From NCBI RefSeq assembly GCF_001420005.1, contig NZ_LJAK01000018.1, positions 1 through 39,995 on the forward strand: a DNA stretch of 39,995 nucleotides, read 5' to 3'. Positions 1-39,995 of the stretch are shown here, piece after piece. The translations under genes and the position numbers were made by a program. The stretch comes from Loktanella sp. 3ANDIMAR09 (GTDB taxonomy: Bacteria; Pseudomonadota; Alphaproteobacteria; Rhodobacterales; Rhodobacteraceae). Under the pieces are notes generated by a model that was not told the DNA's origin, did no database searches, and saw only the letters and a program-made list of their open reading frames with translations. The first letter of the stretch is position 1. Every line of letters starts with the position of its first letter.

Positions 1-47
1 GGTCCTCCCGGGATCGCCACCCTCGTTTTTTCGTCAAATTTTGTCAT
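1..47 (-). CDS. 5' part of a 65-aa small protein gene that crosses the window ends
   Basis: An ATG at 47-45 directly follows the integrase stop (TAA at 50-48). An AAGGA ribosome-binding site lies about 9 nt upstream. The frame is open to base 1 (MTKFDEKTRVAIPGG) and continues without a break from base 39995 to the stop at 39845. The joined product has 65 residues. I recognise no domain. It lies between int and the adenine methyltransferase in the leftward operon. The start, ribosome-binding site and unbroken frame across the ends are the main evidence that the molecule is circular. Confidence 0.7.
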   Translation of the reverse strand, partial: MTKFDEKTRVAIPGG

Positions 48-1151
48 TTATTTCAGTCCTTTAAGTGAGTCTGTTGGACCCGAGTTGGACAAGTTGGAAC
101 TTTCCGTTCCTGTTATGACCCGGCGCAGGTCAGCCGACCGCGCATAGTGGTCCGCCTCGGTCTCGGTTTCGTGGCCCAGGACCGCCATGCGCTGATCTTT
201 CGTCGCACCCATCTCGCGCATCATTGCCGCGCGTAGCTTGCGCAGGCCGTGGGCTGTTTTCCCGTCGTCCAGCCCAGCCTTTCGACACGCGTCTGCAAAC
301 CAGCCCGTCGCGGCTTTTGGCGACCGTGGCCTGTTGCCCGTCGTGGCAAGGTAGGTCAGCGCACGCGGTGCACGGTCAATACAGGCTTGCAGCAGATCGG
401 GACGACCCTCGAACCATTCCGGGCTACGCGAGAGTGCAGGACTGCACGCCATCGTTTGCGATTTGCTGCGTCGATACGTGATCCATCCGTCATGGCTGAC
501 GTGGCCCTTGCCGATTTTGCAGGCGTCACCGATTGCCGCGCATGTCTGATAGATCAATTCCATCGCCAGCCGCTGCGGTGTGCCAATGGGCCAATGGGCG
601 CGGAACGTGTCGAGGTCATCGCGCGACCATGCCGCGTGACCGTCTGTTTTCGGGACCGCTTTGGGCCGCACGTCGCGGGCCGGGTCCATGTCGAGCAGGC
701 CTGCGTCCAGCCAATACCGTCCCAGCGCCCGCCAGACCTTCAGTCGGCTGTTTGCCGGATTGGGATCGAATTGCGCAATGTCTTTGCGGATGTGCCGGGA
801 CCGCAGGCCGGACAGTCGCAGATCGCCGTAGGCGCGGCGTAGCTTGTCCAGCGTGCGGCGGCGCTGGTCCCGCGTGGTCGGTGACAGCGCCCGGAAAATG
901 TCCGACGACTGATAGGCCAGCACGCCCGCGCCTAGCGAGCCTGTCAGGTGCGTTGCGGCCAACGGCATGTCGCCGCCCGCCGCCTCGGCATAGGCACGCA
1001 AGAACGCAGGATGATCCATCGGCAGATCGGGCAGGGCGATGCCCTTGCGGCCTTTTGGGCGGTAATAGCAGCGCGGGTGTCCGCTGGGCCATGTTCCTGA
1101 CCTACTGATGAAACGCAGCTTCACCGCGCCGCCCCGATTGCGTTGTCCCAT
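48..1151 (-). CDS. int: tyrosine recombinase / phage integrase
   Basis: A 367-aa site-specific recombinase for integration and excision of the phage. The C-terminal catalytic domain shows HGLRKLR (His301, Arg304), LGHE (His327) and the nucleophile Tyr336 in ADHYARSAD. A basic beta-hairpin YRRSK lies near 227-230. The N-terminal half (about 60-170) looks like a SAM-like core-binding domain. The position usually held by the first catalytic Arg (TGxRxGD-type motif) reads TCAAIGD here, so Ala206 stands where Arg is expected. The gene lies inside the leftward operon: its start overlaps the preceding small gene by 31 nt, and another gene starts directly after its stop. Family assignment is firm. 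Whether the missing Arg is compensated is unknown. Confidence 0.93.
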   Translation of the reverse strand: MGQRNRGGAVKLRFISRSGTWPSGHPRCYYRPKGRKGIALPDLPMDHPAFLRAYAEAAGGDMPLAATHLTGSLGAGVLAYQSSDIFRALSPTTRDQRRRTLDKLRRAYGDLRLSGLRSRHIRKDIAQFDPNPANSRLKVWRALGRYWLDAGLLDMDPARDVRPKAVPKTDGHAAWSRDDLDTFRAHWPIGTPQRLAMELIYQTCAAIGDACKIGKGHVSHDGWITYRRSKSQTMACSPALSRSPEWFEGRPDLLQACIDRAPRALTYLATTGNRPRSPKAATGWFADACRKAGLDDGKTAHGLRKLRAAMMREMGATKDQRMAVLGHETETEADHYARSADLRRVITGTESSNLSNSGPTDSLKGLK

Positions 1152-1306
1152 TCGTCAGCCCCCGTTTCGTCGTGCGACGTTACGGGCGGGGTGTCATCGG
1201 TGACAAGTATCTTGATGATCGCGCCTTCAACAACGACCGTTGCGCATCCCTCCTGACGGGCAGCGCGGATGGCACGCTTTATCTGCGCTTCGGTCGCAGT
1301 CGGCAT
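1121..1306 (-). CDS. small protein upstream of integrase
   Basis: A 61-aa ORF beginning MPTATEAQIKRAIRAARQEG, with a basic amphipathic N-terminal helix and an acidic C-terminus. Its ATG at 1306 touches the stop of the upstream XRE gene, and it overlaps int by 31 nt, so translation is probably coupled. Its position directly before int suggests an excisionase or recombination directionality role, but no MerR-like or Xis-like helix-turn-helix is evident. Real gene likely, function unknown. Confidence 0.6.
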   Translation of the reverse strand: MPTATEAQIKRAIRAARQEGCATVVVEGAIIKILVTDDTPPVTSHDETGADEWDNAIGAAR

Positions 1307-1599
1307 CAGTTGCGGGCCTCCTGTGCTAGTTCCTCAAGCGCGGCACGGACCCAGTATTTCGCATGGCGACCCTGCGGCGCGGTATCCGTGCTGTGGAAGT
1401 CCAGCGGCTCAGGTGCCATCAGCCATTCGGCTGACACGTCCAGCACCCGGCAAAGCGCCAGAAACTTGCGGCTGTCTGGCATGGCCTTGTCGCTTTCCCA
1501 CTTCACCACGGCTTGCGCGGTGCAACCGCATTCACGGGCAATATCCGCCAGTGTCATCCGAGCGCGGGCGCGGGCAACTCTCAATCGTTCACCGAACAT
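1306..1599 (-). CDS. XRE-family helix-turn-helix regulator
   Basis: About 97 aa from the ATG at 1599 (MFGERLRVARARARMTLADI). Residues 1-60 form a Cro/CI-type HTH with the recognition segment QAVVKWESDKAMPDSRKF, followed by a short tail. The start at 1599 is preferred over in-frame upstream ATGs (to 1713) because a GGGGGA motif precedes it at good spacing and the HTH starts at once. The gene sits between small operon genes and the pre-int gene, away from the main switch, so it may control int or excision locally rather than lysogeny. That role is inference. Confidence 0.8.
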   Translation of the reverse strand: MFGERLRVARARARMTLADIARECGCTAQAVVKWESDKAMPDSRKFLALCRVLDVSAEWLMAPEPLDFHSTDTAPQGRHAKYWVRAALEELAQEARN

Positions 1600-1676
1600 C
1601 ACATCCCCCATTTCTGCCACCATCGGCGACTGTTGTATGCTGTCCACATGCGGATAAAGCGGCGGTGTCCGGTCAT
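1599..1676 (-). CDS. 25-codon Trp/Arg-rich micro-ORF
   Basis: ATG at 1676 overlaps the stop of the upstream gene (ATGA). Its own TGA overlaps the ATG of the XRE gene (TGATG). The product has 25 residues, begins MTGHRRFIRMW and is rich in Arg and Trp. It fills the only gap in an otherwise overlapping run of genes, which is the reason to list it. It could be a coupling peptide that carries ribosomes to the regulator. No family is recognised. Confidence 0.42.
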   Translation of the reverse strand: MTGHRRFIRMWTAYNSRRWWQKWGM

Positions 1677-1882
1677 GCCAATTCCCCGCATGTGTCGCAG
1701 TATGCCGTGGCATCGCCCCAATCGAAGCACATCACGCCGCTGCACGGTTTAGGCTTGTATCCGCGCGGCGCGTCCTCATTCGGTTCATCATACCGCAGGC
1801 AGGTTTCGCCCGCTTCGGTGCCGACTTCGTGGCGGTCGTCATCGGGGACGGACAGTCGCCATTTATCATATGCGCTGGTCAT
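1673..1882 (-). CDS. hypothetical phage protein (69 aa)
   Basis: Starts MTSAYDKWRLSVPDDD and ends with a CxxC pair (FDWGDATAYCDTCGELA). With earlier Cys residues (ETCLRY, SGVMCFD) it could bind one zinc ion. The ATG overlaps the stop of the upstream gene (ATGA). Function is unknown. A small zinc-ribbon-like early protein is one reading, but the Cys spacing is not diagnostic. Confidence 0.65.
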   Translation of the reverse strand: MTSAYDKWRLSVPDDDRHEVGTEAGETCLRYDEPNEDAPRGYKPKPCSGVMCFDWGDATAYCDTCGELA

Positions 1883-2295
1883 GCGTCACCTGTCGGCGCG
1901 AGAGCGGACAAGATGCGCTCGGCGTAGTCGGCTTGCGCTGCGGCTTTGGCGGCTTCAAGGGTGGCGTGGGCAATTCCAGTTTCAGCATGACCGATGTAAA
2001 GAAACCAAGTTCCTTCATCTTTGGCGATTTGATACAGGCCAAATTCATCCGCTAATTCGCAGTCAAGGTGCCAAGGCGCATTTACCCACACCAGCGGCTT
2101 GACTCGTTCCCCCCGCAGCCTATCCACCTCTGCACGCAGGGCGTCGGCCTCGGCGCTGGCAGCGGCGATCTGATCGTCATAGGCCTTGGTCAAGGATTCG
2201 GGGTAGTGGCCACAGCCGGGCGTATGCTGTGTCTCTCCGCCATGAAATCGTTGGCACCCGGCCTCGCATGGACCTTCATACAATTCATCACTCAT
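1879..2295 (-). CDS. hypothetical protein with VKPLxW motif (138 aa)
   Basis: The start is set at 2295 (MSDELYEGPCEAGC), because the longer in-frame extension to 2361 is Cys/Pro-rich and not phage-like. A Cys/His-rich N-terminus (residues 8-30) is followed by a coiled coil (about 40-65) and a domain beginning ERVKPLVWVNAPWHLDCE. The C-terminal helix AKAAAQADYAERILSAL is a familiar ending in alphaproteobacterial phage proteins. A related VKPLKW segment occurs in the 209-aa protein at 4140-4769, so the two probably share a small domain. Function unknown. Confidence 0.68.
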   Translation of the reverse strand: MSDELYEGPCEAGCQRFHGGETQHTPGCGHYPESLTKAYDDQIAAASAEADALRAEVDRLRGERVKPLVWVNAPWHLDCELADEFGLYQIAKDEGTWFLYIGHAETGIAHATLEAAKAAAQADYAERILSALAPTGDA

Positions 2296-2299
2296 ATCG

Positions 2300-2575
2300 T
2301 CATCCTCTCGGCAGTGAATAAATATGCAGCGCGTCCCCGGCCACGGTGAACAGCAGGCCAAATGCGTGCCAGACGCCCCACAGGCCCACGGCGATCAACA
2401 CGGCCCAGATCGCCAGACACAGCCAGCACATGCGCCGCCGTGGTTCGTCTATCCATGTGGCGTGCTGGTCATCGGCGCGACGGGCCAACATGCCACGGTC
2501 GAAGTCTTGGCGCGGCAGGTTGTCGGCAAGCCACTGCGGGCCAAGCGTGCCTCGGCCATCGGGGGCGCGGGTCAT
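2300..2575 (-). CDS. small membrane protein (91 aa)
   Basis: The N-terminal 48 residues are polar (MTRAPDGRGTLGPQWLADN). One long hydrophobic segment follows at about 50-75 (LCLAIWAVLIAVGLWGVWHA), then a short tail. Predicted single-pass inner-membrane protein with the charged N-terminus in the cytoplasm. The start overlaps the upstream gene's stop by 4 nt. A superinfection-exclusion or host-envelope role would fit an early membrane protein but is only a guess. Confidence 0.62.
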   Translation of the reverse strand: MTRAPDGRGTLGPQWLADNLPRQDFDRGMLARRADDQHATWIDEPRRRMCWLCLAIWAVLIAVGLWGVWHAFGLLFTVAGDALHIYSLPRG

Positions 2576-3000
2576 TGGGTGACCTCCGTGGCGACACGAA
2601 GCATTCCCTTGAAAGTATGCAGACGTTTTGCTGCATTCTCACACTCAGCCCACACAAGGGCTAAAAACGCATCGCGCTGCGTTGGATAAAGCGGGCCACG
2701 TGTAACCGATGAGGACCATTGCCCATCGCCAATCTTAAACCTCCATTTTTTCCACCCCACATCGGTTTCGTTTTTCTCCCTGATTTCAACGCGACGAACA
2801 CCGTGGGTTGCGGTCCAGTAAACACCTTCGACCGGCTCGCCATGCAGGTTGTCGTAGTCACCCCATTGGAACGGCACTGGTTCAGGTTTTGCCTCTTGCG
2901 GCCATGACAAAGCAGCAGTGATTTGCCATTGTTCCAATTCGGATTTTGCTGCGTCGATTGCCCATTTTGGTTTGGCATCACGCCAGTCGCGAACATCCAT
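2572..3000 (-). CDS. hypothetical protein (142 aa)
   Basis: Starts MDVRDWRDAKPKWAIDAAKS. Rich in Trp and aromatic residues, with a central stretch QWGDYDNLHGEPVEGVYW and a helical C-terminus. A purine-rich GAAGGGAATTGAGGG region precedes the ATG. The end overlaps the next gene by 4 nt. No domain recognised. It looks like a soluble early accessory protein. Confidence 0.6.
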   Translation of the reverse strand: MDVRDWRDAKPKWAIDAAKSELEQWQITAALSWPQEAKPEPVPFQWGDYDNLHGEPVEGVYWTATHGVRRVEIREKNETDVGWKKWRFKIGDGQWSSSVTRGPLYPTQRDAFLALVWAECENAAKRLHTFKGMLRVATEVTQ

Positions 3001-3003
3001 CCC

Positions 3004-3408
3004 TCAATTCCCTTCATTCTCATCATCATGATGTTCATCACAGCCCCGCGTGGCGCTGGCCTCGGCCATTGCTTCGGCGCGTTCCCGGGCTGCGGTTTCT
3101 GTTGCTGTCTCCAGGCATTCCGGCACCGGATCGCCGCGTTGGATGCACCAGTTGCGGATGCGGTCGCGGGCCTCTTGCGTGTAATCGGCCCGGTCGCCGT
3201 CGTAGTGCGTTTCGATCAATCGCGCGGTCAGGCCGTTTTCAGCGCACCACAACCACTGGTCAGCGGCCTTGTCCGGGTCGGTGTAATCGTCCTCTGCAAC
3301 CCATTCGCCAGCGTCCAGCAGTTCCAGCACATAGACCGGACCCGGCATTGTGCGGTTGACGTGCGCGGCGTTGGCGGCAAGGGCGGTGAATGCGTGGTGC
3401 CGGGTCAT
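3004..3408 (-). CDS. hypothetical acidic protein (134 aa)
   Basis: Starts MTRHHAFTALAANAAHVNRT. A compact middle part (VYVLELLDAGEWVAEDDYTD) and a DPDKAADQWLWCAENGL helix resemble small phage orphan proteins. The tail is His/Asp/Glu-rich (CDEHHDDENEGN) and could bind metal. The ATG overlaps the upstream stop (ATGA). Function unknown. Confidence 0.62.
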   Translation of the reverse strand: MTRHHAFTALAANAAHVNRTMPGPVYVLELLDAGEWVAEDDYTDPDKAADQWLWCAENGLTARLIETHYDGDRADYTQEARDRIRNWCIQRGDPVPECLETATETAARERAEAMAEASATRGCDEHHDDENEGN

Positions 3409-3641
3409 GGGGTGGCCGGGGGCTTGGCGCGGGCCGCAAGCATGGCGTCGGCAAGTTCGTAAGCATCTCGCGCCGCGTTCTCGGGGCGCAAATGGATTCC
3501 CGGCTCCCCGCCGAACCTTCCGGCAATGTATTGACCGGCGAACCAGTCGCGCAGGGTCATGCCTTTGCCATTACCTATAATTACGCCGCTTTGGCTGAAC
3601 CGCTCTCCGGGAAACACGTAGCTGTCTTGCTCAAGGTCCAT
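3405..3641 (-). CDS. hypothetical protein, MTLRDWFAGQ-type (78 aa)
   Basis: The ATG at 3641 shares a base with the upstream stop (TGATG); an in-frame GTG lies one codon earlier. The core MTLRDWFAGQYIAGRF followed by ARDAYELADAMLAAR is a pattern often seen in small phage and prophage proteins. The helical end looks like a protein-interaction segment. I know of no biochemical role. Confidence 0.7.
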   Translation of the reverse strand: MDLEQDSYVFPGERFSQSGVIIGNGKGMTLRDWFAGQYIAGRFGGEPGIHLRPENAARDAYELADAMLAARAKPPATP

Positions 3642-3820
3642 CACTTGCCCTCCATCGCAGCGATAACGTGGGCGTCAGGCACGGCGTCAAGGTCGGTGAT
3701 GACGCGCGGCGCGGGGGGCAGGGTCACGCGCCGCTTGGCTGGCAGGCCAATCACAACGCGCGGAATGACTGCGCCGTAGCTGGTGATGATGTAGTCGGGG
3801 GTGATCGGGGAGTGTTGCAT
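3641..3820 (-). CDS. 59-aa hypothetical protein
   Basis: ATG at 3820, stop TGA at 3643-3641 overlapping the ATG of the following gene. The product begins MQHSPITPDYIITSYGAVIP and ends HVIAAMEGK. Codon use matches the neighbours, and stop/start overlap supports a real gene. It is rich in Pro and beta-branched residues and has no recognisable domain. Confidence 0.62.
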   Translation of the reverse strand: MQHSPITPDYIITSYGAVIPRVVIGLPAKRRVTLPPAPRVITDLDAVPDAHVIAAMEGK

Positions 3821-3835
3821 TTCAATGGGTGTCCT

Positions 3836-4006
3836 TTAGGTGAATTTAATTGAGCTGTTGGTTTCCAGCGCCAGATTGATGGATGAAATGATGCTTTGAA
3901 GCGCCATCGCGGCCTTCAAATCACCTTCATCCATGTATTTTTCGACGTGCGGCTCTGTGATTGCGATTATCAGTTTTGCAGTCGCTTTAGGCATCGGTAT
4001 ATTCAC
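3836..4006 (-). CDS. 56-aa hypothetical protein with GTG start
   Basis: GTG at 4006 is chosen because AAAGGA lies 6-7 nt upstream. An in-frame ATG four codons later (3994) has no good site. The product is basic at its N-terminus (NIPMPKATAKLIIAITEPH), then forms a helix (MDEGDLKAAMALQSIISSIN). It resembles small phage proteins that act as helical adaptors. No family is named. Confidence 0.58.
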   Translation of the reverse strand: MNIPMPKATAKLIIAITEPHVEKYMDEGDLKAAMALQSIISSINLALETNSSIKFT

Positions 4007-4026
4007 GACAATTCCTTTCGTGCGGT

Positions 4027-4143
4027 TCAGTTTCGGTATTCGGTGAATTGGCGGTCGCGCTGTTCGCGGCGTTCATGGCGGGCAATCAGCGGGCCAAAGA
4101 CGGCGAAAAACAAGGCTGCGGTGGCGATGGTCGCGGCGGTCAT
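4027..4143 (-). CDS. 38-aa membrane micro-protein
   Basis: ATG at 4143 overlaps the stop of the 209-aa gene (ATGA). The product starts with a hydrophobic helix (TAATIATAALFFAVFGPLIA) followed by a basic/polar tail (RHERREQRDRQFTEYRN). That predicts a single membrane span with a cytoplasmic C-terminus. It is too short for most gene callers. The overlap, the clear topology and the codon use support it. Confidence 0.55.
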   Translation of the reverse strand: MTAATIATAALFFAVFGPLIARHERREQRDRQFTEYRN

Positions 4144-4769
4144 TTGCGGGCCTCGCGGTAGGCGGGTATTTCCGCCCACAGGTCGCCGTCGTGCAGAAAA
4201 ACAGGGTTCGTAATTCCGCCGTCTGTTCGGTTGTCGTCTTTGAAATATCCGTGGACAGTATCAAACCAAATACGGCAGACGAGGTTCATCATGCGCGGGT
4301 AGCGGATCAAGAACATGCGGCCATCACGAGGCGCGGTATCGTGCGGCATCCACACGTCCCGTTTCAACGCATCCGCAGCCTTTGCCAGCCTGTCGCGCTC
4401 CATCGTCAGTTCGCCGTATGCCGCAACGGACCGTTCGTGCGCCCGCTGTTCGTCGGCCAGTTGCTTGCGCAGGGCGATGACTTCGGTGGCGAGGGTCAAC
4501 GGGACAGTCTCTGCGACACGCTTCAAGACGTAATTATTCGCCTGTTTCATGCTGTCTTCTGGCGTCGAGCTGTCGTGTTCCGCAGAAAGACAATCAAGCA
4601 ATCTATCGTTGCCCTTGAAAAGGTAATAGCCAGAATGTCCGTGCAGCTTGACGGTGAGTGCGCCAAACTTGGTGATTGTGTCCCATTCACCACCCCATCG
4701 CGACCATTTAAGTGGCTTGACGTGCTCGCCCAGCAGCTTTTGCAGCGTTTCGGTGTCCGGCGCGGTCAT
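4140..4769 (-). CDS. hypothetical protein with coiled coil and DUF551-like C-terminus (209 aa)
   Basis: The N-terminal region (15-75) holds HVKPLKWSRWGGEWDT, similar to the 138-aa protein at 1879-2295. A coiled coil spans about 95-140 (LRKQLADEQRAHERSVAAYG). The C-terminal region contains WMPHDTAPRDGRMFLIRYP and a final HDGDLWAEIPAYR, the W-x-P-x-[DS]-x-x-P-x-D-G pattern seen in DUF551-type phage proteins. Role unknown. It overlaps both neighbours by 4 nt. Confidence 0.68.
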   Translation of the reverse strand: MTAPDTETLQKLLGEHVKPLKWSRWGGEWDTITKFGALTVKLHGHSGYYLFKGNDRLLDCLSAEHDSSTPEDSMKQANNYVLKRVAETVPLTLATEVIALRKQLADEQRAHERSVAAYGELTMERDRLAKAADALKRDVWMPHDTAPRDGRMFLIRYPRMMNLVCRIWFDTVHGYFKDDNRTDGGITNPVFLHDGDLWAEIPAYREARK

Positions 4770-5215
4770 GCCGTCACCCCATCGGCTAGGCGGTCGGCTG
4801 GGGCGGGCAACAGGTTTTCGTAAACCACCTTGATATGGGCGCTGACAGGCGCGGTGTATTCATCCGGCACGCCATCTTTGCGGGCCTGGTCAACGGCATC
4901 GGCCATTTTCTTGACAAACCGTTGCGTTGCTGCGGTTTCGGGATCCGGCATGGCGGCGATGTGCGCGATGGCACTTTCAATAATTTCCCGAGGTGTATCG
5001 CCGGCGAAAATGTCCATGCCATACGAACCGACCTGCGCGCCTTCGCTGCTTCGGTTTTTAAGCATCAATCTTGCCCGCGCCCCTGAAACGAGGGCGAATT
5101 CTGCGGACGGGGTAACGCAGCCCTTTGCCGACATAAGGTCGGGCAGTTTGTCGATTTCAACCTGAATTTCTGCGAGGGTCAGCAGGTCGTTGCTGGCGGT
5201 CATTGCGTTGGTCAT
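4766..5215 (-). CDS. hypothetical protein (149 aa)
   Basis: Starts MTNAMTASNDLLTLAEIQVE; a second in-frame ATG (MTASND) is possible. Mostly helical and acidic, with VKKMADAVDQARKDGVPDEY toward the C-terminus. Second gene of the leftward operon, overlapping its neighbours by 4 nt on each side. No domain recognised. The position next to the operon promoter suggests immediate-early expression on induction. Confidence 0.65.
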   Translation of the reverse strand: MTNAMTASNDLLTLAEIQVEIDKLPDLMSAKGCVTPSAEFALVSGARARLMLKNRSSEGAQVGSYGMDIFAGDTPREIIESAIAHIAAMPDPETAATQRFVKKMADAVDQARKDGVPDEYTAPVSAHIKVVYENLLPAPADRLADGVTA

Positions 5216-5478
5216 TGGTGTGTCTCCTGTGTGGTGGTGGCCTGATCCGCTGCGTCAAGAACCCAGAAAGCCCCGTATCCAACGCGCGGAATCCGGTGGC
5301 CGTTGGCCTGCGTGGAGTTCGGGTGAACGCAAAGCTGCGTCCCGGCCAAAACGACGCGGTAGCGCCCGCCTTTAGTGAAGTTCTGACGCTCGGCTTCATC
5401 ACGGTGGCCAACGCAAATTACCGTGTCGCCCGGCTGTGCGCCGGTTTCCTGAATTGATCCGAATTTATTGGTTGTCAT
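5212..5478 (-). CDS. first gene of the leftward operon, hypothetical (88 aa)
   Basis: The start at 5478 (MTTNKFGSIQETGAQPGDTV) is preferred to in-frame ATGs at 5493 and 5547 because GGGAG lies 8 nt upstream, and because the 5547 start would sit upstream of the predicted transcription start. The body has a small beta-rich pattern (TVICVGHRDEAERQNFTKGG, then RYRVVLAGTQLCVHPNS). It is the promoter-proximal gene under direct repressor control. Function unknown. Confidence 0.62.
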   Translation of the reverse strand: MTTNKFGSIQETGAQPGDTVICVGHRDEAERQNFTKGGRYRVVLAGTQLCVHPNSTQANGHRIPRVGYGAFWVLDAADQATTTQETHQ

Positions 5479-5515
5479 CGTCGCGTCTCCCATTGGCCCG
5501 GTGTGGGCTGTTGGG

Positions 5516-5531
5516 GATACATTATGTGTCG
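5516..5531 (+). promoter_or_regulatory. repressor/Cro operator copy 1 (PL side)
   Basis: GATACATTATGTGTCG, 13 of 16 matches to the copy at 5545-5560 read on the other strand. It covers the -10 of the leftward promoter. Confidence 0.55.
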
Positions 5532-5547
5532 CTTCGGGCTGTGTCAA
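5519..5547 (-). promoter_or_regulatory. early-left promoter PL
   Basis: On the minus strand a consensus -35 TTGACA (5547-5542) is separated by exactly 17 nt from -10 TAATGT (5524-5519). It points at the leftward operon, whose first ATG is at 5478. One operator copy overlaps each hexamer, as expected for a promoter shut off in the lysogen. Confidence 0.75.
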
Positions 5548-5560
5548 CGCAAAATGTATC
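5545..5560 (-). promoter_or_regulatory. repressor/Cro operator copy 2 (PL side)
   Basis: Minus-strand GATACATTTTGCGTTG. It overlaps the -35 of the leftward promoter and matches copy 4 at 14 of 16 positions. Copies 1 and 2 form an inverted pair with GATACATT arms 29 bp apart. Confidence 0.6.
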
Positions 5561-5583
5561 GTCTCGACACAAAAAAGGGGGGA

Positions 5584-6177
5584 CTAGGCCCGTTTGACCC
5601 AAAGAATCAGCGCTGCCCATTCAACCTGAACGGACCGGATCGGCGGCGCGTTATAGCTTTCCAGTGTGGCAATCCCGCGATCCTCTGCGCGAACGGTTTT
5701 GACAAACTTGCGCCCATCCAGCAAAGACACAACGCACTCTTGTCCATCTGCCCGCGCAAGGCTGGCGACGTGAGAGTCATAAATCAGAACGTCACCGTCC
5801 ATGTATCGAGGATACATGCTGTCGCCACGAACGCGAACCGCAACAGCGCTTGGCCCAATACCTGGTGGTGGGTCTATTTCATCTAGGCATCCACCGTCAT
5901 CAAACGGATGAACTTCGGCCCCAGCGCCAACATACCCCACTAACGGCACCCGTTTTTTCTCATTGTCACCAACACCTAGCAACAGCCATTCCGGGGATAC
6001 GCGAAACGCGCGGGCATAGATCGGCGCTCTCGTGCGTGGGATGTTTCGCTGCCCGTTTTCATGCGCCCGGTAGGTCGTTTCGGTCCAGCCGAATTTCCGC
6101 GCGGCATCTGCTGCGCTCTCGAACCCAGCTTGTTCGCGGGCGGTTTTAAGTCGTTCGTGCATTTCCATTCCCGCCAT
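5584..6177 (-). CDS. CI-like repressor, HTH plus S24 peptidase
   Basis: A 197-aa lysogeny repressor. Residues 6-65 form an XRE-type HTH (SAADAARKFGWTETTYRAHE). Residues 75-197 form a LexA/CI S24 domain with the catalytic Ser120 in VRGDSMYPRYMDGD and Lys160 in GRKFVKTV. Ala85-Gly86 in VGYVGAGAEVH could be the self-cleavage bond. The domain pair implies RecA-stimulated autocleavage and SOS induction. The gene lies between two control regions carrying the four operators. The start is uncertain among ATGs at 6177, 6168 and 6162. The last has GCGGGA at suitable distance, and the HTH starts right after it. Confidence 0.92.
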   Translation of the reverse strand: MAGMEMHERLKTAREQAGFESAADAARKFGWTETTYRAHENGQRNIPRTRAPIYARAFRVSPEWLLLGVGDNEKKRVPLVGYVGAGAEVHPFDDGGCLDEIDPPPGIGPSAVAVRVRGDSMYPRYMDGDVLIYDSHVASLARADGQECVVSLLDGRKFVKTVRAEDRGIATLESYNAPPIRSVQVEWAALILWVKRA

Positions 6178-6190
6178 TTAGCAGACCGCA

Positions 6191-6206
6191 CAACGCAAAA
6201 GGTGTT
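6191..6206 (-). promoter_or_regulatory. operator copy 3 (cro/repressor side)
   Basis: Minus-strand AACACCTTTTGCGTTG, with a conserved TTTTGCGTTG half and a degenerate other half. It abuts the -35 of the cro promoter and forms a 9-bp inverted repeat (ACAACGCAA / TTGCGTTGT) with copy 4. Confidence 0.5.
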
Positions 6207-6232
6207 GACATCTAATCCGGCGTGATACAAAT
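6205..6232 (+). promoter_or_regulatory. early-right promoter PR
   Basis: TTGACA at 6205-6210, 16-nt spacer, then TACAAA at 6227-6232 as -10. The predicted transcription start falls at or next to the cro ATG (6241), which implies a leaderless cro message. Operator copy 4 covers the -10. Confidence 0.6.
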
Positions 6233-6239
6233 TGCGTTG
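6224..6239 (+). promoter_or_regulatory. operator copy 4 (PR -10)
   Basis: GATACAAATTGCGTTG, 14 of 16 identical to copy 2. It overlaps the -10 and the start of the cro message, so binding would block early-right transcription. Confidence 0.58.
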
Positions 6240-6240
6240 T

Positions 6241-6474
6241 ATGACACCCGAACAACTCATAAGCATCTGGGGCGACCGGACCAAACTTGCGGATGCCATT
6301 GGCGCTGGTCACACGACCGTGCGTGCATGGTTCCAACGCAACTCCATCCCGGCCCGCTACGATCCAGCAATCATAAAAGCCGCGAAGAAAGCAGGCCGCG
6401 AAGTAACGCCTGCTGATCTTTATTCCGTGCGGACAAAGCTGGCTTCTCAAGCAACGACGGGGGCGACCCAATGA
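6241..6474 (+). CDS. Cro-like DNA-binding protein
   Basis: A 77-aa protein starting MTPEQLISIWGDRTKLADAI. Residues 5-45 form a YdaS/Cro-type HTH (TKLADAIGAGHTTVRAWFQR) with the typical NSIPARYDPAIIKAAKKAGR continuation. Divergent from the repressor and first in the rightward operon, which is the classic Cro position. The ATG at 6241 is preferred over a TTG at 6232, which lies inside the promoter -10. There is no ribosome-binding site, in keeping with a leaderless transcript. It probably competes with the repressor for the shared operators. Confidence 0.8.
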   Translation: MTPEQLISIWGDRTKLADAIGAGHTTVRAWFQRNSIPARYDPAIIKAAKKAGREVTPADLYSVRTKLASQATTGATQ

Positions 6475-6797
6475 TCGCCGCCCCCGCATCCCGTTCTGTT
6501 TCCATGTCTGTCTCACAAACTAGACATAGGAATGGAGTATCAGGAATGTCCTGCCGAAAGTTTTCCGCAAAAGCGGACGTGCTGACATATCGCCAGCATT
6601 TTGCGCACATGTGGCGCGATTTTATCACCTCCAATTTTGACAGCCCGGCTCATGCGGCTTTGGTTTTTCGCGTCGATCCCTCGACTGCTGAAAATTGGTT
6701 TGCCGGAACCAATGCCCCGCAAGGCTGGGTTGTCGGGCGGGCGCTTTCTGACCCTGATTTGCGTGACGCGGCAATCGCAATTTTCGGGGGAAACTAA
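6471..6797 (+). CDS. hypothetical early phage protein (108 aa)
   Basis: Its ATG overlaps the cro stop (ATGA). An internal start at 6546 (MSCRKFSAK) preceded by GGAG is also possible and would give 83 aa. The core (FAHMWRDFITSNFDSPAHAA, then FRVDPSTAENWFAGTNAPQG) looks like an HTH-type fold and resembles proteins next to cro in other Rhodobacteraceae prophages. It may be a second regulator or a replication adaptor. Both are inference. Confidence 0.68.
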   Translation: MIAAPASRSVSMSVSQTRHRNGVSGMSCRKFSAKADVLTYRQHFAHMWRDFITSNFDSPAHAALVFRVDPSTAENWFAGTNAPQGWVVGRALSDPDLRDAAIAIFGGN

Positions 6798-6910
6798 TGC
6801 TCCGTAGGTTGGTGGAAATAGAAATCATTCTTGCCCTGCGTCTTGGCGCATTTGGGCGCTGGTGGGCAGCTTCTGCTGCCCGTCGCCTTGGAAAACTTTC
6901 CGGGAGATAG
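6797..6910 (+). CDS. 37-aa basic amphipathic micro-protein
   Basis: The ATG overlaps the upstream stop (TAATG). The product starts MLRRLVEIEIILALRLGAFG and ends RWWAASAARRLGKLSGR. The hydrophobic helix with Arg clusters could lie on or in a membrane. It fills the space between two genes, and its stop is followed after 4 nt by the next start. No family known. Confidence 0.5.
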   Translation: MLRRLVEIEIILALRLGAFGRWWAASAARRLGKLSGR

Positions 6911-6914
6911 TCCA

Positions 6915-7511
6915 TTGGAAACGCGCGAATATCTTTACTGCATTGAATTGCTCGGCGGTGATGTGGCCAAAGTTGGTATCACCAACAACCCCGGCAGCCG
7001 CATCCAATCACTAATGGCGGGTTCGCCGTTCACAATGAAGTTTCGCCACCTGCTTCAATTCAGCCGCCGCGATGTGAGTTCAAGTTGGGAACGCCACATC
7101 ATTGCCAACGCGGACCCCCACAAAGGCCGAGGCGAGTGGGTGAAGTGCAACGCTAAACTTGATGGGCTTTTTGCGAAGGCTCCGGGCCGCTGCGCAATGA
7201 AGGACTTCAACATCACCGATGATGTGGGGCGCATCCCCTGCGTTATCCGGTCGGCTGAAAGCAATTCCGCAATCCTCGTTCATGGCCTTTCAATGCCACA
7301 CGGAGATCAGCCGCGTGCGCAAGACTTTGAGGGCATCGTGAGCGACTACGAACGCACCGTCATTCACGCAAGACTACGCGGCGGATACGGTGTGGAAGAT
7401 ATTCATGTGATGGATGGCCTCGCACTGGATTTAATCCGTGCAGAAATTAGCCAGCTGACACGTCGAGGAACTCTCCGTCGTGTTCTTGGATTGCGTGGTA
7501 ACGCAGCATGA
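6915..7511 (+). CDS. GIY-YIG-type protein, T5orf172/Mug113-like
   Basis: The start is placed at a TTG (6915) with GGGAG 8 nt upstream; the frame is open further back to 6831 but has no good site there. The product has about 198 aa. Residues 5-75 read YLYCIELLGGDVAKVGITNN, PGSRIQSL and SWERHII, the order expected of the T5orf172/MUG113 branch of GIY-YIG nucleases (YLY for GIY, KVGIT for YIG, then the Arg). The C-terminal part (about 130-198, DYERTVIHARLRGGYGVEDI) is helical and might be HTH-like. Likely nucleic-acid cleavage or nick processing. Substrate unknown. Confidence 0.72.
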   Translation: METREYLYCIELLGGDVAKVGITNNPGSRIQSLMAGSPFTMKFRHLLQFSRRDVSSSWERHIIANADPHKGRGEWVKCNAKLDGLFAKAPGRCAMKDFNITDDVGRIPCVIRSAESNSAILVHGLSMPHGDQPRAQDFEGIVSDYERTVIHARLRGGYGVEDIHVMDGLALDLIRAEISQLTRRGTLRRVLGLRGNAA

Positions 7512-7714
7512 CCCGCCGCATCACCATCCCGCCCGCGCGGTTCCCTATTCCGCCTGCACCCAAAGAGATGACCCGCGCGGCGCGTGTTCCGGTCGTCACG
7601 GGCAAGCCTGACGCAAGCGAAAATTCGTTGGCGTGGTTCGCCACCTCTGGTGGGTGGGGCAACAACTACGTGCCGCGCAAGTCGCGTTACGAACTGGCAG
7701 GAGATGACCTGTGA
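7508..7714 (+). CDS. hypothetical protein (68 aa)
   Basis: ATG overlaps the upstream stop (ATGA). A Pro-rich basic N-terminus (MTRRITIPPARFPIPPAP) is followed by SLAWFATSGGWGNNYVPRKS. Probably partly disordered. No domain recognised. Coupled to both neighbours. Confidence 0.58.
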   Translation: MTRRITIPPARFPIPPAPKEMTRAARVPVVTGKPDASENSLAWFATSGGWGNNYVPRKSRYELAGDDL

Positions 7715-8016
7715 AGCATTCTGATTTGCATTCGCGATTTCTTGATTGCGCAAAGCGCGGTCTAAGCAAGGCGGAAACTGCCCGTGAACTTGGCGTGCGC
7801 CCCCAGACGGTCGGGGAATGGGCGGCACGTCACAAGGTATCCTTTTGCTCTGCATCTGTCGCGTCTGGATTGACGAAAGAACAGCGCCGCGACGTTGACA
7901 CCCTTTTCTCCAAGGGCGGCTACACAATGGCCGAAGCCGTCGCAATCGTCACAGCGCCAAAGGTGAAGATCCGCGCCACCCCGCCGTCGCAGGCAATCGC
8001 GCAGGTGACGGCATGA
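7711..8016 (+). CDS. helix-turn-helix protein (101 aa)
   Basis: GTG start at 7711 with AGGAG 8 nt upstream, overlapping the previous stop (GTGA). Residues 8-45 (FLDCAKRGLSKAETARELGV, then RPQTVGEWAARHKV) form a homeodomain-like/resolvase-type HTH. A second possible HTH lies at 55-80 (KEQRRDVDTLFSKGGYTMAE). It precedes the cytosine methyltransferase and overlaps it by 4 nt, so it may control that gene or serve as a specificity/adaptor protein. Confidence 0.72.
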   Translation: MKHSDLHSRFLDCAKRGLSKAETARELGVRPQTVGEWAARHKVSFCSASVASGLTKEQRRDVDTLFSKGGYTMAEAVAIVTAPKVKIRATPPSQAIAQVTA

Positions 8017-8924
8017 CCAAGCTGCGCGTTCTCGATCTTTTCAGCGGAATTGGGGGCTTTTCTTTGGGCCTTGAGCGCACTGGCGGCTTTGAGACTGTCG
8101 CGTTCTGCGAAATTGAAGATTTCCCCCGCCGCGTGTTGGCAAAGCATTGGCCGGAGGTGCCGCAATATGACGACGTTAGAACCCTCACAGGCGCAAGGCT
8201 TGCTGCCGATGGAATTGCCGTCGATGTTATCACAGGCGGGTTCCCATGCCAAGACCTTAGCACAGCGGGACGCCAGGCTGGAATGGGTGAGGGCACCCGA
8301 AGCGGCCTGTGGTCCGAAATCGTCCGACTTATTGGCGAGTTACAACCCCGATACGTCATCGTGGAGAACGTCGCAAACCTGCTTAGTGGCCCTAGCGAAA
8401 AACGAGGCGGATGGTTTGGCCGAGTTCTCGGAGACCTGGCCGAAAGTGGGTATGATGCGGAATGGCGCAGCATACCAGCTTCCAACCTTGGCGCTTGGCA
8501 TAAGCGCGAAAGAATATGGGTCATCGCCTATCCCAACGCCGCGCAAGATAGACGGCAGGTCAGCGGGCGCGGGAACATCGGACGGTTGCCTAATCCGAAG
8601 ATCAGCGTCCAGCTTTGGGCTGAACTTGGCCGAATTTGTGCAAGTAGAGATGCGGCAACTCTTCGCAACGCCACAAGCATCGGACAATCGCGATCGGGGA
8701 AACCTGTCCAGTCCATCAGTGCAGAGGCGGCAACGCATAGGCAAGCAGTTGGGCTTGTCGCAGGTGGTATCGGATCAATCTGGCGCTCTGAACCCGACGT
8801 GGGTCGAGTGGCTAATGGGGTTCCCCAGCGGGTGGACAGACTTGGAGGGCTAGGAAACGCCGTCGTCCCGCAAATCCCCGAAATGATCGGCCACGCCATC
8901 CTTGCAGCGGAGGCCGCACAATGA
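8013..8924 (+). CDS. dcm: C5 cytosine DNA methyltransferase
   Basis: 303 aa, transferring methyl from AdoMet to cytosine C5. Motif I is DLFSGIGGFSLGLE (8-21). Motif IV is GGFPCQDLS with catalytic Cys79. Motif VI is ENV (118-120). Motif VIII is KRERIWVIAYP. The C-terminal GGLGNAVVPQIPEMIG is motif X. The target-recognition region (about 195-265) is short. Probable role: protection from host restriction or epigenetic control. No cognate restriction gene is present. A second gene is encoded inside it in another frame (8167-8853). Confidence 0.95.
   Translation: MTKLRVLDLFSGIGGFSLGLERTGGFETVAFCEIEDFPRRVLAKHWPEVPQYDDVRTLTGARLAADGIAVDVITGGFPCQDLSTAGRQAGMGEGTRSGLWSEIVRLIGELQPRYVIVENVANLLSGPSEKRGGWFGRVLGDLAESGYDAEWRSIPASNLGAWHKRERIWVIAYPNAAQDRRQVSGRGNIGRLPNPKISVQLWAELGRICASRDAATLRNATSIGQSRSGKPVQSISAEAATHRQAVGLVAGGIGSIWRSEPDVGRVANGVPQRVDRLGGLGNAVVPQIPEMIGHAILAAEAAQ
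8167..8853 (+). CDS. overprinted gene inside dcm (methyltransferase-associated phage protein)
   Basis: A 228-codon frame lies wholly inside dcm, shifted relative to it. The ATG at 8167 is preceded by GGAGGT (8153-8158), the best ribosome-binding site nearby, at 8-nt spacing. The protein (MTTLEPSQAQGLLPMELPSM) carries segments I recognise from proteins next to phage C5 methyltransferases: NPDTSSWRTSQTCLVALAKN, DGLAEFSETWPKVGMMRNGA, then AYQLP. Its end, LNPTWVEWLMGFPSGWTDLE, is equally characteristic. Recognisable sequence in both frames argues for true dual coding, not a chance ORF. Function is unknown. A target-recognition or accessory role for the methyltransferase is inference. Confidence 0.72.
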   Translation: MTTLEPSQAQGLLPMELPSMLSQAGSHAKTLAQRDARLEWVRAPEAACGPKSSDLLASYNPDTSSWRTSQTCLVALAKNEADGLAEFSETWPKVGMMRNGAAYQLPTLALGISAKEYGSSPIPTPRKIDGRSAGAGTSDGCLIRRSASSFGLNLAEFVQVEMRQLFATPQASDNRDRGNLSSPSVQRRQRIGKQLGLSQVVSDQSGALNPTWVEWLMGFPSGWTDLEG

Positions 8925-9163
8925 CCCATCACACCCATTCCGTCAGGGCCTCCCTGCTGGCGGATCGTCCGGCGTTCCTCCCAGCGCCTGACGTGACTGG
9001 CGGGGGGAGGGCATCCCACGGCTCCCCCCGCCACTTTTCTACATGGATAGACCGCGCACAGGCCCGCTACAGCGCGAACCCGTCCCACCGCAACGCCGTG
9101 GCCCTGCGTGACGCCCTGCACGAGCGTATGGCCGCTTACAACGCGGGGGCGCGTCATGAATGA
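8921..9163 (+). CDS. hypothetical protein (80 aa)
   Basis: Overlaps the dcm stop by 4 nt. The N-terminal half is loop-like; the C-terminal half (STWIDRAQARYSANPSHRNA, then VALRDALHERMAAYN) is helical and resembles small phage early proteins. The last codons overlap the DUF3310 start by 8 nt. Function unknown. Confidence 0.6.
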   Translation: MTHHTHSVRASLLADRPAFLPAPDVTGGGRASHGSPRHFSTWIDRAQARYSANPSHRNAVALRDALHERMAAYNAGARHE

Positions 9164-9371
9164 CCCGGTAAACCATCCGAAGCATTACACTGCGCATCCG
9201 TCGGGCGTGGAGTGTATCCAGATCACGGAACACATGGGGTTCTGCCTCGGCAACGCCGTCAAATACATCTGGCGTGCGGACCTGAAAGGCGATGCAATCG
9301 AGGATTTGCGCAAGGCGGAATTCTACATCAAGCGCGAGATTGCCAGACGGCTAGGCGAGGTTGCGGAATGA
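9156..9371 (+). CDS. DUF3310 protein (SaV-like nucleotide-kinase-associated family)
   Basis: 71 aa starting MNDPVNHPKHYTAHPSGVEC. The family hallmarks are all present: NHPxHY, ECI, the GNAVKYIWRADLKG motif and EDLRKAEFYIKREIAR. DUF3310 proteins are frequent in phage replication modules, sometimes fused or adjacent to nucleotide metabolism genes. The exact activity is not settled to my knowledge. It lies directly before the RuvC-like gene and overlaps it by 4 nt. Confidence 0.9.
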   Translation: MNDPVNHPKHYTAHPSGVECIQITEHMGFCLGNAVKYIWRADLKGDAIEDLRKAEFYIKREIARRLGEVAE

Positions 9372-9802
9372 GTATTTATCTTGGAATCGACCCCGGCAAA
9401 AAAGGCGCATTAGCGCTGCTGGATAGCGAAACTTTGCGCGTGTCGTGCCACGATATGCCCGGCACAACGCAGGAATTGCACGACCTTGTTGCGGGCCTGC
9501 CGATGATCAAGGCGACCGCATTGGAAAAGCTGTTCACGGGTCCGGCGATGGGCCGCAAAACGCTCTGCACGATGTTCATGAATTTCGGAATTCTGAAAGG
9601 CGCATTGATGTGGCGCGATATTCCGTTTCGCGAAATCGAGCCGAGCAAATGGAAAGCCGCGCTGGGTTTGTCCAAAGACAAGAACGCCAGCCGCGAAATG
9701 GCAATGCAGTTGTTTCCCGATGACGCCGAACAATTCAAGCGCGTCAAAGACGATGGCCGCGCCGAGGCCGCGCTGCTGGCTTACTGGGGTATGCAGAAAT
9801 GA
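9368..9802 (+). CDS. RuvC-like Holliday junction resolvase
   Basis: 144 aa beginning MSIYLGIDPGKKGALALLD: an RNase H-fold strand with Asp8, then Glu53 (ALEKLF) and a C-terminal KDDGRAEAALLAYW with Asp128, Asp129 and Glu133. These are the four-acid arrangement expected of RuvC-type enzymes. Likely resolves branched replication or recombination intermediates so that the packaging motor gets linear concatemers. Start at 9368 overlaps the DUF3310 stop (ATGA). Confidence 0.85.
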   Translation: MSIYLGIDPGKKGALALLDSETLRVSCHDMPGTTQELHDLVAGLPMIKATALEKLFTGPAMGRKTLCTMFMNFGILKGALMWRDIPFREIEPSKWKAALGLSKDKNASREMAMQLFPDDAEQFKRVKDDGRAEAALLAYWGMQK

Positions 9803-10161
9803 CCTTTGAAATCGCAACCGTCGCACAAGAAGAACCGCAGCGCCCATACGGCAGCTTTGGGAAATACGAACATGACTACGGCATGAACGTTGACCTTTCG
9901 GATTGGACCCGCGCTGACCGCTTCAAGCGCAAGTGCATCGAAACAATCTGGTCAATCGAAAACGCCAACGACTTGGACGGCTACCTCGCATCGCAGGATT
10001 TCATGTTGGACGCGCTGCACCTCGCGCACCCCAACATGGCCGCAGAAATTCGTGAACACGAAACAGAATGCCGCGCTGGACTTGCCAACGCGACAACCCC
10101 ATCGGCGCAAGCCGATACCGACCCGGCGGCACCGGGAAATGTCCTTGGGATTGAATTCTAA
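9799..10161 (+). CDS. hypothetical protein of the replication module (120 aa)
   Basis: Starts MTFEIATVAQEEPQRPYGSF. A helical middle region (ADRFKRKCIETIWSIENAND) is followed by a Pro/Thr-rich tail ending GNVLGIEF, a short acidic/hydrophobic tip. Overlaps the resolvase stop by 4 nt. Phage proteins of this size at this place are often partners of single-strand DNA-binding proteins, but there is no direct support. Confidence 0.62.
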   Translation: MTFEIATVAQEEPQRPYGSFGKYEHDYGMNVDLSDWTRADRFKRKCIETIWSIENANDLDGYLASQDFMLDALHLAHPNMAAEIREHETECRAGLANATTPSAQADTDPAAPGNVLGIEF

Positions 10162-10205
10162 GGCGGCGCGATTTGAGCGCATTCGTAAAACAAGGAAAAC
10201 AGAAG

Positions 10206-10892
10206 ATGACTTTGACAATCGACACAGGCGACACGGGCGGCTCCAAAGGCCCTTGGATGTCATGGACCAGCAACGGTTCCGCGATGAAGGGCTTCAAGCC
10301 CAAGTCGTGGGTGCTGCGCGGGAAAGACGCCAACGACGAAAAGTTCGAACACGTCATTCCCGCATTTGAAAACGGCTGCGTCATGGATTTGGACACGCTG
10401 CAACTGGGCTGGATGAAAGACGGCGCAACGGGTCAGGCACCGGAAAAGCGCTGGAACCCGTCCATCTCGCAAGCAACGCCGCGTCCAGACGACAGCAAGA
10501 AACAGTCCGGCGCATACGCCTGGTCGGCGGCTTTGTCTGTGCGCTGCGCAATCGGCGGCGGGCAGGCGGCAACATGGGAACAGGCCGCATTTGGCGCTTA
10601 CGATGCGTTCTCCAAACTGTCGAAGCAGATCGCGGCGGAATGGGCTGAAAAGTCGGAAAACGGGCGGCTGTTGCCGCTGGTCAAGCAAACCGGCGTGGAA
10701 AGCCAAACCCTGCAATCTGGCACGTCGAACAAGCCCGTTTTGACGGTCGTGCAGTGGGTGCCGCGTCCCGACTGCCTGAAAGACGACGCCCCGGTCATCG
10801 CGACCGCACAAGCCGAAACGACGACGCCAGCGGCTGCAACCGCCAGCGCCGCCCCGGCTGACACGCGCATCCCTGAGGATGCCGAGTTCTGA
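10206..10892 (+). CDS. probable ssDNA-binding-type replication protein (228 aa)
   Basis: The ATG at 10206 has AAGGA about 10 nt upstream; the frame is open back to 10173 without support. The first 185 residues look like a compact domain (GPWMSWTSNGSAMKGFKPKS, AAFGAYDAFSKLSKQIAAEW). A low-complexity Ala/Thr linker (about 198-220) and the acidic tip IPEDAEF follow. Globular domain, flexible linker and acidic/hydrophobic tip is the architecture of SSB-type proteins. I infer ssDNA binding from this layout and the neighbourhood, not from an OB-fold motif. Confidence 0.6.
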   Translation: MTLTIDTGDTGGSKGPWMSWTSNGSAMKGFKPKSWVLRGKDANDEKFEHVIPAFENGCVMDLDTLQLGWMKDGATGQAPEKRWNPSISQATPRPDDSKKQSGAYAWSAALSVRCAIGGGQAATWEQAAFGAYDAFSKLSKQIAAEWAEKSENGRLLPLVKQTGVESQTLQSGTSNKPVLTVVQWVPRPDCLKDDAPVIATAQAETTTPAAATASAAPADTRIPEDAEF

Positions 10893-10907
10893 GCAAGAAA
10901 CGACTCA

Positions 10908-10932
10908 CCCGGTCCCCCAAGCGGGGGCCGGG
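10908..10932 (+). terminator. GC-rich stem-loop between replication genes
   Basis: CCCGG-T-CCCCC (10908-10918) pairs with GGGGGCCGGG (10923-10932) with one bulged T. No T-tract follows, so it is more likely an attenuator or mRNA-stability element than a full terminator. Confidence 0.4.
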
Positions 10933-10964
10933 CCACTGAAACTGACGGCCCGATAGGATACAAG

Positions 10965-11216
10965 ATGGAAATCAAAACGGGTTCCGCCGACGTTGAGGCA
11001 TGGAACATTTTAGAAGGCCCGCGCGTGACGCTGGATGCGTCATGGCCCGCGCTTAAACCTTGTCGCTTTTGCAACCACACCACTGGCGTTTTGACAGGCC
11101 CGAAAGGGCCTCACGCTGATGGTGTGAGGTGCGAAAAGTGCTACCGCCACATTGGTTGGCTTCCCCCCGCGTATCACGGCGACAGCGCATCCGACATGTC
11201 CTTGATTGAGGACTGA
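10965..11216 (+). CDS. zinc-ribbon-like small protein (83 aa)
   Basis: Two Cys pairs, CRFC (near residue 33) and CEKC (near 55), separated by about 18 residues form a likely four-Cys zinc ribbon (PCRFCNHTTG, VRCEKCYRHIGWLPP). It directly precedes the primase-helicase, where zinc-ribbon proteins are often primase accessory factors. That role is inference. The stop lies 2 nt before the next start. Confidence 0.68.
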   Translation: MEIKTGSADVEAWNILEGPRVTLDASWPALKPCRFCNHTTGVLTGPKGPHADGVRCEKCYRHIGWLPPAYHGDSASDMSLIED

Positions 11217-11218
11217 CC

Positions 11219-13249
11219 ATGATGCCAGAACAAATCCCGATTGAGGCCAACGCAGCGGAAATCCTGCACGACCTCGAATACATCACCGCCCGATGGCACG
11301 AACTCAATGAACCCGCCTCTATCGAGGTAAGGGCGTTCAAGGAAGGTTCGCAGCCCCAGATCGGCAAATTCAGCCCTGACGATTTGTCAGAGGCCGTCGA
11401 TTGGATCGAAAGCATGAACGCGACGGGGCGGAACGTCTACGCCGTTCGCAACCCCATTCGCGCAACATGCACCGGGTCCGCCACAGACTCGGATATCATC
11501 GCCAGCTTTTTCGTCTGGGCCGACTGTGATGAAGGTGTGTCCGCAGCAAACGTAAAACAATGGGGCGGGCCAAAATATTCCGCAGCCGTGATTACAGGTC
11601 GCGTGCCAAGCCCCCGCGTGCATACCTACTGGGAACTTGCCGAGCCATGCTATGACATGGCCGTCTGGCGCGAAACGCAAATGGCAATCGCAGCCCACTT
11701 TGGCAGCGATAAATCCGTCATCAACCCCAGCCGCATCATGCGGATCGGCGGCACCGTCGCTTACCCAGCATCGCACAAGGTTGCACGCGGGTATGAACGC
11801 GAACTGACGACAATTCGCACGACATACCCGGATCATCGCAGCCCCGTCACAATCGACCAGATGCGCCGCGCGTTTGGGTCAGCCCCCGCGTCGTCATCGC
11901 AATTCCAAATCGACACGGGCGCATTGCCCGCGCCGTTGGACCGCGAACGCACCGCTATTCAGGCCATGTCCGGTGCCAACTGGAATGACGCTGTTTTGCG
12001 CTTGGTCGGCAGCTACGTCCGCAAAGGGCTGTCCGATGCAGAGATCCACGCGCTAACCGACCCGTTGACGCTTGGCGGCTATACCGTCGAGCAAACGCGG
12101 GCCGAAGTGCAGAATATGATCGACCGCACCCGCGCAAACCCGAAGTTTGAAATTGCGACGGAATACACGCCGAATTTCGATCACGCGCCCGCGCCTACGA
12201 CAAACGACCCGCAGCCGATGGTGCAGCCCTGGAAGCTGCAAACCGCAGCAGAGTTCACAAAAGACTTTGTTGCCCCCGAATACATCGTTGACGGCGTGAT
12301 CCAGCGCGGGCGGCTTTACACGCTGACAGCACCCACAGGCAGCGGCAAAACAGCCGTCATGCTCTATGCATCGGTTGCGATTGCCGAGGGCGTCGAATTC
12401 TACGACCGCGAGGTTGAAGCGGGTGACGTAATATTCATGGCGGGCGAAAACCCGGACGACGTTCGGGCGCGAATGATCGGAACTATGGAGCATCACGGCA
12501 TCAACCCCGAGACGTGCCGCGTTCACTTCATCCCTGGCACATTCAGCATCCGCAACGATTTGGACCGCATCCGTGCGGAAGCCGAAAGATTGCCCAACCT
12601 TGTGCTAATCGTGATCGACACCTTTGCCGCATATTTTGATGGTGAGGACGAAAACAGCAACGCCCAGGCTTTGGACTTTGCGCGTGTCGCACGTCACCTC
12701 ACGTCGTTCCCGTCAAAGCCCGCTGTGGTCATGCCAGCACACCCCGTCAAGAACGCCAGCAGGAGCAACCTTGCGCCCAAGGGCGGGTCATCACTGGTCA
12801 ACGAGGTGGACGGCAATCTGACGCTTTGGAATGACGGCGGCATCGTGTCGCTACACTGGCAAGTCAAGTTTCGCGGCCCAGAATTTGAGCCGCTTAGCTT
12901 TGAACTACAGCGCCACATGTCCGACCTGATCCGCGACAGCAAGGGTCGGCAAATGCCGACGATCCTCGCCAAGCCGATGCTGCAAATGCGGGCCATGCAG
13001 ATTGCCAATGAGAACATGTCAGCAGAGGACAAGCTATTGCTGTCGATCAACGACGCGCCGGAACTTTCGCTGGCAGAACGCGCCGTCACGATTGGCGTTA
13101 AGCATAAGGTGCAGGTGGCGCGGATGCTCGAAAAGCTGGCAGGGCAAAAGCTGATCCGCAAGTTCCGCACCAACTGGGAACTGACGAAAGACGGCGACCG
13201 GGCCGTCGAAATCATCACGTCAGGAGGCAAGTTTGCACCCGAAATCTGA
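11219..13249 (+). CDS. primase-helicase (RepA-like AAA ATPase)
   Basis: 676 aa. Residues about 90-190 resemble a RepB/AEP-type primase core (FVWADCDEG, SPRVHTYWEL, INPSRIMRIGGTVAYP). The central ATPase has Walker A APTGSGKT at about 371-378 and Walker B LVLIVIDTFAA near 460, RecA/RepA-like (AAA_25 type). The C-terminal 80 residues form a winged helix (LAERAVTIGVKHKVQVARML). Such proteins unwind and prime the phage origin. An iteron array directly follows. Two adjacent ATGs (11219, 11222) are possible starts. Confidence 0.85.
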   Translation: MMPEQIPIEANAAEILHDLEYITARWHELNEPASIEVRAFKEGSQPQIGKFSPDDLSEAVDWIESMNATGRNVYAVRNPIRATCTGSATDSDIIASFFVWADCDEGVSAANVKQWGGPKYSAAVITGRVPSPRVHTYWELAEPCYDMAVWRETQMAIAAHFGSDKSVINPSRIMRIGGTVAYPASHKVARGYERELTTIRTTYPDHRSPVTIDQMRRAFGSAPASSSQFQIDTGALPAPLDRERTAIQAMSGANWNDAVLRLVGSYVRKGLSDAEIHALTDPLTLGGYTVEQTRAEVQNMIDRTRANPKFEIATEYTPNFDHAPAPTTNDPQPMVQPWKLQTAAEFTKDFVAPEYIVDGVIQRGRLYTLTAPTGSGKTAVMLYASVAIAEGVEFYDREVEAGDVIFMAGENPDDVRARMIGTMEHHGINPETCRVHFIPGTFSIRNDLDRIRAEAERLPNLVLIVIDTFAAYFDGEDENSNAQALDFARVARHLTSFPSKPAVVMPAHPVKNASRSNLAPKGGSSLVNEVDGNLTLWNDGGIVSLHWQVKFRGPEFEPLSFELQRHMSDLIRDSKGRQMPTILAKPMLQMRAMQIANENMSAEDKLLLSINDAPELSLAERAVTIGVKHKVQVARMLEKLAGQKLIRKFRTNWELTKDGDRAVEIITSGGKFAPEI

Positions 13250-13260
13250 ACCCGAAAACA

Positions 13261-13462
13261 TGTTACGATTCCTGTTACGGCAGGCCCTTTGCGTAACATG
13301 TTACGTAACAACCGTAACAGCCCGTAACAAATGTTACGATTTCTCCCAACCCAAGGAAAACAAATGACAAATCTTGTTACGGCAAAGGGGGCGTTTTGTT
13401 ACGGGGTCATCATCGTAACACACCCCCGTTTCTTAAACGGGGTGTCGTGTAACGGCGTTACG
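13261..13462. repeat. TGTTACG iteron array, probable replication origin
   Basis: Eleven exact copies of TGTTACG or its complement CGTAACA occur in 160 bp, at 13261, 13273, 13292, 13299, 13304, 13313, 13323, 13332, 13375, 13397 and 13414. Variants (TGTAACG, CGTTACG) follow at 13448 and 13456. Some copies form perfect palindromes (13292-13305, 13299-13310). The stretch is AT-richer than its surroundings and lies directly after the primase-helicase, the usual origin position. An alternative is a cooperative operator for the next gene. Confidence 0.72.
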
Positions 13463-13492
13463 GCAGAGGAGTTTTTCACATGGCAGGAATGA
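13364..13492 (+). CDS. 42-aa micro-ORF inside the iteron array
   Basis: ATG at 13364 with AAGGA 8 nt upstream. The frame is open through the repeats (MTNLVTAKGAFCYGVIIVTH) and ends 13 nt inside the next gene. The good ribosome-binding site and the overlap are the only support. Translation through the array could affect origin use. The peptide may itself be meaningless. Confidence 0.35.
   Translation: MTNLVTAKGAFCYGVIIVTHPRFLNGVSCNGVTAEEFFTWQE
13425..13444 (+). other. stem-loop in the iteron region
   Basis: CCCCGTTT, loop CTT, AAACGGGG, with further pairing outward (CAC/GTG, one bulged C). No T-tract follows, so it is not a clear terminator. It could be a single-strand initiation structure near the origin. 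Confidence 0.35.
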
Positions 13493-14067
13493 CACGCCGC
13501 AAGACGCAGAAGTTCGACAGCCTCACAGCCCCGGACCTGACTGCGACCGATACGATGGTGCATTACGCGGTGGCACCGTTTGACCGCGCCGCCCGCGACA
13601 TGGACCGAAAATGGGGCGTAGGGCGTTTGCCTGAATTGGTCACGACGGCATCGGCTCAAAAGTTTGGATCGGCGATGGCAAAGCTGGATGCCGCCATCGC
13701 CTCAAACGACCCGACCGAAACTGGCGTGCGTGCCGCTGTCTGCATCCGTGGCTTGGCCGCGCTGGACGCCGAAGCCGAAGCGGCTGGCGCACCCAAGGCA
13801 AGCCCGGACGTTTGGGAAATCGAGATCGACGGCATGAAGGTCGGCATCCATCGCGACTTGCCGGACTGGCCAGCCATCCAGGAGGCACGCCCGGACTTGA
13901 CGTTGTTCAATCTCAGGCAGGTGGCGACGGCGCTGAAAGCCTACAGCCTGACAGCCGACGTTCTGGCGGCAACGCAGGACTTTTTCCCGGATGCAAAGGT
14001 GGTCCGGATCAAGCCGACGAAACCACCATGCGACTTCGCAGGGGGCGGCGATGACTTCGACTTCTAA
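13480..14067 (+). CDS. conserved phage protein with SSB-like acidic tail (195 aa)
   Basis: Starts MAGMTRRKTQKFDSLTAPDL with GAGGAG 8-9 nt upstream. The main domain (TATDTMVHYAVAPFDRAARD, KWGVGRLPEL, PDVWEIEIDGMKVGIHRDLP) is one I have seen in Rhodobacteraceae prophages without assigned function. The C-terminal tip GGGDDFDF is acidic and ends in Phe, like the SSB tail that recruits replication and repair enzymes. Position after the origin suggests a replication role. Confidence 0.7.
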   Translation: MAGMTRRKTQKFDSLTAPDLTATDTMVHYAVAPFDRAARDMDRKWGVGRLPELVTTASAQKFGSAMAKLDAAIASNDPTETGVRAAVCIRGLAALDAEAEAAGAPKASPDVWEIEIDGMKVGIHRDLPDWPAIQEARPDLTLFNLRQVATALKAYSLTADVLAATQDFFPDAKVVRIKPTKPPCDFAGGGDDFDF

Positions 14068-14137
14068 ACGCGCCCTGATCCACACCCTTGGCGACCAGAT
14101 CGCCAGCGGCAACATCGCATGCAGAGGTGAAGAATGA
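14051..14137 (+). CDS. 28-aa micro-ORF
   Basis: MTSTSKRALIHTLGDQIASG, then NIACRGEE. It starts inside the end of the upstream gene, with GGGGG just before the ATG, and ends overlapping the next ATG (ATGA). Listed because it closes the gap between two coupled genes. Function unknown. Confidence 0.4.
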   Translation: MTSTSKRALIHTLGDQIASGNIACRGEE

Positions 14138-14319
14138 CCCGGCAGCATCAAATGAAAATTCTGCGCTGGATCAAGAGCGACGTGGAAGAAGAAATCGAGA
14201 AAGTTACAAGGTCACCTTTCAAGTTTTTTTGGGGCTTTGAGGCGCATCGGATGAAGTTGGAGGCGCTTAAATGCAAGCGACAGGCAATTATGGAACTTAT
14301 CGCGGAATGCGAACAATGA
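14134..14319 (+). CDS. hypothetical helical protein (61 aa)
   Basis: MTRQHQMKILRWIKSDVEEE, then a basic/aromatic stretch (KVTRSPFKFFWGFEAHRMKL) and a C-terminal helix. Charged and probably all-alpha. Overlaps both neighbours by 4 nt. No family recognised. Confidence 0.6.
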   Translation: MTRQHQMKILRWIKSDVEEEIEKVTRSPFKFFWGFEAHRMKLEALKCKRQAIMELIAECEQ

Positions 14320-14498
14320 CCCAGCACCAGCTTTCCGCCCGCATCCTGCACGGTGGCAGCATCGACCCGCTGGCCTTGGCGTGCATGACGCGTCTGATCC
14401 ACACACAGCCGTTTGTCGTGCGCATCGTCGCACGCACGCTGGGCGTGATCGGCGGGGATTACGACACGTCAGAGGATGCGGGAAAGCCGCACCAATAA
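14316..14498 (+). CDS. hypothetical protein (60 aa)
   Basis: ATG at 14316 overlaps the upstream stop (ATGA). MTQHQLSARILHGGSIDPLA is followed by a hydrophobic helix (IHTQPFVVRIVARTLGVIGG) and a polar end. It could be membrane-associated or a small DNA-binding factor. No assignment. Confidence 0.58.
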   Translation: MTQHQLSARILHGGSIDPLALACMTRLIHTQPFVVRIVARTLGVIGGDYDTSEDAGKPHQ

Positions 14499-14533
14499 CG
14501 ACGCCGCACGGCGCAACACGAGGACAGAGCAAC

Positions 14534-15109
14534 ATGGCAAAGACAAAGCGCCGTAAGGTGAACCAAAGAAGCAAAGCCCGCGCGGGTGTCGGTGTGTCGC
14601 TAGGCGGATCCGAATGGGACCAAGGGGCAATGGGGCAGGCGAACAGGCTCAACCTTGTTGTTGAGCAGCGCGGCACCACTGACCCCATCACAGGCAAGAC
14701 CACCAACCCTAACGGGGTCAAGGGCGTGCGCCGCGTGGACATGATGGAGGTCTACTACAAGCGCGGATGGATCAGTGACCGTGGCTATACGGCAGGGGAG
14801 AAGCTGCGTGACAAGTGGGAGGCGACAGAACGCAGCCCAGGCTGGTCAGACAATGACCGCGTGCAGTCCAGCCCCAAGCCGGATCAGGCCGTTGCAATGC
14901 GGATCGACCGCCTGAGCCAACTGGTCAGGATTACGCGCCTCATGCCACCGCAGCACAAGTCATTGATTGAGGCGGTCGCAATCCGTCAGAGGTCAATCAA
15001 CGCGGCGGTTGTCGATGGTGCGCGTCCATACGTGGGCAGAGGACACAAGATCGGGCAGTCAGAACTAATGGTTGCGTTTGACGCTCTTGCAGACGCTATA
15101 GGGTGTTGA
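14534..15109 (+). CDS. basic regulator, candidate late antiterminator (191 aa)
   Basis: ATG at 14534 with GAGGAC upstream. The N-terminus is strongly basic (MAKTKRRKVNQRSKARAGVG), as in arginine-rich RNA-binding motifs. The C-terminal half (about 100-191; AMRIDRLSQLVRITRLMPPQ, GHKIGQSELMVAFDALADAI) is helical and resembles DUF6456-like regulators. It is the last early gene, followed by a promoter-like TTGACA, two hairpins and the packaging genes, the classic place of a Q-type antiterminator. The function is inferred from position and charge only. Confidence 0.6.
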   Translation: MAKTKRRKVNQRSKARAGVGVSLGGSEWDQGAMGQANRLNLVVEQRGTTDPITGKTTNPNGVKGVRRVDMMEVYYKRGWISDRGYTAGEKLRDKWEATERSPGWSDNDRVQSSPKPDQAVAMRIDRLSQLVRITRLMPPQHKSLIEAVAIRQRSINAAVVDGARPYVGRGHKIGQSELMVAFDALADAIGC

Positions 15110-15235
15110 CAGTAAATCCAAAGTGCGTTACGGATTACTTATCGCGCGGGGCATGTCCTTTCGCATTTCAGCGCCCGCCTTAATCGGTGGGCGTTTCGCA
15201 TTCCAGAACAACACCCGCCACGCACCCCGGCGGGT
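15106..15235 (+). promoter_or_regulatory. late control region (candidate late promoter and leader hairpins)
   Basis: TTGACA at 15106-15111 overlaps the end of the preceding gene; the -10 region (near 15129, TACGGA) is poor, so an activator might be needed. CGCCCGCC (15172-15179) pairs with GGTGGGCG (15186-15193) followed by TTT. ACCCGCC (15213-15219) pairs with GGCGGGT (15229-15235). The 298-nt gap 15110-15407 has no convincing gene. Promoter plus early terminators is the layout of a PR'-tR' late switch. Confidence 0.4.
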
Positions 15236-15367
15236 TACTGACATACCCACCGCACGCTCCGAACCTGTCACCGCTGACGGTCATCTGCAATGCGCCTCTA
15301 TGGCGTCAACTCGTTGTGCGGAACGGGCATCGTTAAAGGCGGGAATTGCGGGAAGCGGAACAATTAT

Positions 15368-15380
15368 CGGCGGGAAGCCG
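15368..15380 (+). other. GGGAA-loop hairpin in the terS leader
   Basis: CGGC-GGGAA-GCCG. A weaker copy (GC-GGGAA-GC) lies at 15348-15356. The 11-mer GGCGGGAAGCC recurs exactly in the scaffold leader at 19446-19456. Confidence 0.45.
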
Positions 15381-15407
15381 GATTGAAAAACAATCAAGGA
15401 AATCATT

Positions 15408-15722
15408 ATGGCTCAGCGAGGCGGGAAGCGCGCTGGCGCTGGCCGCAAGCCGGGTCAAGTGTCTAAGGCAAAGCGCGACTTGGCAGAAATGGCTAAAGAC
15501 CATGCGCAATCTGCGCTTAACGTCTTAGTCGAAATCATGACGAACGATCAAGAGGCCGCAACTGCACGCGTCAGTGCAGCGAATGGGATACTAGATCGCG
15601 CATACGGGAAGGCCGTTCCCATGCAAGTTGATCCTCAGCAGGACGACGCGCCATCTGTCACAGTCAACCTGACAATGGCCGCACCGGTCAAGGATATCCG
15701 TGTCACACGATCTGACGGTTAG
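15408..15722 (+). CDS. terS: terminase small subunit
   Basis: 104 aa with the typical start GGKRAGAGRKPGQVSKAKRD, a small helical DNA-binding region (20-75) and an acidic/Pro-rich tail. It recognises the packaging site and feeds DNA to the large subunit. AAGGA precedes the ATG. The last 23 nt overlap terL. In headful phages the pac site is often inside this gene, but I cannot point to it. Confidence 0.85.
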   Translation: MAQRGGKRAGAGRKPGQVSKAKRDLAEMAKDHAQSALNVLVEIMTNDQEAATARVSAANGILDRAYGKAVPMQVDPQQDDAPSVTVNLTMAAPVKDIRVTRSDG

Positions 15723-16950
15723 CGCACCGCAAGGCGTTTACCTGTCGCAACTAGACACCAAGTTTCGCAGCTTCGTCGGCGGGTTCGGTAGCGGCAAGAC
15801 CTACGTGGGTGCGCTGGACTTAGGCTTGTTTGCTGCAAAGCACCCTAAGCTGGTGCAGGGCTACTTCGCGCCGACCTATCGGGATATCCGCGACACGTTC
15901 TGGCCAACGATGGACGAGGCAGGATCTGCGCTTGGCTTTCGGGTCAAGGTCAAGTCTGCTGACAAAGAGGTCGAGTTCTACAGGGGCCGCGCTTACTACG
16001 GCACAATCATTTGCCGGTCTATGGATGATCCTGGCGGGATTGTGGGCTTCAAGATTGCCCGCGCCAATGTGGACGAAATCGACGTTCTGCCGACCGAAAA
16101 GGCCGCGAACGCTTGGCGCAAGATCATCGCGCGGATGCGCCTTGTGGTGCCGGGTGTGGTCAACGGTATCGGGGTTACGACAACGCCAGAGGGCTTTAAG
16201 TTCGTCTATGAGACGTTCAAGCGAAACCCCGGCACTGATTATAGCATGGTGCAGGCCAGCACCTACGAGAACGAACGGTTCCTGCCACCGGATTATATCC
16301 AGTCATTGCGGGACACCTACCCACAAGAATTGATCGACGCCTACCTAATGGGCGAATTTGTCAACCTGACCAGCGGCACGGTCTATAGCAGTTATGACCG
16401 CGTTGCGTGTGGATCGACTGAAACGATCCAGCCGGGTGAGCCCCTCAAGATCGGGATGGACTTCAACGTCGGCAACATGGCCGCAAAGGTTTTCGTGGTG
16501 CGCGGCGATAGCTGGCACTGCGTCGATGAAATCACGGGCGGGCGCGATACCCCGTCGATGATTGACACTCTCAAGGAACGCTACGCAGGCCACCACGTCA
16601 CGATCTACCCTGATGCCAGCGGCAAGAACGCCAGCAGCAAGGGGGCCAGCCTGTCGGACATCGGGCTGTTGCGCCAAGCGGGTTTCACGATCCGCGCAAA
16701 GGACAGCAACCCCCGCGTTAAAGACCGCGTGTTGAGCGTGAACAAGGCGTTTGAAGCTGGCAAGGTTCGGGTGAACGCGACCACAGCCCCCAGCGCCGCG
16801 CGGTGCCTTGAACAACAGGCGTATGACAAGAACGGCGAACCGGACAAGGCGTCCGGTTTAGACCACGACAATGACGCTTTCGGATACCCGATTGCCTATG
16901 AAATGCCGGTTATCAAGCCGCGCTTTGACAGCCGGAGCCTCCGTCTATGA
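15700..16950 (+). CDS. terL: terminase large subunit
   Basis: 416 aa with GTG start inside terS. ATPase: Walker A GGFGSGKT (27-34), Walker B ANVDEID (about 122-128), coupling region GVTTTPEGFKFVYETF. Nuclease: GMDFNVGNMAA, PDASGKNAS and DHDNDAFGY supply the acidic metal ligands of an RNase H-like fold. It is the motor that cuts and pumps concatemeric DNA into proheads. Sequence style and the coat/portal neighbours fit headful (pac) packaging, in line with a circularly assembled genome. Confidence 0.93.
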   Translation: MSHDLTVSAPQGVYLSQLDTKFRSFVGGFGSGKTYVGALDLGLFAAKHPKLVQGYFAPTYRDIRDTFWPTMDEAGSALGFRVKVKSADKEVEFYRGRAYYGTIICRSMDDPGGIVGFKIARANVDEIDVLPTEKAANAWRKIIARMRLVVPGVVNGIGVTTTPEGFKFVYETFKRNPGTDYSMVQASTYENERFLPPDYIQSLRDTYPQELIDAYLMGEFVNLTSGTVYSSYDRVACGSTETIQPGEPLKIGMDFNVGNMAAKVFVVRGDSWHCVDEITGGRDTPSMIDTLKERYAGHHVTIYPDASGKNASSKGASLSDIGLLRQAGFTIRAKDSNPRVKDRVLSVNKAFEAGKVRVNATTAPSAARCLEQQAYDKNGEPDKASGLDHDNDAFGYPIAYEMPVIKPRFDSRSLRL

Positions 16951-18353
16951 CCGCAGTTGCGAAACAGTCTAAGGCCGTAGCGGCCATGATCGACGCTGCA
17001 ACCCGTGGCCGTGCGCTGATGGGCGGCACAAAGGCCATGCGGGCGGCGGAGCAGACATACCTGCCGAAGTTTACGGCAGAGACAGAGGACACCTACCGCG
17101 AACGTCTAAAGCTGTCGTGGCTTTTTAACGGATACCGCAAGACGGTGCGCGACATGACGGGCCGGGTATTCCGGAAGCCTGTCGAGTTGGGCGAGGATAC
17201 GCCTGACCAGATTGCCGAATGGTGCAAGAATATCGACCTTGCGGGCCGTGACCTGTCCACTTTCGCGCGTGACGTGTTCGAGGACGGCTTAGACGCTGGC
17301 ATCAGCTATATCATGGTGGACGCACCTGCTCGTGACGTGACGCTGACCCGCGCACAGGCCCGCACGCAAGGATTGCGCCCGTTCTTTGTCCAACTGCGTG
17401 TAGAAGACATTCTGGGCTGGCGTTCCGAGGTCATCGCAAACGTGACCGTTTTGGCGCAAATGCGCATTATGGAAACGGTGACCGAGCAAGACCCGAAAGA
17501 CGAATTTGCAAGCGTAGAAGTGCAACAGGTGCGCGTTCTGGATCGCACCGACGCTGGGGTCATGACGCGACTGTATCGCAAGAACGACAAGGACCAATGG
17601 ACGCTTATTGACGAGCCGACCGTCAGTGACATGACGGAAATCACGGTCATCCCGTTTTATGCCAACCGCACCGGATTTTTCACCTGCGAACCGATGCTAG
17701 ACGACTTGGCGGATGTAAACATTGCGCATTGGCAGTCGCAATCTGACCAGCGCAATATCCTGCACTTTGCGCGCGTGCCTATCTTGTTCGGCTCTGGCCG
17801 CACGGATGACGAGCCTATCACCATCAGCGTGGGGCAGATGACCACGGCAAGCGACCCACAGGCCAAGCTGGCTTGGGTCGAGCATTCGGGCGCGGCTATC
17901 GGTGCGGGTCGGCAGGATCTGAAAGACCTTGAATTTCAGATGGAAACGCATGGCCTGCAACTGCTTGTGGCGCGTCCTGGCAGCGAAAGCGCAACCGGCG
18001 CGGCATTGGATGCGGAAAAGGAAACATCGCAGCTATCCATGACTGCTGACGCATTGCAGGACGCGCTTGAACAGGCGATGATCTGGATGGCGGAATATGG
18101 CGGGCTTGGCGACGTAACGCCAACGGTCAACGTCAACAAGGAATTCACCGTCGGCATGATGACGGCACAGGAAATGTCTGTGCTGTTGCAGGCGGTTCAG
18201 ACGGGCAACATGTCGCGCGAAACGTTCCTGCGTGAATTGGCGCGGCGCGGTATGGTAGCGGCTGATCTGGACGTAGACGACGAAGCCGAGCGCATCGGAA
18301 CGCAGCCCCCAACGCTGACAGGGCAGGCGCTGGACCTGAACAATGGCGGCTGA
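16947..18353 (+). CDS. portal protein (DUF4055 family)
   Basis: 468 aa. The signature region (AAEQTYLPKFTAETEDTYRE, RLKLSWLFNGYRKTVRDMTG, RVFRKPVEL) matches DUF4055 portal proteins. The helical stem region lies near 290-400 (LDDLADVNIAHWQSQSDQRN). It forms the dodecameric ring through which DNA enters and leaves the capsid and on which the neck assembles. Overlaps terL by 4 nt and the next gene by 11 nt. Confidence 0.88.
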   Translation: MTAVAKQSKAVAAMIDAATRGRALMGGTKAMRAAEQTYLPKFTAETEDTYRERLKLSWLFNGYRKTVRDMTGRVFRKPVELGEDTPDQIAEWCKNIDLAGRDLSTFARDVFEDGLDAGISYIMVDAPARDVTLTRAQARTQGLRPFFVQLRVEDILGWRSEVIANVTVLAQMRIMETVTEQDPKDEFASVEVQQVRVLDRTDAGVMTRLYRKNDKDQWTLIDEPTVSDMTEITVIPFYANRTGFFTCEPMLDDLADVNIAHWQSQSDQRNILHFARVPILFGSGRTDDEPITISVGQMTTASDPQAKLAWVEHSGAAIGAGRQDLKDLEFQMETHGLQLLVARPGSESATGAALDAEKETSQLSMTADALQDALEQAMIWMAEYGGLGDVTPTVNVNKEFTVGMMTAQEMSVLLQAVQTGNMSRETFLRELARRGMVAADLDVDDEAERIGTQPPTLTGQALDLNNGG

Positions 18354-19431
18354 TGGTGCCAACGACCGCATCGCTGATTTATTCACGCGCCATGCGATTG
18401 ACATTCTGCGTGTGGAAGCGGGCCAACAGAAGGCGATCCGGGCGTTACTGACAGAACTAGAGGGCGATCTCGTCGCACAGCTTGCGCGGATTGACCCAAC
18501 GGGTGTGCCGCGGGAAAGCGCAAAGGCCGCGCGGCTGGAAAAGCTGCTGACACAGGTTCGCGACACGATCCGCGTAAGCTATCGGGCGGCGTCATCGCAA
18601 TTCATCGGTGAACTGCGGGAACTGGCAGACATCGAAGCGGATTTTACGGCCAAGGCGATCAACGACGGTCTGACCATTGACATGGCAACTGCCAATTTCA
18701 CGCGGGCGCAAATTGTGGCGCTTGTGGACGGGGTTCTAGTGCAAGGTGCGCCGGTTGCGGAATGGTGGAGCCGTCAAGCTGGCGACACGCTGCAACGGTT
18801 TACGGACGCAATGCGGCTCGGCATTGCCCAAGGCGACACATCGGCGCAGCTAATCCAGCGCATCCGGGGCGGGACACGCAACGGCGAGCCGGTCACGGGG
18901 TTTATGGAAATCACGCGGCGGAACGCTGACAGCCTCGTGCGGTCGGCAACGCAGGCGGCGGCAGAGAGGGCCAGACAGGCCACCTACGACGCCAACGCGG
19001 ACATTTTGGCGGCAACGGTATGGACCAGCACGCTTGACGGCAGGACCACGCTGCAATGCGCCGTCAGGGACGGGCTGCGCTACACGGTGCTGGGCCACAA
19101 GCCCATCGGGCATGACGTGCCTTGGGGCGCGGGGCCGGGTTCGCTGCATTGGGGTTGCCGCTCATCATCGCGGCCCGAAACGAAAAGCTGGCGCGAACTT
19201 GGGTTCGACATCGACGAACTGGCCCCGGCAACGCGGGCAAGCGTCAACGGGCAGGTCGCGGCGGACCTAAAGTTTGAGGACTGGCTGGCGAAGCGTTCGC
19301 AAGCTGAACAAGACGACATTCTAGGCAATGGCCGCGCCGCGTTGTGGCGTGACGGCAAGATCAGCTTTCGCGACTTGCTGGACGGCAACGGGCGGGAATT
19401 GAGCCTAGCGGAATTACGGGCGCGGATTTAG
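18343..19431 (+). CDS. minor head / head morphogenesis protein (SPP1 gp7-like)
   Basis: 362 aa. A helical N-terminal part is followed by the conserved C-terminal region at about 215-300 (RSATQAAAERARQATYDANA, VWTSTLDGRTTLQCAVRDGL, GSLHWGCRSSSRP), the Mu gpF/SPP1 gp7 pattern with a conserved Cys/His-Trp-Gly-Cys motif. These proteins bind the portal and act in head assembly or DNA delivery. Located between portal and scaffold as usual. Confidence 0.85.
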   Translation: MAADGANDRIADLFTRHAIDILRVEAGQQKAIRALLTELEGDLVAQLARIDPTGVPRESAKAARLEKLLTQVRDTIRVSYRAASSQFIGELRELADIEADFTAKAINDGLTIDMATANFTRAQIVALVDGVLVQGAPVAEWWSRQAGDTLQRFTDAMRLGIAQGDTSAQLIQRIRGGTRNGEPVTGFMEITRRNADSLVRSATQAAAERARQATYDANADILAATVWTSTLDGRTTLQCAVRDGLRYTVLGHKPIGHDVPWGAGPGSLHWGCRSSSRPETKSWRELGFDIDELAPATRASVNGQVAADLKFEDWLAKRSQAEQDDILGNGRAALWRDGKISFRDLLDGNGRELSLAELRARI

Positions 19432-19442
19432 CGCCTTGAACC

Positions 19443-19478
19443 GTTGGCGGGAAGCCAACACTAACTGACGGGAAGTCA
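19443..19478 (+). other. tandem GGGAA-loop hairpins in the scaffold leader
   Basis: GTTGGC-GGGAA-GCCAAC (19443-19459) and TGAC-GGGAA-GTCA (19466-19478) lie just before the ATG at 19483. The GGGAA loop fits the GNRNA pentaloop rule of boxB RNAs. Confidence 0.5.
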
Positions 19479-19482
19479 CACA

Positions 19483-20187
19483 ATGAAAATCGCAATTGAA
19501 GATGCCACTGGCTTGCCGGAATGGCTGCAATCCCACGTTTCCGAAGGCCACCTAGACCTTGCGGCGGTTCCGGTCCCGGAGGACGTGACCGGTCTCAAGA
19601 CTGCGCTGCAAAAAGAGCGTGAGAACGCGCAAGTCTGGTCGAGGTTTGGCAAGCCTGACGACGTGGCCAAGCGCATTGCGGAACTTGAGGAAAAGGCCAA
19701 AGGCACCGGCAAGGGCGCAGAAGATGCGCAAGCCAAGCTGGACGCGATGAAAAACGAGTACGAGGGTAAGCTGACCGAAGCGCAGGGCCGCATCCAAAAG
19801 ATGATGCAGACCAATGCGCAGGCCAGCCTGAAGGCGGAACTGGCCAAGGCCGGTTTCATCCCCGAAGCGATTGACGATATTGCAATGACGGCAATGGGCC
19901 GATTGCAATTCAACGACGACGGCACTCCGAAGGTGCTGACGTCGGACGGAAAGCCCATGATCGGCAGCGGCGCAGACCACGGCGCAACCCTGACTGATCT
20001 GGCAAAGGAATTGGCGGCGTCCAAGCCCTATGCGGTGCGGGACGACGGCAAAGGGGGCAGCGGGAAGCAGCCCGGAACGAATGGCGGGACGCCAACACGA
20101 CAAACCGTCACGCGGTCGGCATTCGACGCAATGTCACAGACCGAACGCGCGGCATTCTCCAAAACAGGCGGCAAAGTCGTTGACTGA
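19483..20187 (+). CDS. capsid scaffolding protein
   Basis: 234 aa, charged, with a coiled coil at about 60-120 (AKRIAELEEKAKGTGKGAED, KLDAMKNEYEGKLTEAQGRI), then a flexible Gly/Ser-rich stretch and a basic C-terminal helix (RSAFDAMSQTERAAFSKTGG). This is the classic scaffold profile, with the C-terminus binding coat. Position directly before the coat gene supports the call. No protease gene is seen nearby, so scaffold is probably released whole as in P22. Confidence 0.82.
   Translation: MKIAIEDATGLPEWLQSHVSEGHLDLAAVPVPEDVTGLKTALQKERENAQVWSRFGKPDDVAKRIAELEEKAKGTGKGAEDAQAKLDAMKNEYEGKLTEAQGRIQKMMQTNAQASLKAELAKAGFIPEAIDDIAMTAMGRLQFNDDGTPKVLTSDGKPMIGSGADHGATLTDLAKELAASKPYAVRDDGKGGSGKQPGTNGGTPTRQTVTRSAFDAMSQTERAAFSKTGGKVVD
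20055..20073 (+). other. GGGAA-loop hairpin inside the scaffold gene end
   Basis: GGGC-A-GC, loop GGGAA, GC-A-GCCC: a stem with an A-A mismatch, inside coding sequence about 140 nt before the coat gene. Coding constraint could explain it. Confidence 0.3.
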
Positions 20188-20212
20188 CCGCGTATCATGA
20201 AAGGTTGACCAA

Positions 20213-21370
20213 ATGGCCAACGTTCTTACCGATCTGGCGGCAGATATCTACAAAGCCGCCGACATTGTGGGCCGTGAACTGGTGGGTGTTATCCCGTCTG
20301 TCACGATTAACGCAGGCTCCGAAGGCGCGGCTTTCGGTGACACCGTGCGCTCGCACTTCACCCGCAAAGCAACGGTCAATGAGACCTACACCCCCGCGAT
20401 GACCATCCCCGAGGGTGACGATCAGACCGTGGACAACAAGACGATGACCATCGACAAGGTGGCAAACGTCCAAATCCCGTGGACCGGCGAGGACATCAAG
20501 CATGTCCAGAACGGTTCCGGCTATGAAACGATCTACGGTGACCAGATTGCGCAAGCCATGCGTGCAATCACCAACAGCATCGAGAACTATACCGCGACCG
20601 CGCTTTACCAAGGTGCATCGCGTGTTTTTGGCACGGCTGGCACCAACCTTTTTGCGTCTGACTTCGACGCGGTGGCAGAGGTTCGTCAGATCCTCGTGGA
20701 TAACGGGATGCCGCTTGATGGTCAGGCAACACTGGCAATCAACACGCTGGCAGGCACGAAGCTGCGCAACCAGGCGCAGTTGCAAAAGGTCAACGAGGCC
20801 GGTGGTGACGATCTGCTGCGTCGTGGCGAACTGCTGAACCTGCAAGGGCTGATGCTCAAGGAAAGCAACGGCATTCAGCTGCACACCAAAGGCACGGCAA
20901 CCGGCGCACTGGTTGACGGCGCGCTGGCAGTCGGTGCCACGTCAATCACGTTTGACGGTGCCACGGCTGGCGCATCCGGCATCAAGGCGGGTGACGTTAT
21001 CACCTTTGCCGCTGACACTGCGAACAAGTATGTCGTCGCAACCGGTGCAACCGGCGCATCCGGCACAATCACGATCCAAGGCCCCGGCCTGCGGACCGCG
21101 ATCCCGGACAACAACGCCATCACCATCGGCGCAAACTACACCGGCAACGTGGCATTCCACCGCGCCGCTGTCGAACTGGTGGTTCGCCCGCCTGCGCAGC
21201 CGTTTGGCGGTGACGCAGCCGTTGACCGCATGACTGTGCAAGACCCGTTCTCGGGTCTGGTCTATGAGATCGCGGTCTACAAGGGCTACGGCAAGGTTAT
21301 GTTCGACGTGACCACGTTCTACGCCGCCAAGGTGTGGAAAGGCGATTTCGTCGCAGGTCTGCTGGGCTGA
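20213..21370 (+). CDS. major capsid protein (P22 coat-like)
   Basis: 385 aa beginning MANVLTDLAADIYKAADIVG. The HK97-fold frame is interrupted at about 225-305 by a Gly/Ala/Thr-rich beta region (GATSITFDGATAGASGIKAG, TIQGPGLRTAIPDNNAITIG), which matches the inserted domain of the P22 coat group. The C-terminal part (NVAFHRAAVELVVRPPAQPF, FSGLVYEIAVYKGYGKVMFD) is typical of this family. AAAGG lies before the ATG. It builds the icosahedral shell. Confidence 0.9.
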   Translation: MANVLTDLAADIYKAADIVGRELVGVIPSVTINAGSEGAAFGDTVRSHFTRKATVNETYTPAMTIPEGDDQTVDNKTMTIDKVANVQIPWTGEDIKHVQNGSGYETIYGDQIAQAMRAITNSIENYTATALYQGASRVFGTAGTNLFASDFDAVAEVRQILVDNGMPLDGQATLAINTLAGTKLRNQAQLQKVNEAGGDDLLRRGELLNLQGLMLKESNGIQLHTKGTATGALVDGALAVGATSITFDGATAGASGIKAGDVITFAADTANKYVVATGATGASGTITIQGPGLRTAIPDNNAITIGANYTGNVAFHRAAVELVVRPPAQPFGGDAAVDRMTVQDPFSGLVYEIAVYKGYGKVMFDVTTFYAAKVWKGDFVAGLLG

Positions 21371-21378
21371 TCTTTCTG

Positions 21379-21400
21379 AGGGGCCGGGAAACTGGCCCCT
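21379..21400 (+). terminator. hairpin after the coat gene
   Basis: AGGGGCC (21379-21385), loop GGGAAACT, GGCCCCT (21394-21400), followed by TTCTC. Probably a partial terminator or 3' stabiliser setting a high coat-to-connector ratio. Confidence 0.5.
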
Positions 21401-21422
21401 TTCTCAAGATCAGAGGTGACAC

Positions 21423-21923
21423 ATGGCACTAGACACAACAATCGGCGGCACCGCGTCAGACAGCTACGTCACGTTTGCCGAGTTCCAGGCATACTGGACC
21501 GCGCGGGGCGTTAATATGACGCAACACGGCCATGATACGTCACACGAGGCGAATTTGCGGTCTGCTGCGCAATATCTGGACAGCTTCTATCGTTTCGTTG
21601 GCATGAAACAGTATCAGTTTCAGGCTCGCGCTTGGCCACGGCTGGTCAATCAGCTTGTCGATGACTGGCCGATTGACCCCGACACAATTCCGCGTGCGAT
21701 CAAGGATGCACAAATGGAAATGGCCTATCTGATCCATGAGGGCGCAACACCGTTTGCGGCGATTGATGGGCTGGTGAAGCGTAAGCGCGAAAAGCTAGAC
21801 GTGATCGAAGAGGAAACCGAATATTTCGGCGGGCAGGGCAAGCCTTCTTACCCATCTGTCGCAACGCTATTGCGCGAATATATCACAGGCGGGCCGGGAA
21901 AGGCGCGGATGGTGCGCGGGTGA
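21423..21923 (+). CDS. head-tail connector, DnaT-like ssDNA-binding family
   Basis: 166 aa. The start MALDTTIGGTASDSYVTFAE and the core NLRSAAQYLDSFYRFVGMKQ, FQARAWPRLVNQL match the phage group often labelled putative DnaT-like ssDNA-binding protein. In late operons after the coat it is more likely a head-completion (gp6/gp15-type) adaptor. GAGGTG precedes the ATG. Overlaps the next gene by 4 nt. Confidence 0.78.
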   Translation: MALDTTIGGTASDSYVTFAEFQAYWTARGVNMTQHGHDTSHEANLRSAAQYLDSFYRFVGMKQYQFQARAWPRLVNQLVDDWPIDPDTIPRAIKDAQMEMAYLIHEGATPFAAIDGLVKRKREKLDVIEEETEYFGGQGKPSYPSVATLLREYITGGPGKARMVRG

Positions 21924-22282
21924 CCATCTATGACCGTGCGAAAGCCGTTGCGGACCGCAAACTAGCGGACAAGGGGCAGACAGCGGCCATCCGGCGCGTT
22001 GTCGTGGCCGGTGGTGGGCCAACTGACCCCACGGGCGGCACAACCACGGAAACCGATTACCCCTGTCAGGTGGCGTTATTTCTGGTGTCTCTGCGCGACG
22101 TTGACGGGACGTTTATCAAGGCTGGCGACTGGCGCGTTCTGGTATCAACCGATGGGCTAACGATCACCCCAGAGACAACCGACCAGCTAGTGTGCAGCGA
22201 GGGTGTTCTGACCATCGTTGACCCGGGCAAATTCGCACCGGCTGGGCAGATCACACACTACAAGATGATTGCGCGTAAGTAA
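21920..22282 (+). CDS. head-closure / stopper-like protein (120 aa)
   Basis: MTIYDRAKAVADRKLADKGQ, then a beta-rich body (YPCQVALFLVSLRDVDGTFI, WRVLVSTDGLTITPETTDQL). Size, position and the beta-barrel pattern fit SPP1 gp16-type stoppers that seal the portal. The stop shares a base with the next start. Assigned by position and fold guess. Confidence 0.68.
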   Translation: MTIYDRAKAVADRKLADKGQTAAIRRVVVAGGGPTDPTGGTTTETDYPCQVALFLVSLRDVDGTFIKAGDWRVLVSTDGLTITPETTDQLVCSEGVLTIVDPGKFAPAGQITHYKMIARK

Positions 22283-22683
22283 TGGCGAAAGTCACAATTT
22301 CGCAGTGGACGGAAAAGGCCAAGGGCCGCATGGATACGCTGGTCAAGAAAGTGGCGATTGACGCCTTTTCAGAGGTCATCTTGAAAAGCCCAGTGGATAC
22401 AGGGCGATTTCGCGGCAACTGGCAAGTCGCAATCGGCAGCGTTCCTGACGGTATTTTGCTGGTGGACGATCCAACCGGGCAAGTGACCATCAGCAAGGTC
22501 ACGGCGGTCGCGCAAGGCGTCAAGGCGGGGCAGGTCATAACGCTGGTCAACAACCTGCCCTACGCGCAGCGGCTGGAATATGGCTGGTCCAACCAAGCCC
22601 CTGGCGGAATGGTTCGGCTCACCGCGCAACGCTGGCAAGCTATCGTTGACAAGGCGCTGACGCAGATTGTGAGAAGCACATGA
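22282..22683 (+). CDS. HK97 gp10-like tail component (133 aa)
   Basis: The segment LKSPVDTGRFRGNWQVAIGS is the hallmark of HK97 gp10/Minor tail protein Z-type neck proteins, with NNLPYAQRLEYGWSNQAPGG near the C-terminus. It probably sits at the head-tail joint. Overlaps the next gene by 4 nt. Confidence 0.85.
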   Translation: MAKVTISQWTEKAKGRMDTLVKKVAIDAFSEVILKSPVDTGRFRGNWQVAIGSVPDGILLVDDPTGQVTISKVTAVAQGVKAGQVITLVNNLPYAQRLEYGWSNQAPGGMVRLTAQRWQAIVDKALTQIVRST

Positions 22684-23075
22684 CACCAGAGGCCGCAATC
22701 ACCGTAGCACTGACGACACGCGCGGAAACGCTTTCCTACACGCTGATTTATCCCAGCGTAGGCGATGACAGGCCAGACGGGGAATATGTCGAGGTGCGGC
22801 ACCTGCCAAACGAGACAGAACGCCGTATGCTAAAGGCATCGGACCCGATTGAGCGTCAGGGCATCTATCAACTGACCTTGTGCAGCCCTGCCGGTCAATA
22901 TCCTGCGGTCTATGACGAAAAGGCTGGGGCGATTGCATCGGCATTTGGGCGGGCGGCGTTGCCTGCTGTTGATGGCGTCACGGTCCACATCGTCAAGGCT
23001 GCAATCGCGCAAGGCACGTCAGACGGTAAGCACTGGCGCGTGCCGGTGTCGATCTATTACCGCACCCATGCATAA
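22680..23075 (+). CDS. tail terminator protein (DUF4128-like)
   Basis: 131 aa. MTPEAAITVALTTRAETLSY, a central ERQGIYQLTLCSPAGQYPA and the C-terminal KHWRVPVSIYYRTHA match the DUF4128/gpU-like group. The hexameric tail terminator stops tube growth and binds the head. The order after the gp10-like gene fits. Confidence 0.8.
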   Translation: MTPEAAITVALTTRAETLSYTLIYPSVGDDRPDGEYVEVRHLPNETERRMLKASDPIERQGIYQLTLCSPAGQYPAVYDEKAGAIASAFGRAALPAVDGVTVHIVKAAIAQGTSDGKHWRVPVSIYYRTHA

Positions 23076-23087
23076 GGACGCACCGAC

Positions 23088-23318
23088 ATGAAACGCAAAG
23101 CACCCGCAAAGCCCATGCGGGCTGAAATCGTAACGCTTGCCACGTCATACGGCAGCACGCCGGGAATGTTGATTGACGGCGATGCGCCAACCAAGGGCGA
23201 TAAGTTCAGCGCCACCTTGGCCAACGGCATTACCTACAGCGGCACGGTCGCAGGCACCGAGGAGCGCGACGGCAAGACGCTGGTTATGTTCCGCGACGGT
23301 ATCGAGGCGGTGAAATGA
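23088..23318 (+). CDS. small tail-module protein (76 aa)
   Basis: MKRKAPAKPMRAEIVTLATS with AAGGA upstream. A compact beta-rich body (GDKFSATLANGITYSGTVAG) looks like a small SH3-like fold. Unknown role. Overlaps the next gene by 4 nt. Confidence 0.6.
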   Translation: MKRKAPAKPMRAEIVTLATSYGSTPGMLIDGDAPTKGDKFSATLANGITYSGTVAGTEERDGKTLVMFRDGIEAVK

Positions 23319-23566
23319 CGGACGTGGTTCGCATTGTTCCGCCCGGCCCCGGACTCCGTGCAGGACATGGCACGAAGGTCTTTTGCGGCGAAACTGAGAT
23401 TGGCGGCATCACGTCGGTCTGTATCAACATCCAGTCCGACAGCATCATCACGGCAACCGTCGAAGTCGCGGTGACGTTGGATGAAGTTTGGGCGCATCCG
23501 TTGCTAGGCCGCGAGAGCCTTGAACGTGCGGCCAAAGCCTATGGGCTGAAACTCACCGAAGAATAA
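23315..23566 (+). CDS. hypothetical tail-module protein (83 aa)
   Basis: MTDVVRIVPPGPGLRAGHGT, then beta-strand pattern (IGGITSVCINIQSDSIITAT) and a C-terminal helix. Resembles the small proteins that precede the tail tube gene in several alphaproteobacterial siphophages. No assigned function. Confidence 0.6.
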   Translation: MTDVVRIVPPGPGLRAGHGTKVFCGETEIGGITSVCINIQSDSIITATVEVAVTLDEVWAHPLLGRESLERAAKAYGLKLTEE

Positions 23567-23653
23567 CGCCGCCTGCTTGCGGCCCCGAAATCGGCAACCC
23601 GTCGATCATCCCGCGCCCGCGTGGCGCAACCCCATGACAAAGGAAAAATCATC

Positions 23654-24097
23654 ATGGCAATTACCGAAGGCATTGGCGGGTTTCTCTCCGCATCCGCCGC
23701 CGCACCCGCAACCTATGACAGCACCGGCTATGCCGCGCTAACATGGTCTGATGTCACTCAGGCAAGCGAAATCCCGGAATTTGGCCCGGAACACTCGCCG
23801 GTGACGTTCACGCCGCTGAAAACCGGCATCGTTGACAAGTTCCACGGCGAACTGAACTACGGCAGCTTCACCGTTCCCGGCGCTCTGGACGCTGACGATG
23901 CGGGGCAAGGCATCTTGAAGGCCGCGCTGGCATCGAAAGACGAAATCAGCTTTCGTGAGACGCGCTCTGACGGGTCCATCCGCTATTTCAGCGGCAAGGT
24001 CATGTCATTCCGCACCGGTCAATCGGTCGGCTCGGTTGTGCCGTTTTCCTGCATGATCGAAGTGACCCGGGCAACCGTGGACGTTGCAGCACCGTAA
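23654..24097 (+). CDS. major tail tube protein
   Basis: 147 aa from ATG 23654 with AAAGGA upstream; an in-frame start at 23621 is poorly supported. MAITEGIGGFLSASAAAPAT, SPVTFTPLKTGIVDKFHGEL and KVMSFRTGQSVGSVVPFSCM follow the gpV/tube-protein beta-barrel pattern. It stacks in hexamers to form the tail tube. Two hairpins directly follow the stop. Confidence 0.82.
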   Translation: MAITEGIGGFLSASAAAPATYDSTGYAALTWSDVTQASEIPEFGPEHSPVTFTPLKTGIVDKFHGELNYGSFTVPGALDADDAGQGILKAALASKDEISFRETRSDGSIRYFSGKVMSFRTGQSVGSVVPFSCMIEVTRATVDVAAP

Positions 24098-24143
24098 TCC
24101 GGGAAACCGGACGGGGTGACAGACTTGGTTCGGCTGTCACCCC
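24098..24143 (+). terminator. two hairpins after the tail tube gene
   Basis: TCCGG-GAAA-CCGGA (24098-24111, GNRA loop), then a perfect 10-bp stem GGGGTGACAG / CTGTCACCCC (24113-24122 and 24134-24143). No T-tract. Likely a 3' stabiliser or attenuator that makes tube mRNA more abundant than chaperone mRNA. Confidence 0.5.
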
Positions 24144-24176
24144 ACATTGAACCACGAACCGCAAAGGACGAAACAA

Positions 24177-24575
24177 ATGGACCTATCAAATCTTGACACG
24201 GTTGCTGCCGCGAATACCGGTGCGACGATGACGGTATGCCACCCCGCGACGGGTGAGGAACTGAAAGGCGCTGACGGAAAGGCGATGACGCTGACCCTGA
24301 TGGGCGCTGATAGCGGCGAATTCAAACGCGCCGTGGCCGACAGCATGAAAACGAACAAAGGCCGCAAGCAATCGACCCTTGCGGACGCAGAACGCGCAAC
24401 CGTGGATCTGCTGACCCGCGTGACAATCGGCATGTCTGATAACTGGGAATGGGACAAAAAGCCGTTTCCGTTCAGCAAGGAAAACGTGCGCCGCCTATAT
24501 GACGAGCGCCCGTGGCTGCGTCAGCAGGTTGACGAGTTTATCGCGGACCGTTCCAATTTTTTGGCCAACAGCTAG
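24177..24575 (+). CDS. tail assembly chaperone, short form (G-like)
   Basis: 132 aa from ATG 24177 with AAAGGA upstream. MDLSNLDTVAAANTGATMTV, a mainly alpha body and the end RSNFLANS. Position between tube and tape measure is that of lambda gpG and analogues, which coat the tape measure during tail assembly. A T-TTT-TTG slippery heptamer lies four codons before the stop and would fuse it to the next frame. Confidence 0.78.
   Translation: MDLSNLDTVAAANTGATMTVCHPATGEELKGADGKAMTLTLMGADSGEFKRAVADSMKTNKGRKQSTLADAERATVDLLTRVTIGMSDNWEWDKKPFPFSKENVRRLYDERPWLRQQVDEFIADRSNFLANS
24557..24563 (+). other. programmed -1 frameshift site (T TTT TTG)
   Basis: In the zero frame, AAT-TTT-TTG fits X-XXY-YYZ exactly. 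After a -1 slip the reading continues GGC CAA CAG CTA GAG GCG TTG without a stop into the next ORF. Confidence 0.75.
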
Positions 24576-24922
24576 AGGCGTTGACCCTCTGGTCGCGTCA
24601 GCACGCTTGGCTTTCGACGCGACCTAAAGATTTCGACAAAACCCGGTTGCAGTTTTTGCTTATGGCAAAAGAGGAACCGGAAATGCCTGATGTTGGATCG
24701 CTCGAATACCTAACGGAATGGCTGGCAGAGTTAGATTTTTGCCAGTCAAACGGCGCTATCGTCCGAGGCGTCCCGCACACTGAAGTTAAGGCATGGGCCG
24801 AAAATACCGGCGTCAAGTTTCACGGACAAGAAGCCGCTTGGCTTGTCGCTATGTCCCGCGCCTATGCCGCCGAAGTTTCAAGGTCGGACAACAAGAACGC
24901 AGATGCACCGTTTGAGGTTTAG
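24563..24922 (+). CDS. tail assembly chaperone, frameshift extension (T-like)
   Basis: The frame read after the -1 slip gives GQQLEALTLWSRQHAWLSTR and on to the stop at 24922. With the upstream part it makes a fusion of about 248 aa, equivalent to lambda gpGT. Taken alone, the ORF would have to start at a TTG (24581) with no ribosome-binding site, which also favours frameshifting. The acidic end (SDNKNADAPFEV) would contact the tape measure or tube. Confidence 0.75.
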   Translation, partial: GQQLEALTLWSRQHAWLSTRPKDFDKTRLQFLLMAKEEPEMPDVGSLEYLTEWLAELDFCQSNGAIVRGVPHTEVKAWAENTGVKFHGQEAAWLVAMSRAYAAEVSRSDNKNADAPFEV

Positions 24923-25302
24923 TTGAATTCCTCAATGGTCCCATCGTCGTATGCGATGCGCTTCAAGCATGTATCCCACGTGAATTGGTCTGCTGGCAGT
25001 TTTCCTAGTGCGTTCCCCGCAATGCCCATAGCGAATGTCTGGAACGCACCTGGCGGTATAACACCGATAGATGGCAGGCCAACCGGCGGGAGCCTCCGCC
25101 CAAGTGGGTCATAGAACTGGATATGCCCGTCAATCGCATGAAACGTGCGCTGCGTTTGGTTCTCAAGGTCAACGACGATAACGCCATCGTCACGCGCTGA
25201 CCATCCAGTCACCGCGACACCTACATCAGCGCGGCCTTGCCTGCATTCTGCACTAGCGGCACCGGCCAGCATCACAGCGGCCACGGTCAATAAAATCTTC
25301 AT
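24919..25302 (-). CDS. exported protein on the opposite strand (moron candidate)
   Basis: 127 aa with a clear Sec signal peptide (MKILLTVAAVMLAGAASA, cleavage after ASA) and a mature part of about 109 residues with beta-rich segments (DDGVIVVDLENQTQRTFHAI, FQTFAMGIAGNALGKL) and two Cys residues that could form a disulfide. It is the only minus-strand gene in the late region and ends convergently with the chaperone gene. GAAGGGG lies about 11 nt before the ATG. Periplasmic location and lysogenic conversion are inferred from the signal peptide and orientation. No homologue recalled. Confidence 0.78.
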   Translation of the reverse strand: MKILLTVAAVMLAGAASAECRQGRADVGVAVTGWSARDDGVIVVDLENQTQRTFHAIDGHIQFYDPLGRRLPPVGLPSIGVIPPGAFQTFAMGIAGNALGKLPADQFTWDTCLKRIAYDDGTIEEFN

Positions 25303-25372
25303 ATCTCAAAACCCCTTCTATGTCACAGCGTAAGCTATGGCCCAGTTGGCGCTTCCGCAAGGAATACCCCAT

Positions 25373-28294
25373 ATGACCGATGTCGCTAACCTCCGTTTTT
25401 CCGTTGACAGTCGCGAATTGCGTCAAGGTGAGCGCGATTTAGACAGGTTCGGGCATGAGGGGCTGACGGCAGAACGCCGCATCCAAGGCTTTGGCGTGAG
25501 CGCAACGCGTGTGATGGGCGCTGTCGCAGCATCTACGACTGCGGCCCTAGTGGCTGGTCGGGCGCTAGCATCGTCGCAGCAATACATCACGATGACCAAC
25601 GGGCTGCGGGCGCTTGGCCTGTCGTCAACGGAGGCTGTCGCGGCATTGGATCAGGTCGCGGCGGTTGCCAAGCGGACCCGCGCACCCCTTGAAGCAACGG
25701 CACAGCTTTATCAGCGCGTGAGCATTGCGGGGCGTGACCTTGGCGCGTCGTCGTCTGACGTTCTGCGGTTCACTGAAAACATCAGCCTAGCATTGGCACA
25801 AACTGGCGGTTCCGCTGCGTCTGCATCCGGGGCGCTGTTGCAGTTGTCGCAGGCCATGTCAGGCGGCACCGTGCGGGCCGAGGAATTCAACAGCATCCTT
25901 GAGGGCGCTTTCCCGATTGCGCAGGCCGCAGCCAATGCGATTGAAGGCGCGGCGGGGTCTGTGGGGCAGTTGCGCCAAATGGTCATTGCTGGCGAGGTTT
26001 CCAGCCGCGAATTCTTTGACGCGATCTTGTCGCAGTCGGATGCGCTAGAAGCGGCCTTTGGCAACACCGTGCCGACCATCGGTCAGGCCGTGACGGTCCT
26101 TGGCGACAGCTTTACGATCCTGTCAGGCAAGATGGATGCGACCCTTGGCGTGAGTAGCGCAGTGGCGCAAGGCATTCTGTTGCTAGCCGATAACCTGGAC
26201 CGTATCGCGGTGTATGCGGGTGTCGCTGCGGTTGCGCTTGGCGTGACCTACGGCGGCGCGGCCGCACTCGCTGCGGTGCGCACGGTGACGCTGACCGGGG
26301 CCATGACCTTCCTGCGTGGCGCGATCATGCGCACGGGCATCGGTGCGCTTGTCATCGCGGCGGGCGAATTGACGTTCCGGTTTATGAACCTGGTCGATGC
26401 CACGGGCGGGTTTGGCAATGCGCTGGCGGCATTGCGTGCTGTTGCGGTTGAAGTGTTCGACCGTATCGGCATTGCTTTTGCCTACGTTCCGGAGGCGATC
26501 AGGGCCGGGTCGGCTCAAATGGCCGCGAATTTCATCGGCAAGATCCGGGAAATGGCGCAATCCTTCCAAGACTTGATGAATGGCGTTGTCGAGGGCTTCA
26601 ATAACACATTCAACGCTGGCCTTGCATACGTAGATATCACGAGCGGTTTCTACGACATGGAGGTTGCCGCGCTGCGGTCTGCTGCTGGTGCGCGTCAGGC
26701 GATGGCCGGGATGCGTGACGCTATGTCTGCACCCCTCGAAAGCGTGGCCGCATTGCGTGCCGTTGTCGAGGAGAGCAGCGCGGCGATTGACGACAGCGCA
26801 GGGTCCGTTGACGTGCTGACTGATGCACTCGGCGGCGGTTCTGGTTCCGGCGGCGGTTCTGGCGGTCTGTCCGGCGCGGCACGCGGCGCGACCGAAGCAA
26901 TCGAGGAACAAGGCAAAGCGGCCAAGGCCGTGGAAAACATCCTCAAGGGCTACAACGACGAACTGGCACGCACGGCGCAGGCGAACCGCAACGCGCGGAT
27001 CGACATGGCGGCGGGCTTGTTTGGCGCGGCATCGGCTGGCGACCTGATGGGCGGTTTCCGCGACATTGCGCGGGACGGTCAGGCGGCGTTCTTTGACGCA
27101 TGGAAGGCGAGCGGCAACCCACTGGACGTGATGAAATCCGGCCTGTCTGGCATCATGGGCGCGTCGGGTATCGGCGGAATGCTGTCTGCGGCCATGCCCG
27201 TGATCGGCGGCATCAGCACGGCGTTTGGTTTGCTCAAGGGCTTTTCGTCCAAGGAACTGGTCGGACAGGGCTTGCGCGGCAACATCGGCGCGAATTCCTA
27301 CGTTGACGAATACAGCCGCACGAAGCGTTCCCGGTTCTGGGGCCTCACGTCGTCAACGTCCACCGACATGGACCGCAACGACGAACTGGGCCGGATGCTG
27401 GGCGGCGCGGCAAGTGCCATGCGCAAGCAAGTCGCTGAGCTGGCGAACGGCATCGGCGGGTCTGCACGCAAGCTGGGGAACGCCTATCACCAGTTTGACA
27501 TTGACACCCGCAACATGGACCCGGAACAGGCGCAGGCGGCACTGGTGGCCGAGCTGGACGCCTACAACGAGGCGCTGGCACAACAGGCCCTCGGCACGCG
27601 TCGGTTTACGCAGGCGGGCGAAAGCGCGGTGCAGACATTGCAGCGCCTGACCACCAATTTGCAGACCTACAACGACGTGCAGGACGTGCTGGGGCTGGGG
27701 CAGCTGTCCAAGTCCACTGCCAACGCGGCACGGGCAGGGCGGTTGCTGGAAATCGCGGGCGGCGCGGGTGCTTTCCAGGCTGGCTCGCAGACGGTCTTTG
27801 ACGCAATGGACCCGGTGAACCAAGGCAAGCAGATTCTGGACGAAATCCGCCAAGCGCTGAAAGGCGACCGGGTGGAAGTCACCAAGGGCTTGCTGACGAT
27901 GGACGGCGTGATTGAACGCCTTGGGTTCTACGACCGCCGTGGTCTGGATGACCGCAGCGCCGCGTTGATCGGGGTGGCCCCGCTGATCGAGCAATACGAG
28001 AGCATCCAGAACGCGCTGAAAGAGACAGCCACGGCGGCAAAGGAAGCGGCAAAGGCAGAGCGTGAACTCGCCATCGAGCGCACGATGGAACTCTACCGCG
28101 CCCCGCTGGCGCTTAATGCAAACCGTTTTGACGACCGTTTCGCGGCAACGATCAACGCAGCGCAGGACCGCCGCGAAGAATTGCGAAAGCAGGCTGACGA
28201 CGCCCAGTTGACCGAATTGAAATTGCAGCGAGAGGCATTGAAGCGGCTGGCTGACGAAGTTCGCGACATTCGCATTAACGGGGTATCTGTCTGA
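25373..28294 (+). CDS. tape measure protein
   Basis: About 973 aa from ATG 25373, chosen because AAGGAA precedes it; the frame is open to 25337. The N-terminal region (VDSRELRQGERDLDRFGHEG) and QYITMTNGLRALGLSSTEAV match lambda-type tape measures. Hydrophobic stretches lie near 265-330 (AGVAAVALGVTYGGAAALAA), a Gly/Ser hinge near 480, and long helices toward the C-terminus (TAAKEAAKAERELAIERTME). By the usual 0.15 nm per residue the tail would be about 145 nm. It sets tail length and is ejected first. Confidence 0.9.
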   Translation: MTDVANLRFSVDSRELRQGERDLDRFGHEGLTAERRIQGFGVSATRVMGAVAASTTAALVAGRALASSQQYITMTNGLRALGLSSTEAVAALDQVAAVAKRTRAPLEATAQLYQRVSIAGRDLGASSSDVLRFTENISLALAQTGGSAASASGALLQLSQAMSGGTVRAEEFNSILEGAFPIAQAAANAIEGAAGSVGQLRQMVIAGEVSSREFFDAILSQSDALEAAFGNTVPTIGQAVTVLGDSFTILSGKMDATLGVSSAVAQGILLLADNLDRIAVYAGVAAVALGVTYGGAAALAAVRTVTLTGAMTFLRGAIMRTGIGALVIAAGELTFRFMNLVDATGGFGNALAALRAVAVEVFDRIGIAFAYVPEAIRAGSAQMAANFIGKIREMAQSFQDLMNGVVEGFNNTFNAGLAYVDITSGFYDMEVAALRSAAGARQAMAGMRDAMSAPLESVAALRAVVEESSAAIDDSAGSVDVLTDALGGGSGSGGGSGGLSGAARGATEAIEEQGKAAKAVENILKGYNDELARTAQANRNARIDMAAGLFGAASAGDLMGGFRDIARDGQAAFFDAWKASGNPLDVMKSGLSGIMGASGIGGMLSAAMPVIGGISTAFGLLKGFSSKELVGQGLRGNIGANSYVDEYSRTKRSRFWGLTSSTSTDMDRNDELGRMLGGAASAMRKQVAELANGIGGSARKLGNAYHQFDIDTRNMDPEQAQAALVAELDAYNEALAQQALGTRRFTQAGESAVQTLQRLTTNLQTYNDVQDVLGLGQLSKSTANAARAGRLLEIAGGAGAFQAGSQTVFDAMDPVNQGKQILDEIRQALKGDRVEVTKGLLTMDGVIERLGFYDRRGLDDRSAALIGVAPLIEQYESIQNALKETATAAKEAAKAERELAIERTMELYRAPLALNANRFDDRFAATINAAQDRREELRKQADDAQLTELKLQREALKRLADEVRDIRINGVSV

Positions 28295-29196
28295 TGTTCA
28301 ATCTTAGCACCATCAAGGCGCTGGACCTTGGCGACGTAACATCCAGCTTGCCTGAGGACGATGCACCTACCTACAACGCAGGGACCACCTACAACATCGC
28401 AGACTTGGTGATTGACGATCACTACGTCTACGGGTGCCTTGTGGACGGCACGGTCGGCAAAAAGCCCAGCGATTTTTCCAGCAGGTTTCAGACGCCGCAA
28501 TACTGGCAGTTGCGCGGCCCCACGAACGCTTATGCGGCTTTTGACAACGTGCTGTCCGTGCCTAGCGTGAATACGTCGGGTGACATGACATTCACCATCG
28601 AGAGCCTGTCAAACATTTCTAGCGTTGGAATTTTTGACGCAATCGGCGTGACGGCCACAGCGCAGTTTCACAATTCAGATGACGACTTGATCGACACGCA
28701 GTCGGTGAACCTGACGGGCTTTGACTTGAGCAGCCATTACAACTGGCTTTTCACGCAGCCGACCGCTGGCAACACAAACTACCTATTCCGCAGGTTCCCG
28801 GCCAACAGCGTTAAGGTTGTTGTCACCATCGCGGGTGACGCGACTGAACTTGGCGAACTGACGATCAATCAAATCGGCTATGTCATTGGCGACGCACTTT
28901 ATGGATCAAGTGTCCGTATTTCCAGCCGTGCAAAATACGATGACGATGAATTTGGCGTGCCGAGTTACGTCTACAAGCCCAGCCGGATCAATGGGACGTT
29001 TGAGATATTTGGTGAGCGCGATTTCATCGAAACGCTTTGGGGTCGGCTACGCAAACTATCCGGGAGGCGCGTTGTTTACGAGGCCGACGAGGGCCGCACC
29101 GTTACAACTGGGATCGGACTTGTGCGGGATATTACCGTGCCGATTGACTTGCCGGGTGGCTACAAATTTTCCATCGAAACAGAGGGGGTTCAGTAA
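28294..29196 (+). CDS. distal tail / baseplate-type protein (300 aa)
   Basis: An early segment (APTYNAGTTYNIADLVIDDH) resembles carbohydrate-binding modules found in phage tail proteins. The rest is beta-rich (FTIESLSNISSVGIFDAIGV) and ends with VPIDLPGGYKFSIETEGVQ. Its place directly after the tape measure is that of the distal tail protein. The start overlaps the tape measure stop. Confidence 0.65.
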   Translation: MFNLSTIKALDLGDVTSSLPEDDAPTYNAGTTYNIADLVIDDHYVYGCLVDGTVGKKPSDFSSRFQTPQYWQLRGPTNAYAAFDNVLSVPSVNTSGDMTFTIESLSNISSVGIFDAIGVTATAQFHNSDDDLIDTQSVNLTGFDLSSHYNWLFTQPTAGNTNYLFRRFPANSVKVVVTIAGDATELGELTINQIGYVIGDALYGSSVRISSRAKYDDDEFGVPSYVYKPSRINGTFEIFGERDFIETLWGRLRKLSGRRVVYEADEGRTVTTGIGLVRDITVPIDLPGGYKFSIETEGVQ

Positions 29197-30104
29197 TGCC
29201 CAGACCTACCACGCCGACGCTTGTGCCTTACACGGACACCTTGCCCGATATTAACAACCCGGCGACGTGGGCGACAACAAACCCGCCGCTCTGGACGTGG
29301 CAGACGGGCGAGAACGTGACCAACCAAAACAAGGTTGTGACCTACGGCGATGCTGTTGCTGACTACATCGACACGGCCCTCGACGGTGCTGAAACGGTTG
29401 TGGATAGCGTGGCGCAGTTGCAGCTTGGCCGCACGATGGGGGAGCCGACTATCTACGACACGGCGGGAACTGGGACTTACGACGTGCCAGCGGGCGCAAC
29501 GGGATTGCTTGTCGAGGCCGTTGGCGGCGGCGGTGCTGGCGGGTCTGCGTCGGGGTCTGCTGGTGTTGCACGCTCGGCGGGCGGCGGTGGTGGTGGTGCA
29601 TATGGGCGCTTTATGCTCACCTCACTGGCGACCAGCTACAGCTACACCGTGGGCGCGGCTGGCGTTCCAGCGGCGGCTGGCGACAACACCGGCGGCGATG
29701 GCGGTAATACGCTATTCGGCGATGCTGTCATCCCTGGCGGCAAGGGCGGGGCGGGGTCCGGCGCGTTTGACGTGCCTGTCTATGTCACGCCCACGTCTGC
29801 GGATACCCCTGTGCCTAGCGGGGTGACATTCGTAGCCGCGCATCGCGGATGGCGCGGTGAAAGCGGGTTTAAGACCTCGGCTGCAACGCGGCGCAGCGGT
29901 CAGGGCGGGGGAAGCCCGATGGGAACGGGCGGCGCATCGCTGCAAACCGTTTCCGCTGGCACGTCAGTTGCAGGCAACCCTGGATCGGGGCGCGGGTCCG
30001 GTGGGTCCGGTGCTGTTGCCGGTGACGGATCGTCGGGCGGCTTGTTCGGTCAGGCTGGCGGCGCTGGCACGGCTGGCAAGATCATCATCACACCGCTGTT
30101 TTGA
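29196..30104 (+). CDS. glycine-rich tail fibre / adhesin (302 aa)
   Basis: An N-terminal attachment region (about 1-85) is followed by many Gly-rich blocks (GGGGAGGSASGSAG, GGGGGGAYG, GGDGGNTLFG, GSGRGSGGSGAVAG), and it ends KIIITPLF. The blocks recall the polyglycine-II receptor-binding tips of T-even gp38-type adhesins. It probably sits at the tail tip and contacts the host surface. The loops between blocks would set specificity. Confidence 0.7.
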   Translation: MPRPTTPTLVPYTDTLPDINNPATWATTNPPLWTWQTGENVTNQNKVVTYGDAVADYIDTALDGAETVVDSVAQLQLGRTMGEPTIYDTAGTGTYDVPAGATGLLVEAVGGGGAGGSASGSAGVARSAGGGGGGAYGRFMLTSLATSYSYTVGAAGVPAAAGDNTGGDGGNTLFGDAVIPGGKGGAGSGAFDVPVYVTPTSADTPVPSGVTFVAAHRGWRGESGFKTSAATRRSGQGGGSPMGTGGASLQTVSAGTSVAGNPGSGRGSGGSGAVAGDGSSGGLFGQAGGAGTAGKIIITPLF

Positions 30105-30113
30105 GGGCATGAC

Positions 30114-30569
30114 ATGGCACGCATCACATCCATCGCCTATGACCGCAACGCCCTTGCGAATGCGGCTCTTGAAATGACCCACGGCGCAATCCTCAAGCTC
30201 AAGATCAACCCGGCCACCCCGGCCCCGGTGCCTATGTCAATGGGCATTGCGGAAACGGAAGGGGGCGACCCGATTGTTGAAATCGTTAGCCGGGTCAATG
30301 AGTTCATTTTGAACCCAGTCAACACCGCCATTCTGAAAGAGGGCGGCAATTTCCGCTATGACATTTGGGACGATACCGACCTTGATGACCGCCAGCGTGT
30401 TGCGACTGGCACTTTCAAGGTCCAGCCGTCGATCCTGACATTCCCACAGCCGTTTGATACGCAGTTTCTGCCGGACGCGACCAGCATGGTTGTGCTGACG
30501 CAGGCGGAATATGACGCGCTGACCCCGCCCGTTGATGGGGTGGCCTATTTCATCGAGGCGGGCGCATGA
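30114..30569 (+). CDS. tail-tip protein (151 aa)
   Basis: MARITSIAYDRNALANAALE with GAGGG upstream. The C-terminal LTQAEYDALTPPVDGVAYFI is a motif common at the ends of phage tail-fibre and tip proteins. Between adhesin and fibre genes. A structural tip or adaptor role is likely. Confidence 0.62.
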   Translation: MARITSIAYDRNALANAALEMTHGAILKLKINPATPAPVPMSMGIAETEGGDPIVEIVSRVNEFILNPVNTAILKEGGNFRYDIWDDTDLDDRQRVATGTFKVQPSILTFPQPFDTQFLPDATSMVVLTQAEYDALTPPVDGVAYFIEAGA

Positions 30570-31879
30570 GTATCTTTGTCGGGTCAACCGAAATCGCGCG
30601 GATTTACCTGAACGGGGTCCGGGTCGCGGGCGGGCCTGTGCCTGCCGTCATTACGGTTTTGACAGATCCAGTCATTGCGCCCACGACGACGGCGCAAACG
30701 CTGGACGCGCAGACGACGCAAGGCACCTATGAGGTCAACGAAGGCGCAATCACGGTTGTAACAACGTGGCGCGATGATGCGGGCAACCCCGTCTTGGGTG
30801 ACGCCACTTTGACCATCGGACAAGTGATTGTGGCGGTTGATACCGTCACCGCAACGGATGGCACGGTGCTGGTCAACGAAAGCGATCCCATCACCGTGGG
30901 GCTTGATAACCCCGTTGACCTATTCACTGGCCAGCGCGGCACCCTCACCAACCTGCAAGACACTGGCACGCTGTGGCAGTTCAGCGACGGCACAGTGCCT
31001 GTCACGACGGAGGGTGACCCCATCGGGCGGATGGACGACGTATCGGGGAATGGCGAGCATTACGACCAGACCGTGACGGCGGATAGGCCATTGTTTGCGG
31101 TGTCTCCGAACCGGGTGCAGTTGAACGGCGCGAACTGGGACTTGCGGCGGGCGTATCCAGTGGGTCTAACCGGGACGATGGTTCTTGCGACTGCGGAAGG
31201 CACGCTGGCCTATGGCGTGACGATCCCGGACAACACAAACCTTCTTCAACTTGGCGGCGCTCAATTCCCCGGCACGACGGTGCACAACTTCTTTTTGAGG
31301 GAAGGGGCGTTGACACCGGAGGAAGCCGAGGCCGTTCGTCAGGATTTCATCGCGCGTGGTGCTGGCAACAACTACAGCGGCGCTACAAGCATGATCAGCT
31401 ATTACCAAGGGCTTGGTCAATACATCACGGATTTCCCGTCCAACGCTGATTTCTCCAACGCTGTTGATTGCCGAAGTGCCTTCCGCAATTTCGTAGGCAC
31501 CACATTCCCATCACTAGCGTTCCCAAGCATGGGACCGGGGGGTGACCTGTTCCGAGGCAGTAATCTGACGGACGTTCCGCTGTTGTCTTTGCCAAACCTG
31601 ACCACGGCTGCGCGTATGTATCGGGACTGCACCAACCTCACCAATGCCCCGGCTGGTGTGTATGACGACTGCCCCTGCACCAACTGGACAGATGCTTTCC
31701 TGAACACCAACCTGACCACCACAGCGATTGACAACATTCTGGTGTCGATCAACAGCAACGGCACATCGGGCGGCACGTTCGTGCAGTCGGGCGGGTCGGC
31801 ACCGTCTGCCACGGGTGAGGCGGCGATTACGGCCATGCGGTCGCGCGGCTGGACCATCACAGTAACGGGGGGCTTCTAA
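30566..31879 (+). CDS. tail fibre with BspA-like C-terminal repeats (437 aa)
   Basis: The N-terminus (MSIFVGSTEIARIYLNGVRV) is a tail-attachment segment. A beta-rich middle part follows. The C-terminal 170 residues contain DUF285/BspA-like leucine-rich units (SNAVDCRSAFRNFVGTTFPS, DLFRGSNLTDVPLLSLPNLT, AARMYRDCTNLTNAP) and a common fibre ending (ATGEAAITAMRSRGWTITVT). Probable receptor-binding protein. Overlaps the upstream gene by 4 nt. Confidence 0.75.
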   Translation: MSIFVGSTEIARIYLNGVRVAGGPVPAVITVLTDPVIAPTTTAQTLDAQTTQGTYEVNEGAITVVTTWRDDAGNPVLGDATLTIGQVIVAVDTVTATDGTVLVNESDPITVGLDNPVDLFTGQRGTLTNLQDTGTLWQFSDGTVPVTTEGDPIGRMDDVSGNGEHYDQTVTADRPLFAVSPNRVQLNGANWDLRRAYPVGLTGTMVLATAEGTLAYGVTIPDNTNLLQLGGAQFPGTTVHNFFLREGALTPEEAEAVRQDFIARGAGNNYSGATSMISYYQGLGQYITDFPSNADFSNAVDCRSAFRNFVGTTFPSLAFPSMGPGGDLFRGSNLTDVPLLSLPNLTTAARMYRDCTNLTNAPAGVYDDCPCTNWTDAFLNTNLTTTAIDNILVSINSNGTSGGTFVQSGGSAPSATGEAAITAMRSRGWTITVTGGF

Positions 31880-32248
31880 ATGATCGTCACCGTATTCTGC
31901 CCAGAACAGCACATTGACGACGCGAACAACCTCGCCATGTGCCTGGCGTTCGGTCCTGCCGATGCTGACACCTACCGCCTTGAAGGCTGGTCATTCGACG
32001 GCGTGCAATACGCGGTCACGTCATTCCCGGCACCTGCGCAGATGATGCAGGCCGTGGGCTATCCGCTGGGCCGTCCATCATGGGACAACAGCAAGCTGGT
32101 GAACGTCGCTGGGGCGAACCGTGCGCGGGTGATGCTCGATCTGTCACCCGAAGCCATGCCGCCCCGCCCTGATGCTATCGTGGGCCGCATCGGTCCTATG
32201 GCACGTCAGGCGATCAACGACGCAGGACTGGTATGGCTGGACCTGTAA
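31880..32248 (+). CDS. hypothetical protein after tail fibre (122 aa)
   Basis: MIVTVFCPEQHIDDANNLAM, then YRLEGWSFDGVQYAVTSFPA. Starts at the base after the fibre stop. Small proteins of this kind follow fibres in several alphaproteobacterial prophages and may be fibre chaperones. No domain identified. Confidence 0.62.
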   Translation: MIVTVFCPEQHIDDANNLAMCLAFGPADADTYRLEGWSFDGVQYAVTSFPAPAQMMQAVGYPLGRPSWDNSKLVNVAGANRARVMLDLSPEAMPPRPDAIVGRIGPMARQAINDAGLVWLDL

Positions 32249-32529
32249 ACGGCGCTGGCCCGTGGTGGTGGCCCGCCGTGATGCGCCGTGGGCTGACGCG
32301 GGTGTCTGGCCTGTTTTTCAACGAGGCGTCATGGATGCGGCACGATGAAGGCTACCACGCTGGACACCCGTCCCGCGTGGAATGCGACCGCAAGTTTTTG
32401 CAAGCGATGCTGCGTGATGCATCCGAGACCACCACAACGGCCCGCGTATTCGCCTGCTGCGTTCTGGCGTGGGTATTCTGGGCCGCTGTCAGGATCGGCG
32501 GCTGGGCAAGCTATGGGCGATCCAAGTGA
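32233..32529 (+). CDS. small membrane-anchored protein (98 aa)
   Basis: MAGPVNGAGPWWWPAVMRRG, a conserved-looking middle (HDEGYHAGHPSRVECDRKFL), and a C-terminal membrane span at about 70-90 (VFACCVLAWVFWAAVRIGG). The N-terminal DEGYHAGHPSRVECDR part resembles DUF1353-like phage proteins. It precedes two other membrane proteins, so it probably belongs to the lysis group. Confidence 0.62.
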   Translation: MAGPVNGAGPWWWPAVMRRGLTRVSGLFFNEASWMRHDEGYHAGHPSRVECDRKFLQAMLRDASETTTTARVFACCVLAWVFWAAVRIGGWASYGRSK

Positions 32530-32569
32530 CCAACAGACAAAGCGGGCGCGGCTCGTGATGGGAGTGCCT

Positions 32570-32836
32570 ATGACAGACGGCGAAAAAGACATGCACATTG
32601 CGGCCCTAGAGCAAGAGGTCAGGGAACTGAAGGTGCAGGTAAGCGCACTCTACAGCCTGTTTCTCGAAGAAGATCCAACCGACCCCCAAGCCGGGTCAAA
32701 GGCCAAGCGCATCATGGATGTCGTCAAACTGGTCGAGCGATCAAACTGGGCCGCGAAGGGCTTGGTCTACATTTTCCTGACGGCGGGTGGCGTCTTTGGC
32801 GCTTGGGCTGCAATTCGCGGGGGGCTAGGCCGATGA
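32570..32836 (+). CDS. coiled-coil membrane protein (88 aa), holin-region
   Basis: ATG at 32570 with GGGAG 5 nt upstream; in-frame ATGs at 32513 and 32558 are alternatives. A coiled coil at 8-35 (MHIAALEQEVRELKVQVSAL) is followed by a linker and one C-terminal membrane span (AKGLVYIFLTAGGVFGAWAA). Could be a holin partner or an antiholin. Overlaps the next gene by 4 nt. Confidence 0.65.
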   Translation: MTDGEKDMHIAALEQEVRELKVQVSALYSLFLEEDPTDPQAGSKAKRIMDVVKLVERSNWAAKGLVYIFLTAGGVFGAWAAIRGGLGR

Positions 32837-33312
32837 AGCAAGTGCAATGGTCCATCATGGACAAGCTGGCCGGTGTCCTCGTTGTGCTGGCCTTGGTTGT
32901 GTCCGGTGCCTATCTGGCGGTGCCGTCCAGTCTGTTCCTGCGTGACGTGAGTATGACGGTTGACGGCGACCGCGTGCGCTATGTGCGCGAGACCCCGTTC
33001 GGCGATGTGACGGCAGAATGGCACGCAGAGATCACGTTGATCGACGGCGACGGTTTCGAGTGTGCATCCGGCCCGTGGCAAGTGGCGACGTATCAGGCGA
33101 TACCCGGCAACACCGTCACCTATAACCTTGGGTCATGGGCTGATGACTGCCTTGAGGCCGGGCCGCCATACTACCTGACCACGACCCGCCGCGTGCTGCT
33201 GTTTGGCGTGATCCCACTGCGAAAAATGACCCAGCGCACCGAGGTCGAGGGCGAACGTCCAGCACCGACGATTGACGACGTGACCATCATCGTGGTGCCC
33301 GGCGAGCAGTAG
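32833..33312 (+). CDS. membrane-anchored extracytoplasmic protein (159 aa)
   Basis: ATG at 32833 overlaps the upstream stop. One N-terminal membrane segment at about 9-30 (DKLAGVLVVLALVVSGAYLA), then a beta-rich domain with two Cys residues (FECASGPW, WADDCLEAG) likely on the periplasmic side. Might be a spanin-like or lysis-timing protein, but no spanin motif is seen. Confidence 0.62.
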   Translation: MKQVQWSIMDKLAGVLVVLALVVSGAYLAVPSSLFLRDVSMTVDGDRVRYVRETPFGDVTAEWHAEITLIDGDGFECASGPWQVATYQAIPGNTVTYNLGSWADDCLEAGPPYYLTTTRRVLLFGVIPLRKMTQRTEVEGERPAPTIDDVTIIVVPGEQ

Positions 33313-33591
33313 GGAAATTGAGCGCGGGCCGGGCTTGATACCGGCTTTCGGGTTGTTTCGACTTTACCTTTCGGCCCCCTCGTTACGGTCAATCTGGCCT
33401 CACCAGAAATCGCGCAAGTCAACAGTTTGGTCCCGCAGCTAGATCGTAACCGTAAACGGTTCTGATTCATCCGAAATACTGCGTTGGTCCGCGTGTCCAT
33501 CCACGCCGCCGCGCTCACCCCGCCACCATACCACCCCACACCAATCACATCAACGCCCCGTTCGCGGGGTCTCAAGCCGTGAGGATACGCC
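33313..33591. other. gap before the amidase gene
   Basis: No convincing ORF. It holds a short GCCGG/CCGGC hairpin followed by TTTCGGG (33328-33345), the palindrome AACCGT-AA-ACGGTT (33448-33461), and CCCCG-TTCG-CGGGG (33556-33569) just before the amidase ribosome-binding site (GAGGAT). Possible internal control of lysis. Confidence 0.4.
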
Positions 33592-34515
33592 ATGAAAATT
33601 GCAATCGTCGTTGGACACAACAAGGCGGCGCAAGGCGCGGTGCGCGTCACTGACAAGCGCAGCGAATACGACTGGAACGGTCAGCTTGCCGAAATGATCC
33701 GCAGTCACAACACGGCGGCGGTGAAGGTTTTCCATCGCACCCCCGGCGGCGGCTACAGCGCCGAAATCGACCGCGTGTATAAGCAGGTAGACGCATGGGG
33801 CGCGGATTGCAGCCTAGAACTGCACTTCAACGCCAGTGGATCGTCCAGCGTGTCCGGCGGCGAAACCCTGTCCAGCGGCACAAGCGGCTCGATGCGGCTG
33901 GCAAAGCTGGTCCGTCCTGCCGTCGCGGCTGCACTCGGCAACAAGGATCGCGGCGTCAAGGTTCTGTCGCGCACTGACCGGGGCGGGCGTTCCTTGTGGC
34001 AAGGCCGCGCCCCTGCTGTTCTGGTCGAACCCTATTTCGGGTCCAACGTGTCCGACTGCAATGCCGCAGATAAGCACATGGACGAATTGGCAGAGGCATA
34101 CTACCGCGCCGCCGCGGCATTCCTCGGCCACACCGCAGCGACCCCGCCCAGCGTGCAGGCGAAACCCCTCACACCGCCAACGTCCGCGCCTCTGGTGGCC
34201 GATACGCCGTCAGACGACGAACGGGGCCGCAGAAGCCAAACTTATCGCGCTGGTGGACGCTATGCGCCTGCTGGCGGATCAGCACGACCCCCGCAACTAA
34301 CCAACCCGAAAGGAAACACCATGACTAAATCCATTTTCACAAGCTGGACGTTCTGGTTCAACGCAGCGTCCTTTGTCGTCGCACTCGCCACGGCGCTTGC
34401 CGATGCTTTCCCCGATTACCGCGAGGCGCTGCTGATGGTGGTGACAATCGGTAACGTGATCTTGCGGTTCAAGACCAGCCAGCCCGTTTCGCTGAAACCC
34501 CCGCGAACCAACTGA
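33592..34515 (+). CDS. N-acetylmuramoyl-L-alanine amidase, apparently frameshifted into the next gene
   Basis: Amidase_3 endolysin. Zinc ligands His9 (VVGHN), Glu25 and His78 (LELHFNA), with catalytic Glu146 (LVEPYFG). It cuts the bond between muramic acid and L-Ala. The open frame gives 307 aa and runs into the downstream holin-like gene. About residue 209 a different frame carries what looks like the natural end (NGAAEAKLIALVDAMRLLAD, QHDPRN, stop at 34300). One extra base near 34219 explains this. So the native protein was about 235 aa, and the present one is either a fusion or a sequencing error. Confidence 0.85.
   Translation: MKIAIVVGHNKAAQGAVRVTDKRSEYDWNGQLAEMIRSHNTAAVKVFHRTPGGGYSAEIDRVYKQVDAWGADCSLELHFNASGSSSVSGGETLSSGTSGSMRLAKLVRPAVAAALGNKDRGVKVLSRTDRGGRSLWQGRAPAVLVEPYFGSNVSDCNAADKHMDELAEAYYRAAAAFLGHTAATPPSVQAKPLTPPTSAPLVADTPSDDERGRRSQTYRAGGRYAPAGGSARPPQLTNPKGNTMTKSIFTSWTFWFNAASFVVALATALADAFPDYREALLMVVTIGNVILRFKTSQPVSLKPPRTN
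34321..34515 (+). CDS. holin-like two-span membrane protein (64 aa)
   Basis: The ATG has its own AAAGGA 7-8 nt upstream. Two hydrophobic segments, FWFNAASFVVALATALADAF and EALLMVVTIGNVILRF, are separated by PDYR. The end (KTSQPVSLKPPRTN) is basic. Size and topology fit a class II holin, and the place after the amidase supports a lysis role. It is in frame with the amidase start only because of the apparent frameshift, so it is best read as a separate gene. Confidence 0.7.
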   Translation: MTKSIFTSWTFWFNAASFVVALATALADAFPDYREALLMVVTIGNVILRFKTSQPVSLKPPRTN

Positions 34516-34545
34516 CTGACGCAGGCCCGGCTATCCGGTGACTAT

Positions 34546-34583
34546 GCCCCGCGTGCCTTGAGTGGTGCGCGGGGCTTTCTGTG
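34546..34583 (+). terminator. late-operon terminator
   Basis: GCCCCGCGTGCC (34546-34557) pairs with GGTGCGCGGGGC (34564-34575), 12 bp with two G-T pairs and a 6-nt loop, followed by TTTCTGTGTTT. Strong rho-independent type between the convergent late and left operons. Confidence 0.85.
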
Positions 34584-34630
34584 TTTGTGGTGGCACTTCT
34601 TTGCATAGGGCGAAAAGAAACAATCGGCCA

Positions 34631-34746
34631 TCATTGCGGCGTGGTTTTCATGGGTGACCACATGCATTCTGTGGACAAGATTGCGCGACCGTCGTCTGTC
34701 CTGATAATCATCAAACCCGGCTCTGTTTTGTCGTCACGGATAACCG
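34631..34746 (-). pseudogene. 3' fragment of the gene split by the transposon
   Basis: Joining this segment (with one target copy) to the 5' fragment at 38282-38401 restores a 75-aa frame: the 5' part ends RTVEGTVI and continues here as RDDKTEPGLMIIRTDDGRAI, LSTECMWSPMKTTPQ, stop at 34631. The GTVIRDD...DDGR...TEC pattern is that of a small phage protein I recognise by sequence but cannot name. It was the last gene of the leftward operon. Confidence 0.82.
34739..34746. repeat. target site duplication, left copy
   Basis: GATAACCG, identical to 38282-38289. Eight bp is the length known for IS1595-family elements. Confidence 0.88.
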
Positions 34747-34769
34747 CGGCCTTATGTATCAAACGCACC
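34747..34769 (+). repeat. left terminal inverted repeat
   Basis: 23 bp, perfect complement of 38259-38281. Similarity continues inward with a 3-nt gap (AAGAT). Confidence 0.9.
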
Positions 34770-34815
34770 ATCAAGATACCTTATAAAAACAAGGCTGTGA
34801 ATCCATAATGAGGGG

Positions 34816-35238
34816 ATGACAGACCACACCATAGCGGGGCTACTGAAAGCCCGCGACGACATGCTAGGCGAACTGCTGGCCCTTCGGGACCGCTGCGCCA
34901 GCGTCTACAATGACATTGAGGCTGTAGACCGGGTGCTAGACGCCTTGGGGTACGAAGGCGACCTAGAGGAACGCCAGCCGCGACAGCATAGACTGGTGAT
35001 TTTCGCCCGCAACGAATTGCGTCAATTCCTGCTGCGTGAGTTGCGCAAGGGTGAGGCGCTATCGTCGCGCGATCTGGCCGAGCGCATCTGTTGTGAGGAA
35101 GGCAAGGACATCAGCGACCAGCGTATGGTGCTGGACGTGACGCGCCGCGTCAGCAAGGCCATGGGGCTGTTGCAGAAGCGCGGCGCGGTGAAGGGCCAAA
35201 AGGATAGCTGGGGGCGGTATGCTTGGAGGCTGTATTGA
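34816..35238 (+). CDS. passenger: coiled-coil and winged-helix protein (140 aa)
   Basis: MTDHTIAGLLKARDDMLGEL starts a coiled coil (8-45). The C-terminal half (about 62-140) looks like a winged helix (ARNELRQFLLRELRKGEALS, SRDLAERICCEEGKDISDQR). DNA binding is likely, target unknown. It lies just inside the left end and has no partner on its strand. It may serve the element or the host rather than the phage. Confidence 0.68.
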   Translation: MTDHTIAGLLKARDDMLGELLALRDRCASVYNDIEAVDRVLDALGYEGDLEERQPRQHRLVIFARNELRQFLLRELRKGEALSSRDLAERICCEEGKDISDQRMVLDVTRRVSKAMGLLQKRGAVKGQKDSWGRYAWRLY

Positions 35239-35240
35239 CT

Positions 35241-35429
35241 CTATCGGCTGTCTGATTGACCAGCTACAACGGCACCATCGTATGCCATAACGCTTGATCT
35301 GTCAGTCGTATCAAGGAGGCCCCTACGACCATTTAGCTGCTGCATGGCGCGTTGATACGCCGCACGCCGCGCGTCAGTCCGGTCAGAATTGCCGAGGGTG
35401 CTGTGGCCGTTTTGCTGCTGTGCTGACAT
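35241..35429 (-). CDS. passenger: small protein (62 aa)
   Basis: ATG at 35429 with AAGGGAG upstream; a TTG three codons earlier is an alternative. MSAQQQNGHSTLGNSDRTDA, then a helix ARRAAYQRAMQQLNGRRGLL and a polar end. Convergent with the preceding gene, 2 nt between stops. No family recognised. Confidence 0.48.
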   Translation of the reverse strand: MSAQQQNGHSTLGNSDRTDARRAAYQRAMQQLNGRRGLLDTTDRSSVMAYDGAVVAGQSDSR

Positions 35430-35500
35430 CTTGGACAAACTCCCTTAGCTTTATTGTGTTTAAACCTTGCCTGTCGAACGCGTCAAAAACAAGGCGATTC

Positions 35501-36049
35501 TTACAAGTTAACTTCACGTATGTAGTACTGGTTCCGCTTCTTTGAAGTATCTTGTTCAAAGCCGAGCGCTCGATATAGCGGCTCTGTACCGGCTAACGGT
35601 TGCTTGATGCAAACAAATTTTTTACCTAGCAGGAATGCGTAGTGCTCCGCCGCTGTCAATGCTGTCTCCGCAACCATGCCCTTCAGACCACCATCATAGC
35701 TGGCAAAACCTTCTAACCATTTAATAGTGACATAGGAATCCCCTCGCGACGGCATACCGCAGGCCATACCGCTCAAGTGTTGACCGTCCCAAATAGCTAC
35801 GTCAAACCGCTTGGGGCTTGTCCAGACTTGCCTAAATATTCGATCCCACGGGAAACCGCCTTGAGCATGTAAGGTGCCGTACCTTTTCAGAGCAACCCAG
35901 TAGCTAAGAGCTGACTGGTCAATGGGCATGATTTTGAGGTCGCACCCGAATGGGACTCTTTTGTGGAGCGCGTTCCAAGTAAGGTCATATACCGCGTCCC
36001 GCGTGCCCTGATACCTATCAATAGCGTCGTAATATGCTCTATCGCTCAA
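35501..36049 (-). CDS. passenger: GNAT-like acetyltransferase (182 aa)
   Basis: The middle and end follow a GNAT-fold order: FDVAIWDGQHLSGMACGMPS (strand with substrate face), YVTIKWLEGF, a helix ETALTAAEHYAFLLGKKFVC and the terminal LYRALGFEQDTSKKRNQYYI, where YRALGF is the usual motif B end. The clear acetyl-CoA loop (Q/RxxGxG/A) is not evident, so the activity is uncertain. AT-rich codons differ from phage genes. Possible toxin-type or antibiotic-modifying acetyltransferase, not provable here. Confidence 0.65.
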   Translation of the reverse strand: MSDRAYYDAIDRYQGTRDAVYDLTWNALHKRVPFGCDLKIMPIDQSALSYWVALKRYGTLHAQGGFPWDRIFRQVWTSPKRFDVAIWDGQHLSGMACGMPSRGDSYVTIKWLEGFASYDGGLKGMVAETALTAAEHYAFLLGKKFVCIKQPLAGTEPLYRALGFEQDTSKKRNQYYIREVNL

Positions 36050-36126
36050 GTTGATTGTTCCAGTATTTCTTATTGAGTTGTGCGACCTTATTGCAAATTA
36101 ATAGTAGGCAAAACCTCTTGCCGACT

Positions 36127-37098
36127 TCAAGCCGCCCGCTGCCAGTAACCTTTCCACGACCGGCTTACAGGCGCATCCATCGCGTTCGAGACCAGCACAT
36201 GCGCCAGCGTGCCGTTGTCTGTGCGGCGATTGTCCTCAAGCCATGCGGCGTGGTTTGCGTACTGGTACAAGTATTGCGGGCTGACTTGGTGGTGTTGGCC
36301 CAGAACCATGCGGCGCAGGCGGCTAAAGAAGCTTTCCACCATGTTCGTGTGCTTGCCGTGGTCGCTGTAGATTTCGCTGTGGTTCACGCGGTCAACCATC
36401 CATCCGTCGTGCAGCAAGTCCCAGTGTGACGCCTCGTCTGCGGACATAGTTGCGGTGCGGCTGACGTTGTTGATTGCAAAGAGGACGCCTTCACCCTCGT
36501 GCATGGCGACAATGGGAAGGGTGCGACCGTCACGCTCACGCATGGTGACGACAACGCGGCGCTTGCCCGTTTGGTGGCGCTTCAAGCGGCGATCTACGCG
36601 ATCAACCTTGGCGTTGGCGGGGCGGATGTGACCGCCGAAATATGCGCCGTCGATTTCGACGTGACCCTCAAGCGGTGCGCCTGTCTGGACCTCTTGCGCC
36701 ATTGCCTCGCGCAGCTTGTGAGCCAGCACGAAGGCTGTCTTATACTGGCAGTCCAGATCACGGGACAGTTGGATCATGGATACGCCCTTGGATGCGTTCA
36801 CGATGATGCAGATCGCCGCCAGCAGGTCCACAAAGTCCATCTTGCGGCTGGCAAAGATCGTGCCGGACGTGACGCTGAACTGGTGCGCACAGGCCTTGCA
36901 CTTAAACTTACGTCGCGTGGTGATCTTGTAGGTCTCGTCATGGCTACAACGGGGGCAGACAGCCTCGCCGTTGGTTTCAGGCCAGCGCATCTGGCAGAAC
37001 GTCTTGTACGCCGCATCTTCGCCAGCCTTGTAGATCGCGCGAAGGCTAGTGGTGCGCGATGCGGCTGAAAGGAGGAAGTGCTGTGCCATTGTCATCAT
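36127..37098 (-). CDS. IS1595-family (ISXO2-like) transposase
   Basis: 323 aa. An N-terminal zinc ribbon (CPRCSHDETY, FKCKACAHQF) precedes a helical region with DCQYKTAFVLAHKLREAM. The ISXO2-like DDE domain follows, with VEIDGAYFGG (first Asp), HSEIYSDHGKHTNMVESFFS (second acidic residue and the NMVESFFSRLRR motif) and QYLYQYANHAAWLEDN. It cuts and joins the 23-bp ends. Full length, with no internal stop, so the element may be active. Divergent from the DUF6471 gene across a repeat-bearing intergenic region. Confidence 0.92.
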   Translation of the reverse strand: MMTMAQHFLLSAASRTTSLRAIYKAGEDAAYKTFCQMRWPETNGEAVCPRCSHDETYKITTRRKFKCKACAHQFSVTSGTIFASRKMDFVDLLAAICIIVNASKGVSMIQLSRDLDCQYKTAFVLAHKLREAMAQEVQTGAPLEGHVEIDGAYFGGHIRPANAKVDRVDRRLKRHQTGKRRVVVTMRERDGRTLPIVAMHEGEGVLFAINNVSRTATMSADEASHWDLLHDGWMVDRVNHSEIYSDHGKHTNMVESFFSRLRRMVLGQHHQVSPQYLYQYANHAAWLEDNRRTDNGTLAHVLVSNAMDAPVSRSWKGYWQRAA

Positions 37099-37106
37099 AT
37101 CCGTTG

Positions 37107-37170
37107 CTTATGTAACGAATATAGTGCGTAGACGTATCGTATGCAATACCTTATGTAACGTATATGATGC
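37107..37170. promoter_or_regulatory. direct-repeat operator between transposase and DUF6471 gene
   Basis: Two 21-bp repeats, CTTATGTAACGAATATAGTGC is copy 1 in essence (37107-37127) and copy 2 is 37150-37170, with 3 differences. They are 43 bp apart, four helical turns, and face the divergent genes. Probable autoregulatory site for the HTH protein. Confidence 0.5.
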
Positions 37171-37191
37171 TTTTACTTACATAGGTGATAC

Positions 37192-37398
37192 ATGGCAGAT
37201 CAAAGCGAGTGGGAAACCAAGGCGGCAAACCTTTTGAAGGCCGAGTTGAAACGTAAGGGCGTGACCTATGCTCAGCTTGCAGAACTGATCGGAGACAAAG
37301 AAGTCAACATCCGCAACAAGTTGTCGCGCGGTAAGTTCAGCGCAGCGTATTTGATGCAGTGCGCTGACGCCATCGGCCTTAAGGAGTTGAGGCTTTAG
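37192..37398 (+). CDS. DUF6471 helix-turn-helix protein (68 aa)
   Basis: MADQSEWETKAANLLKAELK, then RKGVTYAQLAELIGDKEVNI and RNKLSRGKFSAAYLMQCADA, the full DUF6471 pattern with an HTH at about 23-45. AGGTG precedes the ATG. It faces away from the transposase and probably represses it and itself through the direct repeats. Convergent with the 286-aa gene, stops overlapping by 4 nt. Confidence 0.82.
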   Translation: MADQSEWETKAANLLKAELKRKGVTYAQLAELIGDKEVNIRNKLSRGKFSAAYLMQCADAIGLKELRL

Positions 37399-38255
37399 TC
37401 GTCGTCGGGCAGTTCGATAACGTCGTTGACGGACTTTATTCGATATGCAACTGGCTTTCCGTTCTTAGTCGCAACATTCACGTCTACGAAAAAACCAAGT
37501 TTATATATGTTTCGTTCGCCTTCGAGCATCTCACTTTTTATACGCTCCCTGGCTAGGTCTGAAGCGTACACGACAGACAACGGCTTCGTGCTAATGTCTT
37601 CTATGATGCCTTTTTCACCAGTCTTCCCGCTATCTTTTCGATTTGATTGGTAAAACGTAAGGAGCTTATTGATGTGGTCAAAATCAGTAACAGCGGCGAT
37701 TTCTGAGAACTGACCTTCTATTTCATGAACTGCTTGCCGTGCTTCGGCGCTGTTGAACTCAACAAGACAATCTGTTTTTTCACCGTCCTTAGAGTAACTT
37801 ACTGATCGGATAGAGGCCCGTCCGTCTGGATCGTTTGCCGTAGCCATCACGGTATCCATAATCTCAGAAAGTTCCGTCTTGTTTGCTTCTGGCAAGCGAC
37901 CGCCGCCGTATTTGAACGCATCAATGCTACGCCCAACTCTAGCAACAAAAGATGACGCGATCTGAAGGTGATCCATTATTGCGATCACTTGCGGATAAAC
38001 GCTAGCGATCACCATGACCGCCTCCATCGAGCCTTTCCGGACTTCTTTTACATAGACCTTAACCTCGCCGTCGAGATCGGGTTTTTCCGCGCGTAGAAAC
38101 CGCTCAAATTGGCCTCCCAGACCTGCGAAGGTTGAAACGAAGTCGTGGATTTCGACAGGCTCGGCCAAATCCAACGAAACTACTACTGCTGCGCCACCAT
38201 TTTTCATAACGAGAGAATAAGCATGTTCTGGTTCCATCATGCTACCCCAAAACAT
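37395..38255 (-). CDS. passenger: unknown 286-aa protein
   Basis: Starts at ATG 38255, 3 nt inside the right inverted repeat; ATGs at 38240 and 38237 (MEPEHAYSLVMKNGG) are alternatives. The N-terminal half (VSLDLAEPVEIHDFVSTFAG, EVKVYVKEVRKGSMEAVMVI) has the form strand, helix, then VKEVRKGS, which I associate with a broad group of uncharacterised accessory proteins. A hydrophobic helix lies near 85-115. The C-terminal part is beta-rich (LGFFVDVNVATKNGKPVAYR). No catalytic motif. A defence or host-interaction cargo is possible but unsupported. Confidence 0.7.
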   Translation of the reverse strand: MFWGSMMEPEHAYSLVMKNGGAAVVVSLDLAEPVEIHDFVSTFAGLGGQFERFLRAEKPDLDGEVKVYVKEVRKGSMEAVMVIASVYPQVIAIMDHLQIASSFVARVGRSIDAFKYGGGRLPEANKTELSEIMDTVMATANDPDGRASIRSVSYSKDGEKTDCLVEFNSAEARQAVHEIEGQFSEIAAVTDFDHINKLLTFYQSNRKDSGKTGEKGIIEDISTKPLSVVYASDLARERIKSEMLEGERNIYKLGFFVDVNVATKNGKPVAYRIKSVNDVIELPDDD

Positions 38256-38258
38256 CTT

Positions 38259-38281
38259 GGTGCGTTTGATACATAAGGCCG
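38259..38281 (-). repeat. right terminal inverted repeat
   Basis: 23 bp, perfect complement of 34747-34769, directly followed by the right target duplication. Confidence 0.9.
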
Positions 38282-38289
38282 GATAACCG
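38282..38289. repeat. target site duplication, right copy
   Basis: GATAACCG, identical to 34739-34746. Confidence 0.88.
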
Positions 38290-38401
38290 TGCCTTCAACC
38301 GTGCGCGACGTGTCGTAATGATAACAAACCTTCACCCGCGTGCCATTGTATGAGCCTTGCTCGGGGTAAGTGTCTGCGTCGATATGTGGTGTGCATCCCA
38401 T
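38282..38401 (-). pseudogene. 5' fragment of the gene split by the transposon
   Basis: ATG at 38401 with AAGGAG 8-9 nt upstream. The first 40 codons (MGCTPHIDADTYPEQGSYNG, TRVKVCYHYDTSRTVEGTVI) are phage-derived. The frame then runs into the inverted repeat and stops at 38237, giving a 54-aa hybrid product. The VKVCYHYDTSR core is intact, but the conserved DDGR...TEC half is cut off, so function is probably lost. Confidence 0.82.
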
Positions 38402-38448
38402 GTATGGCGCTCCTTTTATGCGTGGTTTGGTTGCAAGTTTTTTTGTGC

Positions 38449-38652
38449 CTAATGCACGCCCAGATGCGAATACGCGCCAAGTTCGATGGTATACCACTTC
38501 CCGTCACTGTCTGGACCCGCAACGGCAAATTCAGCATCATCAGGGTCGCAGTCGTTGCCGTTGTTGTCGAACCAGTTCGTGATTGGGTAGGTCTTACCAT
38601 CGTCTAGCAGGATGATGCGCAGGGCGCGGTTTAGGGCCTCCACCTCTGCCAT
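38449..38652 (-). CDS. hypothetical protein (67 aa)
   Basis: ATG at 38652 shares a base with the upstream stop (TGATG). MAEVEALNRALRIILLDDGK, then TYPITNWFDNNGNDCDPDDA, a small beta-rich acidic protein ending ELGAYSHLGVH. Commonly seen style in phage left operons. Function unknown. Confidence 0.65.
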   Translation of the reverse strand: MAEVEALNRALRIILLDDGKTYPITNWFDNNGNDCDPDDAEFAVAGPDSDGKWYTIELGAYSHLGVH

Positions 38653-39059
38653 CACCCCCGCCCCTCTGCCAGTGCGGCAAGCGCGGCGCGTAGGTATGGC
38701 TCCCTGATCTTGAGCCTTCGCGCGACTTCGGCCACATCGTCAATGCGTTCGACCATCAGTGCATCCCGTGCCGCCTCTGCCACGTCATGCGCGGGGACGG
38801 TGGCGCGGCCCTCCAGCGCGGATTCAACGCGCTGCTGATAGTCAGACGGCAATGGCTGACTCTCCCATATAACCACTCTATCAGCTTCACGCAGCAACGC
38901 CCGCAGCCGCGCGTTCTCGGCCTGTGCGGCGTCAAGGGCGTCGGCGGGGACCATTTTGCACTGATTTTCCCCGAACGGTAGAATTGACCAGCTCACATCG
39001 GGATCGAAGGCGTCGGCTGGGTTGATGTAGATTGCGGCAGGAGTCGTAGGTTCAGTCAT
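38652..39059 (-). CDS. hypothetical coiled-coil protein (135 aa)
   Basis: ATG at 39059 with AGGAGG upstream; the longer frame to 39119 overlaps the previous gene and is unlikely. MTEPTTPAAIYINPADAFDP, a coiled coil at about 42-62 (DALDAAQAENARLRALLREA) and a helical C-terminus (ERIDDVAEVARRLKIREPYL). Overlaps the upstream gene by 8 nt. No named family. Confidence 0.68.
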   Translation of the reverse strand: MTEPTTPAAIYINPADAFDPDVSWSILPFGENQCKMVPADALDAAQAENARLRALLREADRVVIWESQPLPSDYQQRVESALEGRATVPAHDVAEAARDALMVERIDDVAEVARRLKIREPYLRAALAALAEGRG

Positions 39060-39360
39060 CGTCCTTGCCTCCTGTGTGGGCGTCAACAATATCGGCGGTG
39101 GATAGGGCGCGGATGGCACATCTGCGTTCGGAAAGGATGTTATTGGCAGCTGAATATGTGAGGTGCCGTAAGTCGTCCACGACAGGCACCAACGCCGCAG
39201 CAGCCTCTAGCGCCGCCTGCGCAACGGCCTCTAGGTCAGCGCGGGTGTAGGTTCGTTCATCAGTCATCGTCTGTCCTTTCGGTTGTTCTGTCAGCAGCGC
39301 CACCACGGCGCGTTGCTGGAATAGCGCACGCACGCGGGCGAGGTCGGTGAGGGTGGTCAT
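39052..39360 (-). CDS. hypothetical helical protein (102 or 71 aa)
   Basis: ATG at 39360 overlaps the methyltransferase stop (ATGA) and gives 102 aa. An internal ATG at 39267 (MTDERTYTRADLEAVAQAAL) has a better AAAGGA site and gives 71 aa, a typical small phage protein. Both starts may be used. Mostly alpha-helical, ending VDAHTGGKDDD. Function unknown. Confidence 0.62.
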   Translation of the reverse strand: MTTLTDLARVRALFQQRAVVALLTEQPKGQTMTDERTYTRADLEAVAQAALEAAAALVPVVDDLRHLTYSAANNILSERRCAIRALSTADIVDAHTGGKDDD

Positions 39361-39848
39361 GGGGTGAGTTTCCCCATGCAAATTCCTAGACCGGATCGCT
39401 GTGCATTCGACAGCGCCGCCATGCCTGACGGGCCAATCGCCATAAGTGCCGTGCCGTTGGCAGGGCTTGCGCCTTCACTCCCATCAGGTCGGATAAACCT
39501 GATCTTGCGGGCCACGAACAAAACCGCATCTGATTTCCGCGCGGCTGGTTGGAACCAAGGTGCTGACGTTCGGTCAGGCACAAGCGCAACGCCGTTACCG
39601 TGTTCAAAGAACCTATCCAGCCACGGCGTTAGGCTGTTGCGCCCACCAAAAGGCGGGTTCATCCAGATAAAGCCTTCCCATTTTTGGGTTAAGCTATCGG
39701 CGCTGATCCATCTACTGCATGGAACGTGCGGCCCACCCTGCGGTGGGGCTGCTACGTCTAAATCAAACCGCAGGCCCATAGCGTCGAATATGTAAGCAGG
39801 CGTATACCACTCGTCAGATGCGCCGTTTGTTTCCCATTGCCCCATCAT
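39357..39848 (-). CDS. dam: phage DNA N6-adenine methyltransferase
   Basis: About 163 aa. SDEWYTPAYIFDAMGLRFDL and DVAAPPQGGPHVPC form the AdoMet/substrate region. The catalytic WMNPPFGGRN carries the NPPF variant of the DPPY motif, followed by FFEHGNGVALVPDRTSAPWF, which is typical of the phage Dam (DNA N-6-adenine-methyltransferase) family. The start is at 39848 or 39845, after GGGAGG. It probably masks restriction sites. With dcm it gives the phage two base-modification enzymes, one in each early operon. Confidence 0.9.
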   Translation of the reverse strand: MMGQWETNGASDEWYTPAYIFDAMGLRFDLDVAAPPQGGPHVPCSRWISADSLTQKWEGFIWMNPPFGGRNSLTPWLDRFFEHGNGVALVPDRTSAPWFQPAARKSDAVLFVARKIRFIRPDGSEGASPANGTALMAIGPSGMAALSNAQRSGLGICMGKLTP

Positions 39849-39995
39849 ACCACCTCCCATTGCGTGACGCCGTGCGCGGTTGGCCCCGGTTTCGGATCGA
39901 AAGCAGTTGGAACCGAACGCGCAAGCCTTTGAAACATATAGCGCAGACAGTTGGACCGCGTCGGCGGCACCGCTTTGATATTGCTGATTTCTTGC
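39845..39995 (-). CDS. 3' part of the 65-aa gene crossing the window ends
   Basis: From the window end the frame reads QEISNIKAVPPTRSNCLRYM, FQRLARSVPTAFDPKPGPTA, HGVTQWEVV and stops at 39845, overlapping the methyltransferase start. The missing 5' end is found at 47-1 of this same window. Role unknown. Confidence 0.72.
   Translation of the reverse strand, partial: QEISNIKAVPPTRSNCLRYMFQRLARSVPTAFDPKPGPTAHGVTQWEVV

Follow-up and report, generated by a model that had tools for sequence, protein, structure and literature searches.

The Loktanella sp. 3ANDIMAR09 locus described here probably encodes, in one stretch of DNA, a putative two-chain C5-cytosine DNA methyltransferase, a reading to which we assign a probability of about 0.8 from sequence comparison, structural models and analogy with known split enzymes. 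The window (the whole stretch of 39,995 nucleotides that was analysed) is part of contig 18 of a 3.67-Mb genome and contains recognisable members of phage-like families, namely integrase, helicase/primase, terminase, portal, major head protein, tape measure and endolysin. Between the integrase and terminase genes lies an ORF of 303 codons (8013..8924, + strand) for the catalytic chain, hereafter alpha. Entirely within it, in the +1 frame, is an ATG...TAG frame of 228 codons (8167..8853, + strand), hereafter beta, which confirms the original prediction of a second frame of that length inside a cytosine methyltransferase; the +1 frame is already open from 8017. Both frames are open and constrained, and the boundaries of this double constraint fall at the beta start and stop. 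In the stretch that would hold the target-recognition domain (TRD), conservation is seen for beta and is weak or absent for alpha. The neighbouring ORFs 7711-8016 and 8921-9163 overlap the alpha start and stop, respectively, by 4 nt, giving a tightly packed operon, and ORF 6831-7511 has a weak match to the endonuclease family PHROG 681 (E 1.2e-4).

In the proposed enzyme, the large catalytic domain would come from alpha (frame 0), whose motifs I-VIII would bind AdoMet and carry out catalysis and which would also contribute the motif X helix at its C-terminus. The small domain, from beta (frame +1, with its own ATG and Shine-Dalgarno sequence), would consist of an N-terminal part overprinted on the middle motifs of alpha, then the TRD and motif IX. 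Ribosomes on alpha would read the DNA of the beta TRD out of frame, producing a flexible linker to motif X, and alpha and beta would assemble into a working enzyme in which beta reads the target sequence while alpha flips and methylates the cytosine. Such an enzyme would protect phage DNA from restriction. We infer the translation of beta, the heterodimer, the part of beta as specificity chain and the anti-restriction role; the N-terminal part of beta may be new sequence that forms the interface.

Alpha carries motifs I-VIII of the C5 methyltransferases, with the catalytic Pro-Cys and the Glu-Asn-Val. PF00145 matches its residues 5-177 (E 1e-39) and PHROG 363 matches it with an E value of 2e-79. 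The best solved relative is M.HhaI, which aligns with residues 1-176 and is also the top Foldseek match of the alpha model (E 1e-12). Pro-Cys-Gln (residues 78-80, 8244..8252, + strand), which we take to be motif IV, and Glu-Asn-Val (residues 118-120, 8364..8372, + strand), presumably motif VI, are invariant in a 55-sequence alignment, and the DNA of the latter falls within the stretch coding for the beta signature SSWRTSQ. The main frame had been claimed to keep all C5 motifs to its end, and this did not hold: the Pfam, PDB and profile matches of alpha all end at residues 173-177, and beyond them only motif X is recognisable, as GNAVVPQI (8853..8876, + strand; we take GNAVVPQ to be motif X), whose first base is the last base of the beta stop codon. 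This segment is conserved in the 55-sequence alignment. In the AlphaFold model of alpha the catalytic domain is largely confident, residues 213-271 have a pLDDT below 50, and the C-terminal helix (residues 287-302) is confident. Alpha resembles the single-chain PF00145 enzymes in that its first 176 residues align with M.HhaI; it differs from them in that neither a TRD nor motif IX can be recognised in the frame of its catalytic motifs.

Beta is matched by PHROG 1008, a family labelled 'DNA methyltransferase' (E = 3e-24), and a tblastn search with it (E <= 1e-5) retrieved 93 phage records, including many mycobacteriophages that are nearly identical; Pfam and NCBIfam gave no match to beta at E <= 1. 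A signature seen in the alignments, FSETWPKVGMMRNGAAYQLP (8425..8484, + strand), lies opposite alpha residues 138-157. Beta as a chance open frame is rejected on the basis of synonymous shuffles of alpha that kept protein and codon usage, in which the 228 codons stayed open in 27 of 5000 cases (mean 3.9 stops), and of the third-position test and stop counts given below. The predicted ribosome-binding site GGAGGT is present at 8153..8158 (+ strand), 8 nt upstream of the ATG, and start signals recur when loci are compared. In a set of 131 non-redundant loci, 101 have an ATG placed -1 to +2 codons from the beta start in the window (84.2 +- 4.7 by shuffle), 74 have such an ATG combined with an upstream Shine-Dalgarno-like 4-mer (24.4 +- 4.0 by synonymous shuffles), and 29 have GGAGG (5.4 +- 2.1 by synonymous shuffles). 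These signals support independent initiation of beta over frameshifting. AlphaFold of beta alone gave a mean pLDDT of 58 and a pTM of 0.23, too poor for showing a TRD fold; a chain folding on its partner could give such a model, which is proof of nothing.

The C-terminal part of beta can be read through fused enzymes. In three of these, from mycobacteriophage Yorick, Nocardiopsis (L259) and a Ca. Megaera plasmid (L192), the segment LNPxWVEWLMGFPxGW, corresponding to the beta C-terminus, stands in the main frame immediately upstream of motif X, and for this reason we regard the beta segment LNPTWVEWLMGFPSGWTDL (8788..8844, + strand) as motif IX. Alignment of the segment with the fused enzymes by hhalign gave an E value of 5.7e-10 over 23 columns; with four canonical enzymes the result, although pointing the same way, was not significant (E 0.17). 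Since the variable beta stretch is placed upstream of motif IX, it is read as the TRD, with approximate limits at residues 120-207 (8524..8787, + strand); between motifs VIII and IX, the usual place of a TRD, beta is strongly constrained and alpha weakly or not. The sequence evidence supports both the dual coding and the earlier suggestion of a methyltransferase subunit or specificity factor. The fused forms suggest either a single-frame ancestor or later re-fusion. Separately encoded homologues, by which the original prediction was to be judged, exist in part, as the motif IX segment in fused main frames and as partly overlapping second genes (Catdawg); among the homologues examined, a full-length beta encoded wholly apart from alpha was not found.

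To measure selection, each substitution in 46 independent pairs was classed by what it changes in the two frames, and the sites were counted likewise (bootstrap 95% ranges in parentheses); the ratios are dNN/dSN for alpha and dNN/dNS for beta, at an identity mask of 0.7 or a looser mask of 0.55. At mask 0.7, the region before beta gave 0.06 (0.04-0.09) for alpha and 0.92 (0.67-1.26) for the beta frame, and the N-terminal overlap gave 0.19 (0.17-0.22) and 0.55 (0.50-0.61). In the TRD the values were 0.79 (0.50-1.29) for alpha and 0.19 (0.12-0.33) for beta, from 32 pairs with data, much of the stretch being too divergent to count. Motif IX is constrained alike in both frames, with 0.37 (0.28-0.51) for alpha and 0.38 (0.26-0.56) for beta, and after the beta stop the ratios were 0.12 (0.07-0.18) and 0.60 (0.39-0.96). 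The unused frame ranged from 1.05 to 2.21 over all regions and from 1.5 to 2.2 inside the overlap, with 1.68 in the TRD. At the looser mask the TRD gave 0.66 (0.53-0.82) for alpha and 0.32 (0.21-0.46) for beta; because of this value of 0.66, and because the cassette similarity of alpha is above that of the unused frame (see below), some weak alpha constraint in this stretch is likely. Purifying selection thus acts in both frames of one DNA stretch, as in an overprinted pair. The claim that both frames are conserved stands, on the PHROG 1008 match, the tblastn relatives and these ratios, and the synonymous-site check that had been proposed with it places constraint in both frames, mainly the alternate one in the TRD stretch, and not in the dcm frame only.

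Because the beta-frame ratio after the beta stop is below 1, a third-position test that does not carry this bias was added; the N-terminal beta ratio of 0.55 overlaps the post-stop range, so that the case for this part of beta rests on the third-position and stop tests. The former covered 286-390 distant pairs per region outside the TRD, with each locus in at most 6 of them. The identity of alpha third positions was 0.344 before beta (0.336 after synonymous shuffling of both genes), 0.493 in the N-terminal overlap (0.337 shuffled), 0.570 at motif IX (0.321 shuffled) and 0.305 after the beta stop (0.312 shuffled); the extra constraint on alpha third positions starts and ends with beta. In the N-terminal overlap, 294 of 390 pairs also showed greater similarity in the +1 than in the +2 frame, compared with 92 of 384 before beta. 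Stops were counted over an interval fixed by alpha (residues 55-253), usable in 63 of 80 loci, the remaining 17 being left out. The beta frame held 9 stops there against 356.4 expected from alpha-synonymous shuffles, and it was stop-free in 55 of the 63 loci against 0.1 expected, whereas the unused +2 frame held 534 against 522.8. Beyond the limits of the overlap, stops in the +1 frame exceed the expected number, with 192 against 142.8 before beta and 144 against 86.0 after it. The counts 'no stop in 87/87' and '0/116 alpha stops' are true by construction, the spans having been taken from open ORFs, and are not evidence. A shuffle z-score was dropped as proof for the N-terminal part of beta: beta exceeded all 60 shuffles in 63 of 64 cases, and a third-frame control was nearly as high (61 of 64).

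The pair is widespread. In IMG/VR, beta has at least 595 relatives, and each of the 80 best loci selected in this way has the pair in the +1 relation. As this set had been chosen by beta, viral loci were also selected by alpha, and here too, for the 80 best of at least 599 alpha relatives, every locus has a beta match in the +1 frame, which counters the selection bias of the first set; 30 of these loci carry an alpha identical to one in the beta-selected set and 50 do not. Of the 80 alpha-selected loci, 67 have a beta match that covers the profile up to its motif IX end and 13 have one that stops short of motif IX; alpha reaches motif X in 78. Omitted from the counts were 3 of 90 loci (L001, L005, L006), whose alpha ends before motif X, and 4 of 190 sequences (L180, L182-L184), with one match or none. 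Beta also has 391 relatives in bacterial genome contigs, many of them metagenome bins; the 80 best of these again all have the pair in +1, and the median overlap of the alpha and beta profile matches is 637.5 nt. The record titles name alpha-, beta- and gammaproteobacterial groups, Actinomycetota, Bacillota, Flavobacteriales, Nitrospirales, Gemmatimonadetes, Verrucomicrobiales, Planctomycetota, Myxococcales and Patescibacteria. More distant phage C5 methyltransferases were represented by 8 of 40 'spread' rows; 3 of these have the pair (L274-L276), in one (L281) the beta match is confined to the N-terminal part and weak (36 bits), and in 4 (L277-L280) a beta match is absent.

The TRD varies between loci in a way that looks like the exchange of recognition cassettes, as judged from the sequences. 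In 28 locus pairs, not independent of one another, in which the first 330 nt of the overlap have an identity of 90% or more, the TRD is less than 60% identical in 21, and 18 of those 21 return to an identity of 80% or more in the motif IX part. Where otherwise distant loci share a TRD cassette (55 independent pairs), the amino acid identity is 0.58 for beta, 0.26 for alpha and 0.27 for the unused frame; these pairs were picked by beta similarity, so that the unbiased comparison is the one of alpha with the unused frame. In a reciprocal test, from which 15 of 131 loci were left out, the 66 codons that precede motif IX were similar in 437 of 4753 pairs for beta, 73 for alpha and 32 for the unused frame, which places alpha slightly above the unused-frame background. 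It is an even call whether the pair represents a large class of C5 methyltransferases, ancient and shared by phages and bacteria, that keeps the whole TRD in a second frame of the catalytic gene. In such a class cassettes could be changed without breaking the catalytic chain, because alpha would read that DNA as a tolerant linker; they could be exchanged, lengthened or repeated, and overprinting would serve as an evolvable specificity slot.

It could be argued that alpha is a complete enzyme with a short TRD of its own and that beta is an accessory or regulatory protein, modulating alpha or competing at the target. Alpha does reach motif X, its C-terminal EPDVGRVANGVPQRVDRL is conserved in a part where both frames are constrained (0.37 for alpha, 0.38 for beta), and its cassette similarity is slightly above that of the unused frame (73 and 32 of 4753 pairs); the fused relative Yorick, moreover, retains an alternate-frame ORF bearing the beta N-terminal signature. 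We nevertheless consider this unlikely, given that alpha is no more alike than the unused frame in shared cassettes (0.26 vs 0.27), that its TRD stretch is modelled as disordered, and that, on reading the codons, the conservation of alpha at motif IX follows in large part from the codons of beta.

Still less probable is that programmed frameshifting joins both frames into one long chain, with no independent initiation of beta. A single shift would give a complete enzyme in Catdawg-type loci, whose second ORF, in the +1 frame, holds TRD, IX and X, and fused forms do exist (L007, L259, L192), but two shifts would be required for motif X in loci of the window's type, and the beta ATG with its Shine-Dalgarno-like 4-mer is present in 74 of 131 loci when 24.4 are expected. 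That the alternate frame is conserved as a by-product of alpha conservation or RNA structure, beta not being a protein, we regard as very improbable: the extra constraint is confined to the limits of beta, only the beta frame avoids stops (9 against 356 expected, with 534 against 523 in the unused frame), the unused frame has ratios of 1.5-2.2 in the overlap, and a beta match is wholly absent in the 4 of 8 distant phage enzymes mentioned above. These points outweigh the facts that alpha conservation by itself gives some alternate-frame similarity, the beta profile scores of shuffled sequences averaging about 15-90 bits with most at 40-70, and that the third frame likewise exceeded the shuffles.

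The two-chain enzyme favoured here can be compared with known split systems. The two genes of M.EcoHK31I overlap in different frames. This enzyme (YGGCCR) is described as naturally split (PMC3439449); by the published account, M.EcoHK31I and M.AquI are both two-polypeptide C5 enzymes, the large chain of M.EcoHK31I having motifs I-VIII and X and a predicted TRD, and its small chain only motif IX (PMC3404938). The same account assigns the specific DNA contacts of C5 enzymes to the small domain, which holds the variable region and motif IX (PMC3404938). The window pair is like M.EcoHK31I, so described, in having motif X on the large chain and, through the fused relatives, motif IX on the small chain; it differs in that the window TRD is constrained chiefly in the small-chain frame, whereas the predicted TRD of M.EcoHK31I is on the large chain, and it sits among phage genes. 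M.AquI (CYCGRG) is likewise described as a naturally split C5 enzyme, with motif IX and a portion of the variable region on its small chain (PMC3404938), but there motif X is also on the small chain, while in the window it is on alpha, starting at the beta stop codon. Dual coding had been expected to be unusual, which holds in part: a two-polypeptide precedent with motif IX on the small chain is on record in M.EcoHK31I (PMC3404938), and within this family the overlap is found in 80 of 80 best loci per scan. M.EcoHK31I is the nearest precedent; new here are the breadth, the assignment of the TRD to beta and the apparent exchange of TRDs inside double-coding DNA. Among the open-access papers retrieved, no title or abstract opening describes such an overlap.

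Annotation often passes beta over. In Paenibacillus phage Arcticfreeze, gp56 and gp57 are nested ORFs, both annotated as 'DNA cytosine methyltransferase', that match the alpha and beta profiles; where a study of 48 P. larvae phage genomes lists DNA-cytosine methyltransferase genes, the overlap is left uncommented (PMC6070908). Among 14 annotated records with the pair or a fused form, both ORFs are annotated in 3 (Catdawg, Lymara and Arcticfreeze), part of beta in 2 (Mwe-JY08 and Jumbo) and no beta in 9. If our reading is right, records with a single 'DNA cytosine methyltransferase' can miss the specificity chain and so mislead methylome prediction and cloning, because alpha alone is predicted to be inactive. 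A same-strand overlap of about 645 nt (median), found in phage contigs and many bacterial groups, has a clear biochemical read-out, and it suggests how two selection pressures can share DNA, one frame tolerating linker-like sequence where the other needs diversity.

Several loci depart from the arrangement in the window. In Corndogvirus Catdawg (gp6/gp5, L001), as in L005 and L006, the second ORF has TRD, IX and X and overlaps alpha only partially; this split looks like that of M.AquI and may be an intermediate. In L166 the alpha frame is broken and motif X continues in the beta frame, and in L233 and L265 alpha is split by a stop codon; all three are decaying or re-fusing copies. Two overlapping alpha/beta pairs stand in tandem in L214 and L249, one of each two being a weaker match. 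The Loktanella genome itself has a second C5-methyltransferase ORF (L186, G000:C25 near 6860-7168) with a long +1-frame ORF, FWPTPT and a weak beta match of 27 bits, and the overlap may therefore extend to further methyltransferase families. Paenibacillus plasmid pAP1 (L190:947-1798) and Arthrobacter phage Lymara (L005:1447-2988) have beta ORFs with several LWPTP/LLPTP repeats before motif IX, possibly multi-TRD, multi-specific enzymes, and the linker of the L190 alpha is long and repetitive. Finally, L180:1-1329 is a 443-codon open frame with no alpha match, whose C-terminus, QTP...LNPEFVCWLMGFP, resembles the beta TRD and motif IX; its N-terminal part is, we presume, reminiscent of an HNH nuclease, and the product is possibly a nuclease that shares the recognition module.
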